Below, piece by piece: positions 1 through 64,000 of a stretch of 64,000 bases of DNA. Location: contig NZ_VOLO01000001.1 in NCBI RefSeq assembly GCF_007954365.1, forward strand, positions 248,001 through 312,000, in the 5' to 3' direction. The notes beneath the pieces were generated by a model that was not told where the DNA came from, made no database searches, and saw only the letters and a program-made list of their open reading frames with translations. This DNA is from Frigoribacterium sp. ACAM 257 (lineage in GTDB: Bacteria > Actinomycetota > Actinomycetes > Actinomycetales > Microbacteriaceae). The position numbers and the translations under genes were made by a program. The number at the start of each line of letters is the position of its first letter. Position 1 is the stretch's first letter.

Positions 1-102
1 GGGACCGTCGTCGGTGCAGCTCGGCAGGTCGGCCTGTCGGCGGCCCTCCACCTGCCGACCCGCCGCCTCCTCGCCTCGCTCTACTCGATGCGCTTCGTCT
101 GA
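1..102 (+). CDS. C-terminal end of an unidentified protein (cut by the window edge)
   Basis: An open frame runs from the first base to a TGA at 100-102 and gives the last 33 residues of a protein ending in LYSMRFV. The codons are G/C-rich at the third position, as in the genes nearby, so this is probably the tail of a real gene entering from outside the window. Too little is left to recognise a family. The next gene lies on the opposite strand and converges on it, with about 36 bases between the two stop codons. Confidence 0.5.
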   Translation, partial: GTVVGAARQVGLSAALHLPTRRLLASLYSMRFV

Positions 103-138
103 CCGACACACCTCGCCCGCCAGGTAGGTCCGTGCAGA

Positions 139-1002
139 TCAGGCGACGAGGGCCGTGCCCGCGAGGGCGAGCGACACGACGAGCACGAGTGCAGCGGCGA
201 TGACCAGCCGGAACAGCCCTCGCGTGGCCGCGCCCCGACGCACGAGCCTCGCCCCGACGACGGACAGCACGAGGGCGGCTGCCGCCCCGACGAGACCCGC
301 GCCCGTGCGGACGGGCGTCAGGGACCCGTCGAGGAGGAGCCCACCGGCCGTCACGACCGCCGCCGTCCCCAGGGCGGCGAAGGCCACGAGCCCCGCGCGC
401 AGGCGTCCGAGGCGGTGGGGGAGCCCGACGACGCCGGTCCGGGCGTCGTCCTCGAGGTCGGGCAGCACGTTGGTGAAGTGGATCGCGACGCCGAAGGCCG
501 CGCCCACGACCAGGGCCCAGGCCGCAGGTGCAGCCGGCGGCGCGTCGGCGAGGGTGACCACGGCGGGCAGGGCCCCGAAGCCGAGGAGGAACGGCACGGC
601 CGACCAGGCCGTGCGCTTGAGCCCGAGGTTGTAGGCCCAGCCGGCGGCGAGGAAGACGAGGTGGGCGATGCCGGCGGCCCAGCCGAGGACGAAGGTCAGG
701 CCGATCGCGAGGACGGTGACGACGCTGACAGCGACGACCGCGGCGGCCGTCGAGACGAGGCCGAGGGCGAGGGGCTTGTCGCGGCGCCCGACCTGACGAT
801 CGCGTGCCGCGTCGACGAGGTCGTTGGAGAGCCCGATCGACAGCTGGCCGGCCAGCACGGCGGCGCCGAGAAGCAGGGTGCGACCGACCCCGAGGCCGAC
901 CGCCGTCGCGAGGACGACCGAGAGCACCGTCACCGCGACGGTAGGGCCGGGGTGCGTGGACCGGGCCAAGGCCGCGATCGTGGAGACGCGCGAGGCCGTC
1001 AC
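139..1002 (-). CDS. UbiA-family prenyltransferase
   Basis: This 287-residue, very hydrophobic protein is an integral membrane aromatic prenyltransferase of the UbiA superfamily. The first Asp-rich motif is visible as NDLVDAARD at residues 60-68, and a second one, DLEDDARTG, lies near residue 185; in this family both hold Mg-diphosphate of the prenyl donor. About seven to nine membrane segments can be drawn. The start is GTG. It lies downstream of the DUF3072 gene on the same strand, but 255 bases with two inverted repeats separate them, so it is probably transcribed separately. Its acceptor is unknown: menaquinone-type, lipid and pigment substrates are all possible within the family. Confidence 0.85.
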   Translation of the reverse strand: MTASRVSTIAALARSTHPGPTVAVTVLSVVLATAVGLGVGRTLLLGAAVLAGQLSIGLSNDLVDAARDRQVGRRDKPLALGLVSTAAAVVAVSVVTVLAIGLTFVLGWAAGIAHLVFLAAGWAYNLGLKRTAWSAVPFLLGFGALPAVVTLADAPPAAPAAWALVVGAAFGVAIHFTNVLPDLEDDARTGVVGLPHRLGRLRAGLVAFAALGTAAVVTAGGLLLDGSLTPVRTGAGLVGAAAALVLSVVGARLVRRGAATRGLFRLVIAAALVLVVSLALAGTALVA

Positions 1003-1076
1003 GCGTACGACCTGCGGAGACGAGAGCGCACGCGGGGGGAGGCCCGAGAAGTGGGTCGAGGGGGAGAACGAGTGAG

Positions 1077-1106
1077 CACGTCCGGGCCGGGGGAGACCCG
1101 GACGTG
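1077..1106. terminator. hairpin, 10-bp perfect stem
   Basis: CACGTCCGGG at 1077-1086 pairs perfectly with CCCGGACGTG at 1097-1106 around a 10-base loop. It lies between the DUF3072 gene and the UbiA gene, both on the minus strand. There is no T-run, so a terminator of the weak actinobacterial kind or an operator is possible. Confidence 0.4.
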
Positions 1107-1169
1107 CCCGTCAGCCGCTCGGGACCCGTGAAGGGACAGATGGATCAGGACCTGTCCCGGGCCGTCGAT

Positions 1170-1229
1170 CGAGGGCTCGCGTCGAGTTACCATCCCAGAC
1201 GTGGGGGAAGTGTACGACGCGAGCCCTCG
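1170..1229. repeat. 15-bp perfect inverted repeat with 30-base spacer
   Basis: CGAGGGCTCGCGTCG at 1170-1184 is exactly complementary to CGACGCGAGCCCTCG at 1215-1229. The element starts 29 bases after the stop codon of the DUF3072 gene. It could be a transcript 3' end for that gene or an operator for the UbiA gene further down. The 30-base spacer is long for an intrinsic terminator. Confidence 0.5.
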
Positions 1230-1257
1230 CAGCGGTAGAGCCATCGAGCAGACTCGG

Positions 1258-1587
1258 CTACTGGCCGCGACCGGTCTTCTCCTGGAGGCGGTCGATGTGC
1301 TCGCTCGCCTTGGCCTTGCTGAGGTCGGCGGGCAGCTCTTCGCCTGCCTCGCGGGCGAGCGTGTCGAGGTAGCTCTTCTGCGGGCCGGTCATCGGCTCGT
1401 CGCCGGTGACCCAGTCCTCAGGGTCTTTGGAGGCGGTGGTGGAGGGGTCGGGACGTTCGCCGCCCAGGGTCTCGCCGCTGCCTTCGTCGGCGCTGCCAGC
1501 GTCGGCGCCGGAGGCAGGTGCTCCGCCGCCCTCGGGTGCTGCGGGGTCGACGGGCGTGATGTCAGGGTCGATGTTCGAGTCGCTCAT
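1258..1587 (-). CDS. DUF3072 domain-containing protein
   Basis: A 109-residue protein. Residues 1-55 are an acidic, Ala/Gly/Pro-rich, probably disordered tail. Residues 56-105 match the small DUF3072 domain, with WVTGDEPMTGPQKSYLDTL followed by a Lys/Ala-rich helix ending in HIDRLQEKTG. The family occurs in actinobacteria and proteobacteria and has no established biochemical role. The gene is divergent from the hotdog-protein gene that begins at 1640, with only 52 bases between the two start codons. Confidence 0.85.
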   Translation of the reverse strand: MSDSNIDPDITPVDPAAPEGGGAPASGADAGSADEGSGETLGGERPDPSTTASKDPEDWVTGDEPMTGPQKSYLDTLAREAGEELPADLSKAKASEHIDRLQEKTGRGQ

Positions 1588-1626
1588 GGGGAGAACGTAC
1601 GCCGCGCCCCCGACATCGGCCCCGGT

Positions 1627-1642
1627 TAGACTCGACGCCGTG
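1627..1642 (+). promoter_or_regulatory. leaderless -10 box and GTG start
   Basis: TAGACT at 1627-1632 is followed by seven bases and the GTG start at 1640. There is no Shine-Dalgarno sequence. This geometry is typical of actinobacterial leaderless mRNAs and fixes the start of the downstream gene. Confidence 0.6.
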
Positions 1643-2089
1643 CCTGTGAACCCCGATCTGCAAGGGCGGGTCCTCCCGCCGGCCCCCGCCTACCTCGTCG
1701 GCCGGGAGAAGGTGCGCGAGTTCGCCCGCGCCACCGGCTCGACCAGCGCCCTGTCGCTCGACCCCGAGGCCGCGCGTGCCGCGGGCCACGCCGACGTCGT
1801 CGCCCCGCCGACCTTCCCCGTCGTCGTGCAGGAGGCGACCCTCGCGCAGCTCCTCGCCGAGCCCGACGCGGGCATCGACTTCTCCCGGGTGGTGCACGGC
1901 GAGCAGCGCTTCCGCTACAGCCGGCCGGTGGTGGCGGGCGACGAGCTCACGGCCACGCTGACGGTGACCAGCGTCAAGTCCCTCGGCGGCAACTCGATGG
2001 TGACCGCCTCCTCCGACATGGTCGACCAGGCCGGGGCGCACGTCGTCACCGCGGTGTCCACCCTCGTGGTGCGGGGGGACGACGCGTGA
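1640..2089 (+). CDS. MaoC-like dehydratase, N-terminal (HadA/HadC-type) subunit
   Basis: A 149-residue single-hotdog protein of the kind annotated as MaoC N-terminal-domain dehydratase, related to HadA/HadC of fatty acid synthase type II. The start at GTG 1640 is supported by the leaderless box. The hotdog core includes APPTFPVVVQEA near residue 54 and VHGEQRFRYSRPVVAGDEL near residues 82-100. Such subunits lack the catalytic Asp/His and pair with a catalytic MaoC partner, here the gene that overlaps its stop codon by four bases (ATGA-like GTGA). Together they may form a (3R)-hydroxyacyl-thioester dehydratase. The physiological substrate is not visible from sequence. Confidence 0.8.
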   Translation: MPVNPDLQGRVLPPAPAYLVGREKVREFARATGSTSALSLDPEAARAAGHADVVAPPTFPVVVQEATLAQLLAEPDAGIDFSRVVHGEQRFRYSRPVVAGDELTATLTVTSVKSLGGNSMVTASSDMVDQAGAHVVTAVSTLVVRGDDA

Positions 2090-2517
2090 GCGCCCTCGAG
2101 GTGGGCCAGGTCGTGGCCCACAAGACGTACCCGCTGACACGTGACTCGCTCGTCCGCTACGCCGGCGCCTCCGGCGACTTCAACCCGATCCACTACCGCG
2201 ACGACGTCGCGGAGTCGGTCGGCCTGCCGGGCGTGCTCGCCCACGGCATGCTGACCATGGGCACGGCGGTGCAGCCCGTCGTCGAGTGGCTCGACGGCTC
2301 GGGCGACGACGCCGGTGTGATCGGATGGATCTCGGACTACCAGGTCCGCTTCACGCGCCCGGTGGTCGTGCACCCGGCCGAGGGTGCCGAGCTGTCGGTG
2401 ACCGCGAAGGTCGCGGCGCTCGACGACGAGGCCGGCACGGCCCGGGTCGACCTCACCGTGACGGTCGACGACAAGACCGTGCTGGGCAAGGCCCAGGTCG
2501 TGGTGACCCTGGCGTGA
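2086..2517 (+). CDS. MaoC-family dehydratase, catalytic (HadB-type) subunit
   Basis: A 143-residue hotdog protein that carries the R-hydratase signature: YAGASGDFNPIHYRDD at about residues 25-40, with the Asp and His of the catalytic pair, followed by GVLAHGMLTMG. It is the likely catalytic partner of the preceding hotdog subunit; the two reading frames overlap by four bases, which suggests translational coupling and a fixed ratio. The same pair, followed by murB, is a common order in actinobacteria. It would hydrate or dehydrate a beta-hydroxyacyl thioester in the cytoplasm. Confidence 0.85.
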   Translation: MSALEVGQVVAHKTYPLTRDSLVRYAGASGDFNPIHYRDDVAESVGLPGVLAHGMLTMGTAVQPVVEWLDGSGDDAGVIGWISDYQVRFTRPVVVHPAEGAELSVTAKVAALDDEAGTARVDLTVTVDDKTVLGKAQVVVTLA

Positions 2518-3605
2518 CCTCCTTCTCCGAGCTGACGACGATGCGCGTCGGAGGCGAGCCCGGGCGGTTCGTCACGGTCGACGGCACGGACGAGCTGATC
2601 GAGGTCGTGCGCGCCGTGTGGGCCGACGACGAGCCCTGGTTCGTCCTCGGCGGCGGCTCGAACACCGTCGCCGCCGACGAGCCGTTCGACGGCACCGTCG
2701 TCCACGTGCGCACGCGAGGCGTCGAGCGGCTGGACGACGTCGACGACCGGGTCCGCCTCCGGGTCGCCGCGGGCGAGCCGTGGGACGACCTCGTGGCCCT
2801 CACGGTCGACGAGGGCTGGTCCGGCCTCGAGGCGCTGAGCGGCATCCCCGGCTCGACGGGCGCCTCCCCGATCCAGAACATCGGCGCGTACGGGCAAGAG
2901 GTCTCGTCGACGGTCGTGTCGGTCGACTTCCTCGACGCCGACACCGGCGAGTTCGTCCGTGTGCCCGCGGCGAACCTCGGCCTCGGCTACCGCACGAGCG
3001 TGTTCAAGCAGGGCAGGGCAGGCGTCGTGACCGCTGTCGAGTTCGCGCTCCGCGACGGGGGAGGCGCGAGCGAGCAGGTCTCGTACCCGCAGCTCGCCGG
3101 GGCCCTCGGCGTCGACCTCGGGGCCCGGGTCTCGGTCGCCGACGTGCGGTCGAGCGTGCTGGCCCTCCGCGCCTCCAAGGGCATGGTGCTCGACGCCGGC
3201 GACCGCGACACGTGGTCGAGCGGCTCGTTCTTCACCAATCCGGTGGTGTCCCGACAGGCGGCCTCGGAGCTGCCCTCGGACGCCCCGCGCTGGCCGATCG
3301 ACCCCGAGCCCGAAGATCAGGTCGTGCCGCTCGGCGAGGCTCCGGCACCGCCGCCTCCGCCGACGAGCGGGGCCGTCAAGCTCAGCGCCGCCTGGCTGAT
3401 CGAGCAGGCGGGCGTCGCGCGCGGCTTCCGCCTGCCGGGCTCGGGAGCCGCGATCTCGACGAAGCACACGCTGGCCCTGACCAACCGGGGCAGCGCCTCC
3501 GCCGGCGACGTGGTCGAGCTCGCCCGCTTCGTGCAGCAGCGGGTGCTGGCCGAGTTCGGCGTCCTGCTGCGCCCTGAGCCGGTGCTGCTGGGCCTCGACC
3601 TCTGA
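2514..3605 (+). CDS. murB: UDP-N-acetylmuramate dehydrogenase
   Basis: MurB reduces UDP-GlcNAc-enolpyruvate to UDP-MurNAc with FAD and NADPH, in peptidoglycan precursor synthesis. The 363-residue product has the FAD-binding stretch VLGGGSN at 44-50 and GASPIQNIGAYGQE at 116-129. GYRTSVFK near 158-165 marks a type I enzyme, and GSFFTNPVV near 237-245 holds the catalytic serine. The glutamate of the C-terminal LRPEP segment is the expected second catalytic residue. The GTG start at 2514 overlaps the stop of the hotdog gene by four bases; a longer in-frame extension exists upstream but lies inside that gene. A Pro-rich insert (PAPPPPPTSG) near residue 275 is a local oddity. Confidence 0.95.
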   Translation: MTSFSELTTMRVGGEPGRFVTVDGTDELIEVVRAVWADDEPWFVLGGGSNTVAADEPFDGTVVHVRTRGVERLDDVDDRVRLRVAAGEPWDDLVALTVDEGWSGLEALSGIPGSTGASPIQNIGAYGQEVSSTVVSVDFLDADTGEFVRVPAANLGLGYRTSVFKQGRAGVVTAVEFALRDGGGASEQVSYPQLAGALGVDLGARVSVADVRSSVLALRASKGMVLDAGDRDTWSSGSFFTNPVVSRQAASELPSDAPRWPIDPEPEDQVVPLGEAPAPPPPPTSGAVKLSAAWLIEQAGVARGFRLPGSGAAISTKHTLALTNRGSASAGDVVELARFVQQRVLAEFGVLLRPEPVLLGLDL

Positions 3606-3697
3606 CCCGACGTCGGTCGTCTGCGGTGCCCGTGGGGCGGTCGTTCACCGGGACAGCTGCTCGGGCTCCTTCGGATCGCTTGAGGTCACGTGACGTC

Positions 3698-3811
3698 GCG
3701 AAGGCCGCCGTCAAGCTCCGCGACCGCAAGCCCACGTTGACTACCTCGCAGGAGAAGCACCTGGTGCAGCTGCACCGCACCGGCGCCCACACGACGAGCG
3801 ACATCGGGCGG
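3698..3811 (+). pseudogene. remnant of a serine recombinase (resolvase/invertase) C-terminal DNA-binding domain
   Basis: A translated stretch reads VAKAAVKLRDRKPTLTTSQE and continues HLVQLHRTGAHTTSDI. This matches the linker and first helices of the C-terminal helix-turn-helix of Tn3-type resolvases and DNA invertases, where the usual text is close to GRKPxLTxxQxxxLxxLxxxGxxxxxIAxxFGVSRxTVYR. The reading goes out of register immediately after, and no catalytic N-terminal domain is present upstream, so this is a relic. The rest of the gap between murB and the next gene (3606-4083) holds nothing I can identify. Confidence 0.65.
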
Positions 3812-4083
3812 CAAGAGGGCCCGATAGGGGATCGTCCTGCGGCCGCAGCTGACCGGACCCGCGGTCATCGTGCTCTAGGCCTTCACCGACGTGTTTCCGC
3901 CTCCTCCTCCGGAGTAGCTCTCGTCGGGAGCGCTGTCCGATGGACGACTGGCTACGGGGCGCAGGCTTCTGTGGAACGTGCTGACGAGTGTCAGTCTCGG
4001 TCGCGTCGCCCATCGCGATGCAGGCCGACGATGATCGCGGTGAACCCGATGGGAAGACCTAGGTAGACCGGCATCATCGGGGC

Positions 4084-4380
4084 ATGAGAGCCGGGACAGT
4101 CGCCTGCAGAAAGACCCTCGCTGGTGTCCTGGCTGTTCTCAGCGATGTCGATCCGTATGGTCTCGAGCCTGGTCAGCCGGACGGTGCTCCGTCGGATGAG
4201 TACGAGATGGAGGCAGTCGATCTGGTTCGCATCCTCCTCGAAGTCGGCACCGTCACCAGCCATGATGTCGAAGCGGTCTGGATGCGCTGGTTCTCGGAGT
4301 CGCTCGTCCTTCGACTCGGACCGCCCCGAACGGCACGACTGGTCGATCGCTTGAACGGACTCGTGGAGAGCGCCCGGTAG
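4084..4380 (+). CDS. small acidic protein of unknown function
   Basis: A 98-residue acidic protein. The central segment DVDPYGL...DEYEMEAVDLVRILL resembles a loosely defined set of short actinobacterial and firmicute proteins with a DP(Y/I)G...DEY motif, some of which sit in contact-dependent immunity clusters; that link is only suggestive. No signal or membrane segment is seen. Third-codon G/C is clearly lower than in murB, which fits an acquired gene. Its stop codon lies in a hairpin shared with the convergent membrane-protein gene. The ATG at 4084 has no strong ribosome binding site, so the true start may be downstream. Confidence 0.5.
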   Translation: MRAGTVACRKTLAGVLAVLSDVDPYGLEPGQPDGAPSDEYEMEAVDLVRILLEVGTVTSHDVEAVWMRWFSESLVLRLGPPRTARLVDRLNGLVESAR

Positions 4381-4401
4381 GGGATCGGCTACCGAACGGG
4401 C
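4372..4401. terminator. bidirectional hairpin containing two convergent stop codons
   Basis: CGGTAG at 4375-4380 pairs with CTACCG at 4389-4394, flanked by GCC and GGGC. The stem contains the TAG of the plus-strand gene and the TAG of the minus-strand gene, so it can end transcription from both sides. Confidence 0.4.
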
Positions 4402-4865
4402 GGCACCTCTCGTCGTGCAAGTCGGCGCAGGCTCGATCCCGCCGTGACGCCGGCACCTGTTGCGGCAACGAGGCCGACAGTGGCCCCGGAAAGCGGATCA
4501 CCGACGAGGAGACCCATGGCCAGGCCTGCGGGGACACCGATAACTGCTGCTGCGGCCGATACCGCTGATGTCCGGCTCCTCGCTCTGCCCCAGCGGTGTC
4601 GCTGCCGCCACAGCGACGCGCAGCCGAGTCCGGCAACTGCTCCGATGAGGGCGAACGCCACGGCAGCAGGAACTGCGTAGACGAGCGCGATGACGACCCA
4701 TCCCGCGATCCCGGCGCCGTCGAGTCCGGCGAAGGCGCCCCACACGACCATCCACACGATGGGCAGCAGCAGCGCACAGCCGGCACCGACCACTGCCCCC
4801 GTCCCGACCAAGACGCGCACATCCGATCGCGGCGCGCGCACCGGACGTTCCACGGCAACGCTCAT
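4389..4865 (-). CDS. small integral membrane protein of unknown function
   Basis: A 158-residue protein with four clear hydrophobic segments (about residues 20-42, 50-78, 100-120 and 125-145) and a basic loop, WRQRHRWGRARSR, between the second and third. The topology predicts both ends inside the cell. A good ribosome binding site (GGGGGAG) precedes the ATG by eight bases. No family could be recognised. It belongs to the accessory patch downstream of murB and may be cotranscribed with the 4934-5644 gene upstream on the same strand. Confidence 0.65.
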   Translation of the reverse strand: MSVAVERPVRAPRSDVRVLVGTGAVVGAGCALLLPIVWMVVWGAFAGLDGAGIAGWVVIALVYAVPAAVAFALIGAVAGLGCASLWRQRHRWGRARSRTSAVSAAAAVIGVPAGLAMGLLVGDPLSGATVGLVAATGAGVTAGSSLRRLARREVPPVR

Positions 4866-4933
4866 GAGGACTCCCCCTTTTCCATGAGGCTAGAGCTTGG
4901 GCCCGGGCATGAGCATCCCCCCGACCAGGTGCG

Positions 4934-5644
4934 TCAACTCTCCTGAGATGCAGGGCTCGAGGTCGTGCGTCGGTTGATGGTGTCGCCGTTCCAGGAGAGG
5001 TCGGAGTTCTCGTCGACCGGGTATGCCTCGAAGCGGTCGTCTGTGAGGATCGAGTCGATGAGCGTTCGGGAGCCGGCGACGATCGTGGAGTCCCAGTCGA
5101 TCTCGGTGGCCAGTACCCAGGCGTGGTCTTCAGGCCAGAGCAACTGCGGTGGTTCGTCGGTTCGGAAGCCGATGTGTCGACCCCAACCGGGCTCTGCGAG
5201 CTCCGCGGTGTCGGTCTGGGCCAGGACGTAGTCGTACCGATCGATGGTCACCGATCGGCCGACGAGGCCCTGGCCGGTGCCGCCGACCCAGTACGCCGCG
5301 AGGGCGTCGTCCGGTGTCGCGGTCTGGACCCTCAGCAGCGGTGCAAGGGCTGCCAGCACTTGCGGGTCGAGGTACCCGACGTCGCTGGTGCCACCACGTG
5401 GCTCATCGAGGTCGAGCAGCCGCTCCCACTGGACGAGAGGGTGCATGACCTTGCCGGCTGCCGTGGCGACGTCAGACCACCGGCGGCTTTCCCAGGCGCC
5501 GCCTCCCGTGGGTCGAGGGTGAAGGACGCGCGCATAGGCCTCGAAACCGTACCCCGCGACGGAGCCGACCCTCGCCCAGCCTCCGAGGCGGTACATCCGC
5601 GGCCCTAGCCAGGCACCGCGTTCGACATCGTCGATGATCTCCAT
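4934..5644 (-). CDS. conserved actinobacterial protein of unknown function
   Basis: The preferred start is ATG at 5644, giving 236 residues; a longer in-frame extension to 5881 overlaps the divergent HAD gene and has no family-like sequence. The text GAWLGPRMYRLGGWARVGS and YGFEAYARVLHP near the N-terminus, RRWSDVA near residue 70 and DLSWNGDTIN near the C-terminus follow a pattern I recall from uncharacterised 220-250-residue actinobacterial proteins. No catalytic motif, signal peptide or membrane segment stands out. An AAGG about nine bases before the ATG is a plausible ribosome binding site. Confidence 0.6.
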   Translation of the reverse strand: MEIIDDVERGAWLGPRMYRLGGWARVGSVAGYGFEAYARVLHPRPTGGGAWESRRWSDVATAAGKVMHPLVQWERLLDLDEPRGGTSDVGYLDPQVLAALAPLLRVQTATPDDALAAYWVGGTGQGLVGRSVTIDRYDYVLAQTDTAELAEPGWGRHIGFRTDEPPQLLWPEDHAWVLATEIDWDSTIVAGSRTLIDSILTDDRFEAYPVDENSDLSWNGDTINRRTTSSPASQES

Positions 5645-5815
5645 GGTCGCGACCTTGTCATGCGTGCGAAGCCGTGCCAAGGACGAGTACTCGTTCAGGG
5701 ACTGCGTCGGACTGGGGGATCGGTCGGCGGCGATGCTTCGTAGCTTGCCTAGTCCATGCGCTAGCTCAGTTCTCGTGAGGCCCGGGACAGCTGCCCGTGG
5801 CTCCTGGTCCACTTC

Positions 5816-5830
5816 TAGACTGGCGCGGTG
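5816..5830 (+). promoter_or_regulatory. leaderless -10 box and GTG start
   Basis: TAGACT at 5816-5821, six bases, then GTG at 5828. No ribosome binding site is present, so the HAD gene is probably transcribed from, or next to, its own start codon. Confidence 0.6.
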
Positions 5831-6622
5831 ACGCAAGTGGCTGGGGTCGGCTTCGACCTCGACGGGACGCTGTTCGATCACTACGGTTCAGCCCGGTCTG
5901 CCGTGGTCCACTTCCTCGGCTCGCTCGGTGTGGTCGCGTCGGACTCGACTCTCGACAGCTGGTTCGACGCCGAGGAGCAGCACTTCGAGCGCTGGCGTGC
6001 GGGCGAGATCAGCTTCTCGGAGCAGCGCCGTGAGCGCCTGCGCTCGGTCCTCCCTCCGCTCGGGGTCGACGTCCCTTCCGGTGACGTCGATGTCGACGAG
6101 CTGTTCGGCGGTTATCTGCGGGCGTACGAGTCGTCATGGCGAGCATTCCCGGATGCGCTTCCACTTCTTCAGAGCCTGCGTGCGTCCGGTCATCGCATCG
6201 GGCTGCTGACGAACGGGACGGAGGCTCAGCAGCTAGCGAAGCTCCGGCGCACAGGTCTCCTCGTCGAGTTCGATGTCGTCTGCACGTCTGAGCGCATCGG
6301 TTTCTCGAAGCCCGACGTGAGGGCCTTCGCCGTCCTCGCCTCCGAGCTCGGAGTCCGGCCGGGGGCATGCCTGTTCGTCGGCGACGACCCGAGGAAGGAC
6401 GTCGACGGAGCCAGGGCAGCCGGGATGAAGGCGCTGCTGGTCGACGGCCACAGGCGTCGTGGGCTTCCGATCGGTGAGTTGGTCGGGTCCGCCATCGCCC
6501 GTTCTGCGGGTGCCCGTGAGGGGATCGTCGAGGGGGCGGTTCGGGGAAGGTCGACCACGGCCGGACAGTGGTCGATCCGAGCAGGTCTCGAGCCCTTGAG
6601 ACCAGGGCCGCATTGCCGCTAG
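5828..6622 (+). CDS. HAD-superfamily hydrolase
   Basis: A 264-residue phosphatase-like protein of the haloacid dehalogenase superfamily. Motif I is FDLDGTLFD with nucleophile D10 and acid/base D12, motif II is LLTNGT, motif III lysine lies in GFSKPD and motif IV is FVGDDPRKDVDGARAAGM. A helical cap (residues 20-100) lies between motifs I and II, as in subclass C1. The core ends near residue 225; the last 40 residues (REGIVEGAVRGRSTTAGQW and on) are low in family similarity and may be a read-on after loss of the original stop. The substrate is unknown; small phosphorylated metabolites are typical. Confidence 0.85.
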   Translation: MTQVAGVGFDLDGTLFDHYGSARSAVVHFLGSLGVVASDSTLDSWFDAEEQHFERWRAGEISFSEQRRERLRSVLPPLGVDVPSGDVDVDELFGGYLRAYESSWRAFPDALPLLQSLRASGHRIGLLTNGTEAQQLAKLRRTGLLVEFDVVCTSERIGFSKPDVRAFAVLASELGVRPGACLFVGDDPRKDVDGARAAGMKALLVDGHRRRGLPIGELVGSAIARSAGAREGIVEGAVRGRSTTAGQWSIRAGLEPLRPGPHCR

Positions 6623-7409
6623 CGTGGAATTAGGCCCAGACCCCGCCTGCCCATCACGGACTTCTCGTGTCCAGTGATGCCCAGTGCTGCGGCGGCCTGT
6701 CGACCTGAACCCGGTAGGCCGTCGCGTCCCCCGATCGGCGTTTCGGCCCACCCCTGCCCTGTTGCACGCTGTGCAGTGCACGTCGTAGGACGTCTCTAGG
6801 CCCGCCCGCCCTTTGCGGGCGACATGTGTTGTGCGTACGGTGGTCGTGTCGTTCGGGGATTCGGGTCCCCGATTGACGGGTGGGGCCGCCATGTCGGGTG
6901 CATGAAGCCGGCTCCGCCGCTCTCAGCTCCGCACCGCTCTTGACGCAGGAATGCCGATCTCGATCGTGGCGCCCGATGGACCGTCCTTGAGTGGCTGGAC
7001 CACAGGTCACGACCGTCCCTGCCGCTCGAGCACTCGACGACGCGAACGCGTTTACCAACTGGGCCGGCTTATGTCTAGTTCTGCCGTGGTGGTGTTCGGC
7101 AGGAGCAGTCTGGTGACGTCTTGAGCGCGGTTCAGGTTCTCAAGGCGGGCGATCGCACCGTTCGGGTTCGGTGCGAGCTGCGGGCGGCAGGGTCCCGATC
7201 GGGTCGGGACCCTGCCGCTCTTCGTCCGGCAGCGGTCTACAGTCGGGTCCTGAGGAGAGGCAAGCGGACACGTCCTGAGGCGTGGTGCGGTCACGATGCG
7301 TGGCACCGCGGACACGGCCGGCGCAGTGCGAAGTGAGATCCGCACACCCCCACACAGCCCAGACCCTGCTGTCAGCACCGTTTCGGCGTTCTCCCCATCG
7401 GAGTGCCCC
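6623..7409. other. 787-base stretch without a recognisable gene
   Basis: I see no credible gene here on either strand: the open frames lack G/C-third-position bias and family features. It holds several hairpins: a GCCC-rich one near 6808-6830, one with arms CGGGGA/TCCCCG near 6855-6875, and the strong pair at 7154-7216. A minus-strand frame ending near 7052 reads ENLNRAQDVTRLLLPNTTT, which looks protein-like and may be the tail of a decayed gene. Base composition resembles the accessory genes on either side. Confidence 0.5.
7154..7216 (+). terminator. tandem hairpins, the second with a 13-bp perfect stem
   Basis: CGCACCG/CGGTGCG (7154-7160 and 7169-7175) is followed by GGCAGGGTCCCGA/TCGGGACCCTGCC (7186-7198 and 7204-7216) with a 5-base loop. 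The sequence after the second hairpin, GCTCTTCGTCC, is moderately T-rich. The most likely role is a terminator on the plus strand, but the long distance from the HAD gene leaves a small structured RNA possible. Confidence 0.5.
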
Positions 7410-7817
7410 ATGGGATACATCGTCTACGACGGCGACGTCCTCGAGTTCAAGGTCGAGGATCGTCTCCTCGCCCATCTCCAGATCGTCATCGTGAACAAGT
7501 TCCGACAGAACGAGTCCTTCATGTTCTCCTGGAAGGAGCCGGTCGAGACCGGCGACGGAAGGTCCACCGTCTGGTTCTCGCCGAACATCGGCCTGCGGTT
7601 CAAGTTCGCCGGGAGCCGCACGGTCGAGATCAACCCGACGTGGCTCGCTGCCCTGTACGCCAGCGCCGCCTCGGGCAGGGGCCTCTACCCGGAACCGGAA
7701 CCCGACGTGGATCCCCTGACCGACCTCCCCGGGGTGACCGGGAGGCACGTCGACTGGGCCAACGACCGCCCTGAACCGCCACGGACCCGGGCGGCCAGGC
7801 CGCCGGGTCGCTCCTAG
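7410..7817 (+). CDS. DUF7882-type small protein
   Basis: A 135-residue protein beginning MGYIVYDGDVLEFKVEDRLL with the run HLQIVIVNKFRQNESFMFSW, then GRSTVWFSPNIGLRFKF and an INPTWLAAL segment. This is the layout of a small protein family very common in Microbacteriaceae, often in several copies per genome and often mislabelled as an ATP-dependent DNA ligase. Its function is not established. Ribosome binding site GGAG sits seven bases before the ATG at 7410. The Pro-rich C-terminal 35 residues look disordered. Confidence 0.75.
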   Translation: MGYIVYDGDVLEFKVEDRLLAHLQIVIVNKFRQNESFMFSWKEPVETGDGRSTVWFSPNIGLRFKFAGSRTVEINPTWLAALYASAASGRGLYPEPEPDVDPLTDLPGVTGRHVDWANDRPEPPRTRAARPPGRS

Positions 7818-7819
7818 CC

Positions 7820-7842
7820 CGGCAGACGCAGACGCAGACGCA
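7820..7842. repeat. CAGACG hexamer repeat
   Basis: Three exact CAGACG units and a partial fourth lie directly downstream of the DUF7882 gene. Short tandem arrays like this are prone to slippage; no function is evident. Confidence 0.6.
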
Positions 7843-8015
7843 GATAGTTCTAGCGGGGGTGCCCGGTAGGGGATGGCGCACCGAAGGCGCCGGCGTCACT
7901 CGGGCGGTCGCCCGTTCCGCCCGTCGACCCCTCGGCCGCTCCCGCCCCCCCGCGCGACGGCTGCAGACCACGTCTCGAGAACCCGGCTGTCACCGATCCC
8001 GGGAGATGATGGGTC

Positions 8016-8336
8016 ATGTCCAACGCCGACGGCCTCCGGTCTCGCCTTCAGCAGCGACGGGTCCCTCGCGTCGCTGCTGTGCTTCTCGCAGCAGCTCTCG
8101 TGCTCCTCGTCGTGCTTCCCCTGTTGCCCAGTCCCTCCGTCTCGGGCGGCGCGCGACTCGGGTTGTTCCTCCTGCCCCTCCCGCCGCTCCTGGCTCTCGG
8201 GGGCTCACTCGCAGCCCTTCTCGACCGGAAGATCGGCAAGAACAGCACGACCCTGTGGGCCGTGGGCTCAGCCGTGTTCGGGCTCGTCTGCGTCCCGGCA
8301 CTCCTCGTGTTCGTCACCCTCACGGCGGGGCCCTGA
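8016..8336 (+). CDS. small membrane protein of unknown function
   Basis: A 106-residue protein with a basic N-terminus (RSRLQQRRVPR), then three hydrophobic segments at about residues 19-38, 47-66 and 80-103. A short basic loop, DRKIGKN, sits before the last segment. GGGAGA upstream of the ATG may serve as a ribosome binding site. No family recognised. It is one of the single-gene units of the accessory patch between murB and the two-component system. Confidence 0.55.
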   Translation: MSNADGLRSRLQQRRVPRVAAVLLAAALVLLVVLPLLPSPSVSGGARLGLFLLPLPPLLALGGSLAALLDRKIGKNSTTLWAVGSAVFGLVCVPALLVFVTLTAGP

Positions 8337-8479
8337 AGGGCGGTCTGCCTGTCCGACGCGACCACGAGGGGCTGACCTTCGTCGTCCATCCCGACGGCGC
8401 ACCCGTTCCCGACGACGTCGACCGGCTCCCGGACGACGTCCCGGTGCGCGAGCGATCCCGACAGGGGACGGGCGAGCGG

Positions 8480-8839
8480 TCAGGACTGGCGGGAGACGAA
8501 GACGTTCTCGGACACGGCTGTGAAGCCGTCCGGTGCGCTCATGCCGTCGGGGACGATCGAGTACGTGATGCCGTCGGGCCCCGCGGCCCGGGTGACGCCT
8601 CCGCCACAGCCGACGATCCAGTCGTCCGCATCGGGATAGGCGATCACGCACGAGGTGTCGTCGTCCTGGTGGCTCGCCACCCAGAGCTCTGCCCCGTCGT
8701 GTTCCCCTACCCATCGGATCGACTCCCGGTCCAGGTCCTCCGTGGCGTAGGAGGGGAGCTCCGCCGGCAGCGGATGATCGACCGTCGGGGCCTGGTCCAG
8801 GTCGCTGGAGGTCCGCAGAGTCCGCCCGTGCCCCCGCCG
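8480..8839 (-). pseudogene. N-terminally truncated gene for a small secreted or membrane-anchored protein
   Basis: An open frame of 120 codons without a usable early start follows directly, in the same frame, after the stop codon of the response-regulator gene. From about codon 22 it reads like a real domain: PLPAELPSYATEDLDRESI, then VGEHDGAELWVA, a Cys pair spanning SCVIAYP...VGCGGG, and VPDGMSAPDGFTAVSENVFV. I recall this pattern from C-terminal domains of Microbacteriaceae membrane-anchored proteins. The anchor and start codon are missing; GTG at 8680 would give only 66 residues. A deletion that joined this tail to the regulator gene is the simplest reading. Confidence 0.55.
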
Positions 8840-9577
8840 TCAGCCGTGCACGGAGGGCAGCCAGCCCCGCTGCATCGCGAGGGTGACCGCTCGGGTGCGG
8901 TCGCCCACGCCGAGCTTCTCGAACACGTGCTGCAGGTGCGTCTTGACGGTGGCCTCGCCGACGAAGAGCCGCAGCCCGATCTCCCTGTTCGAACAGCCCT
9001 CGGCGACCAGGACGAGCACCTGCGTCTCTCGGGGACTGAGCGGGCTCGCTCCCGCGCCGCCCGCTCCCGCGCCGCCCGCACCCGCGCCGCCTGCGCCTGC
9101 GCCCGGGCCTGCGGCTCCGCCCCCGCCCTCCGGCCCGGCCCCGTCGGGCTCCGCCGCCCGTCGAGCACGGCCCACGAGCAGCGCCGCCATCGACGGCGCG
9201 AGCGCGACCTGCCCGGCGACCACCGAGCGGAGCCCCGCGAGCAGCTCCTCCTCGGGCGCCGCCTTGAGCAGGTAGCCGCTCGCGCCTGCCTCGACGGCGC
9301 CGAGGATGGCGTCGTCCGACTCGTAGGTGGTCAGCACGACGACGCGGGCGGTCGGGACGTCCCGGAGCACCCCCTCCGTCGCGGCGACGCCGTCGAGCCT
9401 CGGCATGCGCAGGTCCATCAGCACGAGGTCGGGCCGCAGCTCGGCGGCGAGCTCCACTGCCTCGACCCCGTCGGAGGCCTGGCCGACCACCTCGAAGTCG
9501 GGCGTGGCCGTGAGCATCGCGGCGAGCCCCTGCCGCATGATCGGGTGGTCGTCGACGACCAGGGTGCGGACGCTCAC
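8840..9577 (-). CDS. NarL/LuxR-family response regulator
   Basis: A 245-residue DNA-binding regulator. The receiver domain (residues 1-120) has the acidic pair D9-D10, phospho-acceptor D55 in LVLMDLRMPR and the conserved Lys in GYLLKA. The C-terminal HTH (about 180-240) is LSPRETQVLVLVAEGCSNRE with the recognition helix EATVKTHLQHVFEKLG. Between them lies an unusual linker of about 35 residues made only of Gly, Ala and a few others, encoded by near-perfect repeats. Its stop overlaps nothing, but its start overlaps the kinase gene by four bases, so the pair is coupled. Confidence 0.92.
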   Translation of the reverse strand: MSVRTLVVDDHPIMRQGLAAMLTATPDFEVVGQASDGVEAVELAAELRPDLVLMDLRMPRLDGVAATEGVLRDVPTARVVVLTTYESDDAILGAVEAGASGYLLKAAPEEELLAGLRSVVAGQVALAPSMAALLVGRARRAAEPDGAGPEGGGGAAGPGAGAGGAGAGGAGAGGAGASPLSPRETQVLVLVAEGCSNREIGLRLFVGEATVKTHLQHVFEKLGVGDRTRAVTLAMQRGWLPSVHG

Positions 9578-10842
9578 GACGGCTCCCCGCTCGGCAGGTG
9601 CGCCGTCACGGTCGTGCCGCCGCCGACCACGCTGACGACCCCGAGCCGCCCGCCGGCCAGCCGCAGCCGCTCGTCGAGTCCGTCGAGCCCGAAGCCGTCC
9701 CGCGCGGCGGCAGGGTCGAACCCGCCACCCTCGTCGCTCACCGAGAGCACGGTGTCCGTCCCGGACCCGCGGGCGAGCGCGACGTGCGCCGAGCGCGACC
9801 CGCTGTGCTTGCGGACGTTGGCCAGCGCCTCCTGCGCCGCCCGGATCACCACGACCTGGTGGTCGCGCGGCAGGACGAGCCCCGGCTCGACGTCGACCGC
9901 CACGGCGACGCCGCTCTCGCGCGAGAACCGCGAGGCGAGCCGTCGCAGTGCGTCGGCGAGGTCGCCGCTGTCGAGCCCGGAGGAGGCGGTGGCCGCGACG
10001 AGCGTGCGGGCGTCGGTCAGCGCGTCCCTGGCCGACGACTCGATGAGCTCGAGCTGCGCGAGGCCGGCCGCGGCGTCGCCGGCCGCGACCGACGACCGTG
10101 CCTGTTGGCTGAGCATCACGAGCCCGGTGAGGCTCTGCGCGACCGTGTCGTGGATCTCGCGGGCGAGGCGCTCACGCTCGGCCACGGTGCCGGCCTCGCG
10201 GTGCCGGGTCGCCAGCTCGTCCTGGGCGGCGCGCAGCTCGTCGAGCAGCCGGCCCCGCTCGGCGCCGGTGTGGGCGATCGACGTGATCCACAGGCCGAGG
10301 GCGATGCTGAACAGCAGCGAGAGCCCCTCGCTCGTGGCGGCCGTCGCGAGCGTGTCGGGCGACCAGCCGAGGCTCGCGACGAAGCCCGCCGAGATCGCGA
10401 GGCAGAGCAGGACGTTCGCGACGACCGCCGAGCGGGGCGTCGGGAGCACGGTCCAGAGCAGGGGCATGAGGAACGCCTGGACGACGGCGAGCTGCGGCGC
10501 GCCGGCGACGGCGAGCCCGCCGACGACCACGACCGCCGCGACGACCGTGATCTCCGCCCGGCCCACCTGGTCGTCGTCCCTCCGCACCACCGGCCGTGCG
10601 AGCAGCAGCCAGGTCAGGACGGACAGCCCGGTCGCCGCGAGGGCGAGCGGGCGGCTGCCGACGGCGCTGCCGCCGTCGTCGCTGCGGCTGCCGGCCTCGG
10701 AGGCGAGAGCGAGCACGACGAGCACCACGGCCGTCGCCCCGGCCCCGACGTCCCACCAGCGCATCGCGACGCGGCTCGTGCCCGGGCGCGCGCCCGGGTC
10801 GCGGCTCGCGGCGGGAGCGCCCTCGGCTGCCGTGGCGGTCAT
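9574..10842 (-). CDS. sensor histidine kinase (HisKA_3 type)
   Basis: A 422-residue membrane kinase. Six to eight hydrophobic segments occupy residues 28-190. The dimerisation/phospho-acceptor box is RLAREIHDTVAQSLTGLVML near residue 225, typical of kinases that partner NarL-type regulators. The ATPase domain follows with QEALANVRKHSGS (N box) and SVSDEGGGFDP and GFGLDGLDERL (G boxes). The ATG at 10842 is supported by a TACGGT box seven bases upstream. It follows the ABC exporter genes and precedes its regulator; in actinobacteria such exporter-kinase-regulator sets respond to envelope-active compounds or toxic lipids. Confidence 0.92.
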   Translation of the reverse strand: MTATAAEGAPAASRDPGARPGTSRVAMRWWDVGAGATAVVLVVLALASEAGSRSDDGGSAVGSRPLALAATGLSVLTWLLLARPVVRRDDDQVGRAEITVVAAVVVVGGLAVAGAPQLAVVQAFLMPLLWTVLPTPRSAVVANVLLCLAISAGFVASLGWSPDTLATAATSEGLSLLFSIALGLWITSIAHTGAERGRLLDELRAAQDELATRHREAGTVAERERLAREIHDTVAQSLTGLVMLSQQARSSVAAGDAAAGLAQLELIESSARDALTDARTLVAATASSGLDSGDLADALRRLASRFSRESGVAVAVDVEPGLVLPRDHQVVVIRAAQEALANVRKHSGSRSAHVALARGSGTDTVLSVSDEGGGFDPAAARDGFGLDGLDERLRLAGGRLGVVSVVGGGTTVTAHLPSGEPS

Positions 10843-10855
10843 GTCCGTCACCGTA
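10840..10855 (-). promoter_or_regulatory. possible leaderless -10 box inside the exporter gene end
   Basis: On the minus strand TACGGT (10850-10855) is followed by seven bases and the kinase ATG (10840-10842). The box overlaps the last codons and stop of the permease gene, so the kinase may have its own leaderless transcript besides operon readthrough. Confidence 0.45.
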
Positions 10856-11687
10856 CCGTCCCGCGAGCCCGCGGTGAGGCGTCCTTCCGGCCCCAGCGGA
10901 ACGTCAGCCGGGCCGCGACCGCGCCGGCCACGAGCCAGACGGCCAGCCAGAGGGCCACGCCCGGCAGGTCCCAGGTGCCGCCGACCTCGGCCGCCGCCGA
11001 CGACTCGGGCAGGAACACGCTCCGCATGCCCTGGGCGAGCCACTTCAGCGGGAACGCCGAGGCGACCTGCTGGAGCCACGTCGGCAGCTGGGCGAACGGC
11101 AGGTACACGCCCGACACGAACTGCAGCACGAGCGTGATCGGCACGATGACGGCCGTGGCGCTGCGCCCGGTGCGGGGGACCCGCGACAGGGCGATCCCGA
11201 TCAGCGCCGAGCCGGCGAGGCCGAGCAGCCACACCCCGCCGAAGGTCGCCCACGACGACGCCTCGGTCGGCAGCGGCACCCGGAACAGCACCCGGGCGAG
11301 GACGAGGAGGAGCGCCACCTGCAGCAGGTTCGTCACGACCACCTGCCCCAGCTTCCCGAGGAACCAGGAGGCGACGGGCAGCGGGGTGCCCGCCAGCCGC
11401 TTCAGGGTGCCGTCGGAGCGCTCGACGGCGATGTCGATGCCGAGGGCCTGGACGCCGGAGAGCAGGACGCCCGCGGCGATCATCCCCGGCAGGTAGTACG
11501 CGGCGGCGTCGACGGCAGAGCCGTCCGGCCGCACCCCGTACGAGCCTGACGCGCTGAAGGCGGTCGAGAAGATCGCGAGCATCACGACGGGGAAGAGGAA
11601 CGTGAAGAACACCGTGTCGCCGGCGCGGAAGTAGGTCCGCACCTCGTGGCGCACCTGCACGCCGGCCAGGGCGAGCACGCGGCTCAC
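10848..11687 (-). CDS. ABC-2 type transporter permease
   Basis: A 279-residue membrane protein with six hydrophobic segments in the ABC-2 pattern: TM1 near residue 25 (VFFTFLFPVVMLAIF), TM2 near 65-85, TM3-TM5 between 110 and 200 and TM6 near 245. The family exports drugs, lipids or antibiotics as a dimer with an ATPase. The ATPase gene is just upstream with a four-base overlap. The hallmark SGVYLPFAQLPTWLQ stretch before the last helices is present. The substrate is not predictable. Confidence 0.9.
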   Translation of the reverse strand: MSRVLALAGVQVRHEVRTYFRAGDTVFFTFLFPVVMLAIFSTAFSASGSYGVRPDGSAVDAAAYYLPGMIAAGVLLSGVQALGIDIAVERSDGTLKRLAGTPLPVASWFLGKLGQVVVTNLLQVALLLVLARVLFRVPLPTEASSWATFGGVWLLGLAGSALIGIALSRVPRTGRSATAVIVPITLVLQFVSGVYLPFAQLPTWLQQVASAFPLKWLAQGMRSVFLPESSAAAEVGGTWDLPGVALWLAVWLVAGAVAARLTFRWGRKDASPRARGTVR

Positions 11688-12535
11688 GACGTCGCCGCCT
11701 CGGCGACGAGCTCGAGGTAGACGTCCTCGAGCGACGGGCGCACGACCTCGAGGTCGCGCAGCTCCGCCCCCGCGCCGTGCAGGCGCGCGACGAGGCCGCC
11801 AGGGTCGGCCGTCCGCTCCTCGTGCCGGCCGCCCGCGTCCGACCAGCGCACCAGCGGGGTCCTGGCCGCGGCGCTGCCGATCTCGTCGGGGCGTCCCTCG
11901 GCGACGACGCGCCCCTCCGTGACGACCGCGACGCGGTCGCTGAGCTGGGCGGCCTCGTCGAGGTAGTGGGTGGTGAGCAGGATGCTCGTGCCGTCGCCGG
12001 AGAGCGACCGGATCAGGTCCCAGAACCGGCGACGCGCCTCCGGGTCGAAGCCCGTCGTGGGCTCGTCGAGGAACAGCAGCTCGGGATCGCCGACGATGCC
12101 GAGGGCGACGTCGACGCGGCGGCGCTGGCCGCCCGAGAGCGCCCGCACCCGCGTGCTCGCCTGGGCCTCGAGCCCGACCGCGGCGACCACCTCGTCGACG
12201 TCGCGCGACCGCGGGTAGAGGGCCGCCATGTGGGCGACCTGCTCACGGACGGTCGAGGTCCCCTGCTCGGCCGAGGTCTGCAGCACGATGCCGATGCGGG
12301 CCTTCCAGTCGAGCCCGCCGTGTCGCGGGTCCGTGCCGAGCACGAGGGCTTCGCCACCGGTGCGGTCGCGGTGCCCCTCGAGGATCTCGATCGTCGTCGA
12401 CTTGCCGGCGCCGTTCGGGCCGAGCAGGCCGAGCGTCTCGCCGGGCTCGAGGTCGAACGAGACGCCGTGCAGGGCGGTCGTGCGCCCGTAGGTCTTCGTG
12501 AGGTCGCGCACTCGCACGACGGGCTGTGGGGTCAT
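11684..12535 (-). CDS. ABC transporter ATP-binding protein (drug/lipid exporter type)
   Basis: A 283-residue ATPase of the CcmA/DrrA type. Walker A is GPNGAGKST at 39-47, the Q-loop is IGIVLQTSAEQG, the signature is LSGGQRRR and Walker B is LLFLDEPTTGFDP, with the switch histidine in LLTTHYLDEA. A C-terminal extension of about 70 residues is usual for this class. The ATG at 12535 is chosen over an upstream in-frame start that would add 19 Arg/Pro-rich residues without family similarity. It works with the permease encoded next; the kinase-regulator pair downstream is probably its sensor. Confidence 0.93.
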   Translation of the reverse strand: MTPQPVVRVRDLTKTYGRTTALHGVSFDLEPGETLGLLGPNGAGKSTTIEILEGHRDRTGGEALVLGTDPRHGGLDWKARIGIVLQTSAEQGTSTVREQVAHMAALYPRSRDVDEVVAAVGLEAQASTRVRALSGGQRRRVDVALGIVGDPELLFLDEPTTGFDPEARRRFWDLIRSLSGDGTSILLTTHYLDEAAQLSDRVAVVTEGRVVAEGRPDEIGSAAARTPLVRWSDAGGRHEERTADPGGLVARLHGAGAELRDLEVVRPSLEDVYLELVAEAATS

Positions 12536-12598
12536 GCTCCGAGCCTCGGACAGGAGGCGCGGGCACGGCACCCCGGTTCGGGCTACCCGCATCCCCCG

Positions 12599-12633
12599 AC
12601 CGGTGGATGCTGCCGGTGGACCCGACCGGTGGA
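12599..12633. promoter_or_regulatory. three CCGGTGGA direct repeats upstream of the exporter operon
   Basis: CCGGTGGA occurs at 12599-12606, 12613-12620 and 12626-12633, i.e. with 13-14 bp between starts, 60-100 bp before the ATPase start on the minus strand. Regular spacing in a promoter region suggests binding sites for a regulator, perhaps the LuxR-type regulator of this operon. Confidence 0.4.
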
Positions 12634-12661
12634 CCGGATCGGCGGACCCGGCCCGCGCCTC

Positions 12662-13864
12662 CTACGAGAAGAGGCGCTGGAGACGCTGCACGCCCTCGAG
12701 CAGCTGGTCGTCGCCGAGGGCGTACGACAGGCGCAGGTAGCCGCTCGGCCCGAACGCCTCGCCGGGCACCGTGGCGACGTCGGCCTGGTCGAGGACCAGG
12801 TCGGCGAGCTCGAGGGAGGTGGTGGGCGTGACGCCGCCCCACTCACGACCCAGCAGGCCGCTGACGTCGGGGTAGACGTAGAACGCGCCCTCGGGGGTCG
12901 GGGCGACGACGCCGTCGATGGCGTTCAGCTCGTCGACGATGCGGCGACGGCGCACGTCGAAGGCCCGGCGCATCGCCTCGACCTCGTCCTGCGGGCCGGT
13001 GAGCGCCGCGAGGGCGGCGCGCTGGGAGACGTTCGACACGTTCGACGTGAGGTGCGACTGCAGGTTGGAGGCGCCGGCGATGACGTCGGCCGGGCCCACC
13101 ATCCAGCCGACGCGCCAGCCGGTCATCGCGTAGGTCTTGGCGACGCCGTTGACGAGGATCGTCTGCCCGGCGAGCTCGGGCACGGCCTCGGTGATCGAGA
13201 CGGCGCGCACGCCGTCGTAGACGAGGCTCTGGTAGATCTCGTCGCTGATCACCCAGGTGCCGGTCTCGAGCGCCCACCGGCCGATGGCCTCGACCTCGGC
13301 GGGGGAGTAGACGGCCCCGGTCGGGTTCGAGGGCGAGCAGAACAGCAGCACCTTCGTGCGCGGGGTCCGTGCGGCCTCGAGCTGCTCGACCGTGACCTTG
13401 TAGCCCTGGTCGGCGCCGGCGAAGACCTCGACCGAGACGCCGCCCGCGAGGGAGATCGCCTCGGGGTAGGTGGTCCAGTACGGAGCGGGCAGGAGGACCT
13501 CGTCGCCCTCGTCGAGCAGCGCCTGGAACGCCTGGTAGACGGCTTGCTTGCCGCCGTTGGTGACGACCACCTGAGTCGGGCGCACCGAGGTGCCGCTGTC
13601 GCGGAGGGTCTTCTCGGCGATCGCCTCGCGCAGCTCGGGCAGGCCCGCGCCGGCCGAGTAGCGGTGGTTGCGCGGGTCGCGCGCCGCCGCGACCGCCGCC
13701 TCGACGATGTGGTCGGGCGTCGGGAAGTCCGGCTCGCCGGGGCCGTAGCTGATGATCGGCCGGCCCTGGGCCAGGAGCGACTTGGCCTTGGCGTCCACCT
13801 TGAGGGTGGCCGACTCGGCGATGGAGGCGATGCGGGACGAGAGGCGGCGTGTCGGCTGGGTCAC
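12662..13864 (-). CDS. pyridoxal phosphate-dependent aminotransferase (aspartate aminotransferase family)
   Basis: A 400-residue fold-type I aminotransferase, class I/II, which transfers amino groups between aspartate (or another amino acid) and 2-oxoglutarate. Landmarks in order: [12 protein letters not shown] for the substrate loop, [34 protein letters not shown], then [13 protein letters not shown] and the PLP lysine in [16 protein letters not shown]. The C-terminal arginine is in YLRLSYALG. The GTG at 13864 has a TAGGGT box seven bases upstream and no ribosome binding site. This gene directly upstream of tRNA-Trp-secE-nusG is a conserved order in the family. Confidence 0.92.
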
Positions 13865-13877
13865 GACGGCCACCCTA
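13862..13877 (-). promoter_or_regulatory. leaderless -10 box and GTG start
   Basis: On the minus strand TAGGGT (13872-13877) precedes the GTG (13862-13864) by seven bases, without a Shine-Dalgarno sequence. This decides the aminotransferase start against a longer upstream frame. Confidence 0.6.
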
Positions 13878-13936
13878 TCCGGCGGCCCGGGGCCCCGACA
13901 GGGCACGCGGGCCGGGCCCGTCGGCGCGCCCCGGCT

Positions 13937-13965
13937 TTGCAACACCGCAGGCGCTCACCTACACT
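13937..13965 (+). promoter_or_regulatory. sigma-70-type promoter for tRNA-Trp/secE/nusG
   Basis: TTGCAA at 13937-13942, a 17-base spacer and TACACT at 13960-13965 make a near-consensus housekeeping promoter 85 bases before the tRNA. It probably drives tRNA-Trp and may read into secE and nusG. Confidence 0.65.
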
Positions 13966-14050
13966 TGTCGAGGCGGTCGGACACCGCGGAGTCGGCGCGC
14001 GCCTCAGGGCGAGCACCGGTCGCAGTCCGGCCCGGGGGCTCCGGCCCCAT

Positions 14051-14123
14051 AGGGCGGTGGCTCAATTGGTAGAGCAGCGGTCTCCAAAACCGCAGGTTGC
14101 AGGTTCGAGTCCTGTCCGCCCTG
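14051..14123 (+). tRNA. tRNA-Trp (anticodon CCA)
   Basis: A 73-base cloverleaf. The acceptor stem pairs AGGGCGG (14051-14057) with CCGCCCT (14116-14122), followed by discriminator G. The anticodon arm GCGGT-CTCCAAA-ACCGC gives CCA, reading UGG. The T-arm contains GGTTCGAGTCC. The 3' CCA is not encoded. Its place just before secE is typical of actinobacteria. Confidence 0.97.
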
Positions 14124-14224
14124 CAGCCCGGCCGGGCTGCCCCGACTGGTCCACCAGAGACCAGCGGGGCGGCCCGGATCACGGACCAGGCCCTCGGGTC
14201 GACCCTCGGAAGGTAGATACGACA

Positions 14225-14506
14225 GTGGCGAGAAAAGACCTCGACGTCCCCAGTGAGGACGTCGTCGACAAGGCGAAGTCCGACAGCGCAGCGCGTCGCA
14301 GTCCCTTCGCCCGCATCGCCCTGTTCATCCGCCAGGTGATCGCCGAGCTCAAGAAGGTCGTCACCCCGACCCGCAAAGAGCTGCTGAGCTACACCGGCGT
14401 CGTGCTGGTCTTCGTCGTCATCATGATGGCGCTGGTCACCGGCCTCGACTCGCTCTTCGGCCTCGTCGTCGGCTACGTCTTCGGCAACGGCCCCACCGGC
14501 AGCTGA
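14225..14506 (+). CDS. secE: preprotein translocase subunit SecE
   Basis: SecE stabilises the SecY channel in the general secretion translocon. The 93-residue protein has a charged N-terminus and the conserved amphipathic helix FIRQVIAELKKVVTPTRKEL near residues 34-53. One membrane helix (VVLVFVVIMMALVTGLDSLF) follows, the minimal single-helix form of Gram-positives. The GTG start at 14225 has GGAAGG at a suitable distance. nusG follows after 108 bases with a near-identical pre-start sequence (GTAGATACxACAGTG), suggesting shared translational control. Confidence 0.95.
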   Translation: MARKDLDVPSEDVVDKAKSDSAARRSPFARIALFIRQVIAELKKVVTPTRKELLSYTGVVLVFVVIMMALVTGLDSLFGLVVGYVFGNGPTGS

Positions 14507-14614
14507 CCCTGCCCGCCGGCTGCCGGACCACCCGGTCCGCGCCGTGCCCCTCGATCCTCTGCGGTCGGCAAGCCGACATCGCCGGCCGACCCCCTGAACG
14601 GAAGTAGATACACA

Positions 14615-15727
14615 GTGCCTGACAACGAGCGCGACGACATCGATCTCGCCCCCGCCGCCGAGCAGTCCTCCGAGGTCGCCGAGACCCAGGAGGGCGACGT
14701 CGTGGACGTCGACTCCGACGGCGACCAGGGCTCGGCCGAGGAGTCCGCGATCACCGTCGTCGACGAGGGCGACGAGGGCACGACCGACACGGACGACCTC
14801 GACGGCCTGCTCGACACGCTCGCCGAGGCCAGCGACCCCGAGGCCGACGCCGTCGTCGACGACGCGCTCGACATCGACGACGCCGCCGAGGCGGAGGCCG
14901 CCGTCGAGGCGACCGACGACGAGGCCGACTCCGAGGCCGAGGAGCTGGCGAACGAGGGTGACGCCCCCGGCGCGAACGCCGTCATCGCCGAGGCCGAGCA
15001 GTCCGTCCAGGACGCCGACGCTCAGGTGGCCCAGGACGACGTCGACCTCGACGTCGTCAGCGAGCAGGCCGACGCGGTCGCGACCGAGGCCGAGGACGAG
15101 GCCGAGGTCGACCCCTACGAGGCCTTCCGCTACGACCTGCGCGGCAAGCCCGGCAAGTGGTACGTCATCCACAGCTACGCCGGCTTCGAGCGACGCGTCA
15201 AGCAGAACATCGAGAACCGCATGGTCTCCCTGACCATGGAGGACTACATCTACCAGGTCGAGGTCCCCATGGAGGACGTCGTCGAGATCAAGAACGGGCA
15301 GCGCAAGCTGGTCACCCGCGTGCGGATCCCCGGCTACGTGCTCGTCCGCATGGACCTCAACGAAGACTCCTGGTCGGTCGTCCGCCACACCCCCGGCGTC
15401 ACCGGCTTCGTGGGCAACGCCCACAACCCGACGCCCCTCCGCTTCGAGGAGGCCTTCCAGATGCTGAAGAGCCTCGTCCAGGTGCAGGAGGCGGCACCCG
15501 CCGCCAAGGGCTCGGCCAAGGGCGGCAAGCAGGCCCAGCGGGTCATCCCCGCCGAGGTCGACTTCGAGATCGGCGAGACGATCACCATCAAGGAGGGCTC
15601 GTTCGCCGGGCTTCCCGGTACGATCAACGAGATCAAGCCCGAGAGCGGCAAGCTCACGGTGCTGGTCTCCCTGTTCGAGCGCGAGACTCCCGTCGAGCTC
15701 AGCTTCGACCAGGTCACCAAGCTCTAG
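14615..15727 (+). CDS. nusG: transcription termination/antitermination protein NusG with a long acidic N-terminal extension
   Basis: NusG binds RNA polymerase and links it to Rho or the ribosome. Of 370 residues only the last 200 are the usual protein. The NGN domain begins near residue 176 ([18 protein letters not shown]), contains [10 protein letters not shown] and TPGVTGFVG, and the KOW domain near 315-370 has [13 protein letters not shown]. Residues 1-167 form an extremely Asp/Glu/Ala-rich, probably disordered extension. Shorter acidic extensions are known from actinobacterial NusG; this one is long. The GTG start has GGAAG upstream. Confidence 0.95.
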
Positions 15728-15842
15728 TCCCCCAGGACGACAGCCCCACAGCTCCCCTAGATCACCGGAGTCCGCACCGCGGACCACCGGGAGAGCGGAC
15801 CGCGACCGCGGCCAGCTCGAACCCCACGAGAAGGAAAAGAAC

Positions 15843-16274
15843 ATGGCACCGAAAAAGAAGGTCACGGGTCTGATCAAGCTTCAGATCAACGCCGGCGCCG
15901 CGAACCCGGCCCCGCCCATCGGCCCGGCCCTGGGTCAGCACGGCGTGAACATCATGGAGTTCTGCAAGGCGTACAACGCCGCGACCGAGTCGCAGCGCGG
16001 CAACGTCGTCCCCGTCGAGATCACCGTCTACGAGGACCGTTCGTTCACGTTCGTCCTCAAGACCCCGCCCGCCGCGGAGCTCATCAAGAAGGCCGCCGGC
16101 GTCGCCAAGGGCTCGTCGACCCCCCACACCGACAAGGTCGGCAAGCTCACCATGGACCAGGTCCGTGAGATCGCCACCACCAAGCAGGCCGACCTGAACG
16201 CCAACGACATCGACGCCGCGGCGAAGATCATCGCCGGCACCGCCCGTTCCATGGGCATCACGGTCGACGCCTAG
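15843..16274 (+). CDS. rplK: 50S ribosomal protein L11
   Basis: L11 forms the GTPase-associated centre with 23S rRNA and is the site of thiopeptide action. The 143-residue protein begins [20 protein letters not shown] and has the Pro-rich switch [20 protein letters not shown]; the C-terminal RNA-binding domain contains GTARSMGI. Ribosome binding site GAAGGAAA precedes the ATG. It is followed by rplA after 100 bases, the standard L11-L1 operon. Confidence 0.98.
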
Positions 16275-16374
16275 CCACACCCCCTCGTGCAGGCGACCCG
16301 CCTGCACGCACCAGACACCAGTGGGAGAGCCGGCCAGGCTCGCTACCACGTCCCCAGCAACGAAGAGGTCCAAC

Positions 16375-17064
16375 ATGGCTCAGAAGTCCAAGGCGTACCG
16401 CGCCGCCGCCGAGAAGATCGAGGCCGGCAAGTTCTACAGCACCAGCGAGGCCGTCGCCGTCGCTCGTGAGACCGGCTCCAAGAAGTTCGACTCCACGGTC
16501 GAGGTCGCGCTGAAGCTCGGCGTCGACCCGCGCAAGGCGGACCAGATGGTGCGCGGCACCGTGATCCTCCCGCACGGCACGGGCAAGACCGCCCGCGTCA
16601 TCGTCTTCGCCACGGGTGCTGCGGCCGAGGCCGCCATCGCCGCCGGTGCGGACGAGGTCGGCGGCGACGAGCTCATCGAGAAGGTCGCGGGCGGCTACAC
16701 GTCGTTCGACTCGGCCGTCTCTACGCCCGAGCTCATGGGCAAGGTCGGCCGCCTCGGAAAGGTCCTCGGACCCCGTGGCCTCATGCCCAACCCGAAGACG
16801 GGCACCGTGACCCCCAACGTCGCGCAGGCCGTCAACGACATCAAGGGCGGAAAGATCGAGTTCCGTGTCGACAAGCACGCCAACGTGCACTTCGTCATCG
16901 GCAAGGCCGGCTTCTCGGAAGAGCAGCTGAACACCAACCTCGACGCCGCCCTCGACGAGGTCGTCCGTCTGAAGCCGTCCTCCTCCAAGGGCCGCTACAT
17001 CACCAAGGGCACGCTGTCGACGACCTTCGGTCCCGGCATCCCCCTCGACATCAACGTCTTCTAG
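16375..17064 (+). CDS. rplA: 50S ribosomal protein L1
   Basis: L1 binds 23S rRNA at the E-site stalk and in many bacteria represses its own operon mRNA. The 229-residue product shows [19 protein letters not shown] and the signature [17 protein letters not shown]; domain I closes with [16 protein letters not shown]. The ATG at 16375 follows GAAGAGG. A terminator hairpin lies 48 bases downstream, so the operon ends here and rplJ-rplL are about 19 kb away. Confidence 0.98.
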
Positions 17065-17112
17065 GCCGCAGCTGCCCAGGCAGCGCACCTCGATCACCTG
17101 ATCGTCACGACA

Positions 17113-17140
17113 GGCCGTCCCGCTCTCGAGCGGGGCGGCC
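17113..17140 (+). terminator. intrinsic terminator after rplA
   Basis: GGCCGTCCCGCT pairs with AGCGGGGCGGCC (one G-U pair) around CTCG, then TTCGTCGTCC. This is the usual short, GC-rich actinobacterial form. Confidence 0.75.
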
Positions 17141-17196
17141 TTCGTCGTCCCTGCGCCCGCACCGCCGGCGCCCGCACCCTCCGCACCTACACCTGT

Positions 17197-17420
17197 CGTT
17201 CCCGCGTGCACCCGTGGGCGCGCGCGAGAGTCCGCGCGGGTTCCGCGGGTCTCGGCGCGATCGCCCGCGTCAGGCGAACGGGGCGCCGTCGTCGTGCCCC
17301 CGCGCCCGCACCTGCCGCGCCTGCATCCGTCGTTCCCGCGGACACCCCGCGTTCCCGTGTGCACCCGTCGGCGCGCGCGAGGGTCCGCGCGGGTTCCGCG
17401 GGTTCCGCGGGTTCCGCGGG
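17197..17420. repeat. 54-bp imperfect direct repeat plus GTTCCGCGG array in a gene-free spacer
   Basis: 17197-17250 and 17350-17403 match at 51 of 54 positions, 153 bp apart; both run from CGTTCCCG through CGGGTTCCGCGGGT. A third partial copy of the first ten bases sits at 17333. The second copy leads into consecutive GTTCCGCGG units to about 17420. The spacer from 17065 to 17491 contains no other gene that I can support. Confidence 0.7.
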
Positions 17421-17491
17421 TGTCGCTGGGGTCAGCCGCGCCCGGCGCGCACGGCGAGCACGAGGAGGCGCGGGTGCGGCACCATGGAGAC

Positions 17492-18067
17492 GTGACCGTC
17501 ACCGCCCGCCCCGCCACCGCCTCCGACGCCCCGGCCCTCGCCTCCGTGGCGGCTCTCACGTTTCCCCTGGCCTGCCCGCCCGGCACCGACCTGGCCGACA
17601 TCGCCCGGTTCGTGACGACGGTGCTGAGCGAGCGGCGGTTCGACGAGTACCTCGCCGATCCGACTCGGCACGTGCTCGCCCTGGAGGACGACGCGGTCGC
17701 ACCCGCGACCCCGCTGCTCGGGACCCCGCTGCTCGGGACCCCGCTGCTCGGGTACGCGATGCTCGTCACGGGCGACCCTGCCGACGCCGACGTGGCGGCC
17801 GTGGTCGCCGCCCGCCCCGCCGTCGAGCTGAGCAAGCTCTACGTGGCCCCTGACGCCCACGGGCAGGGTGCGGCGCGCGTGCTCATGGAGGCGACGCTGG
17901 CGACGGCCAGGTCGACCGGCGCCTCCTCGATCTGGCTGGGCGTGAACCAGCAGAACCTGCGGGCCCAGGCCTTCTACGCCAAGCACGGGTTCGAGGGGGC
18001 CGGCACCAAGCGGTTCACCGTGGGCACGGAGACCCACGACGACTTCGTGCTCGTGCGCGCGCTCTAG
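17492..18067 (+). CDS. GNAT-family N-acetyltransferase
   Basis: A 191-residue acyl-CoA-dependent acetyltransferase. The core is ELSKLYVAPDAHGQGAARVL, where the Q/R-x-x-G-x-A loop binds coenzyme A pyrophosphate, followed by SIWLGVNQQNLRAQAFYAKH and a C-terminal beta-strand. N-terminal RPATASDAPALASVAA is the usual family opening. Residues 72-86 are three TPLLG repeats encoded by three identical 15-base units, an odd insertion in the strand before motif A. The GTG start is tentative because no clear ribosome binding site is present. The substrate is unknown. Confidence 0.85.
   Translation: MTVTARPATASDAPALASVAALTFPLACPPGTDLADIARFVTTVLSERRFDEYLADPTRHVLALEDDAVAPATPLLGTPLLGTPLLGYAMLVTGDPADADVAAVVAARPAVELSKLYVAPDAHGQGAARVLMEATLATARSTGASSIWLGVNQQNLRAQAFYAKHGFEGAGTKRFTVGTETHDDFVLVRAL
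17707..17751. repeat. in-frame 15-bp tandem repeat, three copies
   Basis: GACCCCGCTGCTCGG occurs three times without a mismatch inside the GNAT gene. Gain or loss of one unit keeps the frame, so protein length could vary between strains. Confidence 0.9.
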
Positions 18068-18095
18068 GCCGCGCAGCGGACCCCGGGCGAGGTCG

Positions 18096-19061
18096 TCACT
18101 CGTCCGCCACGCGCAGCACCAGCTTGCCCCGCGTGTGGTTCTGCTCGAGACGGCTGTGGGCGTCGGCGGCGTCGGCCAGGTCGTAGATGTCGTCGACGTG
18201 CACGCGCAGGTCGCCGGAGTCGATGAGGCGGGAGAGCACCGCGAGGGTCGCCGCGTCGGGGCAGACGGCGAAGCCCGTGGACCGGACGCCCTTCGCCTCG
18301 GCCTTGGCCGCGAAGGCGCGCCACGACCGGAGCGGAGCGTGCACGGCGAGGCCGCCCGGCCGCAGCACGGCCAGGGACTGCGCGGCGACGTCGTCGTCGT
18401 CGACCAGGCCGATGACGACGTCGACGTCGCGGACGCTGCGGGAGAGCTCGACGGAGCCGTAGTCGACGACCTCGTCGGCACCGAGGTCACGCAGCCAGCC
18501 GCTGTTGCGCTGCGACCCGGTGGCGACGACGTGCGCGCCGAAGTACGACGCGAGCTGCACGGCGAAGTGCCCCACGCCTCCGGCGCCGGCCTGGACGAGC
18601 ACCCGCTGGCCCTCGTGCGCCTTGGCCACCTCGACGACCATGCCCCAGGCGGTCAGGGCAGCGAGCGGGACGCCGGCGGCCTCGACGTGCGAGAGCGTCG
18701 CGGGCTTCCGGGCGAGGGAGGTGGCAGGCACGCTGATGTACTCGGCGTACGTGCCGCTCGTGTGCGGGAACGCGGCCATGCCGAAGACCTCGTCGCCCGG
18801 GCGCAGCGGGTGGGCGGCGTACGGAGCCTCGACGACGACGCCGCTGAAGTCGTGGCCGAGCACCGCCGGCCAGGTGCGGACGGCGCCGCTGTCGGCGCGA
18901 CCGGAGCGGGCCTCGGCGTCGACCCGGTTGACGCCGGCGGCGTGCACCGCGACCAGCACGTCCGAGCCGACGCGGCAGGGCCACGGCAGGTCCGCCGCGA
19001 CCAGCTCCTCGGGCCCTCCGGTCTTCTCGATCACCATGGCACGCATCGTCGTGTGCGTCAT
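18096..19061 (-). CDS. zinc-independent quinone oxidoreductase / MDR-family NADP-dependent oxidoreductase
   Basis: A 321-residue medium-chain dehydrogenase/reductase. The N-terminal GroES-like domain contains VHAAGVNRVDAEARSG and LGHDFSGVVVE. The Rossmann domain has the nucleotide loop VLVQAGAGGVGHFAVQLA. The cysteines that bind structural and catalytic zinc in alcohol dehydrogenases are absent, as in quinone oxidoreductases. The C-terminal HTRGKLVL is typical. Ribosome binding site AGAGGAG precedes ATG 19061. It is divergent from the Pr6Pr gene. A role in reducing quinones or enones is the family expectation only. Confidence 0.88.
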   Translation of the reverse strand: MTHTTMRAMVIEKTGGPEELVAADLPWPCRVGSDVLVAVHAAGVNRVDAEARSGRADSGAVRTWPAVLGHDFSGVVVEAPYAAHPLRPGDEVFGMAAFPHTSGTYAEYISVPATSLARKPATLSHVEAAGVPLAALTAWGMVVEVAKAHEGQRVLVQAGAGGVGHFAVQLASYFGAHVVATGSQRNSGWLRDLGADEVVDYGSVELSRSVRDVDVVIGLVDDDDVAAQSLAVLRPGGLAVHAPLRSWRAFAAKAEAKGVRSTGFAVCPDAATLAVLSRLIDSGDLRVHVDDIYDLADAADAHSRLEQNHTRGKLVLRVADE

Positions 19062-19171
19062 CGGGCTCCTCTGTCCGTCCACGGCGCCCCGCCGGGGCGC
19101 CCGTCACCCCAGTGTCGACAGCGGATGAGTCGGTCGTGTTTCACGGGTGTCACCGTCTGGCGAAACCTCGC

Positions 19172-19186
19172 TACGGTGACGTCATG
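19172..19186 (+). promoter_or_regulatory. leaderless -10 box and ATG start
   Basis: TACGGT at 19172-19177, six bases, ATG at 19184; no ribosome binding site. Confidence 0.65.
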
Positions 19187-19897
19187 ACACCCTCGACGCC
19201 CGCCGCTGCGACCACCGTCCCCGCCGTCGTGCCCGCGACCGTGCGACTGCTCGCGGCCCTGGCCGTGGTCGCGGCCGTCGTGGGCCAGTGGGTGCGGAGC
19301 GTCGAGAGCCCCGTGTACCAGTTCGCGAACTTCTTCGGCTACTTCACGATCCAGTCGAACCTGATCGCCGCGGTGGCGTTCGTCGTCGGCGCGGTGTTCC
19401 TGCTGCGCCGCCGGGCCGCGCCCGAGTGGAGCATCGTGCTTCGCGGCGCCGCCGCGACCTACATGGTCACGACCGGCATCGTCTACAACCTGCTGCTCAC
19501 GAACGCGGCCCTGGACAACTCGTTCAACGTGCAGTGGTCGAACGACGTGCTCCACAAGTGGATGCCGCTCTTCGCGCTGCTCGACTGGGTGCTGGTCGGC
19601 GACCGGGGGCGCATCGCGTGGCGTCGGCTCTGGGTGTTCCTTGTCTACCCGCTGGTCTGGGTCGTCGTGGTGCTGCTGCGCGCGCAGTCGTTCGTGCCGT
19701 ACCCGTTCCTCGACGTCGAGCGCCTCGGCGCGGGCGGGGTCGCGGTCTGGTGCCTGGTCATCGCCGTCGTGATCGTGGGGCTGAGCGCCCTCGTCATCGT
19801 GCTGAGCCGGGTGCGGGTGCTCGGGGTCGACCACGGGGGAGCAGCCCGACGCAGCGAGCCACGCCGCCGCGACGCGGCTCAGCGCAGCGGGTCGTAG
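19184..19897 (+). CDS. Pr6Pr-family membrane protein
   Basis: A 237-residue protein with six membrane segments. Between the first two is the motif YFTIQSNLIAAVAF, between the third and fourth are TGIVYNLLL and DVLHKWMPLFALLDW, and a YPLVWVV segment follows. These Asn/His/Asp positions and the six-helix plan match the Pr6Pr (FAR-17a/AIG1-like) family, whose eukaryotic relatives include fatty-acid-ester hydrolases with Thr/His catalytic residues. The bacterial function is unproven. The last 19 bases overlap the convergent nuclease gene. Confidence 0.8.
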   Translation: MTPSTPAAATTVPAVVPATVRLLAALAVVAAVVGQWVRSVESPVYQFANFFGYFTIQSNLIAAVAFVVGAVFLLRRRAAPEWSIVLRGAAATYMVTTGIVYNLLLTNAALDNSFNVQWSNDVLHKWMPLFALLDWVLVGDRGRIAWRRLWVFLVYPLVWVVVVLLRAQSFVPYPFLDVERLGAGGVAVWCLVIAVVIVGLSALVIVLSRVRVLGVDHGGAARRSEPRRRDAAQRSGS

Positions 19898-20592
19898 GGC
19901 GGCGGCTCGTAGGCCCGGACGCCGGGGGCGAACGGGTCGACCGGGGCCTGGCGCGCGAGGGTGTCGAGCACGGTGTCGGCGAGGCCCACGAGGCGGTGGA
20001 TCTCGTCGTCGTCGCGGTCGACCCACCGGCACTGCGGCACGGAGTCGACGGGGACGAAGTCGAGGTGCTGCTCCCACACGACGAGGGTGCGCTCGGCACC
20101 GAGGACGTACTGCTGCCAGAACACCTGCCGCAGGTACGAGCGCGGGATGCTCGTCCAGGCCTTCTTCGTGGTCTTGATCTCGCAGAGCTCCACGGTGCCG
20201 TCGTCGCGCACGGCCACGCCGTCGGGCGTCGCGAGGTGTCGCTGCTGCTCGTGGGCGTGGAACAGCTTCGAGCTCGGCGCGATGCGGTGCTCGGACAGCA
20301 CCCAGCGGGCGATCTCCGGCTCGCGGGCACGACCGTGGTCGGTGTAGGCGTTGCCGCCGAAGCCGTTGCCGTACAGCTTGTCGAGCACGACGGCCTGCAC
20401 GGCGCGGGGGCTCGAGAGCCGCGCGACGTCGGTGGCCGTGATGCCGCGGCTGCGGGCACGCAGCCACGCGATGCGGTCGGTCGAGTCGGCGAGCACGCGG
20501 AGCTCGTGCGCCGGACGGCGCGGAGCCGGGGGAGGCGCGGCGAGGGTCTCGTCGTCGTCCCAGAGCGAGAGCATGGGCTGGACGACGGACAT
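19879..20592 (-). CDS. YqaJ/lambda-exonuclease-type nuclease
   Basis: A 237-residue PD-(D/E)XK nuclease of the YqaJ recombinase family. In order: RSRGITATDVARL, the Arg/Glu pair in HGRAREPEIARWV, ATPDGVA with the metal-binding Asp, the ELCEIKTTKKAW core with E and K, and LRQVFWQQYVLGAERTLVV with the conserved Gln. In phages such proteins resect DNA ends for recombination. No partner annealing protein or prophage genes are nearby, and in Microbacteriaceae the gene occurs as a stable chromosomal single gene. It overlaps the Pr6Pr gene tail to tail. Confidence 0.82.
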   Translation of the reverse strand: MSVVQPMLSLWDDDETLAAPPPAPRRPAHELRVLADSTDRIAWLRARSRGITATDVARLSSPRAVQAVVLDKLYGNGFGGNAYTDHGRAREPEIARWVLSEHRIAPSSKLFHAHEQQRHLATPDGVAVRDDGTVELCEIKTTKKAWTSIPRSYLRQVFWQQYVLGAERTLVVWEQHLDFVPVDSVPQCRWVDRDDDEIHRLVGLADTVLDTLARQAPVDPFAPGVRAYEPPPYDPLR

Positions 20593-20692
20593 GCCTCCAT
20601 TGTCGCTCGTGACCGGGGCAGGTCGCGACAGGGCGCCTCCTCGTGTCGGCGCCGGTCGGCGCCGGTCTGCGACAGTCGGCGTCGGCCGGGCG

Positions 20693-21883
20693 TCAGACCG
20701 CGGCGGCGAGCTCGTCGATGGCGGCGGGGGAGAGCGCGTGGTGGATCGCGAGCATGCTGGCGCCGATCACGGCCGCCCTCTGGCCCGAGCGCGACTGGAC
20801 GATGCTCAGGTGCTCGGTGGCCAGCGGCATCGAGCGCGAGTAGACCACCTCGCGGACGCCGGCGATGAGGTGCTCGCCGGCCTGGGCCATCGAGCCGCCG
20901 ATCGCGATCGTCGACGGGTTGATGAGGTTGACGCACGCCGTCAGCACCTCGCCGATGTCCCGTCCGGCCTGGCGGACGGCCTGGATGGCGTCGATGTCGC
21001 CCCCGCGCACGAGGTCGATCACCTCGGCGCCGCCGGCGACGTCGTGGCCCTCACGGCGGAGGGCGGCCGCGATGGCCGGTCCCGAGGCGACGGCCTCGAG
21101 GCAGCCCACGTTGCCGCAGTGGCACGCGATGCCGGCGCCGCGCGGCACCTGGACGTGGCCGATGTCGCCCGCGATGCCCTGGGCGCCGCGCTGCAGCCGG
21201 CCGCCCGAGATGATGCCGGAGCCGATGCCCGTGGCGACCTTGACGAAGAGGAAGTGGTCGACGTCCGGCCACGCGAAGCTGCGCTCGCCCAGGGCCATGA
21301 TGTTGACGTCGTTGTCGACCAGGACCGGCACGTCGAGGTGGCCGCGCACCCACCCGGGGACGTCGAAGCCGTCCCAGCCGGGCATGATCGGCGGGTTCAC
21401 GGGCCGGCCGGTGCTGAACTGCACGGGGCCGGGGAGCCCGATGCCGACCCCGATCAGGTCGCGGCGGCTGCGTCCGAGCTCGGCGAGCAGGGCGTCCGCC
21501 TCGGCCACCATCGTCGCGAGCACCGGCTCGGGTCCGTCGGCGATGTCGAGCAGCGAGCGTCGCCCGATGAGCGTCTCTCCGACGAGGTCGGTGAGCACGA
21601 GGTTGAGGTGGCCGGCGCCGAAGTCGGCCCCGAGCACGACCCGGGCCGACGGCACGAGGGCGACGCGGGAGGGCGGGCGACCGCCCGTCGAGACGGCGTC
21701 GGCGAAGGGCCCGACGAGCCCGAGCTCGACGAGGGCGTCGAGCCGCAGCCCGACGGTCGACCGGGCGAGACCGGTCATCGCGGCGAGCTCGGCGCGGGTG
21801 CGCGGGCGGCCGTCGCGCAGCAGCTGGAAGAGCTCGCTGGCGCCGGTGCCGCCGAGCGCGGACGACCGCGTCGTGTCGGACAT
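20693..21883 (-). CDS. ROK-family transcriptional repressor
   Basis: A 396-residue regulator. Residues 15-75 form a winged HTH (RTRAELAAMTGLARSTVGLR). The ROK sugar-kinase-like domain follows, with VVLGADFGAGHLNLVLTDL, GVGIGLPGPV, VDNDVNIMALGE and the zinc-type cysteine cluster CHCGNVGCLEA preceded by GHVQVP. Such proteins bind a sugar or sugar derivative and release the operator. It is divergent from the carbohydrate operon starting at 22059; the 175-bp spacer contains the operon promoter and an inverted repeat over its -35 box, so it is the probable local repressor. Confidence 0.93.
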   Translation of the reverse strand: MSDTTRSSALGGTGASELFQLLRDGRPRTRAELAAMTGLARSTVGLRLDALVELGLVGPFADAVSTGGRPPSRVALVPSARVVLGADFGAGHLNLVLTDLVGETLIGRRSLLDIADGPEPVLATMVAEADALLAELGRSRRDLIGVGIGLPGPVQFSTGRPVNPPIMPGWDGFDVPGWVRGHLDVPVLVDNDVNIMALGERSFAWPDVDHFLFVKVATGIGSGIISGGRLQRGAQGIAGDIGHVQVPRGAGIACHCGNVGCLEAVASGPAIAAALRREGHDVAGGAEVIDLVRGGDIDAIQAVRQAGRDIGEVLTACVNLINPSTIAIGGSMAQAGEHLIAGVREVVYSRSMPLATEHLSIVQSRSGQRAAVIGASMLAIHHALSPAAIDELAAAV

Positions 21884-21942
21884 GCTGAGCAGTAAAGCAC
21901 AGGGCGAGGCGACTGCCGAGACAAGGGCGCCGATCGATGACG

Positions 21943-21979
21943 ACTTTTGCTTGCGCTCCGACAGAAGTGGTCCTATGGT
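21943..21979 (+). promoter_or_regulatory. promoter and candidate ROK operator of the carbohydrate operon
   Basis: TTGCGC (21951-21956), 17 bases, TATGGT (21974-21979) is a good housekeeping promoter. The arms ACTTTTG (21943-21949) and CAGAAGT (21962-21968) form an inverted repeat with one mismatch that brackets the -35 box, as expected of a repressor site. Confidence 0.6.
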
Positions 21980-22058
21980 CGGTCTCGATCAGCGGTGATC
22001 GACTCCCCACGAGGGGCAGCGACGCCGTACTCGCCCCACTCGAAGAGGAGTCCCCCTG

Positions 22059-22796
22059 GTGACATCACCGATCTCGGTCCAGCTCTACACGGTCAGGGAC
22101 GCCATCGCGGCCGACCTGCCCGGCACCCTCCAGCGCCTCGCCGACATCGGCTACACGCAGGTCGAGCCGTGGGGCTTCGTCGAGCGCGTCGAGGAGTACG
22201 CCGAGGCGCTGCCCGCCGCCGGCCTCACCGCGCCGAGCGCCCACGCCAAGCTCGTCGGCCAGGACCTCGAGCCGATCTTCGCCGCAGCCGTCCGGCTCGG
22301 CGTGGGCACCGTCATCGACCCGCACATCGACGAGACGCGCTGGGTGACCCGCGAGGACGTCGAGGCGATCGCCGCCGAGTTCGTCGCGATCTCCGACGCC
22401 GCAGCGGCCCACGGCCTCTCGGTCGGCTACCACAACCACGAGTTCGAGCTCGAGTCCGTCATCGACGGCACCCCTGCCCTCGAGATCTTCGCCGCGGCCC
22501 TGCCGGCCGGCGTCGTCCTCGAGATCGACACCTACTGGGTCGAGGTCGGCGGCGTCGACGCTGCCGAGCTGCTGGCCCGTCTCGGCGACCAGGTGCAGTT
22601 CCTGCACGTCAAGGACGGCCCCAAGAGCAAGGACGACTCCGAGCAGGTCGCCGTCGGCAAGGGCGTCATGCCCGTCCGCGACATCCTCCGGGCCGCCCCG
22701 CAGGCCCTCGCCGTCGTCGAGCTCGACGACACCCGCGGCGACGTGTTCACCGCCCTGACCGACAGCTACGAGTTCCTGCAGGGAGTCCGCGCATGA
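22059..22796 (+). CDS. sugar phosphate isomerase/epimerase-family TIM barrel (first copy)
   Basis: A 245-residue xylose-isomerase-like TIM barrel. Metal-binding positions are visible as the Glu of QVEPWGF, the His of DPHIDE, HNHEFE (His-Asn-His then Glu), the Asp of LEIDTYWVEVGG, HVKDG and the final Glu of VVELDD. The family isomerises or epimerises sugars and cyclitols and also includes lyases of 3-keto-glycosides. Ribosome binding site GAGGAG lies ten bases before the GTG. It is the first gene of the operon and overlaps the next by four bases. Confidence 0.88.
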   Translation: MTSPISVQLYTVRDAIAADLPGTLQRLADIGYTQVEPWGFVERVEEYAEALPAAGLTAPSAHAKLVGQDLEPIFAAAVRLGVGTVIDPHIDETRWVTREDVEAIAAEFVAISDAAAAHGLSVGYHNHEFELESVIDGTPALEIFAAALPAGVVLEIDTYWVEVGGVDAAELLARLGDQVQFLHVKDGPKSKDDSEQVAVGKGVMPVRDILRAAPQALAVVELDDTRGDVFTALTDSYEFLQGVRA

Positions 22797-23941
22797 CCGA
22801 CACCGCCACGACCGCCGACACCGTCGCCTCCCGCGACGCCCGCACAGGCCCAGTCGGGGTCGGCGTGATCGGCGCCGGAGTGATCAGCGACCAGTACCTC
22901 GGCAACCTGACGAAGTTCCCCGACCTCGAGGTGCTCTTCGTCGCCGACATCGACGAGCCCCGGGCCGCGGCCCAGGCCGAGAAGTGGGGCGTGCCCGGCA
23001 GCGGCTCGGTCGACGAGCTGCTCGCCCACGACGGCGTCGAGATCGTCGTGAACCTCACTATCCCTGCCGCCCACGTCGAGGTCGCGCTGAAGGCCGTCGC
23101 AGCCGGCAAGCACGTCTGGGGCGAGAAGCCCTACGCCCTCGACCGCGAGAGCGGCGCCCGTCTGCTGCAGGCCGCGAAGAAGGCGGGGGTGCGGGTCGCC
23201 GTCGCTCCCGACACGTTCCTCGGGTCGGGCATCCAGACCGGGCTCCGCGTCGTCCGTCGCGGCGACATCGGCACGCCCCTCACCGGCCTGACGCTGTTCC
23301 AGGTGCCCGGCCCGGAGTCGTGGCACCCGAGCCCCGAGTTCTTGTTCGCCTACGGTGCCGGTCCCATGTTCGACGTCGGCCCTTACTACCTGACGACCCT
23401 CGTGCAGGTCTTCGGCCCGGTCGCGAAGGTGACGGCCACCTCCTCGAAGGCCCGCGAGACGCGCGTCATCGGCTCCGGCCCCAAGGCGGGCACCGAGTTC
23501 CCCGTCGAGGTGCCCACGCACATCAGCGCCCTGCTGCAGTTCGAGAACGGCGCGAGCGCGCAGGCCGTCTTCAGCTTCGACTCGAAGCTGGCCCGTGCCG
23601 GGTTCGTCGAGATCGCGGGCACCGAGGGCACCGCCGTCTTCCCCGACCCGAACGAGTTCGAGGGCGACACCGTCGTGCACACCGGCGGCGAGGAGCCGAC
23701 CGTCGTGCCCGCCTCCGGCTCGACGTTCACCCGCGGCACCGGCGTGGCCGAGCTCGCCCAGGCGATCCGCGAGGGCCGTCGCGAGCGCGTCCCCGGCGAG
23801 CTGGCGTTCCACGTGCTCGACGTCATGGTCTCGCTGGCCGAGTCGGCCGAGCGCGGCGAGGGCGTCGTCGTCGAGTCGTCGCTCGAGCCCACGCCCGAGC
23901 TGCCAGAGGACTGGGACCCGTCCGTCCCGACCCTCGGCTGA
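22793..23941 (+). CDS. Gfo/Idh/MocA-family oxidoreductase (first copy)
   Basis: A 382-residue NAD(P)-dependent sugar dehydrogenase. The Rossmann motif GVGVIGAGVIS starts near residue 22, and the family lysine is in GKHVWGEKPYALD (EKP). The C-terminal domain carries DVGPYYLTTLVQVFG, the position of the catalytic His/Tyr region; here the usual DxGxH reads DVGPY, so the general base may be Tyr. The ATG overlaps the preceding stop (ATGA). It is likely to oxidise the imported sugar at C2 or C3 or reduce a keto sugar, in step with the isomerase-like enzymes. Confidence 0.9.
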   Translation: MTDTATTADTVASRDARTGPVGVGVIGAGVISDQYLGNLTKFPDLEVLFVADIDEPRAAAQAEKWGVPGSGSVDELLAHDGVEIVVNLTIPAAHVEVALKAVAAGKHVWGEKPYALDRESGARLLQAAKKAGVRVAVAPDTFLGSGIQTGLRVVRRGDIGTPLTGLTLFQVPGPESWHPSPEFLFAYGAGPMFDVGPYYLTTLVQVFGPVAKVTATSSKARETRVIGSGPKAGTEFPVEVPTHISALLQFENGASAQAVFSFDSKLARAGFVEIAGTEGTAVFPDPNEFEGDTVVHTGGEEPTVVPASGSTFTRGTGVAELAQAIREGRRERVPGELAFHVLDVMVSLAESAERGEGVVVESSLEPTPELPEDWDPSVPTLG

Positions 23942-23947
23942 GCCGTC

Positions 23948-23981
23948 GGCGGGCCGGCCTCGACGACGAGGCCGGCCCGCC
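23948..23981 (+). terminator. intercistronic stem-loop, 15-bp perfect stem
   Basis: GGCGGGCCGGCCTCG (23948-23962) pairs exactly with CGAGGCCGGCCCGCC (23967-23981) around ACGA. It lies between the dehydrogenase and the binding-protein gene. It may partly end transcription or protect a processed mRNA so that the binding protein is made in excess. Confidence 0.6.
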
Positions 23982-24015
23982 ACCGGGACACCGTCCCCCC
24001 TCCACTTTCCCTCCC

Positions 24016-24079
24016 GAAGCACCGAAGCACCGAAGCACCGAAGCACCGAAGCACCACAGCACCACAGCACCACAGCACT
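24016..24079. repeat. 8-bp tandem repeat: five GAAGCACC and three ACAGCACC/T
   Basis: Eight consecutive 8-bp units at 24016-24079, 50 bp before the start of the binding-protein gene and therefore in its mRNA leader. The first five are identical, the last three share AGCAC. Slippage could alter leader length. Confidence 0.9.
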
Positions 24080-24129
24080 TCCCCCGCTCGATGAAGAGAC
24101 CTCTCGAAGATGAGAAACCAGGAGAAGAC

Positions 24130-25458
24130 ATGAACACCAAGAAGTTCCGCTGGGTCGCCGCCGTCGCCGTCGGCGTCGTCGCAGCAGGCTCGATGACCGC
24201 GTGCTCCGCCTCCGGCGGCAGCGGCGACAGCGACACGATCACCTACTGGGCCAGCAACCAGGCCCCCACGGTCGAGCGCGACGCCGAGATCCTGCAGGAG
24301 TCGATCGACCGCTACACCGAGGAGACCGGGGTGGAGGTCGACCTCGAGGTCATCCCGTGGTCCGACCTCTACAACCGCATCCTCACCGCCGTCTCGAGCG
24401 GCGAGGGCCCCGACGTGCTCAACATCGGAAACACCTGGGCGGTGTCGCTGCAGTCGAGCGGCGCGTTCGTGCCGTGGGAGGGCGAGGCCCTCGACGAGAT
24501 CGGCGGCCAGGACCGCTTCGTCCAGTCGAGCTTCGCCACCGGCGGCGCCGAGGGCCAGGCCCCGACGTCCGTGCCGATCTACGGCCTGTCGTACTCGCTG
24601 TACTACAACACCGCCATGTTCGAGGCGGCCGGCATCACCACGCCGCCCGCCACCTGGGACGAGTTCGTCGAGGACGCCAAGAAGCTGACGATCGACACCG
24701 ACGGGGACGGCCAGATCGACCAGTGGGGCGTCACGATGGCGGGCTCGAGCATCACGAACAACGCCCACCAGGCGTTCGTCCGCGGCCTGCAGAACGGCGG
24801 CGAGCTGTACGACGGTGACGGCAACCCCGACTTCGGCAACGACGGCGTCGTGACCGGCGTCAAGGAGTGGGTCGACCTGATGGCCGTCGACAAGGTCGTC
24901 TCGCCGTCCGACGCCGAGAGCGTGAACGGCTCCGACATGGCGGCGACCTTCGCGGAGGGCCAGGCCGCGATGTTCTTCGACCAGGCGCCCGGCGACAACC
25001 TCAAGTCGCGCAACTTCACGGACTACGCCGCGGCCCCGGTGCCGATGGAGACCGCCGACGCCACCGGCCTCGAGGGCACCCAGAGCCACGTCGCCGGCAT
25101 CAACGTCAGCGTCTTCGCGAACTCGGGCAACAAGGAGGCGGCGATCGACTTCGTCAAGCACCTCACGAGCGACGACGAGCAGAAGTACCTCAACGAGTCG
25201 TTCGGCTCGCTGCCCGTGGTCACCACCGCGTACGACGACCCGGCGTTCCAGACGGACGTCATCAAGCTGAAGCAGACGATCCTCGCGGACCACGCCCAGC
25301 CCATGCCCCTCTACCCCTCAGAGGGACAGATGGAGACCCTGGTCGGCACCGCGATCAAGGACCTCCTCGCCACCGCGGCCCAGGGCGGCTCCGTCAGCGA
25401 GGCCGACGTGAAGTCGGCCCTCGAGGACGCGAACAGCCAGATGACCACGGGTCAGTAG
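24130..25458 (+). CDS. extracellular carbohydrate-binding lipoprotein of an ABC importer
   Basis: A 442-residue family 1 solute-binding protein. The signal peptide ends in the lipobox MTAC with C25 as the lipidated residue. The mature part opens DTITYWASNQAPT and shows SSGEGPDVLNIGN, YGLSYSLYYNTAMFEAAGI with PPATWDEFVEDAKKL, and FAEGQAAMFFDQAPG, all usual in this family. It delivers an oligosaccharide or glycoside to the two permeases encoded next. No ATPase gene is present in the operon, so a shared MsiK-like ATPase elsewhere is expected. Ribosome binding site AGGAGA precedes ATG 24130. Confidence 0.94.
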   Translation: MNTKKFRWVAAVAVGVVAAGSMTACSASGGSGDSDTITYWASNQAPTVERDAEILQESIDRYTEETGVEVDLEVIPWSDLYNRILTAVSSGEGPDVLNIGNTWAVSLQSSGAFVPWEGEALDEIGGQDRFVQSSFATGGAEGQAPTSVPIYGLSYSLYYNTAMFEAAGITTPPATWDEFVEDAKKLTIDTDGDGQIDQWGVTMAGSSITNNAHQAFVRGLQNGGELYDGDGNPDFGNDGVVTGVKEWVDLMAVDKVVSPSDAESVNGSDMAATFAEGQAAMFFDQAPGDNLKSRNFTDYAAAPVPMETADATGLEGTQSHVAGINVSVFANSGNKEAAIDFVKHLTSDDEQKYLNESFGSLPVVTTAYDDPAFQTDVIKLKQTILADHAQPMPLYPSEGQMETLVGTAIKDLLATAAQGGSVSEADVKSALEDANSQMTTGQ

Positions 25459-25484
25459 CCCCGTCCCACCGTGCGGGGACCCGT

Positions 25485-25514
25485 CCGGTCGGCAGCGCCA
25501 GCGCTGTCGGCCGG
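25485..25514 (+). terminator. intercistronic stem-loop with G-U pairs
   Basis: CCGGTCGGCAGCGC pairs with GCGCTGTCGGCCGG (two G-U pairs) around CA. It lies between the binding protein and first permease genes, the usual place for a structure that lowers downstream expression relative to the binding protein. Confidence 0.55.
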
Positions 25515-25547
25515 GCGGGCCCCCCTGCCCCGCCCGAGAGGACCGTC

Positions 25548-26546
25548 ATGACCGTCAACGTTCTGCCCCCCGCCACCGCCGAGAAAGAGTCGGCCCCCGA
25601 TCCGCACCAGCAGGCTCCGATCGAGCCCGCGAAGCGCAAGAAGCACCGCTCGCCGCTCGCCTACTTCCTGGTCGCCCCCGCTGCCCTGGCCGAGCTCCTC
25701 GTCCACATCGTCCCGATGGTGCTCGGCATCTGGATCGCGTTCATCACGCTGAACCAGCTGAGCATCGCCAACTGGGTCAACGCGCCCTTCGTCGGCCTGC
25801 AGAACTTCGTCACGGCCCTCGACCCGAGCTCGCCCATCGCCGGCCAGCTCTACGGGGCCCTCGGCCGCACCCTGCTCTTCACCGTGATCGTCGTCGCGAT
25901 CGCCTGGAGCATGGGCATGCTCGGCGCCGTGCTTCTGACCAGCTCGTTCAAGGGGCGCGGACTGCTCCGCACGCTGTTCCTCGTGCCGTACGCGCTGCCC
26001 TCCTACGTCGGCACCATCGCCTGGGCCTTCATGTTCAACCAGCGCGACGGGGCCATCAACCGGTTCCTGGTCGACGACCTCGGGATCCTGCAGGACAGGC
26101 CCTTCTGGCTGCTCGGCGGGAACTCGTTCTGGGCGATCGTGATCGTGACGGCCTGGCAGTTCTGGCCCTTCGCGTTCCTCATGCTGCTCGCGGCGCTGCA
26201 GAACATCCCGGGCGACGTGTACGAGGCCGCCAGCCTCGACGGCGCGAGCCTCTGGAAGCAGTTCACGAACATCACGCTGCCGATGGTGAAGCCGGCCAAC
26301 GCCGTCCTGCTGCTCATCATGAGCCTCTGGATCTTCAACCAGTTCAACGTGCCCTACGTGCTCTTCGGCCCGGCCTCGCCCGAGCAGGCGACGCTCATCT
26401 CGCCGCTGATCTACCAGCAGAGCTTCAACAACTGGAACTTCGGCCTCGGCGGCGCCATGAGCGTGATGCTCCTGGTCGTGCTGCTGATCGCGTCGGCGTT
26501 CTACATCCGGATGGTCCTCCCGAAGGGGCAGCACGACAATGATTGA
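25548..26546 (+). CDS. carbohydrate ABC transporter permease (MalF/UgpA type)
   Basis: A 332-residue inner membrane protein with a charged N-terminal tail (residues 1-38) and six membrane segments. The EAA loop that contacts the ATPase reads YEAASLDGASLWKQFTNITLP near residue 225. It forms the channel with the next permease. Ribosome binding site GAGAGGA precedes ATG 25548, and the stop overlaps the next start by eight bases. Confidence 0.94.
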   Translation: MTVNVLPPATAEKESAPDPHQQAPIEPAKRKKHRSPLAYFLVAPAALAELLVHIVPMVLGIWIAFITLNQLSIANWVNAPFVGLQNFVTALDPSSPIAGQLYGALGRTLLFTVIVVAIAWSMGMLGAVLLTSSFKGRGLLRTLFLVPYALPSYVGTIAWAFMFNQRDGAINRFLVDDLGILQDRPFWLLGGNSFWAIVIVTAWQFWPFAFLMLLAALQNIPGDVYEAASLDGASLWKQFTNITLPMVKPANAVLLLIMSLWIFNQFNVPYVLFGPASPEQATLISPLIYQQSFNNWNFGLGGAMSVMLLVVLLIASAFYIRMVLPKGQHDND

Positions 26547-27378
26547 GACCCGCGGCTTCAAGATCTTCCGCTTCTTCGGACTGGCGTTCCTGTCGCTGGT
26601 CGTGATCGTCCCGCTCTACGTGGTGCTCACGACCTCGATCAAGCCGCTGGCCGACGTGCAGGGCCTGTTCACCTGGATCCCCTCGCGCGTCACCCTCGAG
26701 CCCTACGTCCAGATCTGGCAGACGGTGCCCCTGGCGTCGTACTTCAAGAACAGCCTGATCGTGACCATCTCCGCGACGATCCTGTCGGTGGCGATGGCCG
26801 TGCTGGCCGCCTACGCGCTGGCTCGCCTGCGCTTCAAGGGCCAGCGCAGCTTCAGCCTCGTGGTGCTGTCGACGCAGATGTTCCCCGGCATCCTGTTCCT
26901 CCTGCCGCTGTTCCTGATCTTCGTGCAGATCCAGCGCACGGTCGGGGTGCAGCTGACGGGCAGCTACCTGGGTCTGATCATCACCTACATGACGTTCAGC
27001 CTGCCGTTCTCGATCTGGATGCTGACGGGCTACTTCGCCTCCATCCCGAAGGAGCTCGAGGAGGCGTCGATGATCGACGGCACGGGTCGCCTCGGCGCCC
27101 TGTTCCGCGTGATCATCCCCGTCGCGAAGCCCGGCATCATCGCCGTCGCGGTCTACGCCTTCATCACGGCCTGGGGCGAGGTGCTCTTCGCCTCGGTGCT
27201 CACGAGCAAGGACACCCGCACCCTGTCGATCGGCCTGCGGGCGTACGCCTCGCAGCAGGACGTCTACTGGAACCAGCTGATGGCGGCCTCGGTCGTCGTG
27301 TCGCTGCCGGTGCTGATCGGCTTCATGCTCGTGCAGAAGCACCTGATCACCGGTCTGTCGTCCGGTGCCGTCAAGTGA
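26539..27378 (+). CDS. carbohydrate ABC transporter permease (MalG/UgpE type)
   Basis: A 279-residue permease with six membrane segments, opening FKIFRFFGLAFLSLVVIVPL. The EAA loop is ELEEASMIDGTGRLGALFRV near residue 175. It pairs with the preceding permease; the eight-base overlap suggests coupled synthesis in equal amounts. Its C-terminus (KHLITGLSSGAVK) is the family standard. Confidence 0.94.
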   Translation: MIETRGFKIFRFFGLAFLSLVVIVPLYVVLTTSIKPLADVQGLFTWIPSRVTLEPYVQIWQTVPLASYFKNSLIVTISATILSVAMAVLAAYALARLRFKGQRSFSLVVLSTQMFPGILFLLPLFLIFVQIQRTVGVQLTGSYLGLIITYMTFSLPFSIWMLTGYFASIPKELEEASMIDGTGRLGALFRVIIPVAKPGIIAVAVYAFITAWGEVLFASVLTSKDTRTLSIGLRAYASQQDVYWNQLMAASVVVSLPVLIGFMLVQKHLITGLSSGAVK

Positions 27379-27411
27379 CGCCGACCGGCCGGGCGTGACG
27401 GGGGAGGGGCG

Positions 27412-28560
27412 GTGACCGACGTGGGGGAGGCGCCGCCTCGCCTCGCGGACGTCGCTCCGACCCGGAGGGTCACGGCCCCGGTCGCGCCCCTCCGGGTCGG
27501 GGTGGTGGGCGGCGGCTTCATGGGCCGGGTGCACACGGCCGCGGCCAGGGCCGCGGGCGCGCAGGTGGTCGCGGTCGCGTCCTCCAGCGCGGCCAGCGCC
27601 TCCTGGGCCGCCGACGCCCTCGGCATCCCGACCGCGCACGAGAGCGTGCACGACCTGCTGGACGACCCCGGCGTCGACGTCGTCCACCTCTGTGCCCCGA
27701 ACGCCGTGCACGCCGGCCTCGCCCTGGCCGCCCTGGCGGCCGGCAAGCACGTCGTCTGCGAGAAGCCCCTCGCCACCTCGGCCGTCGAGGCCGAGGCGCT
27801 CGTCCTCGCCGCCGGCGCGGCAGGGCGGACGGCGGCGGTGCCGTTCGTCTACCGGTACCACCCGATGGTGCGCGAGGCGCGGGCCAGGGTGGCCGCCGGC
27901 CGCACCGGTCGGGTGCTGAGCGTCCGCGGCAGCTACCTCCAGGACTGGCTGCTCGACCGCGACGACGTCGACTGGCGCGTCGACTCGGCCGCCGGAGGTC
28001 CGTCGAGGGCCTTCGCCGACATCGGCAGCCACCTCGTCGACCTGGTGGAGTTCGTGCTCGGCGACCGCGTCGCGCGCCTCTCGGCCGTCGTCGACCGCGT
28101 GCACGACGAACGCGGCGGGCGCCCCGTCGACACCGAGGACGAGGCCGCCGTCGTCTTCGAGACGGCCGTCGGCGTCATCGGCACCCTCTTCGTGTCGCAG
28201 GTGGCGCCGGGGCGGAAGAACCGCCTCCTCGTCGACGTCGCCGGCACGGCCGAGAGCCTCGAGTTCTCGCAGGAGGAGCCCGACCGGCTCTGGATCGGAC
28301 GTCGCGCCGCGTCCGAGGTCGTCGCGCGCGACGCGGCCCGGCTCTCGCCGGACGCCGCCCGCCTGTCGACGCTGCCCGCCGGGCACCCGATGGGCTACCA
28401 CGACGCCTTCACCTCGTTCGTCCGGGACGTCCACGACGCCGTGCGCGGCGGACGGCCCGAGGGGCTGCCGACCTTCGAGGACGGCCGCCGCGCCGTCGTC
28501 GTCACGGAGAGCGTCCTGCTCGCCGCCGCCGAGCGGCGCTGGGTGGACGTGCCCTCGTGA
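27412..28560 (+). CDS. Gfo/Idh/MocA-family oxidoreductase (second copy)
   Basis: A 382-residue sugar dehydrogenase distinct from the first copy. After a 28-residue tail comes the Rossmann motif LRVGVVGGGFMGRVHT, then VVHLCAPNAVHAG and GKHVVCEKPLATS. The C-terminal domain has AFADIGSHLVDLVEFVLGD with the conserved D-x-G-x-H, so this copy keeps the catalytic histidine that the first one lacks. GGAGGGG precedes the GTG by a few bases. The two dehydrogenases may act at different steps, e.g. oxidation of the glycoside and reduction of the freed keto sugar. Confidence 0.9.
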   Translation: MTDVGEAPPRLADVAPTRRVTAPVAPLRVGVVGGGFMGRVHTAAARAAGAQVVAVASSSAASASWAADALGIPTAHESVHDLLDDPGVDVVHLCAPNAVHAGLALAALAAGKHVVCEKPLATSAVEAEALVLAAGAAGRTAAVPFVYRYHPMVREARARVAAGRTGRVLSVRGSYLQDWLLDRDDVDWRVDSAAGGPSRAFADIGSHLVDLVEFVLGDRVARLSAVVDRVHDERGGRPVDTEDEAAVVFETAVGVIGTLFVSQVAPGRKNRLLVDVAGTAESLEFSQEEPDRLWIGRRAASEVVARDAARLSPDAARLSTLPAGHPMGYHDAFTSFVRDVHDAVRGGRPEGLPTFEDGRRAVVVTESVLLAAAERRWVDVPS

Positions 28561-28646
28561 GCGACCGCCCCGTGCGCGGAGTGGACCAGGATGGAGCTGC
28601 GCCGTCGCGCCGACGCGCCGATGCACCCACGACGAGAGAGGTCGAC

Positions 28647-29660
28647 ATGGGCGAGAGCTCGCACCCCGTCACGCTGTTCACCGGCCAGTGGGCCGACCTG
28701 CCGCTCGAGGAGGTCGCGGCGCTCGCCGCGGGCTGGGGCTACGACGGCCTCGAGATCGCCGCGTCGGGCGACCACCTCGACCTCGAGCGCGCCGACGAGG
28801 ACGACGCGTACCTCCGCGGCCGCCTCGACGTCCTCGAGCGGCACGGCCTCGGCGTCTGGGCCATCTCGAACCACCTCACGGGACAGGCCGTCTGCGACGA
28901 CCCGATCGACTTCCGGCACCAGGCGATCGTCCGGCCGAGCACGTGGGGCGACGGCGAGCCCGAGGGCGTCCGTCAGCGCGCGGCCGAGGACATGAAGCGG
29001 GCGGCCAGGGTCGCCCGGCGGATGGGCGTCGACACGGTCGTCGGGTTCACGGGATCGAAGATCTGGCCGTACGTGGCGATGTTCCCGCCCGTGCCCGAGA
29101 GCGTCATCGAGGCCGGCTACGAGGACTTCGCGGCCCGCTGGAACCCCATCCTCGACGTCTTCGACGGCGAGGGCGTGCGGTTCGCCCACGAGGTGCACCC
29201 GTCCGAGATCGCGTACGACCACTGGACGAGCGTCCGCGCGCTCGACGCGATCGAGCACCGCGACGCCTTCGGCTTCAACTGGGACCCGTCGCACATGCTC
29301 TGGCAGGGCGTCGACACGATCGGGTTCATCGTCGACTTCGCCGACCGGATCTACCACGTCGACTGCAAGGACACCCGCGTCCGGCCGAGCAGCGGCCGCG
29401 CCGGCGTGCTCGGCTCGCACCTGCCCTGGGGCGACCCGCGCCGCGGCTGGGACTTCGTCTCGACCGGGCACGGCGACGTCGACTGGGAGTCGGCGTTCCG
29501 CACCCTCGACGCCGTCGGCTACGCCGGGCCGATCTCGATCGAGTGGGAGGACGCCGGCATGGACCGGCTGCACGGGGCGCCCGAGGCGCTGGCCCACGTG
29601 CGCTCGCTGCTCTGGCCCCGGCCGACCGCCTCCTTCGACGCGGCCTTCTCGAACCAGTAG
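28647..29660 (+). CDS. sugar phosphate isomerase/epimerase-family TIM barrel (second, larger copy)
   Basis: A 337-residue xylose-isomerase-like barrel, about 90 residues longer than the first copy. Metal-ligand segments are HEVHPSEIAYD (Glu, His), NWDPSHMLWQGVD (Asp, His), HVDCKD and SIEWEDAGMD (Glu). The HPSEIA...DPSHMLWQG text and length recall the barrel subunits found next to Gfo/Idh/MocA enzymes in glycoside 3-oxidation clusters, including C-glycoside deglycosidases; this is from memory and needs a search. ATG 28647 with GAGAGG upstream is preferred; a GTG at 28557 overlapping the previous stop is the alternative. Confidence 0.85.
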   Translation: MGESSHPVTLFTGQWADLPLEEVAALAAGWGYDGLEIAASGDHLDLERADEDDAYLRGRLDVLERHGLGVWAISNHLTGQAVCDDPIDFRHQAIVRPSTWGDGEPEGVRQRAAEDMKRAARVARRMGVDTVVGFTGSKIWPYVAMFPPVPESVIEAGYEDFAARWNPILDVFDGEGVRFAHEVHPSEIAYDHWTSVRALDAIEHRDAFGFNWDPSHMLWQGVDTIGFIVDFADRIYHVDCKDTRVRPSSGRAGVLGSHLPWGDPRRGWDFVSTGHGDVDWESAFRTLDAVGYAGPISIEWEDAGMDRLHGAPEALAHVRSLLWPRPTASFDAAFSNQ

Positions 29661-29681
29661 CCCCTCCTCCGCCCCCTCCTC

Positions 29682-29774
29682 ATTCAGGAACATCGGTCCT
29701 GATCCGCGCGGCGGGGGGAGGCGCGTTCCTGATCCGTGCACCGTTCAGGAACCGCGAGGGCGCAGTTCCTGAAT
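29682..29774. repeat. palindromic island of TCAGGAAC words
   Basis: Five copies of one 8-base word in alternating orientation: TCAGGAAC at 29684 and 29745, GTTCCTGA at 29725 and 29765, and a one-mismatch copy GGTCCTGA at 29695. The last three sit at an exact 20-bp period with 12-base gaps, and ATTCAGGAAC/GTTCCTGAAT close both ends. It fills the spacer between the isomerase and the propeller gene. Confidence 0.75.
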
Positions 29775-29834
29775 GCGGAGGGCGAGCCGAGACCCGAGCC
29801 CTGACAGAAGTCCGACACAGAGAAGAGAGACACC

Positions 29835-30800
29835 GTGCCCCGCACCCTCCAGCCCGGACAGTCGAGCCGCGTGCTCGTCATCGACCCTGCCACCGGCGCC
29901 GTCGAGGTCGCGCTCGAGAGCGCGAGGGTGCTCGTCGAGGCGCCCAACTGGAGCCCCGACGGCCGCTGGCTCGTCGTCAACGCCGACGGGCTGCTCTGGC
30001 GCCTGCCGGCGGACGCGCGGGGCGTCGACGAGACGGCGCTCCAGCCCGTCGCGATGGGCGACGTCCCCGAGATCAACAACGACCACGTGATCGCGCCCGA
30101 CCAGGGCAGCGTGTTCGTCAGCTCGCGCGACGGCCACCTCTACGAGGTCCCGTGGGACGGCGTCGCGCCCGGCGGCGAGGCACGCCGCGTCACGCGCGAG
30201 CACCCTGCCGACCGGAACCACAAGAACTACCTGCACGGCGTCTCGCCCGACGGCGCGACCCTCAGCGTGATCGTCGGCGCGCTGCCCGAGGCGGCAGCCG
30301 ACCCGGACGACGAGGAGGCGCGGGCCGGCTGGCAGACGAACGTCGTGCTGGTCTCGGTGGCCGACGGCGCCCCGACCTCCGTGACCGCGGACGGCCATCC
30401 CGACGACGGTGCGGAGTTCTCGCCGGACGGTCGGCACGTCTGGTTCAACTCGGAGCGGGCGTCGGACGGCGTGGCGGGCCACGCGCAGCTGTTCCGTGCC
30501 CGGCCCGACGGCGGCGACCTCGTGCAGGTCACCGACGACGAGCTCGTGAACTGGTTCCCGCACGTCTCGCCCGACGGGGCGACCCTGCTCTGGCTCGGCT
30601 ACCCGACGGGCACGCTCGGCCACCCCGAGGACCGCGACGTCGTGCTCCGGACCCTGCCGCTCGGCCCGGACGGGCTGCCGGTGCCGGGGGAGCAGTCGCA
30701 CGACGTGCTGCGGCTGCTCGGCGGCCAGGGCACGGTCAACGTGCCCTGCTGGGCGCCCGACTCACGGCGCTTCGCCTGCGTCGACTACCCGCGCGGCTGA
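29835..30800 (+). CDS. TolB/PD40-type beta-propeller protein (possible lyase)
   Basis: A 321-residue protein without signal peptide, built of PD40/WD40-like blades: NWSPDGRWLVVNADGLLW, VIAPDQGSVFVSSRDGHLYE, HGVSPDGATLSVI, FSPDGRHVWFNSE, HVSPDGATLLWLGYP and WAPDSRRFACVD. Several conserved His (NNDHV, NYLHGVS, WFPHVS) at blade edges are reminiscent of oligogalacturonate-lyase-type propellers that bind a metal at the centre. In similar sugar operons this protein type often accompanies Gfo/Idh/MocA and TIM-barrel enzymes, and an enzymatic role on the imported sugar is plausible but unproven. The GTG start has GAAGAGAG upstream. Confidence 0.8.
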   Translation: MPRTLQPGQSSRVLVIDPATGAVEVALESARVLVEAPNWSPDGRWLVVNADGLLWRLPADARGVDETALQPVAMGDVPEINNDHVIAPDQGSVFVSSRDGHLYEVPWDGVAPGGEARRVTREHPADRNHKNYLHGVSPDGATLSVIVGALPEAAADPDDEEARAGWQTNVVLVSVADGAPTSVTADGHPDDGAEFSPDGRHVWFNSERASDGVAGHAQLFRARPDGGDLVQVTDDELVNWFPHVSPDGATLLWLGYPTGTLGHPEDRDVVLRTLPLGPDGLPVPGEQSHDVLRLLGGQGTVNVPCWAPDSRRFACVDYPRG

Positions 30801-30823
30801 CCGAGCACGACGGGAGACGCCGA

Positions 30824-30855
30824 GGGCGGGCCCCGGCGCCGCACCGGGTCCGCCC
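30824..30855. terminator. hairpin between convergent genes
   Basis: GGGCGGGCCC (30824-30833) pairs with GGGTCCGCCC (30846-30855) apart from one G-T pair. It separates the carbohydrate operon from the convergent ABC genes and can serve both. Confidence 0.5.
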
Positions 30856-30876
30856 GAGGACTCGGACGTCAGGCCG

Positions 30877-31692
30877 TCAGGCCGTCGGCAGCAGCTCGGC
30901 GACCTTCCCGCCCGCGATGCGCAGGCGCCGCTCGGCCCGCCGGGCCACGGCCGAGTCGTGCGTGACGATGACGAGGGTCAGCTCGCGGTCGCGCCAGACG
31001 CCCTCGAGCAGGTCCATGATCTCGTCGCGGGTGGCCTCGTCGAGCGACCCGGTCGGCTCGTCCGCCAGCAGCACGGTCGGCTCCTTGACCAGGGCGCGCG
31101 CGATGGCGACCCTCTGCTGCTGACCGCCGCTGAGCTCGCCCGGCAGGTGGTCGGCGCGCTCCGCGAGCCCGACCGAGGCCAGCGCCTCCTTCGCCCTCGT
31201 CCGTCGCTCGGGGCGGGGCACCGAGTCGTCCGCGAACGCCGTCTCGACGTTCTCGGACGCCGTCAGGGTCGGTATCAGGTTGAACCCCTGGAACACGAAG
31301 CCGACGTCGCGGGCCCGCACCGCCGCCAGCGCGCGGTCGCCCGCCGTCGAGAGGTCCGAGTCGCCGAGGCGGACGGTGCCGCTCGTCGGCCGGTCGAGTG
31401 CCCCGAGCATCTGCAGCAGGGTCGACTTGCCGCCTCCGGTCGGCCCCTGGATCGCGACCATCTGGCCGGCGGGGATCTCGAGGTCGACCCCGTCGAGGGC
31501 CGTGACCGTCCGCTTGCCCTGCGCGTAGGTCTTGGTGACGTCGGTGAGCGTGTACATGGGCGCGGTGCCTCCGGAGGCGGTGGTCGGGTCGGCGAGGCCG
31601 GCGGGTGCCGGCAGGGTGCTGGGGCTGGGGCTGGGGCGGGTGCTGGTGCTGGGGCTGGTGGCGCCGGCCGGGTCGACGAGCGCCCCGGTCAT
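30877..31692 (-). CDS. MacB-type ABC transporter ATP-binding protein
   Basis: A 271-residue ATPase of the LolD/MacB type. Walker A is GPTGGGKST, Q-loop GFVFQGFNLIPTLTA, signature LSGGQQQRVAIARAL, Walker B VLLADEPTGSLD and the switch His in VIVTHDSAVA. The first 45 residues are a Ser/Pro/Thr-rich tail encoded by repetitive DNA; the conserved domain starts at MYTLTDVTKTYAQG, so translation could also begin there (ATG 31557). ATG 31692 overlaps the permease stop by four bases. Its divergent neighbour is an OmpR-type two-component system. Confidence 0.9.
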   Translation of the reverse strand: MTGALVDPAGATSPSTSTRPSPSPSTLPAPAGLADPTTASGGTAPMYTLTDVTKTYAQGKRTVTALDGVDLEIPAGQMVAIQGPTGGGKSTLLQMLGALDRPTSGTVRLGDSDLSTAGDRALAAVRARDVGFVFQGFNLIPTLTASENVETAFADDSVPRPERRTRAKEALASVGLAERADHLPGELSGGQQQRVAIARALVKEPTVLLADEPTGSLDEATRDEIMDLLEGVWRDRELTLVIVTHDSAVARRAERRLRIAGGKVAELLPTA

Positions 31693-33227
31693 GCGACGCT
31701 CCTCAGCGCCTCGGCCGGGCGGAGCCTCGACGCGCGCCACCCGCCCACGGCCCCGGCGAGCAGCCCGCCGACGACGGCCAGCCCGACCGCGAGGAGCACG
31801 ACCGAGATCGTGACGGGAGCGTGCAGGACGACGTCGGTCGTGGCCGCGGCCATCTGCTGGCCGAAGCCGCCGCCGCCGCCCGCCGCCGCGCCTCCTGCAT
31901 CGGCCGCCGCACCGGGACCGCCGGCGCCGGGACCCGCCGCCGCGGTCGTGGCCGCGGCGGACAGGGTCGGCGCGACGAGGTTCACGACGAGCACCCCGAC
32001 GAGACCTGCCGCGACGCCGACGACGCCGCCGACGAGGCCCTGCACGAGCGACTCGCCCGCCACCTGCCGGGTGATCCGCGCGTTGCTCCAGCCGATCGCC
32101 TTGAGGGTGCCGAACTCGCGGGTGCGCCGGCCGACGCCCGACACGGTGAAGAGGATCGCGATGAGGAACGCCGCGGCCAGCACGATCACCGAGAGCCAGG
32201 TGCCGAGCTTCCCGATCAGGTCGGAGGCGGTCGTCAGCGAGCCGGAGACGCTCGACGCGAGGTCGGACTGCGTGCTCACGGTCGCGTCGGGCAGGGCCGC
32301 CTGCAGGTCGGTCTTCAGGGAGTCGACGCCGCTGGCGCTCGCCGCGGTCACGAAGACGTCGCTGATCTGGTCGGTCAGGCCGCTGAGCGCCTGCGCCGTG
32401 TCGAGGGGGACGTACGCGTCGGAGGCGGTGGCCGCGTCGGACGACGTGGACGCGACGATCCCCACCACGGCGAAGTCCGTGCCGCCGACGGCCAGCGTGT
32501 CGCCGACCGCGAGCTCGGCGCTCGTGGCGTAGGTCTGGTCGAGCACGACGACGTCGGCGCCCGCGTCGTCGGCGGTGAGGGCGCGGCCGTCGACGAGCGA
32601 CGCGCTGGTCAGGGGGCCGACCGAGGCCGCGCTCGGGTCGAGGCCGGTGACCGAGAACTGGTCGACGTCGAAGGCGCTGCCGCCGGCGCCGTCCGCCCCG
32701 CCGGTGGGAGGTGCGGGCTGGGTGCCCGAGTCGGTCCCGTCCGTGCCGGTGCCGGTGCCGCCGTCCGCGCCCGCACCTCCTGCGGTGCCCTGGGAGAAGT
32801 CGGGCAGCGTGCCCGAGAAGCTCGAGTTCTCGAGGCTGAGCGTGGCCGTCGCGGCGGACACGCCGTCGACGCCCTCGACAGTGGCCAGGGCCGACGAGTC
32901 GAAGGTCGCGGTGCCGCGGGCGGCCGAGAGGGTGCTCTGGGCGACCTCGGTGCTGCCGTCGTCCGTCGTCGTGCCGTCGCCGGAGCCGAAGGCGAACTGC
33001 TGGCCGGGGCCTCCGCCGTCCGCGCCCGGCTCGGCCGCCTGGGTGATCGTGACGTCGGTGCCGACCCCGTAGACGGACTCGAGCACGGACGACTGGGCGT
33101 TCCGCACGCCGGCCGCCACGCCGCTGACGATGATGACGAGCGCGATGGCGAGCGCCATGCCCGCCGCGACGACCACGGTCTGCTTGCGTCTGTTGCTCAG
33201 CTCTCTGAGCAGGTAGGTCAGGAACAT
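31689..33227 (-). CDS. MacB/FtsX-family ABC transporter permease with a large Gly/Thr-rich extracellular domain
   Basis: A 512-residue permease. TM1 (VVVAAGMALAIALVIIVSG) is near residue 25, followed by about 275 extracellular residues. That domain is MacB-like (LVDGRALTADDAGADVVVLD, YVPLDTAQAL) but is interrupted by Gly/Thr/Asp-rich stretches near 65-90 and 150-185. TM2-TM4 lie after residue 305, with RTREFGTLKAIGWSNARITR as the cytoplasmic loop, and a second Gly/Ala-rich insert sits before the last helix. Such transporters act as mechanotransmitters on envelope substrates. ATG 33227 has GAGGAG upstream. Confidence 0.9.
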   Translation of the reverse strand: MFLTYLLRELSNRRKQTVVVAAGMALAIALVIIVSGVAAGVRNAQSSVLESVYGVGTDVTITQAAEPGADGGGPGQQFAFGSGDGTTTDDGSTEVAQSTLSAARGTATFDSSALATVEGVDGVSAATATLSLENSSFSGTLPDFSQGTAGGAGADGGTGTGTDGTDSGTQPAPPTGGADGAGGSAFDVDQFSVTGLDPSAASVGPLTSASLVDGRALTADDAGADVVVLDQTYATSAELAVGDTLAVGGTDFAVVGIVASTSSDAATASDAYVPLDTAQALSGLTDQISDVFVTAASASGVDSLKTDLQAALPDATVSTQSDLASSVSGSLTTASDLIGKLGTWLSVIVLAAAFLIAILFTVSGVGRRTREFGTLKAIGWSNARITRQVAGESLVQGLVGGVVGVAAGLVGVLVVNLVAPTLSAAATTAAAGPGAGGPGAAADAGGAAAGGGGGFGQQMAAATTDVVLHAPVTISVVLLAVGLAVVGGLLAGAVGGWRASRLRPAEALRSVA

Positions 33228-33318
33228 CGGGGGTCTCCTCGGTGCAGGGGGATCCACAAGGGGATCGGGTCGGAGGCGACGCTAGGCACGCGGTCTCGCA
33301 GCACTCGATGGGCCGCCC

Positions 33319-33334
33319 ATGAGGTTCCTATGAG
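33319..33334 (-). promoter_or_regulatory. candidate response-regulator box (ABC side)
   Basis: ATGAG occurs at 33319-33323 and 33330-33334, an 11-bp direct repeat as OmpR-type dimers prefer, inside GAGGTTCCTATGAG. The same GGTTCCTATGA word recurs in inverted form 38 bp away on the kinase-regulator side. Confidence 0.5.
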
Positions 33335-33371
33335 CGACGCGCAGCCGACGCATCGGAGCAGCACAGTCCGT

Positions 33372-33382
33372 TCATAGGAACC
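33372..33382 (+). promoter_or_regulatory. candidate response-regulator box (two-component side)
   Basis: TCATAGGAACC is the exact inverted copy of GGTTCCTATGA at 33323-33333 and lies 17 bases before the regulator start. The pair probably lets one regulator control both divergent operons. Confidence 0.5.
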
Positions 33383-33399
33383 GGCTCGAAGCTGAGTAG

Positions 33400-34146
33400 G
33401 TGACCACGACGACCCCCACCCCTGCACAGGCCCCCCGACTCACCCGGGCCGACGGCTCGCCCCTCAGAGTCCTCGTCGTCGACGACGAGAACAGCCTCAC
33501 CGACCTGCTCTCGATGGCCCTCCGCTACGAGGGGTGGGACGTCAAGGCCGCCGCCGACGGGCAGGGCGCTCTCGCGCTGGCCCGCGAGTTCCAGCCCGAC
33601 GCGATCGTGCTCGACTGGATGCTGCCGGACATCGACGGCATCCAGGTGCTCGGCCGCCTGCGTGCAGGGGGCGACGACACCCCGATCCTGTTCCTCACCG
33701 CGAAGGACTCGGTCGAGGACCGCGTGTCCGGCCTCACCGCCGGCGGCGACGACTACGTCACGAAGCCGTTCTCCCTCGAGGAGGTGGTGGCCCGGCTGCG
33801 AGGCCTCATCCGCCGGTCGGCCTCGGCCGTCAGCGAGGCCGGCGACAGCCGCATCGTCGTCGGCGACCTGGTGCTCGACGAGGAGAGCTACGAGGTGCAC
33901 CGCGGCGACCGCGAGGTCGAGCTGACCGCCACGGAGTTCGAGCTGCTGCGCTTCCTGATGCGCAACCCGCGCCGGGTGCTCAGCAAGGCGCAGATCCTCG
34001 ACCGCGTCTGGAGCTACGACTTCGGCGGCAAGTCGAGCGTCGTCGAGATCTACATCTCGTACCTCCGCAAGAAGATCGACGCGGGTGAAGAGGCGATGAT
34101 CCACACCGTGCGCGGCGTGGGCTACGTCATCAAGCCCACGTCGTGA
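33400..34146 (+). CDS. OmpR/PhoB-family response regulator
   Basis: A 248-residue regulator. After 20 residues comes the receiver domain with DDE at 28-30, phospho-acceptor D72 in IVLDWMLPDIDG and the Lys of YVTKPFS. The C-terminal winged helix starts with VGDLVLDEESYEV and contains LTATEFELLRFLMRNPRRVL and SSVVEIYISYLRKKID, ending HTVRGVGYVIK. It overlaps the kinase gene by four bases. The divergent MacB-like transporter is the probable main target. Confidence 0.95.
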   Translation: MTTTTPTPAQAPRLTRADGSPLRVLVVDDENSLTDLLSMALRYEGWDVKAAADGQGALALAREFQPDAIVLDWMLPDIDGIQVLGRLRAGGDDTPILFLTAKDSVEDRVSGLTAGGDDYVTKPFSLEEVVARLRGLIRRSASAVSEAGDSRIVVGDLVLDEESYEVHRGDREVELTATEFELLRFLMRNPRRVLSKAQILDRVWSYDFGGKSSVVEIYISYLRKKIDAGEEAMIHTVRGVGYVIKPTS

Positions 34147-35729
34147 GCGCGGCCGCACCCGGAGGGTCCCGTCTCGGCGGGCTCCTCGGGCGCGTGCCCC
34201 GCGCCTCCGCCCCCCTCACGCTCCGCAACCGCCTGATCCTCAGCATCGTCGCCATCGTCGTGCTCCTGACCGTGGTCATCGGCACCGTGAGCGTGGTCGC
34301 GCTCCGCGGCTCGCTGATGCGCCAGCTCGACGACGACCTCGCGAGCGCGACCGGCCGGGCCGTGGCCGCCGCCTCCGTCGGGGGATCGTCCGGCCGCCCG
34401 AGCCTGAGTCCGGACAGCGACGCGCTCGGTGCGCCCCGCCAGGCGCCGGGCACCTTCACCGCCGTGCTCGTCGGCGACGTCGTGCAGCAGGCCTTCACCG
34501 TGACCGAGAGCGGCGAGCTCGAGGACCCGCTGACCGACGAGATCACCTCGGCGCTGGCGACCGTGCCCGACGCGGGCGGCCCGGTCACCGTGTCGCTCGG
34601 CTCGGACCTCGGCGGCTACAGGGTCGAGGCCGTCCCCGTGACCCTCACGTCGCGGAGCGGCGGCACCGTGTCGTCGGGCTACCTCGTCGTGGGCCTGCCG
34701 ACCGACAGCGTGACCCAGACCGTCGCCGGGATGATCGCCTCCATCGCCTTCGTCACCCTGCTCGGCCTCGTCGTCGCGATCCTGATCGCCTACGCCGTCG
34801 TGCGGCGGGCGCTGCGGCCCCTCGAGCGGCTGTCGGACACGGCGCTGCGCGTCGCCGAGCTGCCCCTCGACCGCGGCGAGGTCGCGCTCGCCGAGCGCGT
34901 CGACGAGCAGGACACCGACACCCGCACCGAGGTCGGCCGGGTGGGCGCGTCGCTCAACCACATGCTCGGGCACGTCGCGGCGGCGCTGGAGGCGCGGCAG
35001 CAGAGCGAGAACAAGGTGCGGCAGTTCGTCGCCGACGCCTCGCACGAGCTGCGCACCCCCTTGGCGTCCGTCCGCGGCTACGCCGAGCTGACCCGGCGGA
35101 TGGGCACGGGCCTGCCCGACGACGTCGTCTACGCGATGGGCCGCATCGAGTCGGAGTCGCTGCGCATGACGTCGCTCGTGGAGGACCTGCTGCTCCTCGC
35201 CCGCCTCGACGAGGGTCGTGACATCGTCGTGGCCGACGTCGACCTCACCCGCGTCGTGCTCGACGCCGTCAACGACGCAGGGGTGGCCGACCCTGCCCAC
35301 GACGTCGACGTCGTGCTGCCCGACGAGCCGGTGGTCGTGCCGGGCGACGCGATGCGGCTGCACCAGATCGTCGCGAACCTGCTCACCAACTCCCGGACCC
35401 ACACGCCGGAGGGCACGCCCGTGCACGTCGCCCTGGGCGTCGACGAGGTGGCGCGCCGTGCCGTCGTCACGGTGTCCGACGAGGGCCCCGGCATCGACCC
35501 GGCGGTGCTGCCCGTGCTGTTCGAGCGCTTCGCCCGGGCCGACAGCTCGCGGTCGCGCAAGGCCGGCTCGACCGGGCTGGGGCTCGCGATCGTCGAGGCC
35601 GTCGCGCACGCCCACGGCGGCGACGTCGCGGTCTCGAGCAGCCCCGACGGCGCCGCCTTCACGGTGCGCCTCCCGCTCACCGTGCCGCCCGCGCCCGCGC
35701 CCGCGTCGCCGCCTGCCGCTGCCGCCTGA
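34143..35729 (+). CDS. sensor histidine kinase (HisKA type)
   Basis: A 528-residue membrane kinase. TM1 at about residues 32-54 (LILSIVAIVVLLTVVIG) and TM2 near 205-225 flank an extracellular sensor domain of some 150 residues. A HAMP linker follows (VVRRALRPLERLSDTALRVA). The phospho-acceptor box is FVADASHELRTPLASVRGYA, the N box NLLTNSRTHTPEG, and the G boxes VSDEGPGIDP and GSTGLGLAIV. The last 15 residues are an Ala/Pro tail. Likely partner of the regulator just upstream, sensing an envelope-active compound handled by the MacB-like system. Confidence 0.95.
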   Translation: MSAAAPGGSRLGGLLGRVPRASAPLTLRNRLILSIVAIVVLLTVVIGTVSVVALRGSLMRQLDDDLASATGRAVAAASVGGSSGRPSLSPDSDALGAPRQAPGTFTAVLVGDVVQQAFTVTESGELEDPLTDEITSALATVPDAGGPVTVSLGSDLGGYRVEAVPVTLTSRSGGTVSSGYLVVGLPTDSVTQTVAGMIASIAFVTLLGLVVAILIAYAVVRRALRPLERLSDTALRVAELPLDRGEVALAERVDEQDTDTRTEVGRVGASLNHMLGHVAAALEARQQSENKVRQFVADASHELRTPLASVRGYAELTRRMGTGLPDDVVYAMGRIESESLRMTSLVEDLLLLARLDEGRDIVVADVDLTRVVLDAVNDAGVADPAHDVDVVLPDEPVVVPGDAMRLHQIVANLLTNSRTHTPEGTPVHVALGVDEVARRAVVTVSDEGPGIDPAVLPVLFERFARADSSRSRKAGSTGLGLAIVEAVAHAHGGDVAVSSSPDGAAFTVRLPLTVPPAPAPASPPAAAA

Positions 35730-35744
35730 CCTGCGCCCGTCGTG

Positions 35745-35802
35745 CACCCCGGAGTGGACGATGCACCCCGTCGTTACGAGGTGCATCGTCCACTTCGGGG
35801 TG
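35745..35802. repeat. 58-bp palindrome (23-12-23), downstream copy of locus B
   Basis: Arms 35745-35767 and 35780-35802 are complementary at 22 of 23 positions around a 12-base centre. The core word is GGTGCATCGTCCAC (right arm). A second element of the same size and core lies at 36278-36335; between them is the decayed AbiEi/DUF559-type gene. Confidence 0.9.
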
Positions 35803-35847
35803 CCGGGCGCGGGCGCGGGCGCGGGCGCCGCACGAGCCGCCGCCGTC

Positions 35848-36159
35848 ACGCGGCGCGGGTCGACGGGGATTCCCGCTCGCGTGAGCAGGGCGGCGAGGCG
35901 GCGCGGGGCGGACCGCGCTGCCGTGCGACGCCACCGAGCAGGCGGAGCCGAGCACCACGGCCCTCGTCTGCAACACGAGCCGGCCTCGAGGGTCGAGCGC
36001 GTCCCAGGTCGGCTGTTCCACGAAGACGCCTCGGCGCACGCGCACGACCTGGCGGGCCGCGACGGCCCGACGCAGGCTACGAGCCTCGCGCGACTGTGCG
36101 CCGTGCGTGGCGGCGAACGAGAGCGGGACGGTCAGCGGGTCGAGGTCGAGGAGGGGCAT
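35848..36159 (-). pseudogene. AbiEi/DUF559-type gene with an internal deletion
   Basis: From ATG 36159 the minus strand encodes MPLLDLDPLTVPLSFAATHG and then SREARSLRRAVAARQVVRVR, with CSVASHGSAV near residue 65. This aligns with the N-terminal wing-helix part of the intact protein at 58158-59078 (LREAAAAGTLTRLRLGSYVD...VSHVSAAV). Directly after, in another frame, APRRLAALLTRAGIPVDPRR matches that protein's last residues (GALCRRLESHGVRVGRP). About 200 middle codons, including the nuclease-like core, are gone and the frame is broken. Confidence 0.7.
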
Positions 36160-36277
36160 CCCGACACTGTCGGGGACGCGGGCGGTCAGGCGCGCGTCGG
36201 TCGCGCCTCCTGTGGATCGTCGGCGGTCCGTCCACAGCTCGCGGCGATCGGCCGGCACGTGCCTGTAGACCGGCGGA

Positions 36278-36335
36278 CACCTCGCCGTGGACGATGCACC
36301 CCGATACGACGGGGTGCATCGTCCACTACGGGGTG
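36278..36335. repeat. 58-bp palindrome (23-12-23), upstream copy of locus B
   Basis: The right arm is at 36313-36335, the left arm at 36278-36300 (degenerate at its outer end), centre 12 bases. The inner 16 bases, GTGGACGATGCACCCC and complement, pair perfectly. The right arm plus one base matches the element at 35780-35803 at 23 of 24 positions. It starts 119 bp before the start codon of the decayed gene. Confidence 0.9.
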
Positions 36336-36370
36336 CGTAGCGACCGCCGACCGACCGCAAGAGGCGCGAC

Positions 36371-36400
36371 TTGCGTCGACGCGCCTCCTGCGTCTACTGT
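36371..36400 (+). promoter_or_regulatory. promoter of rplJ-rplL
   Basis: TTGCGT (36371-36376), 18 bases, TACTGT (36395-36400), some 210 bases before the rplJ start. Confidence 0.6.
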
Positions 36401-36618
36401 GTACCCAGCCCAAGACCGCCGGTTGTCCTCGTCTGCTCGCAGACGGAGGCCGAAGGTTCTCGAGAGAGAGCGACCAGCGCAGGTGTGTGAAGTCGTTCCT
36501 CGCTTCTGCGAGATCCAGCTCCGTGCGCCAGCGCCGGAGCTTTTTCCATGCCCCGTCCTCGGACGAGACGTGAGCGAGTGCCAGGGGGCTGCCGGCACAC
36601 CCACGTTTTAGGAGAGCC
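36401..36618 (+). ncRNA. rplJ-rplL leader with attenuator hairpin
   Basis: The long leader between promoter and rplJ contains an intrinsic terminator: AGCTCCG (36517-36523) pairs with CGGAGCT (36535-36541) and is followed at once by a run of five T, rare in this genome. Upstream segments (TCTGCTCGCAGACGG and others) can form further helices. L10-L12 leaders in many bacteria bind the L10(L12)4 complex; this one looks built for premature termination when L10 is in excess. Confidence 0.65.
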
Positions 36619-37134
36619 ATGGCGAACAAGGAAGCATCGGTCGCCGAGCTCACGGAGAACTTCCGTAGCTCGACCGCCGTTCTGCTCACCGAGTACCGCG
36701 GTCTCACTGTGGCAGAGCTCAAGGAGCTCCGCACCGCCATCAGTGCAGACGCGACGTACGCCGTGGTGAAGAACACGCTCAGCAAGATCGCGGCGAACAA
36801 CGCCGGCATCAGCTCGTTCGACGACGAGCTCGTCGGCCCGTCTGCGATCGCCTTCGTGCACGGAGACCCTGTCGCCGTCGCCAAGAGCATGCGTGACTTC
36901 GCCAAGGCACACCCCGCGCTGATCGTGAAGGGCGGTTACTTCGACGGTAACGCCCTGACCGCAGCCGAGGTCACCAAGCTCGCCGACCTCGAGTCGCGGG
37001 AGGTGCTGCTGGGCAAGCTGGCCGGCGCCTTCAAGGCCTCGCTGTTCGGCGCTGCTTACCTGTTCAACGCTCCGCTGTCGCAGGCCGTCCGCACGGTCGA
37101 GGCGCTGCGCGCGAAGCAGGAAGCCGACAGCTAA
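36619..37134 (+). CDS. rplJ: 50S ribosomal protein L10
   Basis: L10 forms the base of the ribosomal stalk and carries L7/L12 dimers. The 171-residue protein begins [20 protein letters not shown] with the rRNA-binding core ([30 protein letters not shown]) and ends in an L12-binding helix ([13 protein letters not shown]...[12 protein letters not shown]). TTTTAGGAGAGCC supplies the ribosome binding site. rplL follows after 51 bases. Confidence 0.98.
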
Positions 37135-37185
37135 CAGCTGTCGCAGCAACCACCACCACTTAAAGAACACAACAAGGAGAACACC

Positions 37186-37569
37186 ATGGCGAAGCTCACG
37201 CAGGACGAACTGATCGAGGCCTTCAAGGAGCTCACGCTCATCGAGCTCAGCGACTTCGTGAAGAAGTTCGAAGAGGTCTTCGAGGTCACCGCTGCTGCCC
37301 CCGTGGCCGCTGCCGGTGCCGCCGGCCCCGCCGCCCCCGCCGAGGAGGTCGAGGAGAAGGACAGCTTCGACGTCGTCCTCGAGGCTGCCGGCGACAAGAA
37401 GATCCAGGTCATCAAGGAGGTCCGCGCGCTCACGAGCCTCGGCCTCGGCGAGGCGAAGGCCGTCGTCGACGGTGCCCCCAACACCGTCATCGAGGGTGCG
37501 AACAAGGAGACGGCCGAGAAGGCCAAGGCTCAGCTCGAGGCTGCCGGCGCCACCGTCACCCTCAAGTAG
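37186..37569 (+). CDS. rplL: 50S ribosomal protein L7/L12
   Basis: The stalk protein that recruits translational GTPases. The 127-residue product has the N-terminal dimerisation domain ([20 protein letters not shown]), an Ala/Pro hinge near 38-50 and the C-terminal domain with [20 protein letters not shown] and [11 protein letters not shown]. Ribosome binding site AAGGAG precedes the ATG. A strong terminator follows 69 bases downstream. Confidence 0.98.
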
Positions 37570-37637
37570 TCTGCGGGGCCCACGGCCCCTCGCGATCTCG
37601 GTCGCACAGCACTGCCTGCTCGTCCGCGAGCACACGA

Positions 37638-37665
37638 GGCGCCGCTCCCCACGGGGAGCGGCGCC
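37638..37665. terminator. strong hairpin after rplL
   Basis: GGCGCCGCTCCCC pairs perfectly with GGGGAGCGGCGCC around AC, followed by TTCGTCGTTCTC. It stands between convergent genes and can also stop transcripts of the permease gene. Confidence 0.8.
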
Positions 37666-37722
37666 TTCGTCGTTCTCGGCTGCGGTACGGGTCCGGGCCG
37701 AGGTCGACCCGGCGCTGCAGCC

Positions 37723-39174
37723 TCAGCCGCGGGCGACGACCGAATGGCGCCGGCCGTAGAGCGCGTACACCGCGACCCCGACGCCCATCCACACGGCGAA
37801 GGCCGCCCAGGTGACCCAGCCGAGCGTCACCATGAGAAGCACGCAGGTCGCGAACCCGAGCAGCGGCACGACCGGGTACAGCGGCACGCGGAATGTCCGC
37901 TCGAGCTCGGGCCGGTTGCGGCGCAGCCAGATGACCGACAGGTTCACGAGCGCGAAGGCGAAGAGCGTGCCGATGCTCGTCGCGTCGGCGAGGGCGCCGA
38001 GGGGGATGAACGCGGCGGTGACGGCGACCGCTCCGCCGACGATCAGCGTGCCCGCGACGGGCGTGCGCGTCCGCGGCGAGATCCGGCCGAGGACCGACGG
38101 GACGAGCCCGTCGCGCGCCATCGACAGGAAGATGCGCGTCTGCCCGTAGAGCACGGTCAGGACGACGGAGGCGATGGCCGCGACCGCGGTCACCGCGAAG
38201 AGGAACGCCACCCAGGGCTGGCCCGTGATGTCGGCCACGATCGTCACGAGGGTCGCCTCGCCGTCGGTGAAGTCCTGCCAGGGGCGTGCGCCGACCGCGG
38301 CGACGGCGACGAGGATGTACAGCGCCGTGATGATGACGATCGAGGCGACGATCGCCCGCGGCAGGTCCCGCTTCGCGTCCCGCGCCTCCTCGCCGGCCGT
38401 GGACGCCGCGTCGAATCCGATGTACGAGAAGAACAGGCGGGAGGCGGCGGCCGAGACCCCGGCGGCGCCCATCGGCGCGAGGGGCTCGAAGTTGCCCGCG
38501 CTGAAGGCCGTGAACGCGACGGCGACGAAGAAGACGAGCAGGCCGACCTTGACCACGACCAGCACCGTGTTGACCCAGGCGCTCTCGCGGGCACCCGGCA
38601 CGAGCACGAGCGTGGCGAGCAGCACCAGCGCGGCGGCGGGCAGGTTCAGCAGGCCGCCCTCGGCCGGCGGACCGGCGACGACGTCGGGCAGCGAGAGGCC
38701 GAAGACGCGCAGGGCCTCGTCGACGTACTGGCCGGCTCCCACCGCGACGGCCGCGACCGAGACGGCGTACTCGAGCACGAGGCACCAGCCGCAGACCCAC
38801 GCGACGCCCTCGCCGAGGGTCGCGTAGGCGTAGCTGTAGCTCGAGCCGGAGACGGGCACGCTGCCCGCCATCTCGGCGTACGACAGGGCGGAGAGCAGGG
38901 CGGCGACTCCGGCGAGGACGAAGGCGAGCCAGACAGCGGGCCCGGCGAGGGGCACGGCCGTGCCGAGGACGACCAGGATGCCGGTCCCGAGTGTCGCCCC
39001 GATGCTGATGGCGGTCAGGTGCCAGACGCCGAGGGTGCGGCGCAGTCCGCGGGCATCGGACGCCTCGGCCTCGCGGGCGAAGGCCTCGAGCGGCTTGCGA
39101 CGCAGCAGCTGCTCACCGAGCGAGGGGCGGGCGGAGGCGGGAGCCGAGGAGGCGCGGGTCAGGTCGTCGTGCAC
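37723..39174 (-). CDS. amino acid permease (APC superfamily, cationic amino acid transporter type)
   Basis: A 483-residue transporter with 12 or more membrane segments. TM1 carries the helix-breaking AISIGATLGTGILVVLG (substrate site, G-x-G pattern), TM2-3 contain ALSYAEMAGSVPVSGSSYSY and TM6 FFSYIGFDAASTAGEEARD. The loop PRAIVASIVI and the YGQTRIFLSMARDGLVP segment are hallmarks of the CAT subgroup. The 45-residue cytoplasmic N-terminus (LLRRKPLEAF) is also usual there. GTG start with leaderless box. Substrate probably basic or neutral amino acids. Confidence 0.92.
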   Translation of the reverse strand: MHDDLTRASSAPASARPSLGEQLLRRKPLEAFAREAEASDARGLRRTLGVWHLTAISIGATLGTGILVVLGTAVPLAGPAVWLAFVLAGVAALLSALSYAEMAGSVPVSGSSYSYAYATLGEGVAWVCGWCLVLEYAVSVAAVAVGAGQYVDEALRVFGLSLPDVVAGPPAEGGLLNLPAAALVLLATLVLVPGARESAWVNTVLVVVKVGLLVFFVAVAFTAFSAGNFEPLAPMGAAGVSAAASRLFFSYIGFDAASTAGEEARDAKRDLPRAIVASIVIITALYILVAVAAVGARPWQDFTDGEATLVTIVADITGQPWVAFLFAVTAVAAIASVVLTVLYGQTRIFLSMARDGLVPSVLGRISPRTRTPVAGTLIVGGAVAVTAAFIPLGALADATSIGTLFAFALVNLSVIWLRRNRPELERTFRVPLYPVVPLLGFATCVLLMVTLGWVTWAAFAVWMGVGVAVYALYGRRHSVVARG

Positions 39175-39186
39175 CGCGAGAGGCTA
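39172..39186 (-). promoter_or_regulatory. leaderless -10 box and GTG start
   Basis: On the minus strand TAGCCT (39181-39186), six bases, then GTG (39172-39174). No ribosome binding site. Confidence 0.6.
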
Positions 39187-39226
39187 CCGCACGGCGAGAC
39201 GTCGGCCCGGCCCCGGGCGCGCCCGG

Positions 39227-40825
39227 TCAGTCCTCGTCGACGTGCAGCCCGAGCTGGCGCACCCGGGCGATCGCCTCGCGGCGGGACGTCGCCTGCAGCT
39301 TCCGGTAGATGCTCCGGACGTGGCTCTTGACCGTGTTGACCGAGATGAACAGCTGGCTCCCGATCTGCCCGAGGGTCTGGCCGGTCGCGAGGTGCCGCAC
39401 GATGACGAGCTCCCGGTCGCTCAGCGGCTCCGCGAGCGGCGGCACGTCCGGCCCCTCGGCGGAGTGCAGCCGGCCGAGCACCCCGAGGATCGCCTGCGGC
39501 TGGTCGCGCTGCACGGCGCGCGCGACGAGGTGGTCGAGCAGGGGCTCCGGGAGGGTGCCGAAGACCCAGCTCGCGCCCGAGTGGCCTGCCTCGAGCAGGG
39601 CGCGGTCGAAGGCGATGTCGGCCTGCGCGGTGTCGCCCTGGGCCAGGTGGGCGGCCGCGGCGACGGCGTGCACGTGCCCGATGGTGCGCTCCGAGTGCAG
39701 GTCGCCGAGCACCAGGCACGCCTCGAGGTCGTCGAGGGCAGCCTGGGGCTCGCCGGTGGAGAGGTGGATGAGGGCGAGCACGCGGGCGGGACACTCGATG
39801 TGGCGGTCGCCGGGCGAGAGGGGCTGGGCCAGGCGCCGCGCCTCCTGCGGCTGTCCGAGCTGGAGCATGGTCTCGGCTCGGAGGGCCGTGGCCGACCGGC
39901 CGAGGACGACGGCGCCCGTGAACCCCTGCACGAGACGAGAGATGCGGCCGAGGTGGTCGAGGACCTCGATCGAGCGGCCCTGGGCGAGCAGGACGCTGGC
40001 CTCGGCGAACCAGCCGAGCGCCTCCCAGTCGCTGCCGCGCGCCGCGAGGTGCACCCGAGCGACGAGCTCGTCGTGGCCGCCGGGGGACTCGTCGCGCTCG
40101 AGCGCGAGGTGCAGCCGTGCGATCTGGGCGAGGGCGCCGAACGAGCTGGCCAGCAGGTCGGTGCCGTCGGCGAGCTCCGCGGCGTGCTCGAGGTGCTCGT
40201 CGGCGAGCGCGAACTCGCCGAGCAGGACGGCGACGTAGGCGAGGGCCGAGAGGCACTCGACGCGCTCGGCGATGCTCAGGTGCTCCTCGCCGAGGCCCGA
40301 GGCGAGGCCCAGCGCGAACTGGGCCTGGTCGTACTCGCCGTAGTGCAGCCGGATCAGGCCGAGCTGCAGCGAGAAGGAGGCGCTGAGGCTGATCCGGGCC
40401 GTGATCGACTCGGAGACGTCGCTCTCGATCATCGTGCGGGCGACCTCGAGGTGCTCGTGGGCGACGACGAGGTTGCCGAGCGTCCGCAGCGCGGCGCCGA
40501 GGTGCACGTGGTAGCCGGCCCGCACCTCGAGGGGCAGCCCGGGGTCGGCGTCGATGGCCTTGGCCACGCCGCGGAACCAGGGCAGCGCGGCGCTGCGCGA
40601 GCGCGAGCCGATCGAGCGGTAGCTCGCGGCGAGGGCGAGCAGGATGAGCGGCCGGCCGCTCCACTCCGCCTCGGGAGCAGATCGGACGGCCTCGCGCAGA
40701 CGGGCCCCCTGGAGGGGGGCTATCTGGCTCCAGGCCTGCTCGATGGCGTCGAGTGAGGCCCGCGCGTCGGCGGGCTGGAGCTCGACCCCGGTCGGGTCGG
40801 GTGATGCATCGTCAAGGGTGCGCAC
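39227..40825 (-). CDS. LuxR-family regulator with an alpha-helical repeat (TPR/MalT-like) domain
   Basis: A 532-residue protein. Residues 465-528 are the LuxR HTH: LSDRELVIVRHLATGQTLGQ then LFISVNTVKSHVRSIYRKLQ. The other 460 residues are an array of paired helices in TPR style (e.g. YHVHLGAALRTLGNLVVAHE, IRLHYGEYDQAQFALGLASG). It resembles the C-terminal half of MalT/LAL regulators but has no P-loop ATPase at the N-terminus, so ligand or partner proteins must signal through the repeats. Starts at GTG with GGTAGGA upstream. It is divergent from the ABC exporter gene at 41000, a possible target. Confidence 0.85.
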   Translation of the reverse strand: MRTLDDASPDPTGVELQPADARASLDAIEQAWSQIAPLQGARLREAVRSAPEAEWSGRPLILLALAASYRSIGSRSRSAALPWFRGVAKAIDADPGLPLEVRAGYHVHLGAALRTLGNLVVAHEHLEVARTMIESDVSESITARISLSASFSLQLGLIRLHYGEYDQAQFALGLASGLGEEHLSIAERVECLSALAYVAVLLGEFALADEHLEHAAELADGTDLLASSFGALAQIARLHLALERDESPGGHDELVARVHLAARGSDWEALGWFAEASVLLAQGRSIEVLDHLGRISRLVQGFTGAVVLGRSATALRAETMLQLGQPQEARRLAQPLSPGDRHIECPARVLALIHLSTGEPQAALDDLEACLVLGDLHSERTIGHVHAVAAAAHLAQGDTAQADIAFDRALLEAGHSGASWVFGTLPEPLLDHLVARAVQRDQPQAILGVLGRLHSAEGPDVPPLAEPLSDRELVIVRHLATGQTLGQIGSQLFISVNTVKSHVRSIYRKLQATSRREAIARVRQLGLHVDED

Positions 40826-40879
40826 GGGTCCTACCTCTGCCGCATCGGGTAGTTCCCCGGTCGGGTCGGGGAATGCGGC

Positions 40880-40903
40880 GCCAGGGTGTGGTCAGGCACC
40901 CTG
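40880..40903. promoter_or_regulatory. inverted repeat between LuxR regulator and ABC exporter
   Basis: CCAGGGTG (40880-40887) and CACCCTGG (40896-40903) are perfectly complementary with an 8-base gap. The 24-bp dyad in a divergent intergenic region is a candidate operator for the LuxR-type regulator. Confidence 0.45.
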
Positions 40904-40987
40904 GCTACCCAGCATAAATGAGCGATGTTCCCGTCTGTGCGTCTCGCGGCCAGATTGCCCCAGGAGTGGGGGGACGCGCCGCGGGCG

Positions 40988-41002
40988 TAGCCTCGCCACA
41001 TG
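40988..41002 (+). promoter_or_regulatory. leaderless -10 box and ATG start
   Basis: TAGCCT (40988-40993), six bases, ATG at 41000; no ribosome binding site. Confidence 0.65.
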
Positions 41003-42892
41003 AGCATCGCGCGCGGGGCAGGCGGAGGAGGCGGCGGCGGTCGAGCAGGCGGCGGCGGCGGCGGTCGAGGCGGCCGGGTGTCGAGCGGCGACGCGGCGGC
41101 CCAGAAGGCGGCGAACGCCGCCGCGCCCAAGATCCCCGACCTGTTCCGGCGGATCCGCGGCCTCTTCTCTCCCCACCGCAAGGCCCTCCTCGTCACCGTG
41201 GTGCTGGTGCTCGTCGGCGCGGCGATCAGCGTCGCGCCTCCGTTGCTCACGAAGCAGGCCTTCGACCGCGGGCTCTTCCCCGCGGGCGGTCCCGACGTCC
41301 CGGTGCTGATGGAGCTCGTCGGCCTGATGATCGGGCTGTGGGTGCTGTCGGCCGGGATCGGCGTCTGGCAGACCTACCTCACGGCGACGGTCGGCAACAG
41401 CGTGATGGGTGCCCTGCGGATCCGGCTGTTCGGGCACCTCCAGCGCATGGAGCTCGCGTTCTTCACCAGGACCAAGACGGGCGTCATCCAGTCCCGCCTG
41501 CAGAACGACGTCGGCGGCGTCGCGAACGTGCTGAGTAACACGATCTCGAGCGTGCTCGGCAACACCGTCACGGTGATCGCCGCGTTCATCTCGATGCTCG
41601 TGCTCAGCTGGCAGATGACCGTCGTCACCGTCATCTTGCTGCCGCTTCTCGTCGTGGCGCAGCGCCGCGTGGGGCAGGTGCGGGCGCGCATCGCCACGAA
41701 GACGCAGGAGTCGCTGTCCGACATGACGGCGATCACGCAGGAGGCGCTGAGCGTCAGCGGCATCCTGCTCGCGAAGAGCTTCAACCAGCAGCGCAGCGAG
41801 GTGGAGCGCTACTCGGCCGAGAACCGCACGCAGATCGGCCTGCAGGTGCGCCAGCAGATGAGCGGCCAGTGGTTCTTCGCGGTCGTGCAGATCTTCCTGT
41901 CCGTGATCCCGGCGCTGATCTACCTGGTGGCCGCCTGGCTCATCCTCCGCGACGTGCCGGTCACCGCCGGCACCATCGTCGCGTTCACGACCGTCCAGGC
42001 GCGGCTGACGTTCCCGCTGATGGGGCTCCTCCGGGTGGCCCTCGACCTGCAGACCTCGGGCGCGCTCTTCGCCCGCATCTTCGAGTACCTCGACCTGCGC
42101 CCTGCGATCACCGACGGCGGTGCCTCCGCGACGGTGGACGAGGCCCAGCTCGGCCGCGTGGAGTTCGACGACGTCGAGTTCGCCTACCCCGACGCCGAGC
42201 CGGGGCAGCGGACCCTCCGGGGCGTCTCGTTCGACATCGAGCCGGGCCAGTTCGCGGCGTTCGTCGGCCCGAGTGGTGCCGGCAAGACCACGGTGTCCTA
42301 CCTCATCCCGCGCTTCTACGAGGCGACGGGCGGCAGCGTCCGCTTCGCCGGCACCGACGTCCGCGACCTGCGGCAGGAGTCGCTGGTCGAGAACATCGGC
42401 ATCGTCAGCCAGGAGACCTACCTGTTCCACGCGACGATCGGCGACAACCTGCGCTACGCGCGTCCGGACGCCACCGACGAGCAGCTGGTCGACGCCGCCC
42501 GGCAGGCGAACATCCACGAGACGATCGCGTCCTTCCCGGACGGCTACGACACGGTGGTGGGCGAGCGCGGCTACCGCCTCTCCGGCGGCGAGAAGCAGCG
42601 CATCGCCATCGCGCGGGTGCTGCTCAAGGACCCGGCCGTGCTGGTGCTCGACGAGGCGACGAGCGCGCTCGACACCGTGTCCGAGCGGGTCGTGCAGGAG
42701 GCGCTGGACACGGCCACGAGAGGGCGCACGACGATCGCCATCGCCCACCGCCTCTCCACCGTCCGTCACGCGGACGTCGTCTTCGTCGTCGACGGCGGCC
42801 GGATCGTCGAGCGCGGCACGCACGACGAGCTCGTCGCCCTCGGCGGCGTGTACGCCGACCTCTACGGGCAGCAGGTGGCGTCGACGACGTGA
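41000..42892 (+). CDS. ABC transporter, fused membrane and ATPase domains (half-exporter)
   Basis: A 630-residue half-transporter of the MsbA/BmrA type. Residues 1-40 are a Gly-rich cytoplasmic tail of little complexity. Six membrane helices span about 60-330. In the ATPase domain Walker A is GPSGAGKTTV, the Q-loop NIGIVSQETYLFHATI, the signature RLSGGEKQRIAIARVL, Walker B VLVLDEATSALD and the switch His is in AIAHRLSTV. It would work as a homodimer and export lipids or drugs. Confidence 0.95.
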   Translation: MSIARGAGGGGGGGRAGGGGGGRGGRVSSGDAAAQKAANAAAPKIPDLFRRIRGLFSPHRKALLVTVVLVLVGAAISVAPPLLTKQAFDRGLFPAGGPDVPVLMELVGLMIGLWVLSAGIGVWQTYLTATVGNSVMGALRIRLFGHLQRMELAFFTRTKTGVIQSRLQNDVGGVANVLSNTISSVLGNTVTVIAAFISMLVLSWQMTVVTVILLPLLVVAQRRVGQVRARIATKTQESLSDMTAITQEALSVSGILLAKSFNQQRSEVERYSAENRTQIGLQVRQQMSGQWFFAVVQIFLSVIPALIYLVAAWLILRDVPVTAGTIVAFTTVQARLTFPLMGLLRVALDLQTSGALFARIFEYLDLRPAITDGGASATVDEAQLGRVEFDDVEFAYPDAEPGQRTLRGVSFDIEPGQFAAFVGPSGAGKTTVSYLIPRFYEATGGSVRFAGTDVRDLRQESLVENIGIVSQETYLFHATIGDNLRYARPDATDEQLVDAARQANIHETIASFPDGYDTVVGERGYRLSGGEKQRIAIARVLLKDPAVLVLDEATSALDTVSERVVQEALDTATRGRTTIAIAHRLSTVRHADVVFVVDGGRIVERGTHDELVALGGVYADLYGQQVASTT

Positions 42893-43067
42893 CCGGCGCC
42901 TCCTCGATGGGTGTCGGAGAACATGGACGGGGTACACGTCGTGTCACCAGTGCGTGACAGCTCTGGCGTGGTGCCCTCGATCGGTGGTACATCTGGGGGA
43001 CACATCAGTTGAGGCTGTGTCAGGTCGGGTGCGGCTCGACGGACGCACCCGGGGGAAGAGGCCACAC

Positions 43068-45266
43068 GTGTCGAGTTCCACCAGCACCAGCACCAGCACC
43101 AGCACCGACGACGAGACGTCCTCGCCTGCCCGGCGGCGCTCACCGCTGCGGGCCCTCTTCGGTCGCGGCTCGCTCGACATCCAGTCGACCCTGCTGGTGA
43201 TGCTGCTCGCGGTCAGCTTCCTGGCCGCGATCGTCATCGGCAGCGTCGGCTACGTCAACGGTCGTGACTCGCTCCGAGCGGCCGCGTTCGACCAGGTCAC
43301 GAGCATCCGCGAGTCGCGGGCCCGCGACGTCGAGCGCACCCTCGCGGGCGTGCAGCAGGCCGTGGTGCTCGACAGCCGCAACGACAGCGCCCTGCAGGCC
43401 TCGCTCGACTTCAACGCCGGCTTCGCCGCGCTCGACGAGCAGTCCATCGACCCTGCCCGGCAGCAGGCGGTGACCGCGTACTACGAGGACACCTTCGTGC
43501 CTCGGCTCGACGAGGCGACCGGCTCGTCGACCGACCCGTCGCTCCTCGAGCCGACGTCACCGGCGCAGGCGTACCTGCAGTCGCTCTACACGGTCCCCTT
43601 CGACGACGACTTCGACGCCTCGCTCGCCTTCGACGCCGCCGACGACGGCAGCGCCTGGTCGCAGGCCAGGAGCGACCACCACGACTACTTCCGCGAGATG
43701 GTCGACCAGCTCGGCTACGAGGACGTCCTGCTGCTCGACCTCGACGGCGACGTCGTCTACTCGGCCTTCTCGGGCGTCGACCTCGGCACGAACGTCGAGG
43801 ACGGCCCCTACTCGCGGACACCGCTCGCCGACGTCTGGGCCACGGCGCTCGAGTCCAACACGGTGGACTCGTCGTTCACGACCGACTTCGAGCCGTACGC
43901 CCCCTCGCTCGGCGTGCCGACCGCGTGGATCGCGTCGCCGGTGGGCTCGGGCGCCGACGTCAGCGGCGTGCTCGCCGTGCAGGTGCCCACCGAGACCATC
44001 GACTCGGTCATGACCGGCGACGAGGGCTGGGCCGACCAGGGCCTCGGCCGCACCGGCGAGGCCTACCTCGCGGGGCCGGACGAGACGATGCGCTCGACGT
44101 CGCGCGAGCTGATCGAGCACCCGGACACGTTCGCCGCCGACGTCGTCGACCACGGCACCCCGACGGACGTCGCCCAGCGACAGGTGGCGACCGGCAGCTC
44201 GGTGCTGCTGCAGCCGGTGGCGACGACCGCCGTCGAGGCGGCCCTGCAGGGCCGGACCGCGACGACGGTCAACACCGACTACCTCGGCCACGAGGTGCTG
44301 GCCGCCTACGCGCCGATCGACGTCGAGGGCCTCAACTGGGTCGTCGTCGCGAAGGTCGACACCGCGGAGGCCTTCGCCCCGGTCGACGTCTTCACCCGCA
44401 ACCTGCTGCTCTCGACGGCGGCGATCATCGTCGTGGTGTCGTTGCTCTCGCTGCTGCTGGCCCAGGTGTTCGTCCGGCCGGTGCGGCGCCTCCAGCACGC
44501 CGTCAACCGCGTCAGCGGGGGCGAGATCGGCGTCGAGGTGCCCGTGAAGGGCCACGACGAGTTCAGCGAGCTGGGCGGCGCCTTCAACGACATGAGCCGC
44601 AGCCTCAAGGTCAAGCAGGACCTGATCGACGAGCAGCGCCGCGAGAACGACCGCCTGCTGCGGACCCTCATGCCGGAGGCGATGGCGAAGCGCTACAAGG
44701 AGGGCGAGGAGACGATCGCCGAGGACCATACCGACGTCGCCGTCGTCTACGCCGACGTCGCCGGCTTCGACGACTTCAGCCGCGGGATGCGCTCGGGCGA
44801 GCGGCTCGCCCTGCTCGACGGGCTGTGGCGGTCGTTCGACGAGGCGGCGGAGCGGCTCGGCGTGGAGAAGGTGCGGAGCAGCCAGCAGGGCTACCTCGCC
44901 AGCTGCGGGCTCACGGTGCCGCGCATCGACAACGCCCGCCGGGTGGTCGACTTCACCCTGGAGCTGGAGGGGATCCTCGAGCGGTTCAACGCGACCAACT
45001 CGTCCCGGGTCGCGCTGCGGGCGGGCATCGACACCGGGCAGGTGACCAGCGGCCTCGTCGGCCGGACGAGCATGGTCTACGACATGTGGGGCGACGCCGT
45101 CACGCTGGCGCACCGCGTGCAGGACGTCTCGTCGCAGGCGGGCATCTACGCCACCGAGCGGGTCGTGCAGAAGATCGGCGACGGCGTGCCGGCCGTCGAC
45201 TCCGGCACGGTGACGACCCAGTCGGGCGAGCAGCGCGTCTTCCGCCTCGAGCGGCCGGCCGCCTGA
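43068..45266 (+). CDS. membrane-bound class III cyclase-like sensor with degenerate active site
   Basis: A 732-residue protein. A Ser/Thr repeat tail (STSTSTST, encoded by CCAGCA units) is followed by TM1 near 45, an extracellular dCache-like sensor of about 390 residues, TM2 near 450, a HAMP domain (RPVRRLQHAVNRVSGGEIGV) and a class III cyclase fold from about 545. The first metal-binding Asp is kept (VYADVAGF, D563), but the usual GD of the second metal site is Q606-Q607 (VRSSQQGYL) and the transition-state Asn is T679 (WGDAVTLAHR; R683 kept). Catalysis is therefore doubtful. The GTG has GGGGGAAGAGG upstream; its stop overlaps the channel start. Confidence 0.9.
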   Translation: MSSSTSTSTSTSTDDETSSPARRRSPLRALFGRGSLDIQSTLLVMLLAVSFLAAIVIGSVGYVNGRDSLRAAAFDQVTSIRESRARDVERTLAGVQQAVVLDSRNDSALQASLDFNAGFAALDEQSIDPARQQAVTAYYEDTFVPRLDEATGSSTDPSLLEPTSPAQAYLQSLYTVPFDDDFDASLAFDAADDGSAWSQARSDHHDYFREMVDQLGYEDVLLLDLDGDVVYSAFSGVDLGTNVEDGPYSRTPLADVWATALESNTVDSSFTTDFEPYAPSLGVPTAWIASPVGSGADVSGVLAVQVPTETIDSVMTGDEGWADQGLGRTGEAYLAGPDETMRSTSRELIEHPDTFAADVVDHGTPTDVAQRQVATGSSVLLQPVATTAVEAALQGRTATTVNTDYLGHEVLAAYAPIDVEGLNWVVVAKVDTAEAFAPVDVFTRNLLLSTAAIIVVVSLLSLLLAQVFVRPVRRLQHAVNRVSGGEIGVEVPVKGHDEFSELGGAFNDMSRSLKVKQDLIDEQRRENDRLLRTLMPEAMAKRYKEGEETIAEDHTDVAVVYADVAGFDDFSRGMRSGERLALLDGLWRSFDEAAERLGVEKVRSSQQGYLASCGLTVPRIDNARRVVDFTLELEGILERFNATNSSRVALRAGIDTGQVTSGLVGRTSMVYDMWGDAVTLAHRVQDVSSQAGIYATERVVQKIGDGVPAVDSGTVTTQSGEQRVFRLERPAA

Positions 45267-46705
45267 TGACTGCGCTCTGGCAGCAGCCCTGGTTCTGGCC
45301 GGTGCTCGCCGTGGTCGTCGGGCTGCCGGTGTTGCTGATCGTCCTCACCGAGGTCGCGAGCACCCTGCAGCGCCGTGGAAACCCCGGCGCGCGTGTCGTG
45401 CGGCTGATCCGCACCTACGTGGTGCCGACGGCCGCGGTGTCGGTGCTGGTGGCACAGGTCACCCTCGCGGTCGACTCGAGGGACTTCACCTGGACGAAGG
45501 TCGCGACGACGGCTTTCGGGTTCCTGGTGATCGTCGCCCTGCTGAACGCCGTCAACCTCACGCTCTTCACGAACGCCGAGAAGGGCAGCTGGCGCGACCG
45601 CCTCCCGTCGATCTTCGTCGACATCGGCCGCATCGTGCTCATCGCCATCGGGCTCGCCGTGCTCTTCAGCACGGTCTGGGGCACGGACGTCGCCGGGCTT
45701 TTCACGGCGCTGGGCGTCACCTCCATCGTGCTCGGCCTGGCACTGCAGGGCGCCATCGGCAGCGTGGTGTCCGGCCTGCTGCTGCTGTTCGAGCAGCCGT
45801 TCCGCCTCGGCGACTGGCTCGACGCCGGCGGCGTGCGCGGCCGCGTCGTCCAGGTCAACTGGCGCGCGGTGCACATCGACACGGGCAACGGGATCCAGAT
45901 CACGCCGAACGCGTCGCTGGCCGGCTCGTCGTTCACGAACCTCAGCCGCGGCGACGGCAGCTACACCGTGACCGCCCCGGTGGCCTTCACCACCGACGAC
46001 CCGCCCGCCGAGGTCGTCGCGCTGCTGCAGCGGGTCGCGGCCGCGCTGCCCGAGCTGTGGCCCGGGACGACGCCGGTCGCCGTCCCGCTCGGAGGAGCGG
46101 CGTACGAGGTCTCGTACGAGGTGCGCGGGCCGGCCCAGGAGGGCTCGTCGCTCGCCACGTTGCGCAGCTGGCTCTGGTACGCCGCGCGCCGCGCGGGCCT
46201 CGGGCTCGACGGGGACACGACCGACGCCTTCGTGACGCCCGGGCGGATCGAGCAGGCCGTCGCGGCCGTCGCCCCGACCCTGCAGGTCACGGCGGACGAC
46301 GTACCTGCCCTCGTGCCGTCGGTGCGCCTCGAGCGCTACGCCGCCGGTGAGGTCGTGCTGCCGCTCGGCGTCGTCCCCGAGGCGCTCCGCTTCGTGCTGA
46401 GCGGTGCCGTCGCTCTCGGAGTCCCTCAGCCCGGCGGGGTGCTGCTGCCGGTCTCACGCGTCGAGCAGGGCGACTTCGTCGGCCAGACCGTCCTGACCCG
46501 TGAGCCGACCAGCACCCGTGCCGTCGCGGTCTCCGAGGTCGCGGTGCTCGTCGTCCCCGGCGACACGCTGGACGCCCTCGTGAGAGCGCGTCCGCGCCTG
46601 GCCCGCGAGCTGGGCGAGGTCATCGACCGCCGCCGGGTCGCCGCCCGCGAGGTCGTGGAGACGTCGGGCGGCGGCACGGGGTCCCGGGGGCGGCTGGCGG
46701 GCTGA
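45266..46705 (+). CDS. mechanosensitive channel MscS with C-terminal cyclic-nucleotide-binding-like domain
   Basis: A 479-residue channel. Four membrane segments lie in residues 1-175; the pore helix and beta domain read ALGVTSIVLGLALQGAIGSV, LLFEQPFRLGDWL and NGIQITPNASLAGSSF. Residues 352-465 look like a cNMP-binding domain: RLERYAAGEVVLPLGVVPEA, LRFVLSGAVALG, GDFVGQTVLTREPTSTRAVA and VLVVPGDTLDAL. The phosphate cassette is weak (GQ for GE). Such channels are called bCNG channels and some are gated by cyclic nucleotide. The start codon shares one base with the stop of the cyclase-like gene. Confidence 0.9.
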   Translation: MTALWQQPWFWPVLAVVVGLPVLLIVLTEVASTLQRRGNPGARVVRLIRTYVVPTAAVSVLVAQVTLAVDSRDFTWTKVATTAFGFLVIVALLNAVNLTLFTNAEKGSWRDRLPSIFVDIGRIVLIAIGLAVLFSTVWGTDVAGLFTALGVTSIVLGLALQGAIGSVVSGLLLLFEQPFRLGDWLDAGGVRGRVVQVNWRAVHIDTGNGIQITPNASLAGSSFTNLSRGDGSYTVTAPVAFTTDDPPAEVVALLQRVAAALPELWPGTTPVAVPLGGAAYEVSYEVRGPAQEGSSLATLRSWLWYAARRAGLGLDGDTTDAFVTPGRIEQAVAAVAPTLQVTADDVPALVPSVRLERYAAGEVVLPLGVVPEALRFVLSGAVALGVPQPGGVLLPVSRVEQGDFVGQTVLTREPTSTRAVAVSEVAVLVVPGDTLDALVRARPRLARELGEVIDRRRVAAREVVETSGGGTGSRGRLAG

Positions 46706-46756
46706 CCGGCCGCCGCCGCGCCTCCTCGACACAGGCCTCGGCTCCGGGGGCGTGCA

Positions 46757-47494
46757 TCAGTCGCGCAGGGCCAGCATCGCCCGCATCGCGTCGACGTCGC
46801 TCTGCTGCGTCATGATCATGCCGCTCGCGAAGGCGTCGACCTGGGGGTCGTCGCTGCGGGCGAGCACGGCCTCGGCCATCTCGATGCCGCCCAGGTGGTG
46901 GTCGATCATCAGGGTGAGAAAGAGCCGCTCGGCGTCGACGCCGTCAGCGGCCCGCAGCTCGGCCATCTGCTCGGACGTCGCGAGGCCCGGCATCGGCTCG
47001 CCGGGCACGTGGCTCGGCGCGGGCGAGCCGGAGACGCCCCCGCCGCCGGAGACGCCCCCGCCGCCGTGGTCGTGGCCCGCGAGCTGACCGTCGAGGGTCG
47101 GCTGCGTCATCCAGGTCATCACGGGCTGCGACGGCGCCTGCGGCACGCCCCACACCTCGAGCCAGGCGTACATCTGGCCGGCCTGCTGCGACTGGGTCGC
47201 GGCGATGTCGTAGGCGATCGTGCGCACGTCGTCCGAGGTCGAGCGGTCGCGGATCGCGAACGACATCTCGACCGCCTGCTCGTGGTGCACCTGCATGTCG
47301 CGGGCGAAGCCCGCCTCGACGCTGTTCGTGCCGGGCACGACGGGCGCCGACGAGGTGAGGCGCCCCACGGCGACGCCCGTGCCGAGCACGAGCAGCAGCG
47401 CGACCGCGGCGGCGATCACGAGGCGGAGGCGACGACCCGAGGAGGCGCCTGTCGCGCCCGCCTCGGTCGTCACGTCGTCGAGGTCGTCCGTCAC
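46757..47494 (-). CDS. DUF305 domain-containing membrane-anchored protein
   Basis: A 245-residue protein with one N-terminal membrane helix (LRLVIAAAVALLLVLGTGVAV) and an extracellular part. The DUF305 four-helix region is FARDMQVHHEQAVEMSFAIR in the first half and FLTLMIDHHLGGIEMAEAVL in the second. These His/Glu/Met-rich helices resemble ferritin-like metal sites and are often found near copper handling genes. A Gly-rich insert with HDHGGGG lies between the halves. The GTG overlaps the DUF3105 gene stop by four bases, and the two are regular neighbours in actinobacteria. Confidence 0.9.
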   Translation of the reverse strand: MTDDLDDVTTEAGATGASSGRRLRLVIAAAVALLLVLGTGVAVGRLTSSAPVVPGTNSVEAGFARDMQVHHEQAVEMSFAIRDRSTSDDVRTIAYDIAATQSQQAGQMYAWLEVWGVPQAPSQPVMTWMTQPTLDGQLAGHDHGGGGVSGGGGVSGSPAPSHVPGEPMPGLATSEQMAELRAADGVDAERLFLTLMIDHHLGGIEMAEAVLARSDDPQVDAFASGMIMTQQSDVDAMRAMLALRD

Positions 47495-48180
47495 GACACC
47501 TTGCCGGGCCCGTCGACCCCGCCGGTGCAGGGAGCGCCGGGCTCGGGGGCGTCGGCCGACTTCCAGTACTTGGTGACGAAGTCGGAGACGGCGTCGGCCT
47601 CGGGGTCGTCGAAGGCGAGCTGGGCGCCCCAGGCGCTGACGGCCATCGGGGTGTCCATGCCCTCGTAGGGCGAGACGACCGAGTAGGTGGAGGGCGCGAG
47701 GTCGGTGATCTGCTCGATCTGCTCGTCGGTGACCTGGGCCGGGTCGTAGGTGAACCAGATCGCGCCGTGCTCGAGGTCGTGCACGGCGTTCTCGTTCGGC
47801 ACCTGCTCCGTGTACACGCCGCAGTTCATCCACGCCGCGGCGTGGTCGCCGCCGGCCGGGGGAGTCATCTCGTAGTCGACGGCGCCCGTGACGTGGTTGG
47901 CCGTGAGGTCGTCCCAGGTCTGCACGCCCGCGACGTCGATCTCGCTGCGGTCGGCCCGGGGCGTGCCGCTCGTCACGACGACGGTGACGATCAGGGCGAC
48001 CGCGGCGGCGCCCGCGACGGAGGCGGTCACGATGCCGATGGTCCGGTTGCGCCTCGACCTGGCCTGCTCGCGCTTGAGCGCGGCGACCTTCTCCTGCCGG
48101 CGCGCGTCCCGCTGCTGCTTCACGCTCATCGAGCTCGGGTCGGGCTTCGATCCGGGGGTGTTCTTGTCGCTGCTGGCCAC
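47491..48180 (-). CDS. DUF3105 domain-containing membrane-anchored protein
   Basis: A 229-residue protein from GTG 48180, preferred over 48225 because AGAGGA stands nine bases before it. A charged cytoplasmic helix (SVKQQRDARRQEKVAALKRE) and one membrane helix near residue 65 are followed by the extracellular DUF3105 domain: PPAGGDHAAAWMNCGVYTEQ, VHDLEHGAIWFTY and a second Cys near the end (GAPCTGG). The His/Cys pattern suggests metal or redox chemistry, but none has been proven. Cotranscribed with the DUF305 gene. Confidence 0.9.
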   Translation of the reverse strand: MASSDKNTPGSKPDPSSMSVKQQRDARRQEKVAALKREQARSRRNRTIGIVTASVAGAAAVALIVTVVVTSGTPRADRSEIDVAGVQTWDDLTANHVTGAVDYEMTPPAGGDHAAAWMNCGVYTEQVPNENAVHDLEHGAIWFTYDPAQVTDEQIEQITDLAPSTYSVVSPYEGMDTPMAVSAWGAQLAFDDPEADAVSDFVTKYWKSADAPEPGAPCTGGVDGPGKVS

Positions 48181-48333
48181 AGTGGGGTCCTCTGGTGTCG
48201 GGGATGCGTCACCGATTTGTCCCACACCTGTCTGGGAAGACCGTCACAGCGGGGTCGGCTCGGCTCGTCACGTCATCGGCCGAGAGCCGCCGGTAGAGTC
48301 GGGCGGAGACATCCGGAACGCTAAGGAGCACCT

Positions 48334-49698
48334 GTGAAGTACGCCGAGACCGTCCTCGACCTCGTGGGCGACACCCCGCTGGTGAAGCTCAACAAGGTCA
48401 CCGAGGGCATCACGGCCACGGTGCTCGTCAAGGTCGAGTACCTCAATCCCGGCGGCTCGTCGAAAGACAGGATCGCGACCCGCATCATCGACGCGGCGGA
48501 GCGCGACGGGCTCCTCCTGCCCGGCGGCACCATCGTCGAGCCGACGAGCGGCAACACCGGCGTGGGCCTCGCGCTCGTCGCCCAGCAGCGCGGCTACCGC
48601 TGCGTCTTCGTGCTGCCCGACAAGGTGGGCGACGACAAGAGGAACGTGCTGAAGGCCTACGGCGCCGAGACCGTCGTCACCCCGACCGCCGTCGAGCCGT
48701 CGAGTCCCGAGTCGTACTACAGCGTGAGCGACCGGCTCGTCCGCGAGATCCCCGGGGCGTTCAAGCCGAACCAGTACGCCAACCCCGCGGGCCCGCAGAG
48801 CCACTACGAGACGACCGGCCCCGAGATCTGGCGCGACACCGAGGGGCAGGTGACCCACTTCGTCGCCGGCGTCGGCACGGGCGGCACGATCAGCGGGACG
48901 GGCCGCTACCTGAAGGAGGTGTCCGGCGGGTCGGTGCAGATCATCGGCGCCGACCCCGAGGGCAGCGTCTACAGCGGCGGCACCGGACGCCCCTACCTCG
49001 TCGAGGGCGTCGGCGAGGACTTCTGGCCGTCCGCGTACGACCCGAGCGTCGTCGACAGGATCATCGCCGCCTCCGACGCCCGGTCGTTCGAGCTGACCCG
49101 TCGCCTCGCCCGCGAGGAGGGCCTGCTGGTCGGCGGGTCGTCCGGCCTCGCCGTGGCCGCCGCACTCGACGTGGCTCGCGAGCTCGGTCCCGACGACGTC
49201 GTCGTCGTGCTGCTGCCCGACGGCGGGCGCGGCTACCTCGGCAAGATCTTCAACGACGCGTGGATGCGCTCGTACGGCTTCGCCGACAGCGTCGACGGTC
49301 GCACCGTGCGGGACCTGCTCGCGTCGAAGACCGGCTCGCTGCCGGCCCTCGTGCACGCGCACCCGTCCGACACCCTGCACGACGTCATCGACATTATGAC
49401 CACCTACGGCGTCTCGCAGATGCCCGTCCTCTCCGCCGAGCCCCCCGTGGTGATCGGCGAGGTCGTCGGCGCAGTCGAGGAGAAGACGCTGCTCGAGGCG
49501 GTCTTCGCCGGGGGAGCGAGGATGGGCGACGCGCTGTCGACCGTGGTCGGTGCGCCCCTGCCCCTGATCGGCATCAACGAGTCGGTCGAGAACGCGCGCG
49601 CTGCGCTCGAGACGACCGACGCGCTCCTCGTCACCGACGACGGCAAGCCGGCCGGCGTCGTGACGCGGCACGACGTGCTGGCCTTCCTGTCGTCCTGA
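48334..49698 (+). CDS. cbs: cystathionine beta-synthase
   Basis: This PLP enzyme joins homocysteine and serine to cystathionine in the reverse transsulfuration route. The 454-residue protein has the PLP lysine K44 in NPGGSSKDR, the cofactor-anchoring PTSGNTGVGLAL and the phosphate loop GVGTGGTISGTGRYLKE. After residue 325 come two CBS motifs (LHDVIDIMTTYGVSQMPVLS and ARAALETTDALLVTDDGKPA), the regulatory pair that binds adenosyl ligands in homologues. Ribosome binding site AAGGAG precedes the GTG. metB follows after 50 bases, so both probably form one operon. Confidence 0.95.
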   Translation: MKYAETVLDLVGDTPLVKLNKVTEGITATVLVKVEYLNPGGSSKDRIATRIIDAAERDGLLLPGGTIVEPTSGNTGVGLALVAQQRGYRCVFVLPDKVGDDKRNVLKAYGAETVVTPTAVEPSSPESYYSVSDRLVREIPGAFKPNQYANPAGPQSHYETTGPEIWRDTEGQVTHFVAGVGTGGTISGTGRYLKEVSGGSVQIIGADPEGSVYSGGTGRPYLVEGVGEDFWPSAYDPSVVDRIIAASDARSFELTRRLAREEGLLVGGSSGLAVAAALDVARELGPDDVVVVLLPDGGRGYLGKIFNDAWMRSYGFADSVDGRTVRDLLASKTGSLPALVHAHPSDTLHDVIDIMTTYGVSQMPVLSAEPPVVIGEVVGAVEEKTLLEAVFAGGARMGDALSTVVGAPLPLIGINESVENARAALETTDALLVTDDGKPAGVVTRHDVLAFLSS

Positions 49699-49748
49699 CA
49701 CCCCGCCGCACCACCACCAGACTCCCCGCGTCACTGAAGGGCATCTCC

Positions 49749-50912
49749 ATGAGCACCTCTGACCACGGCTTCTCAACCAGGGCCATCCACGCCGGCCAGG
49801 AGCCCGACCCGCGCACGGGCGCGGTCGTGCCGCCGATCTACCAGTCGTCCACCTTCGTGCAGGACGGCATCGGCGGGTTCCGCGACGGCTACGAGTACGC
49901 CCGCTCGGCGAACCCGACCCGCGACTCCCTGCAGGAACTGCTCGCGTCGCTCGAGGGCGGCACGGCGGCCTTCAGCTTCGCCTCGGGCCTCGCTGCCGAG
50001 GACGCCCTGCTGCGCTCGGTCCTGCGACCTGGCTCGCGCGTCGTGATGGGGAACGACGTCTACGGCGGTACGCACCGGCTGGTGAACCGGGTCTGGACGC
50101 CGTGGGGAGTCACCCTCGAGACCGTCGAGATGACCGACCTCGACGCCGTCAGGGCTGCGGTGCGCCCCGGCGAGACCGACGTGCTCTGGGTCGAGACCCC
50201 GAGCAACCCGCTGATGAAGGTCAGCGACGTGACGGCGCTCGCCGAGATCGGGCACGCCGCAGGGGCGTTGGTCGTCGTCGACAACACCTTCGCGTCCCCG
50301 GCGCTCCAGCAGCCGCTGGCCCTCGGCGCCGACGTCGTCGTGCACTCGACGACGAAGTACATCGGGGGGCACTCGGACGTCGTCGGCGGCGCGGTCGTCG
50401 TCCGGGACGACGAGCTGGCCGAGAAGATCGGGTTCGTCCAGTTCGGCGCCGGGGCCGTCTCGGCCCCGATGGAGGCGTGGCTCACTGTGCGCGGGATCAA
50501 GACGCTCGCCGTACGAGTCGAGCGGCACTCGTCGAACGCCCTGGCGATCGCGCGCGAGCTCGAGGGGCACCCTGCCGTCGAGCGCGTCTTCTACCCGGGT
50601 CTCGAGTCGCACCCGGGCCACGAGCTGGCGGCCCGCCAGATGAGCGCCTTCGGCGGGATGCTCTCCGTCTCGCTGACAGCGGGGGCCGCCGCCGCCCGCC
50701 GCTTCGCCGAGTCGACCGAGCTCTTCCAGCTGGCGGAGTCGCTCGGCGGCGTCGAGTCGCTGATCGGCTACCCGACCGAGATGACGCACGCGTCCGTGCG
50801 CGGCACCGAGCTCGAGGTGCCCGACACGGTCGTCCGCCTCTCCGTCGGCATCGAGGACGTCGCCGACCTCCTCGCCGACGTGCGCCAGGCGCTCGACCGC
50901 GCGCAGGCCTGA
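49749..50912 (+). CDS. metB: cystathionine gamma-synthase / gamma-lyase family enzyme
   Basis: A 387-residue fold-type I PLP enzyme of the Cys/Met metabolism family. It shows FSTRAIHAGQEPDPRTGAVV, YEYARSANPTRD (Tyr and Arg that bind the phosphate), ASGLAAEDALL, VDNTFASPALQQP and the PLP lysine K203 in VVHSTTKYIGGHSDVVGG. C-terminal SLGGVESLIGYPTEMTHASV binds the substrate carboxylate. Synthase and lyase activities cannot be told apart by motif; with cbs next to it, a lyase role converting cystathionine to cysteine is equally sensible. Confidence 0.92.
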   Translation: MSTSDHGFSTRAIHAGQEPDPRTGAVVPPIYQSSTFVQDGIGGFRDGYEYARSANPTRDSLQELLASLEGGTAAFSFASGLAAEDALLRSVLRPGSRVVMGNDVYGGTHRLVNRVWTPWGVTLETVEMTDLDAVRAAVRPGETDVLWVETPSNPLMKVSDVTALAEIGHAAGALVVVDNTFASPALQQPLALGADVVVHSTTKYIGGHSDVVGGAVVVRDDELAEKIGFVQFGAGAVSAPMEAWLTVRGIKTLAVRVERHSSNALAIARELEGHPAVERVFYPGLESHPGHELAARQMSAFGGMLSVSLTAGAAAARRFAESTELFQLAESLGGVESLIGYPTEMTHASVRGTELEVPDTVVRLSVGIEDVADLLADVRQALDRAQA

Positions 50913-50972
50913 TCCCCGGGGCGCCTCCCGGTGGGGCGCCTCCGGGGCAGACCGGGCGTCGGAGGCGGCACC

Positions 50973-50987
50973 TAGGGTGAGAGCATG
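50973..50987 (+). promoter_or_regulatory. leaderless -10 box and ATG start
   Basis: TAGGGT (50973-50978), six bases, ATG at 50985; no ribosome binding site. Confidence 0.65.
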
Positions 50988-52367
50988 ACGACCGCCCCCG
51001 AGAGCACCCTGCCCGCGGGCGGAGTGCTCTCGCCGGCGTACCGGCTGGCCACGCTCGGCATGGTGGCCCTGATCGGCATCGCGGCGTTCGAGTCGCTGGC
51101 GATCACCACGGTGATGCCGATCATCGCGCGCGAGCTCGACGGCGAGGCGCTCTACTCGGTCGCCTTCGCCGCCCCGCTCGCGTCCGGAGTCGTCGGCATG
51201 GTCGTGGCCGGCAACTGGGCCGACCGCAGCGGTCCCCGGGTCGTGGTCACTGCCTCCATGGTCCTCTTCGCGATCGGCCTCGCCATCGTCGGCACCGCAC
51301 CCGACATGGTCGTGCTGCTGCTCGGGCGGCTCGTCCAGGGCCTCGGGAGCGGCGCCGTCATCGTCGGCCTCTACGTCATGGTGTCGAAGCTGTACCCGCC
51401 GGCGCTGCACCCGTCGATCTTCGCCGGGTTCGCGGCGGCCTGGGTGGTGCCCGGCCTCGTCGGCCCCGTGGCCGCCGGCACCGTCGCCGAGCTGGCCAGC
51501 TGGCACTGGGTGTTCCTCGGCGCCTTGGTGATCGCGGTGCCCGCGTTCGCGATGATCCTCCCGAGCCTGCGGCGCATCCCGCCCACCCTGCCTGGTCCCG
51601 ACGGGGCACGCGTGCCGTGGAGCCTCGGGCGGATCGCCTGGTCGATCGCCGCGGCCCTCGCCGTGATGGCCCTCAACCTGCTGTCCGAGCTTCCGCTCGC
51701 GGCCGCGGCGGCCGTGCTCGCCGCAGCCGTGGTCGTGCTCGTCGTCGCGCTGCGCCCCCTGCTGCCGCGCGGCGCGCTCGTGGCGGCCGCCGGTGTGCCC
51801 GCCCTCGTGCTGCTGCGCGGCCTCGTGGGCGCGGCGTTCCTGGGCAGCGACGTGTACCTGCCCTACATGCTCTCGGCGCAGTACGACTTCGCGCCCGCCG
51901 CCTCCGGCATCACCCTCACCCTCGGTGCCGTCGCCTGGGCCGCGGCGAGCTGGGCACAGGGCCGGCTGGGCGACCGGGTCGCCCAGCGCACCGGCATCCG
52001 GGCCGGCATCGTGCTGGTGCTCGTCGGCGTCCTCTCGGCCGGTGCGTCGGCCCTGCTGCACCTGCACCCGGCCGTCGTCATCACCGGCTGGGCCCTCGCC
52101 GGCGCGGGGATGGGCTTCATGTACCCGCGCTTCTCCGTCCTGGTGCTGCGCTGGTCGCGCGACGACGAGAAGGGATTCAACAGCTCGGCCCTGACGATCG
52201 CCGACTCGTCGGGCTCGGCGATCGCGCTCGCCGTGACCGGGGCTGCGTTCCTCCAGCTCGGCGGCGCCGACGAGCCGCGCGCGTTCGTCGCCTGCTTCGC
52301 CGTCGCGGCTGTGGTCGCGCTCACGGCGCTGCTGGTGAGCGGGCGGGGAGCTCCGCGGGGTCGCTGA
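50985..52367 (+). CDS. MFS transporter (14-helix-like drug efflux type)
   Basis: A 460-residue membrane protein with 12-14 hydrophobic segments. The first helices carry FESLAITTVMPIIARELDGE and, after helix 2, GNWADRSGPRVVV as the family loop motif. GRLVQGLGSGAVIVGLYVMV is motif B-like in helix 4, and AWVVPGLVGPVAAGTVAE is motif C, the antiporter signature. Proton-driven export of small molecules is expected. It stands alone between metB and the LacI gene. Confidence 0.92.
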   Translation: MTTAPESTLPAGGVLSPAYRLATLGMVALIGIAAFESLAITTVMPIIARELDGEALYSVAFAAPLASGVVGMVVAGNWADRSGPRVVVTASMVLFAIGLAIVGTAPDMVVLLLGRLVQGLGSGAVIVGLYVMVSKLYPPALHPSIFAGFAAAWVVPGLVGPVAAGTVAELASWHWVFLGALVIAVPAFAMILPSLRRIPPTLPGPDGARVPWSLGRIAWSIAAALAVMALNLLSELPLAAAAAVLAAAVVVLVVALRPLLPRGALVAAAGVPALVLLRGLVGAAFLGSDVYLPYMLSAQYDFAPAASGITLTLGAVAWAAASWAQGRLGDRVAQRTGIRAGIVLVLVGVLSAGASALLHLHPAVVITGWALAGAGMGFMYPRFSVLVLRWSRDDEKGFNSSALTIADSSGSAIALAVTGAAFLQLGGADEPRAFVACFAVAAVVALTALLVSGRGAPRGR

Positions 52368-52431
52368 GCGCGCCTCCCCGTGCCTCGGTCGAGGGTCGCC
52401 CGCCCGAGTCTGCATAATGGTCTGCAGCGCG

Positions 52432-52451
52432 CGATGTGTACGGTCACATCG
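52432..52451 (+). promoter_or_regulatory. LacI-type operator at its own gene
   Basis: CGATGTGTACGGTCACATCG is a 20-bp dyad with perfect 7-bp arms. It lies just downstream of a CATAAT-like -10 and 20 bases before the repressor start, so binding would block initiation. A related operator precedes the sugar importer. Confidence 0.75.
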
Positions 52452-52471
52452 CCGATCAGCGATGGAGCGAC

Positions 52472-53491
52472 GTGAAGCACGAGGTCGAGAAGGTGCGCGC
52501 TCCGAACATCCGCGACGTCGCGGCCCTCGCCGGGGTCTCGTACCAGACGGTGTCACGGGTGCTCAACGACAGCCCGAGCATCCGCCCTGCGACGCGTCAA
52601 CGCGTCCTCGACGTCATCGACCAGATCGGCTACCGGCCGAACCAGGCGGCCCGGGCGCTGTCGACGAGCCGCTCGAAGGCCATCGGTGTCCTCACCCTGC
52701 AGAACGTCCACTTCGGGCCGCAGACCATGGTCAACGCCATCGAGGTCGAGGCGAGGGCCGCCGGCTACCGGCTCAGCATCGCCAGCACCTCGAGGGCCGA
52801 CGACGACGTGCGGGCGAGCATCGACCTGCTGAGCAACCAGGCGGTCGAGGCGATCATCGTCATCGCGCCCCAGCGCAAGTTCTTCGCCGTGCTCGACGAG
52901 CTCGAGCTGGGGGTGCCGATCGTCGCGCTCGACTCGTCGCCGCGCACCAACGCGCACAGCCTCGCGGTCGACCAGCACGCCGGTGCTCGCCTGGCGACGA
53001 GGCACCTGATCGACCTCGGCCACAAGCACATCGTCCACGTCGCGGGCCCGCAGGACTGGATCGAGGCCGACGAGCGGATGCAGGGCTTCCTCTTCGAGAT
53101 GGGAGAGGCCGACCTCTCGGTCGAGCCGCCCATCCTCGGCGACCTGACGGCCGACTTCGGCTACCTCGCCGGTCGCGAGCTGCTGCGGCGCCGCGACTTC
53201 ACGGCCGTCTTCTCGGCGAACGACCTCATGGCGGTCGGGCTGCTGCACGCGTTCCGCGAGGCCGACGTCGACGTGCCGAGGGAGGTGAGCGTGGTCGGCT
53301 TCGACGACTCGCCGACCGCTCCCCATCTGTGGCCGCCCCTCACGACGGTCCGTCAGGACTTCGCGCTGATCGGTCACCGGGCCGTCGAGCTCGTGGTCGC
53401 CGAGCTCGACGGCAAGCCCGTCGAGGGGCGCACCTTGATCGCTCCGGAGCTCGTGGTGCGGGGCTCGACCGACCGGCCCTGGTTCCTCTAG
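52472..53491 (+). CDS. LacI-family transcriptional repressor
   Basis: A 339-residue repressor. The HTH and hinge read IRDVAALAGVSYQTVSRVLN, then RQRVLDVIDQIGYRPNQAAR, followed by the periplasmic-binding-protein-like effector domain (IGVLTLQNVHFGPQ, VDQHAGARLATRHLIDLGHK, VFSANDLMAVGLLHAFREAD, VSVVGFDDSPTAPHLWPPLT). The GTG at 52472 with GGAG just upstream is preferred over an ATG at 52436 that lies in the operator. Probably senses a monosaccharide and controls itself and the mmsA-mmsB-chvE operon. Confidence 0.95.
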   Translation: MKHEVEKVRAPNIRDVAALAGVSYQTVSRVLNDSPSIRPATRQRVLDVIDQIGYRPNQAARALSTSRSKAIGVLTLQNVHFGPQTMVNAIEVEARAAGYRLSIASTSRADDDVRASIDLLSNQAVEAIIVIAPQRKFFAVLDELELGVPIVALDSSPRTNAHSLAVDQHAGARLATRHLIDLGHKHIVHVAGPQDWIEADERMQGFLFEMGEADLSVEPPILGDLTADFGYLAGRELLRRRDFTAVFSANDLMAVGLLHAFREADVDVPREVSVVGFDDSPTAPHLWPPLTTVRQDFALIGHRAVELVVAELDGKPVEGRTLIAPELVVRGSTDRPWFL

Positions 53492-53522
53492 GAGCGTCGT
53501 CGCGAGTCGGTCCGTCGACACC

Positions 53523-53551
53523 GGCGGCGGGTCTCGTGACGACCCGCCGCC
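53523..53551 (+). terminator. terminator after the LacI gene
   Basis: GGCGGCGGGTC pairs perfectly with GACCCGCCGCC around a 7-base loop, followed by TCCTCGGCTCC. Confidence 0.65.
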
Positions 53552-53591
53552 TCCTCGGCTCCCCGTGGCGACACGCGGCGGACAGAGCCAT

Positions 53592-53620
53592 TTGACAGGG
53601 ACCCGCGCCGGGATTAGCTT
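53592..53620 (+). promoter_or_regulatory. promoter of the mmsA-mmsB-chvE operon
   Basis: TTGACA (53592-53597), 17 bases, TAGCTT (53615-53620): a consensus -35 with a fair -10, directly upstream of the LacI-type operator. Confidence 0.75.
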
Positions 53621-53631
53621 TGCTCCAGTCG

Positions 53632-53651
53632 CGGTGTGAACGGTCACATCC
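53632..53651 (+). promoter_or_regulatory. LacI-type operator at the sugar importer
   Basis: CGGTGTGAACGGTCACATCC matches the operator at 52432-52451 at 17 of 20 positions and has the same centre. It covers the expected transcription start of the importer operon. Confidence 0.75.
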
Positions 53652-53751
53652 TGCGCTGTACGGGCCCACCCGAGGGGCCGGGGCCCAGGGCGACGAGAAG
53701 ACGATGGTTCCCGCCGGCCCAGGCCGACGGTGACGACGACGAAGTCGATAC

Positions 53752-53823
53752 ATGGAGGTCAGCGTGCGCGCAGCACAGATCACGATGAGCGGGAGCCGCG
53801 GGGGTGCCGGCCGTGGCCGTTGA
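53752..53823 (+). CDS. possible short upstream reading frame (23 codons)
   Basis: ATG 53752 opens a 23-residue frame, [20 protein letters not shown]..., that ends at TGA 53821 after passing both candidate GTG starts of mmsA (53804 and 53813). If translated it would couple to mmsA or limit it. There is no clear ribosome binding site and no known homologue; treat as speculative. Confidence 0.2.
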
Positions 53824-55363
53824 CTCGCCCGTCATCCTCGAGATGCGCTCCATCACCAAGGAGTTCCCCGGCGTCAAGGCGCTCGACGACGTGTCGATGC
53901 AGGTGCGCGCCGGTGAGGTGCACGCCATCTGCGGCGAGAACGGCGCCGGCAAGTCGACGCTGATGAAGGTGCTCTCGGGGGTCTACCCCTTCGGTACCTA
54001 CGCCGGCGACATCGTCTACCAGGGCGACGTCCAGAAGTTCCGCGACATCAAGTCGAGCGAGTCCGCCGGGATCGTGATCATCCACCAGGAGCTCGCGCTC
54101 ATCCCCGAGCTGTCCATCACGGAGAACATCTTCCTCGGCAACGAGCCCACCCGCTTCGGCGCCATCGACTGGCAGTCGGCCAAGACCCGCGCCGTCGACC
54201 TGCTCGCTCGCGTCGGCCTCAAGGACGACCCGGACACGGCCGTCAAGAACCTCGGCGTCGGCAAGCAGCAGCTCGTCGAGATCGCCAAGGCGCTGAACAA
54301 GAACGTGAAGCTGCTCATCCTGGACGAGCCCACCGCGGCCCTGAACGAGGCGGACTCGCAGCACCTGCTCGACCTCATCCGCGGCCTCAAGGGCCGGGGC
54401 ATCTCGTCGATCATGATCAGCCACAAGCTCAACGAGATCGAGGCCATCGCCGACTCGATCACGATCATCCGCGACGGCAGGACGATCGAGACGCTCGACG
54501 TCAAGGCCGACGGCGTCAACGAGGACCGCATCATCCGCGGGATGGTCGGGCGCAACCTGGCCAGCCGGTTCCCCGACCGCACACCGTCGATCGGCGAGGT
54601 GTTCTTCGAGGTCAAGGACTGGTGGGTCCGCCACCCCCAGACCGCCGAGCGCTTCGTCTGCAAGGGCTCGTCGATCACGGTCCGCAAGGGCGAGATCGTC
54701 GGCCTCGCAGGCCTCATGGGCGCCGGCCGCACCGAGCTGGCGATGAGCATCTTCGGCCGCTCGTACGGACAGTTCGTCTCGGGCGAGATCGTTAAGGACG
54801 GCGAGCGGATCGAGATCAAGAACGTCCGCGACGCCATCGACAACGGCCTCGCCTACGTCTCGGAGGACAGGAAGGTGCTCGGCCTCAACCTGCTCGACGA
54901 CATCAAGCGCTCGACCGTCGCGGCCAAGCTCTCGAAGATCTCGCGCGCCTCCGTCGTGAACACCTACGAGGAGCACTCGATCGCGGAGGAGTACCGCAAG
55001 AGCCTCCGGGTCAAGACGCCCACCGTCGACGAGGGAGTCGCGAAGCTCTCCGGCGGCAACCAGCAGAAGGTCGTGCTGGCGAAGTGGATGTTCACCGACC
55101 CCGACCTGCTCATCCTCGACGAGCCGACCCGCGGCATCGACGTGGGCGCCAAGTTCGAGATCTACAACATCATCAACCAGCTCGCGGCCCAGGGCAAAGG
55201 CGTGATCGTCATCTCGTCCGAGCTGCCCGAGCTGCTGGGGCTCTCCGACCGGATCTACACGATCTTCGAGGGCACCGTCACCAACGAGATCGACGCGGCG
55301 GACGCCGACGCCGAGACGCTCATGCGCACCATGACGTCGAAGAAGAAGGAGCAGGCCGCATGA
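53804..55363 (+). CDS. mmsA: multiple-monosaccharide ABC importer ATPase (duplicated ATP-binding domain)
   Basis: A 519-residue protein with two fused ABC domains, as in sugar importers of the CUT2 class (xylose, arabinose, galactose, GguA/MmsA). Domain 1 has Walker [10 protein letters not shown] at 44-52, the [15 protein letters not shown] signature region and Walker [12 protein letters not shown]. Domain 2 has a degenerate Walker A ([16 protein letters not shown]), signature [16 protein letters not shown] and [16 protein letters not shown]. The start is GTG 53804, or 53813 three codons later. It overlaps mmsB by four bases. Confidence 0.93.
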
Positions 55364-56742
55364 GCGGAATCAAGGACCTGAAGAAGGTCTTCGGCGGCAA
55401 CACGTCGAACGCCCGGCAGTTCGGCATGATCGCGACCCTCGTCGTGGCCATCGTCATCTTCCAGTTCCTCACGGGCGGGCTCACCCTCGAGCCGACGAAC
55501 CTCATCGCCCTGGTGAGCCAGTACTCGTACATCCTGATCCTGGCCATCGGCATGGTTATGGTCATCGTCGCCGGCCACATCGACCTGTCGGTCGGCTCCG
55601 TCGCCGCGTTCGTCGGCATCATGGTCGCGACGTCGATGACGACCTGGAACTTCCCCTGGCCCGTCGCCATCGTGTTCGGCCTCGTCGTCGGCGCGGCCAT
55701 CGGAGCCTGGCAGGGCTTCTGGGTCGCCTACGTCGGCGTCCCGGCCTTCATCGTCACGCTGGCGGGCATGTTGCTCTTCCGCGGTGCCAACCAGTTCGTC
55801 GGCAACGCCACGACGCTGCCCGTGCCCGAGGCCTACACCGTCATCGGCGCCGGATACCTGCCCGAGTTCGGGCCGAACACCGGCTACAACAACGCGACCC
55901 TGCTGCTCGGGCTCATCCTCGCCGCGGTCGTCGTGTGGCGTGAGTTCCGCCTCCGTCGTGTGCAGCGCACCATGGGCAGCGAGATGGCCCCGCTGTGGGT
56001 CAGCTTCGTCAAGCTCGCCGTGCTCGTCGCGATCATCCTCTACGCGGCCACGCTCTTCGGCGGCGGCCGGGTCGGCACCTCGTTCCCGGTGTCGGGCATC
56101 ATCCTCGGCGTGCTCGTGCTGGTCTACGGGTTCATCACGCAGAACACGATCTTCGGACGCCACATCTACGCGGTCGGCGGCAACTCGCACGCCGCCGAGC
56201 TGTCCGGCGTCAACGCGAAGCGCATCAACTTCTTCGTGATGATGAACATGTCGGTGCTGGCCGCCCTCGCCGGCATGATCTACGTCGCTCGCGCCGGCGC
56301 CTCCGGTCCCCAGGACGGCCTGAACTGGGAGCTCGACGCCATCGCGTCGGTCTTCATCGGCGGCGCGGCCGTCGCCGGCGGCATCGGCACCGTGACCGGC
56401 TCGATCGTCGGCGGGTTCGTCATCGCCGTCCTGAACAACGGCCTCCAGCTGATGGGCGTCGGCTCCGACAAGGTCCAGATGATCAAGGGCCTCGTGCTCC
56501 TGATCGCCGTCGCCGTCGACGTCTACAACAAGAGCCAGGGCCGCCCCTCGATCACCGGTTTCCTGACTCGCGGCCTGCGTCGCGACAAGGACGGGATCGC
56601 CGCCCCGGCCGCCTCGGTCGAGACGACGACCGCCGGTCGCCAGTCCGGCTCCGGCGCGACGACCGACGCCCCCGCCGGCGCCGTGCACCCGAACGGCGAC
56701 CTCACCGACGTGCAGCGACCCAAGTCGACCACGCCCAACTAG
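55360..56742 (+). CDS. mmsB: multiple-monosaccharide ABC importer permease
   Basis: A 460-residue permease of the CUT2 class with about ten membrane segments. Landmarks are [20 protein letters not shown] (the family signature after TM2), [40 protein letters not shown] and the last-helix [20 protein letters not shown]. The C-terminal 65 residues are a soluble Thr/Ala/Pro tail not needed by the family. The ATG overlaps the mmsA stop. A loop hairpin follows before the binding-protein gene. Confidence 0.93.
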
Positions 56743-56753
56743 ACCCGCACCTC

Positions 56754-56783
56754 GCGCGCCCGTCCACCGACGGCCGGGCGCGC
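56754..56783 (+). terminator. intercistronic stem-loop before chvE
   Basis: GCGCGCCCG (56754-56762) pairs with CGGGCGCGC (56775-56783) around 12 bases. As in the other sugar operon, a stem-loop stands right next to the binding-protein gene. Confidence 0.5.
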
Positions 56784-56842
56784 CTCCTCCTGGGAGCACC
56801 TGCTCCCACCTGCAGTCCCCCCTACAAGAAAGTAGACACAGC

Positions 56843-57940
56843 ATGCGCAAAATCGCGCTGGCGACCATGGCGGTCGCCGCAGCAACGACGCTGATCCTGA
56901 GCGGCTGCTCGAACTCGGCTCGCACCGACGCCGGCTCGGGCGACGCTGCCTCCGGCTTCGAGCAGGGCTCGACCATCGGCGTGGCGCTCCCCGCCAAGAC
57001 CTCGGAGAACTGGGTGCTCGCGGGCGACCTCTTCACCGAGGGCATCACCGAGGCGGGCTTCGAGCCCGACGTGCAGTACGCGGCCGCCTCCGGCACCGTC
57101 GCGAACCAGCAGGAGCAGATCCAGTCGATGGTCACCAAGGGCGCGAAGGTGATCATCATCGGCGCGGCCGACGGTGCCCAGCTCGGCACCCAGGTGAAGG
57201 CCGCCCACGACGCGGGCGCCGTCGTCATCGCCTACGACCGCCTCATCCTCAACACCGAGGACGTCGACTACTACGTCGCCTACGACAACTTCAACGTCGG
57301 CGAGCTCCAGGGCCAGGCCCTGCTCGACGGCATGAAGGCCAAGAAGGCGGAGGGCCCGTACAACATCGAGCTCTTCTCCGGCTCGTCCGACGACGCCAAC
57401 TCGGCCGTCTTCTTCGACGGCGCCATGAGCGTCCTGCAGCCCGCCATCGACGACGGCACCGTCGTCGTCGCCTCGGGCCAGACCGACATCAAGCAGACCG
57501 CGACCGACGGCTGGAAGGCCGAGAACGCCCAGCGCCGCATGGACTCGCTGCTGACCAGCACCTACGGCACCGCCGAGCTGGACGGCGTCCTGAGCCCCAA
57601 CGACACGCTGGCCCGCGCCATCATCACGTCGGTGCAGGGCGCCGGCAAGGACGTCCCGGTCGTCACCGGCCAGGACTCCGAGGTCGAGTCGGTCAAGTCG
57701 ATCATGGAGGGCGTGCAGTACTCCACGATCAACAAGGACACCCGTGCCCTGGTCGCCCAGGCCATCGACATGGTGACCTCGCTGTCCGAGGGCGACGCGG
57801 CCGAGACGAACGACGACGAGTCGTACGACAACGGCTCCAAGGTCGTCCCGGCCTACCTCCTGCCCCCGCAGATCGTCACCAAGGAGAACGCTGCCGAGGC
57901 GTACGCCAACGACCCCACCCTGGGCCCGCTGACGAAGTAG
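56843..57940 (+). CDS. chvE: sugar-binding lipoprotein of the multiple-monosaccharide importer
   Basis: A 365-residue periplasmic-type binding protein. The signal peptide ends in lipobox LSGC with C22 lipidated. The mature protein has STIGVALPAKTSENWVLAGD, YAAASGTVANQQEQIQSMVT, KVIIIGAADGAQLGTQVKAA, VIAYDRLILNTEDVDYYVAY and ELDGVLSPNDTLARAIITSV, the pattern of ChvE/XylF-like proteins for aldopentoses and galactose-type sugars. It lies 100 bases after mmsB and ends at a strong terminator. Confidence 0.94.
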   Translation: MRKIALATMAVAAATTLILSGCSNSARTDAGSGDAASGFEQGSTIGVALPAKTSENWVLAGDLFTEGITEAGFEPDVQYAAASGTVANQQEQIQSMVTKGAKVIIIGAADGAQLGTQVKAAHDAGAVVIAYDRLILNTEDVDYYVAYDNFNVGELQGQALLDGMKAKKAEGPYNIELFSGSSDDANSAVFFDGAMSVLQPAIDDGTVVVASGQTDIKQTATDGWKAENAQRRMDSLLTSTYGTAELDGVLSPNDTLARAIITSVQGAGKDVPVVTGQDSEVESVKSIMEGVQYSTINKDTRALVAQAIDMVTSLSEGDAAETNDDESYDNGSKVVPAYLLPPQIVTKENAAEAYANDPTLGPLTK

Positions 57941-57963
57941 CACCACCGCACCACCGCACCACC
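57940..57963. repeat. GCACCACC tandem repeat, three copies
   Basis: Three identical 8-bp units overlap the chvE stop region (TAG at 57938-57940). They resemble the 8-bp GAAGCACC units before the other binding-protein gene. Confidence 0.8.
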
Positions 57964-57965
57964 AC

Positions 57966-58002
57966 GAGAGCCGATCGCCCTGCACCGGGGCGGTCGGCTC
58001 TC
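57966..58002 (+). terminator. terminator after chvE
   Basis: GAGAGCCGATCGCCC pairs with GGGCGGTCGGCTCTC (one G-U pair) around about seven bases, then GCCGTTGCCCCTCC. It closes the sugar-importer operon. Confidence 0.75.
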
Positions 58003-58011
58003 GCCGTTGCC

Positions 58012-58053
58012 CCTCCTGCCTCCTGCCTCCTGCCTCCTGCCTCCCGCCTCCTT
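58012..58053. repeat. CCTCCTG heptamer repeat
   Basis: Four exact CCTCCTG units, then CCTCCCG and CCTCCTT, between the chvE terminator and the palindromic element. It is pyrimidine-only on one strand apart from single G residues. Confidence 0.85.
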
Positions 58054-58077
58054 CGCCGCCGGCTCCACCTCCCTGTC

Positions 58078-58151
58078 CTCGAGGGCGGGTCATCGCGGCC
58101 GAGGGCGGGTCCGCCACGACCCGCCCTCGACGCATCCGACCCGCCCTCGAG
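58078..58151. repeat. palindromic element C1: four GAGGGCGGGT words
   Basis: GAGGGCGGGT at 58081 and 58101, complement ACCCGCCCTC at 58119 and 58139. The gaps are 10, 8 and 10 bases, so the element is symmetric with a 20-bp period on each side. The outer arms extend to CTCGAGGGCGGGT/ACCCGCCCTCGAG. It ends seven bases before the stop codon of the AbiEi/DUF559-type gene. Confidence 0.92.
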
Positions 58152-58157
58152 TCGGGC

Positions 58158-59078
58158 CTAGGACCACGGGCGCCCGACCCGGACGCCGTGCGACTCGAGG
58201 CGGCGACACAGCGCACCGGGCCGCCACGCCTCGTCCCACCCCCAGCGGACCATGTCGTTGCCGAGCCCCCGGAGGTGGTTCTCACGCTCCTTCTCGGCGA
58301 GCACCGCCTCCAGCGCGAACGCCTCGCCCCGGAGCGAGTACTTGTCGTCGCCGTCCGCCTCACCGATGAGGCCGAGGCGTCGCCAGAAGAAGTCGACGTC
58401 GAAGCCGTGGCCGGAGGGCGACGGGAAGGGCTCTTGCCGATCGGGCCTCTCGAGATGCGACTCGAACATGCGGACCGCGCTGAGCGACTCCAGAGGCGAC
58501 CGACTGGCCGGCGACGCGACGACCAGAGCAGCCCGCGCCCGCACGAGTCCGCGTGCTCGTCCGTGTCGGGCGAGCTCGACGGCCAGGGCCTCGGGGTCGA
58601 CGAGACCGCGCGCGAGGGCCGCGTCGATGGCGGCCACGCTCGTGACCAGCGGCTCGGTCAGGGCCACGTCGACCAGCGTCCGGACGATCGGCGTGACGAG
58701 CAGGCCGTCCAGCTCGACCCCCTCGCAGTGCAACCGGCTCCTGTGGGCACGGATCGCCGCCTCAGATCGGCCGCCGTTCACGTCGAAGCGGAGCGAGTCG
58801 GCCTGCTCGACGAGGCGACCGACGAGCGGCAGCCCCCACAGGACCGCTGCCGACACGTGGCTGACGAGGACGTGACGCCGACGGCGCAGCACGACCTCGC
58901 GGACCCTGGTCCTCGCCTGTTCGTCGCGGCGCAGCCCGATCCACTCGGCCGAGTCGACGTAGCTGCCGAGCCGGAGCCTGGTGAGGGTGCCAGCCGCAGC
59001 GGCCTCGCGCAGCTGCGGTGCGTCGAAGCGGTGAGAACGGACGGGCGGGAGAGGGGGCCTGGTGAGAGTCGTGTCCAT
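58158..59078 (-). CDS. AbiEi-like/DUF559-type protein: wing-helix plus PD-(D/E)XK-like nuclease domain
   Basis: A 306-residue protein from ATG 59078. Residues 15-90 look like the AbiEi-type wing-helix domain (FDAPQLREAAAAGTLTRLRL, VSHVSAAVLWGLPLVG). The middle (TPIVRTLVDVALTEPLVTSV, IDAALARGLV) is the usual connector. Residues 225-285 resemble the Vsr/DUF559 nuclease core: FDVDFFWRRLGLIGEADGDD with D229, E240 and D242, K246, then EKERENHLRGLG and VRWGWDEAW. No toxin partner (AbiEii) is adjacent. The gene is bracketed by two palindromic elements of one sequence type. Confidence 0.75.
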   Translation of the reverse strand: MDTTLTRPPLPPVRSHRFDAPQLREAAAAGTLTRLRLGSYVDSAEWIGLRRDEQARTRVREVVLRRRRHVLVSHVSAAVLWGLPLVGRLVEQADSLRFDVNGGRSEAAIRAHRSRLHCEGVELDGLLVTPIVRTLVDVALTEPLVTSVAAIDAALARGLVDPEALAVELARHGRARGLVRARAALVVASPASRSPLESLSAVRMFESHLERPDRQEPFPSPSGHGFDVDFFWRRLGLIGEADGDDKYSLRGEAFALEAVLAEKERENHLRGLGNDMVRWGWDEAWRPGALCRRLESHGVRVGRPWS

Positions 59079-59194
59079 GGGTCGAGCCTCGACCGGACGG
59101 GCGGACCGGCGGGCGACGCCACCGTGAGCTGTGGGCACGTCGCGGCGTCCGCCTCCTCGTGGAGGAAGCACCCCACCAGCCGTGAGCGCGTGCC

Positions 59195-59262
59195 GAGGGC
59201 GGGTCGGATGCGTCGAGGGCGGGTCCGTCGCGACCCGCCCTCGACGCGTCTGACCCGCCCTC
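59195..59262. repeat. palindromic element C2: four GAGGGCGGGT words
   Basis: GAGGGCGGGT at 59195 and 59215, ACCCGCCCTC at 59233 and 59253, gaps 10, 8 and 10 bases: the same plan as element C1. The left half (59195-59224) is an exact 30-bp inverted copy of 58119-58148. It starts 117 bp before the start codon of the gene. Confidence 0.92.
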
Positions 59263-59280
59263 AACGGCGGAAGCGCACAG

Positions 59281-59295
59281 TACGGTGGGGCCGTG
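59281..59295 (+). promoter_or_regulatory. leaderless -10 box and GTG start
   Basis: TACGGT (59281-59286), six bases, GTG at 59293; no ribosome binding site. The box begins 19 bases after palindromic element C2. Confidence 0.65.
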
Positions 59296-59874
59296 ACGGC
59301 AGGGGACGAGGAGGCGGCGGCCGCGACCCGGCGCCCGGTCACGATCGAGCTGCTGCTCGCGTCGCCCCGCTCCCGTTACGTCGGTCGTCCCGCCGACGGC
59401 GCTGAGCCGCCGCCCGCCGTGCCCGAGCTGCACGAGAGCGTCGAGGTCCGCGCCGGCCTCGGCATCGTCGGCGACCGCTACTTCGCGAAGCCCGCGCACC
59501 GGGGCGCGTCGGTGACGCTGTTCGCGGCGGAGTCCCTCGAGGCGGTCGCACGCCTCCTCGGCCTCGACCACCCGCTCGACGTCGTCGCCGCCCGTCGCAA
59601 CGTCGTCACGCGCGGGCTCGACGTCGACGCGCTGCGCGGGCACACGATCAGCCTCGACACCGGCGACGGCCCTGTGCTGCTGCGCGTGAACCGGCCCGCG
59701 AACCCGTGCGCCTGGATGGACCACGTGCTGGCGCCCGGTGCCTTCCGGGCGATGAGGGGGCTCGGCGGCATGCGCTGCGAGCCGCTCACGGACGGCGTCC
59801 TCAGGGTCGGCCCCGCACTGGTCGAGATAGGCCCGCAAGGCCCGCAAGGCCCGCGAGGCCCGAGCGCGGCCTAG
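59293..59874 (+). CDS. MOSC domain-containing protein
   Basis: A 193-residue protein with a MOSC beta-barrel, the sulfur-carrier domain of molybdenum-cofactor sulfurases and YiiM-like proteins. Seen are GIVGDRYFAKPAHRGASVTL, SLEAVARLLG, VVAARRNVVTRGLDVDALRG, and NRPANPCAWMDHVLAPGAFR with the conserved Cys near residue 137. The C-terminus is a collagen-like GPQGPQGPRGP tail encoded by a GGCCCGCAA repeat. Function within the cofactor pathway is unproven. Confidence 0.85.
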   Translation: MTAGDEEAAAATRRPVTIELLLASPRSRYVGRPADGAEPPPAVPELHESVEVRAGLGIVGDRYFAKPAHRGASVTLFAAESLEAVARLLGLDHPLDVVAARRNVVTRGLDVDALRGHTISLDTGDGPVLLRVNRPANPCAWMDHVLAPGAFRAMRGLGGMRCEPLTDGVLRVGPALVEIGPQGPQGPRGPSAA

Positions 59875-59893
59875 GGGCGCGAGGAGGAGGCGG

Positions 59894-60463
59894 TCACTGC
59901 CACCAGGTCGGCATCATCGCCGTCATGGTGTCGAGCAGGGCCCTGCGGCTGGTGCGCTTGCCCCGCAGCCACGCCTCGATGGCCCCGACGAGTGCGTGGG
60001 CGAACCAGCCGGCGGCGATGTGCACCGAGAGCCCCTCGGGCAGCGAGCCCTCGGGCAGCCGCTCGATGTGCTGCAGGGACGAGGTCTCGAAGTGCCCCGC
60101 GAGCGCCTGGTGGATCGAGGCGTCGAGGGCGTCGGGGAGCGCGAGCCGGTACATGTCGCGGTAGCGGACGACGTGGTCGACGACGCGCTCGATGCCCCGC
60201 TGGGTGATCGCAGCGCCGTCGGCCTCGGTCGACGCCGCCCTGGCCGCCTGGTCGTCGAGACGGATCTGGTCGAGCTCGGGGGTGATGACGTCGGTCAGCA
60301 GGCCGCCCGGCGAGGTCGCGTGGCTGTAGAAGGTGGCGCGGTTGATGCCCGCGGCCCGCGTGACGTCGGCCACCGTGATGGTCGACACGGGCTGCTTCGA
60401 CGCGAGCTCGACGATGGCGCCGTGCAGCGCCTTGGTCGTCTGGACGATGCGGGCGTCGACCAT
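59894..60463 (-). CDS. TetR/AcrR-family transcriptional regulator
   Basis: A 189-residue repressor. The N-terminal HTH is VSTITVADVTRAAGINRATF with YSHATSPGGLL after it; the C-terminal helical domain (residues 75-185) is ligand-binding and variable, ending WLRGKRTSRRALLDTMTAMM. AGGAGG lies directly before ATG 60463. It is divergent from the Bcr/CflA-type efflux gene, 285 bases away, and is its likely repressor. Confidence 0.92.
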   Translation of the reverse strand: MVDARIVQTTKALHGAIVELASKQPVSTITVADVTRAAGINRATFYSHATSPGGLLTDVITPELDQIRLDDQAARAASTEADGAAITQRGIERVVDHVVRYRDMYRLALPDALDASIHQALAGHFETSSLQHIERLPEGSLPEGLSVHIAAGWFAHALVGAIEAWLRGKRTSRRALLDTMTAMMPTWWQ

Positions 60464-60617
60464 GGAGGCCTCCTGGATGTCGTGCCGGAGCCGCGGCGGG
60501 GAGCCTGGCTGAGCCGAGCCTAGTGGTGCTCGACAGGCGTCGGCCTCGGCGACGCCGTGTCGCGCAGCTCGACGTCCGGCGCGGGCGGCGGCCCTGTCGG
60601 ACGGGGCGACCTGGCGG

Positions 60618-60623
60618 TAGCAT
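60618..60623 (+). promoter_or_regulatory. possible -10 box for the efflux gene
   Basis: TAGCAT sits about 125 bases before the efflux gene start in the regulator-efflux spacer. The rest of the spacer (60464-60748) shows no gene. Confidence 0.3.
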
Positions 60624-60748
60624 CGACGACGATCGCACCTGTCGACCGCGCCCGTCGTCCCGTGTCGCGTCGCCCCTCCCCCCACCCATCCGCCCCTGCC
60701 CGCACGTCGTTCGGTCGAACCGATTCGAGTGCCCGGGGTCGACACCTC

Positions 60749-61990
60749 GTGAGGACCCCCTTGAGCATCGTCGTCCACCCCGGTGACGCCCTGACCCGTC
60801 GTCAGCGGCTCGTCTACGTGATCGTCCTGGGCGCCCTCACCGCGCTCGGCCCGCTCACGATCGACCTCTACCTGCCTGCCTTCCCGTCGCTCGAGGACGA
60901 CCTGGGCGTCACCCCGGGCCTCGTGCAGCTCACCCTCACGGCGACGACCATCGGCTTCGGCGTCGGGCAGCTGCTGGTCGGGCCGTGGAGCGACAAGGTC
61001 GGTCGCCGCCTGCCCCTCATCGTGGCGACCGCCGTGCACATCGGTGCCAGCATCGGCGCGGCGGCCGCGCCCGACATCACCTGGCTCGCCGTCTTCCGCG
61101 TGCTCCAGGGGATGGGCGCGGCAGCCGGCGGCGTCGTCGCCATGGCCACCGTGCGCGACCTCTTCGGCGGCCTGCCGCTCGTCCGCATGCTGTCGCGCCT
61201 CGCGCTCGTCACGGGCCTCGCTCCCGTGCTCGCCCCGGTCGTCGGCTCGCAGCTGCTGCGGTTCACGGACTGGCGCGGCATCTTCTGGTTCCTCGTCGCC
61301 TACGGCGTGCTCATCCTCCTGGCGGCGATCTTCCTGATCGTCGAGACCCTGCCCGAGTCGGCCCGCCACGGTGCCGGGCACACGACCCTCCGTCAGCGCT
61401 ACAGGGCGCTCTTCAGCGACCGGGTCTTCGTCGGCGTCGCCCTGATCGGCGCGATGGTGTTCTCGGGGCTGTTCACGTACCTGTCCGCGTCGTCGTTCCT
61501 GTTCCAGGACGTCTACGGTCTCGACGCCCAGCAGTACGGCTACCTCTTCGCGATCAACTCGCTCGGCATCGTCGTCGGCGTGCAGGTCAGCTCGCGGCTC
61601 GCGCGACGAGTGCCTCCGGCCTACATCCTCGCGGGCTCGACGACGGTGCTGATCGTCAGCGCAGGCCTGATCGTGCTGCTCGACTCGCTCCACGTGGGGC
61701 TGCTCGGGATCCTCGTGCCGCTCTGGTTCTTCATCGCGGCGTGCGGGTTCACGTTCCCGCAGGTACAGGTGCTGGGCCTCGCGAACCACGGTGCCGAGGC
61801 CGGCACGGCGGCGTCCTTGCTCGGGGCCCTCAACTTCGGCCTCGCCGGCATCATCTCGCCGGTCGTCGGGTTCCTCGGGATCGACACCGCGGTGCCGATG
61901 GGGAGCGTGATGATGGTCACCTCGGCGATCGCGATCCTCAGCCTGTGGCTGCTGGTGCGGCCGCGCAGCGTCCCGGCGCTCGCGCACTAG
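60749..61990 (+). CDS. Bcr/CflA-family multidrug efflux MFS transporter
   Basis: A 413-residue, 12-helix transporter. LGALTALGPLTIDLYLPAFP in TM1, GQLLVGPWSDKVGRRLPLI as the loop 2-3 motif, RVLQGMGAAAGGVVAMATVR in TM4 and GLAPVLAPVVGSQLL in TM5 are typical of Bcr/CflA proton antiporters. The start is uncertain: GTG 60749, or TTG 60761 with GAGG six bases upstream. The divergent TetR regulator suggests drug-inducible expression. Confidence 0.92.
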   Translation: MRTPLSIVVHPGDALTRRQRLVYVIVLGALTALGPLTIDLYLPAFPSLEDDLGVTPGLVQLTLTATTIGFGVGQLLVGPWSDKVGRRLPLIVATAVHIGASIGAAAAPDITWLAVFRVLQGMGAAAGGVVAMATVRDLFGGLPLVRMLSRLALVTGLAPVLAPVVGSQLLRFTDWRGIFWFLVAYGVLILLAAIFLIVETLPESARHGAGHTTLRQRYRALFSDRVFVGVALIGAMVFSGLFTYLSASSFLFQDVYGLDAQQYGYLFAINSLGIVVGVQVSSRLARRVPPAYILAGSTTVLIVSAGLIVLLDSLHVGLLGILVPLWFFIAACGFTFPQVQVLGLANHGAEAGTAASLLGALNFGLAGIISPVVGFLGIDTAVPMGSVMMVTSAIAILSLWLLVRPRSVPALAH

Positions 61991-62066
61991 CCGGCCCCGA
62001 GGAGGCGCGGAGCAGACCCGAGGAGGCACGGGCCGTCCAGGGCGGGCCGCGCCGCACCTCCGTCGG

Positions 62067-62081
62067 TAGTGTCGGCGGATG
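62067..62081 (+). promoter_or_regulatory. leaderless -10 box and ATG start
   Basis: TAGTGT (62067-62072), six bases, ATG at 62079; no ribosome binding site. Confidence 0.65.
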
Positions 62082-62798
62082 GACCCGTCGCCCCTCGCCC
62101 CGAAGCCGCCCACCCCGAGGGAGGCCACCGTCGCCCGGCGCGTGCAGCGCCGGTGGTGGGTCTTCAGCGCCCTCGGCGCCATCGGCGTCGTGCTGCTGAT
62201 CGGCGTCGTCGTGACCGCGAGGGCAGGGCGTCTCGGCATCGACGAACGGGTCATGAACGAGCTCGTCGAGCACCGGAGCGACTTCTGGATCGCCCCGGCC
62301 CTCGTCTTCGACACGGTCGGAGCGGGGCTGATCGGCGTCTTCGTCGTGCCGATCGGCGTCGCCGTCGTCTTCCTGCTGCGGCGGCGTCCGTGGGCGGCGC
62401 TCTACTGGATCTGCGCCTGCGCCCTGAGCGCCGGGATCGTGCAGGTCGTCAAGCACGCCTTCGGGCGCGCGCGGCCGACCGAGATCCTCGTGGTGAGCGA
62501 CTACGGCTCGTTCCCCTCCGGCCACACGGCGAACGCGGCGACCCTCGCCGTCGTGCTCGGCGTCGTCCTCCGCCGGGTCTGGGTCTGGGCCGCCGGCGTC
62601 GCCTGGACCGTCCTGATGCTGCTCAGCCGCACCTACCTGGGGGCGCACTGGCTGACCGACACGATCGGCGGGCTGCTGATCGGCGCCGGCGTCGCGGTCG
62701 TCCTCTGGGCGCCGGTGGCGCACCGGCTGCTCGACGAGCAGGAGCGGGTCAGGGGCCGCGGCTGGGCGTGGCAGGCGCGTGACGGTGCGGGTGCCTAG
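62079..62798 (+). CDS. PAP2-superfamily phosphatase
   Basis: A 239-residue membrane phosphatase with about six helices. The three catalytic motifs are KHAFGRARP, FPSGHTANA and SRTYLGAHWLTD. Enzymes of this type dephosphorylate lipid pyrophosphates such as undecaprenyl diphosphate or phosphatidate on the outer face of the membrane. The stop TAG is part of the -10 box of the next gene. Confidence 0.93.
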   Translation: MDPSPLAPKPPTPREATVARRVQRRWWVFSALGAIGVVLLIGVVVTARAGRLGIDERVMNELVEHRSDFWIAPALVFDTVGAGLIGVFVVPIGVAVVFLLRRRPWAALYWICACALSAGIVQVVKHAFGRARPTEILVVSDYGSFPSGHTANAATLAVVLGVVLRRVWVWAAGVAWTVLMLLSRTYLGAHWLTDTIGGLLIGAGVAVVLWAPVAHRLLDEQERVRGRGWAWQARDGAGA

Positions 62799-62810
62799 GC
62801 TGACCCCATG
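62796..62810 (+). promoter_or_regulatory. leaderless -10 box and ATG start
   Basis: TAGGCT (62796-62801), six bases, ATG at 62808; no ribosome binding site. The first three bases are the stop codon of the PAP2 gene. Confidence 0.65.
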
Positions 62811-64000
62811 ACCGACCCCCTCGACCAGGCCAGAGCCGAGGCCGCCGCGGCGGTCGCCGTCGCCGAGCAGGCGAAGCGCGACGCGGAGGCCGCCCTGGCG
62901 CGGGCCGAGCAGCTCGCGGCCGAGGCCGAGGCGGCAGCGCAGGAGGCGGCCGAGGCCGAGGCGGCCGCGCCGGCTCCCGAGGCGGCAGCGCCTGCTCCCG
63001 GGGACGAGGCGCCCGGTCCCGTCGACGCGACCACCGCCTCCTCGGGTCCGCTCTCGCCGGCCGCAGTCGACGCGGTCCGCGCGGGCTACGCCACCGAGGG
63101 CCCCGCCCTCGAGATCGGCTCGCTCGTCAACGGCGACGCGCTCCCCGACGTCCCCGTCCGGATCCCGCTCGGCATGCTGAACCGGCACGGCCTGATCGCG
63201 GGAGCGACGGGCACCGGCAAGACGAAGACCCTGCAGGTGCTCGCCGAGCAGCTGTCGGCGGCTGGCGTGCCCGTCTTCGCGGCCGACGTCAAGGGCGACC
63301 TGTCGGGCCTCGCCGCCGCGGGCGAGCCGAGCGAGAAGCTGCTCGCGCGGACGCGCGGCATCGGCCAGGACTGGACGCCCCTCGCGGCCCCCGCCGAGTT
63401 CTACGCCCTCGGCGACGGCGGCCAGGGCATCCCGGTGCGGGCGACGGTCAGCGGCTTCGGGCCGATCCTCCTGAGCAAGGTGCTCGGCCTCAACGACACG
63501 CAGGAGTCCAGCCTCGGGCTCGTCTTCCACTACGCCGAGCAGGCGGGGCTGCCGCTGCTCGACCTGGCCGATCTCCGCAGCGTGCTCACGTACCTGACGA
63601 GCGACGACGGCAAGGCCGAGCTGGTCGAGCTCGGCGGCCTCAGCAAGGCGACCGTCGGTGTCGTGCTGCGCGAGCTGATCACCTTCGCCGACCAGGGCGC
63701 CGACCGCTTCTTCGGCGAGCCCGAGATCGACACGGCCGTGTTCCTCCGGAAGGCTGCGGACGGGCGCGGCATCGTCAGCCTGCTCGAGCTGCCCGGCGTG
63801 CACGACGAGCCGGCGCTGTTCTCGACCTTCCTGATGTGGCTGCTCGCCGACCTCTACAACGACCTGCCCGAGGTGGGCGACCTCGACCGCCCGAAGCTCG
63901 TCTTCTTCTTCGACGAGGCGCACCTGCTGTTCGCGGGTGCCTCGGACGCCTTCCTCGAGCAGGTGACGCGCACCGTGCGGCTGATCCGGTCGAAGGGCGT
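62808..64000 (+). CDS. HerA-like helicase, DUF853 (3' end outside the window)
   Basis: The first 397 codons of a HerA/FtsK-superfamily ATPase of the DUF853 type. Residues 1-70 are an Ala/Glu-rich coiled coil (EQAKRDAEAALARAEQLAAE) and a disordered linker. The ATPase domain has LIAGATGTGKTKTLQVLAEQ (Walker A near 132-142), FAADVKGDLSGLAAAGE and LVFFFDEAHLLF (Walker B near 365). Typical members have about 500-600 residues, so perhaps a third is missing. A role in DNA processing is inferred from the family. Confidence 0.92.
   Translation, partial: MTDPLDQARAEAAAAVAVAEQAKRDAEAALARAEQLAAEAEAAAQEAAEAEAAAPAPEAAAPAPGDEAPGPVDATTASSGPLSPAAVDAVRAGYATEGPALEIGSLVNGDALPDVPVRIPLGMLNRHGLIAGATGTGKTKTLQVLAEQLSAAGVPVFAADVKGDLSGLAAAGEPSEKLLARTRGIGQDWTPLAAPAEFYALGDGGQGIPVRATVSGFGPILLSKVLGLNDTQESSLGLVFHYAEQAGLPLLDLADLRSVLTYLTSDDGKAELVELGGLSKATVGVVLRELITFADQGADRFFGEPEIDTAVFLRKAADGRGIVSLLELPGVHDEPALFSTFLMWLLADLYNDLPEVGDLDRPKLVFFFDEAHLLFAGASDAFLEQVTRTVRLIRSKG

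Follow-up and report, generated by a model that had tools for sequence, protein, structure and literature searches.

A probable decayed member of a family of chromosomal gene–palindrome pairs in Frigoribacterium sp. ACAM 257

Why should a broken gene, lying between those for a histidine kinase and ribosomal protein L10 in Frigoribacterium sp. ACAM 257, be enclosed by two copies of one long palindrome? The locus lies in a window (the whole stretch of DNA analysed, 64,000 nucleotides, G000:C6:248001-312000) of a 3.33-Mb genome in 14 contigs, here called G000. A sequence-only reading of the window had taken the locus, together with an intact gene further along, for two occurrences of a modular element made of a gene and its own palindrome pair. 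We followed this up in 16 genomes of the genus, G000 included. The features concerned are the following.

34143 to 35729, plus strand: histidine kinase, left neighbour (ORF; named from its own sequence)
35744 to 35803, no strand: palindrome downstream of the broken gene, 60 bp, 27-6-27, unit GCACCCCG twice per arm, 19 bp apart
35844 to 36159, minus strand: remnant of an AbiEi-Vsr-like gene, codons 1-81 and 310-330 retained
36277 to 36336, no strand: palindrome upstream of the broken gene, same word as 35744 to 35803, outer arm partly decayed
36619 to 37134, plus strand: rplJ (ribosomal protein L10), right neighbour (ORF; named from its own sequence)
58079 to 58150, no strand: palindrome downstream of the intact gene, word CGAGGGCGGGTC four times, period 20
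58158 to 59078, minus strand: intact family member, 306 amino acids, AbiEi-like at about 10-188 and Vsr/I-Bth0305I-like at 194-300
59194 to 59263, no strand: palindrome upstream of the intact gene, word CGAGGGCGGGTC four times, one with a mismatch

Results and discussion

The kinase-rplJ locus

Both palindromes, previously described as 58 bp with a 23-12-23 plan, are real but are better delimited as 60 bp and 27-6-27. The first starts 14 bp past the kinase stop codon, and the consensus of the word reads nCACCCCGnAGTGGACGATGCACCCCG, six variable bases, then the reverse complement. Folded as single strands, the two copies reach -32.9 and -29.3 kcal/mol (z -11.8 and -9.7), values equalled by 0 of 200 shuffles. 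Only six palindromes in the 64-kb window score at least 15, and four of these are the two gene-flanking pairs. A search of Rfam with the palindrome returned sub-threshold matches only, the best being animal miRNA families, which we attribute to the hairpin.

That a broken minus-strand gene lies between them was borne out by its match to an intact protein of a second genome of the genus (G012), with 78% identity over codons 1-81 (about 36153-35911) and 86% over codons 310-330 (about 35906-35844), the latter in a different frame. Approximately 680 bp are absent between the two parts, catalytic core included. A family profile built without the remnant recovered it at E=1.2e-14, and Pfam gave no match for either the remnant or the window protein (58158-59078). 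The direct alignment of the remnant with this window protein, as first proposed, did not hold (a single tblastn row, E 0.29, not collinear); the link between the two runs through the family.

The sequence-only reading had suggested looking in relatives for an intact gene between the same palindromes and for an unoccupied site; an intact gene and short kinase-rplJ gaps were found. The C-terminal tail of the kinase and the start of rplJ are each present in all 16 genomes, and the distance from kinase stop to rplJ start is 246-307 bp in 14 of them (the short sequence itself being read in four, G003, G007, G010 and G011), 889 bp in G000 and 1898 bp in G012. In G012 the site holds an intact 342-codon gene between the same palindromes as in G000. 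The kinase-rplJ locus is thus the wreck of a gene that once stood between two copies of its own palindrome. A long poly-G/poly-C run lies within the upstream palindrome of the intact G012 gene (L069, G012:C1:912800-917000), the outer arms remaining legible; it is probably a sequencing failure at a strong hairpin.

Domains and fold of the family protein

For the model of the intact window protein, mean pLDDT is 89.9 and pTM 0.89. Its residues 10-188 superpose on AbiEi (6y8q) with Z 10.7 over 164 residues (rmsd 7.4), and its residues 194-300 on the catalytic domain of I-Bth0305I (3r3p) with Z 10.9 over 94 residues (rmsd 2.6) and on Vsr (1cw0) with Z 9.7; the nuclease-fold comparison of the catalytic domain gave Z 10.9, 10.3 and 9.7. 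In Foldseek 6y8q came first at E 1.5e-3, weak on its own, with nothing at E <= 1e-3. Of 39 members, 37 are recognised by one of the PADLOC profiles for AbiEi, and Pfam AbiEi_4 was found in all five typed members (E 0.43 to 1.6e-5, one over the cut-off) and, at E <= 0.01, in seven of the 39. The Pfam search of family members returned no match to DUF559, the NCBIfam search nothing useful and the sequence-profile search of the PDB nothing significant. The earlier label AbiEi/DUF559 was therefore right in its AbiEi half, whereas the other half holds only at the level of fold, where it is Vsr-like.

Eight residues are invariant in the 39 members (E197, Q215, D229, E240, D242, G243, K246 and R265), and the acidic ones together with K246 suggest nuclease activity. 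On the strength of the model, the family protein is predicted to join an AbiEi-like DNA-binding part to a PD-(D/E)XK domain like those of Vsr and I-Bth0305I. Vsr functions in mismatch repair, I-Bth0305I in the homing of an intron; they share the fold of residues 194-300, but the domain here is joined to an AbiEi-like region, and the gene stands free between host genes, flanked by its own palindromes.

Palindromes beside the family genes

An eight-member profile found relatives in all 16 genomes, and 75 loci were taken, leaving out 42 rows below 60 bits (the remnant and pieces of split genes among them) and the split gene G008:C75. A palindrome scoring at least 14 lies upstream in 47 of these loci, downstream in 52, on both sides in 35 and on either side in 64, with 11 having none on either side; the maximum was 13.0 in 750 first-order shuffles and 13 in the interiors of the 75 genes. 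Close orthologues (e.g. those of G013 and G015) are not independent in such counts. By chromosomal address, both palindromes occur in at least one locus at 10 of 15 addresses, at least one at 13 and none at two. One of the 35 loci with both palindromes (L077), and with it one of the 10 addresses, is doubtful because its upstream score rests on a poly-G/poly-C run that resembles an assembly error. At address S3, seven of the eight loci carry the downstream palindrome only and the eighth none at this threshold. The coupling of a gene with its own palindrome pair therefore recurs as the sequence-only reading had it, but the palindrome is not confined to the gene (see below); and 'independent recurrence' was the wrong expression, since the loci, being paralogues, are homologous.

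The distance from the upstream palindrome to the start codon is 52-139 bp and falls into two groups (46 loci), a spread that rules out a fixed spacing of 117-119 bp as a signature and deprives the similar spacing at the two window loci (119 and 117 bp) of the meaning once given to it. The downstream palindrome is placed at the stop codon or spans it: in 52 loci its median position is 2.5 bp past the codon (range -40 to +55).

These positions bear on the main rival reading, in which the AbiEi part would act as a repressor on the palindromes as operators, the scattered copies defining its regulon and the nuclease domain being inert or otherwise used. AbiEi, according to PMC7319586, binds two 23-bp inverted repeats separated by 3 bp and so represses its own promoter; the repeats are close in size to the 23-27 bp arms seen here and the upstream position is compatible with a putative binding of the same kind. 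The palindrome at the stop codon, however, could not be an operator of that gene, and the invariance of the candidate catalytic residues also speaks against an inert domain. With the further evidence below, we regard this reading as unlikely, though worth keeping in sight.

Words change with proteins while the geometry mostly holds

In the 38 loci with both palindromes used for this comparison (L077 left out; orthologues not independent), the upstream and downstream words of a locus are alike (median similarity 39). Between loci, word similarity is 7 for proteins below 45% identity and 40 for those above 80%, with 8, 20.5 and 28.5 in the successive classes between; none of 2000 permutations reached the observed mean. 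In 37 of the 38, a palindrome's own partner outscores every locus whose protein is <60% identical. Where the proteins are distant, the words of the loci resemble each other only at chance level, in agreement with the earlier statement that those of the two window loci are unrelated.

The build of the palindromes is more constant. In 60 of 82 arms a direct repeat within the arm exceeds the shuffled 95% level, with a period of exactly 19 bp in 43 of them (L077 left out), so the typical palindrome consists of four short units, two in tandem, a loop and two inverted. Protein and palindrome word thus change together while the geometry mostly holds. Such co-variation would also be expected of a repressor and its operators.

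Dispersed copies of the palindrome

A 17-base arm pattern of the kinase-rplJ word, allowing up to one mismatch, matched 39 times in G000, 35 in G012, 23 in G011 and 23 in G007, and 0-2 times in each of the other 12 genomes; the reversed pattern gave no match in any of the 16. In G000, 16 copies were read in context, of which two are the gene's own and one (L015) has a decayed right arm. Both G007 and G011 have the dispersed word and a short kinase-rplJ site, and no gene of the cognate clade among the fetched members above 150 bits, so that, of the four genomes with the palindrome, G012 alone has the cognate gene intact, and in the other three it is missing or decayed.

Four further words were counted genome-wide, all five being chosen rather than randomly drawn. 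The word of L128 (G012) and L132 (G003) is most frequent in G012 (29) and G003 (20), then G007 (10); that of L131 (G011) and L134 (G007) in G011 (34) and G007 (34), then G003 (19), G004 and G008 (16 each); and that of L091 (G000) and L078 (G007) in G000 (30) and G007 (26), then G011 (4). For each of these three words, two carrier genomes would rank top by chance in one of 120 draws. The word of L005 and L108 is low-copy, nearly confined to its own loci with one extra place in G000, and has scattered two-mismatch matches in G010, G011 and G012. Gene-less dispersed copies were hence found for four of the five words. The copies follow their cognate genes, imperfectly: the 16-19 matches of the L131/L134 word in G003, G004 and G008 and the kinase-rplJ word of G007 and G011 count against a strict partnership.

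Several dispersed sites of the kinase-rplJ word differ between relatives. The L013 site is filled in G000 and G007 and empty in G011; the L026 site is filled in G000 and G007 and empty in G012; the L028 site is filled in G000 and G011 and empty in G007. At L026, G011 has no palindrome, yet what seems to be the outer end of an arm is still present, pointing to the loss of a copy at this site. At L024, G000 and G011 have the kinase-rplJ word and G007 a 60-bp palindrome of another word, similar to that of its own gene L134. No clean target-site duplication or exact insertion boundary was seen at the four dispersed sites compared between relatives, and the pattern of presence and absence, as read in these alignments, may reflect gain as well as loss.

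None of 13 dispersed copies lies inside a called ORF, and nine are within about 75 bp of a 3' end, under rough ORF calling that left several neighbouring genes unclear. Both this location and the presence or absence of copies between close relatives fit poorly with a regulon. Being strong hairpins mostly near gene 3' ends, the palindromes could be thought ordinary transcription terminators that happen to lie beside the genes, but this would leave unexplained the upstream palindrome, the word common to both sides of a gene, its co-variation with the protein and the 19-bp internal period, and we hold it to be very improbable. In the same analysis as the arm repeats, from which copies containing N or belonging to other word families were excluded, the stems of 32 distinct copies comprise 864 cells, of which 783 pair and 81 do not; 23 cells at five positions are changed on both sides, most stem positions hardly varying.

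Some further arrangements were observed around dispersed copies. The intergenic site of L195 (G007:C1:2815800-2816700), L024 and L201 is one and the same, with words that differ by genome and a shared 60-bp plan. The flanks of L016 and L015 (own genome, C6:1349461 and C6:1320511) contain palindromes resembling the words of other family genes (that of L008, TTCCGGAC..., is an example) at distances of up to roughly 160 bp from the kinase-rplJ word, as if different palindromes cluster. The flanks of L013 are parted in G012, one at G012:C1:80-299 (reaching to within 80 bp of the C1 start) and the other inside C2 (G012:C2:154765-154956), which may be a rearrangement or an assembly break at the palindrome.

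Addresses and inheritance of the genes

Comparison of flanks placed the 75 loci at 15 addresses, one of which is occupied in all 16 genomes, and none of the genomes has two family members at one address. On the protein tree (partial gene L144 left out; three rows with long branches), nine label changes, the smallest number possible, account for the ten multi-member addresses (mean after shuffling, 47), with address S4 split between two separate clades. One query protein at E 1e-5 matched two of 72,556 plasmid records and none of 50,697 phage records. The genes are accordingly single-copy per address, mostly vertically inherited and rare on plasmids, and it is the palindrome that varies in number and place.

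These results tell against a transposable element whose ends are the palindromes, moving gene and both ends together and leaving MITE-like derivatives as the scattered copies. The kinase-rplJ site itself, full in one genome, decayed in another and short elsewhere, is what such an element would produce; the addresses that follow clades, their single occupancy, the near absence from plasmids and phages and the lack of a target duplication at the four dispersed sites are not, and we think this reading improbable. The modular element proposed from the window, if taken to move as a unit, likewise finds no support: in the genus the genes stay at fixed addresses.

The universally occupied address, S1 (16 loci, e.g. 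L002, L086, L095 and L111), carries a family gene in every Frigoribacterium genome, with words that differ between several species; L002 and L079 have no palindrome at threshold.

Comparison with known systems and a proposed reading

The well-studied example of a bacterial gene linked with many short palindromes in its genome is REPIN-RAYT. There too the gene is flanked by a palindrome that also has dispersed gene-less intergenic copies, and is single-copy at its own address and mostly vertical (PMC8049555, PMC3733652, PMC8266576); PMC8049555 describes the RAYT gene as single-copy and vertically inherited, its exact function as unknown and the reason why hosts keep such genes as open. The Y1/HUH tyrosine transposase domain (PF01797) is present in none of the 16 genomes (positive control, five of 14 genomes), hence they contain no RAYT, and a RAYT as disperser of the palindromes is ruled out. 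Unlike REPIN-RAYT, the protein here is AbiEi-like with a PD-(D/E)XK domain, and the kinase-rplJ palindrome is 60 bp long with two units 19 bp apart per arm. Its ends lack the GTAG/CGTC tag, the consensus beginning nCACCCCG (tags in other words were judged by eye). TIRtrons, RAYT-like genes between terminal inverted repeats that sometimes also occur elsewhere, resemble the present arrangement, but according to PMC3733652 still use the tyrosine transposase that is absent here.

The resemblance to the AbiE type IV toxin-antitoxin lies in the N-terminal 180 or so residues. The AbiEii nucleotidyltransferase toxin (PF08843) is absent from G000 and from 15 of the 16 genomes in all, so that the genes are not part of a complete AbiE system; the additional nuclease-like domain and the palindromes, on both sides and dispersed, also set them apart. 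The sole AbiEii match among the 16 genomes (G002:C4:134496-135116) lies near a weak AbiEi-like match (G002:C4:135749-136279), and the two probably form a genuine AbiE pair outside the palindrome family. As with a homing endonuclease gene, occupied and short kinase-rplJ sites both exist, cleavage by the protein being putative. Unlike an insertion sequence, the addresses follow gene clades, and no duplication was seen at the four dispersed sites compared.

Among the matches listed in PMC full texts, mostly judged by title and the start of the abstract, with preprints and most subscription journals outside this search, we found no published link of AbiEi/DUF559-type genes to flanking or dispersed palindromes, and the gene–palindrome family is apparently undescribed so far.

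The account that we favour, with some reserve, takes the kinase-rplJ locus for a decayed member of a set of actinomycete chromosomal gene–palindrome pairs in which the AbiEi part would bind the arms, the nuclease would cut and repair would copy the palindrome. By analogy, such a nuclease–palindrome partnership is best read as working like REPIN-RAYT with an unrelated enzyme and repeat. Each gene has a private palindrome word, found ahead of the start codon and again at the stop codon, the usual build being unit-19 bp-unit, loop, inverted unit-19 bp-unit. With its AbiEi part on the 23-27 bp arms, the protein might nick or cut at the palindrome, possibly extruded as a hairpin, and repair or end capture could afterwards place further copies of it in other intergenic regions, chiefly close to the 3' ends of genes. 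Protein and word change in step, and the death of a gene, as by the internal deletion here, would leave its scattered palindromes behind to erode.

A bolder version is that this is a second, independently evolved REPIN-like partnership, in which an AbiEi-derived DNA-binding protein fused to a nuclease of Vsr type recognises a palindrome of four units and disperses it across the genomes of actinomycetes, protein and word co-evolving so fast that orthologues of neighbouring species differ in word; we put its chances at about even. If true, it would be a domesticated nuclease system whose enzyme acts on double-stranded DNA (or cruciforms), unlike the single-strand HUH enzyme of RAYTs. Having a second case, found in Actinomycetes and built on an unrelated protein, would mean that such arrangements arise repeatedly and would make it possible to compare their function. 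The dozens of natural protein–word pairs with a common geometry would in addition allow the recognition code of AbiEi-type DNA-binding regions to be read.

Family members outside the genus

Of 46 named loci, 34 come from other organisms, all labelled Actinomycetes except L175 (Stenotrophomonas). Seventeen of the 34 have a palindrome scoring at least 14, seven of them on both sides, and the other 17 have none on either side. In the corresponding shuffles (n=368), 95% lay at 9.5 and the maximum was 15.5, reached by one or more, so that single weak cases prove little; the palindromes of L177, L186 and L190, among the 17, are weak or oddly placed. L175 (JACEFY010000146.1, Stenotrophomonas maltophilia P13) is a 6-kb contig bearing an otherwise actinomycete family and is possibly a contaminant. 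The loci with palindromes on both sides belong to Curtobacterium (two), Naasia, Amnibacterium, Propionicimonas, Williamsia and Nocardioides.
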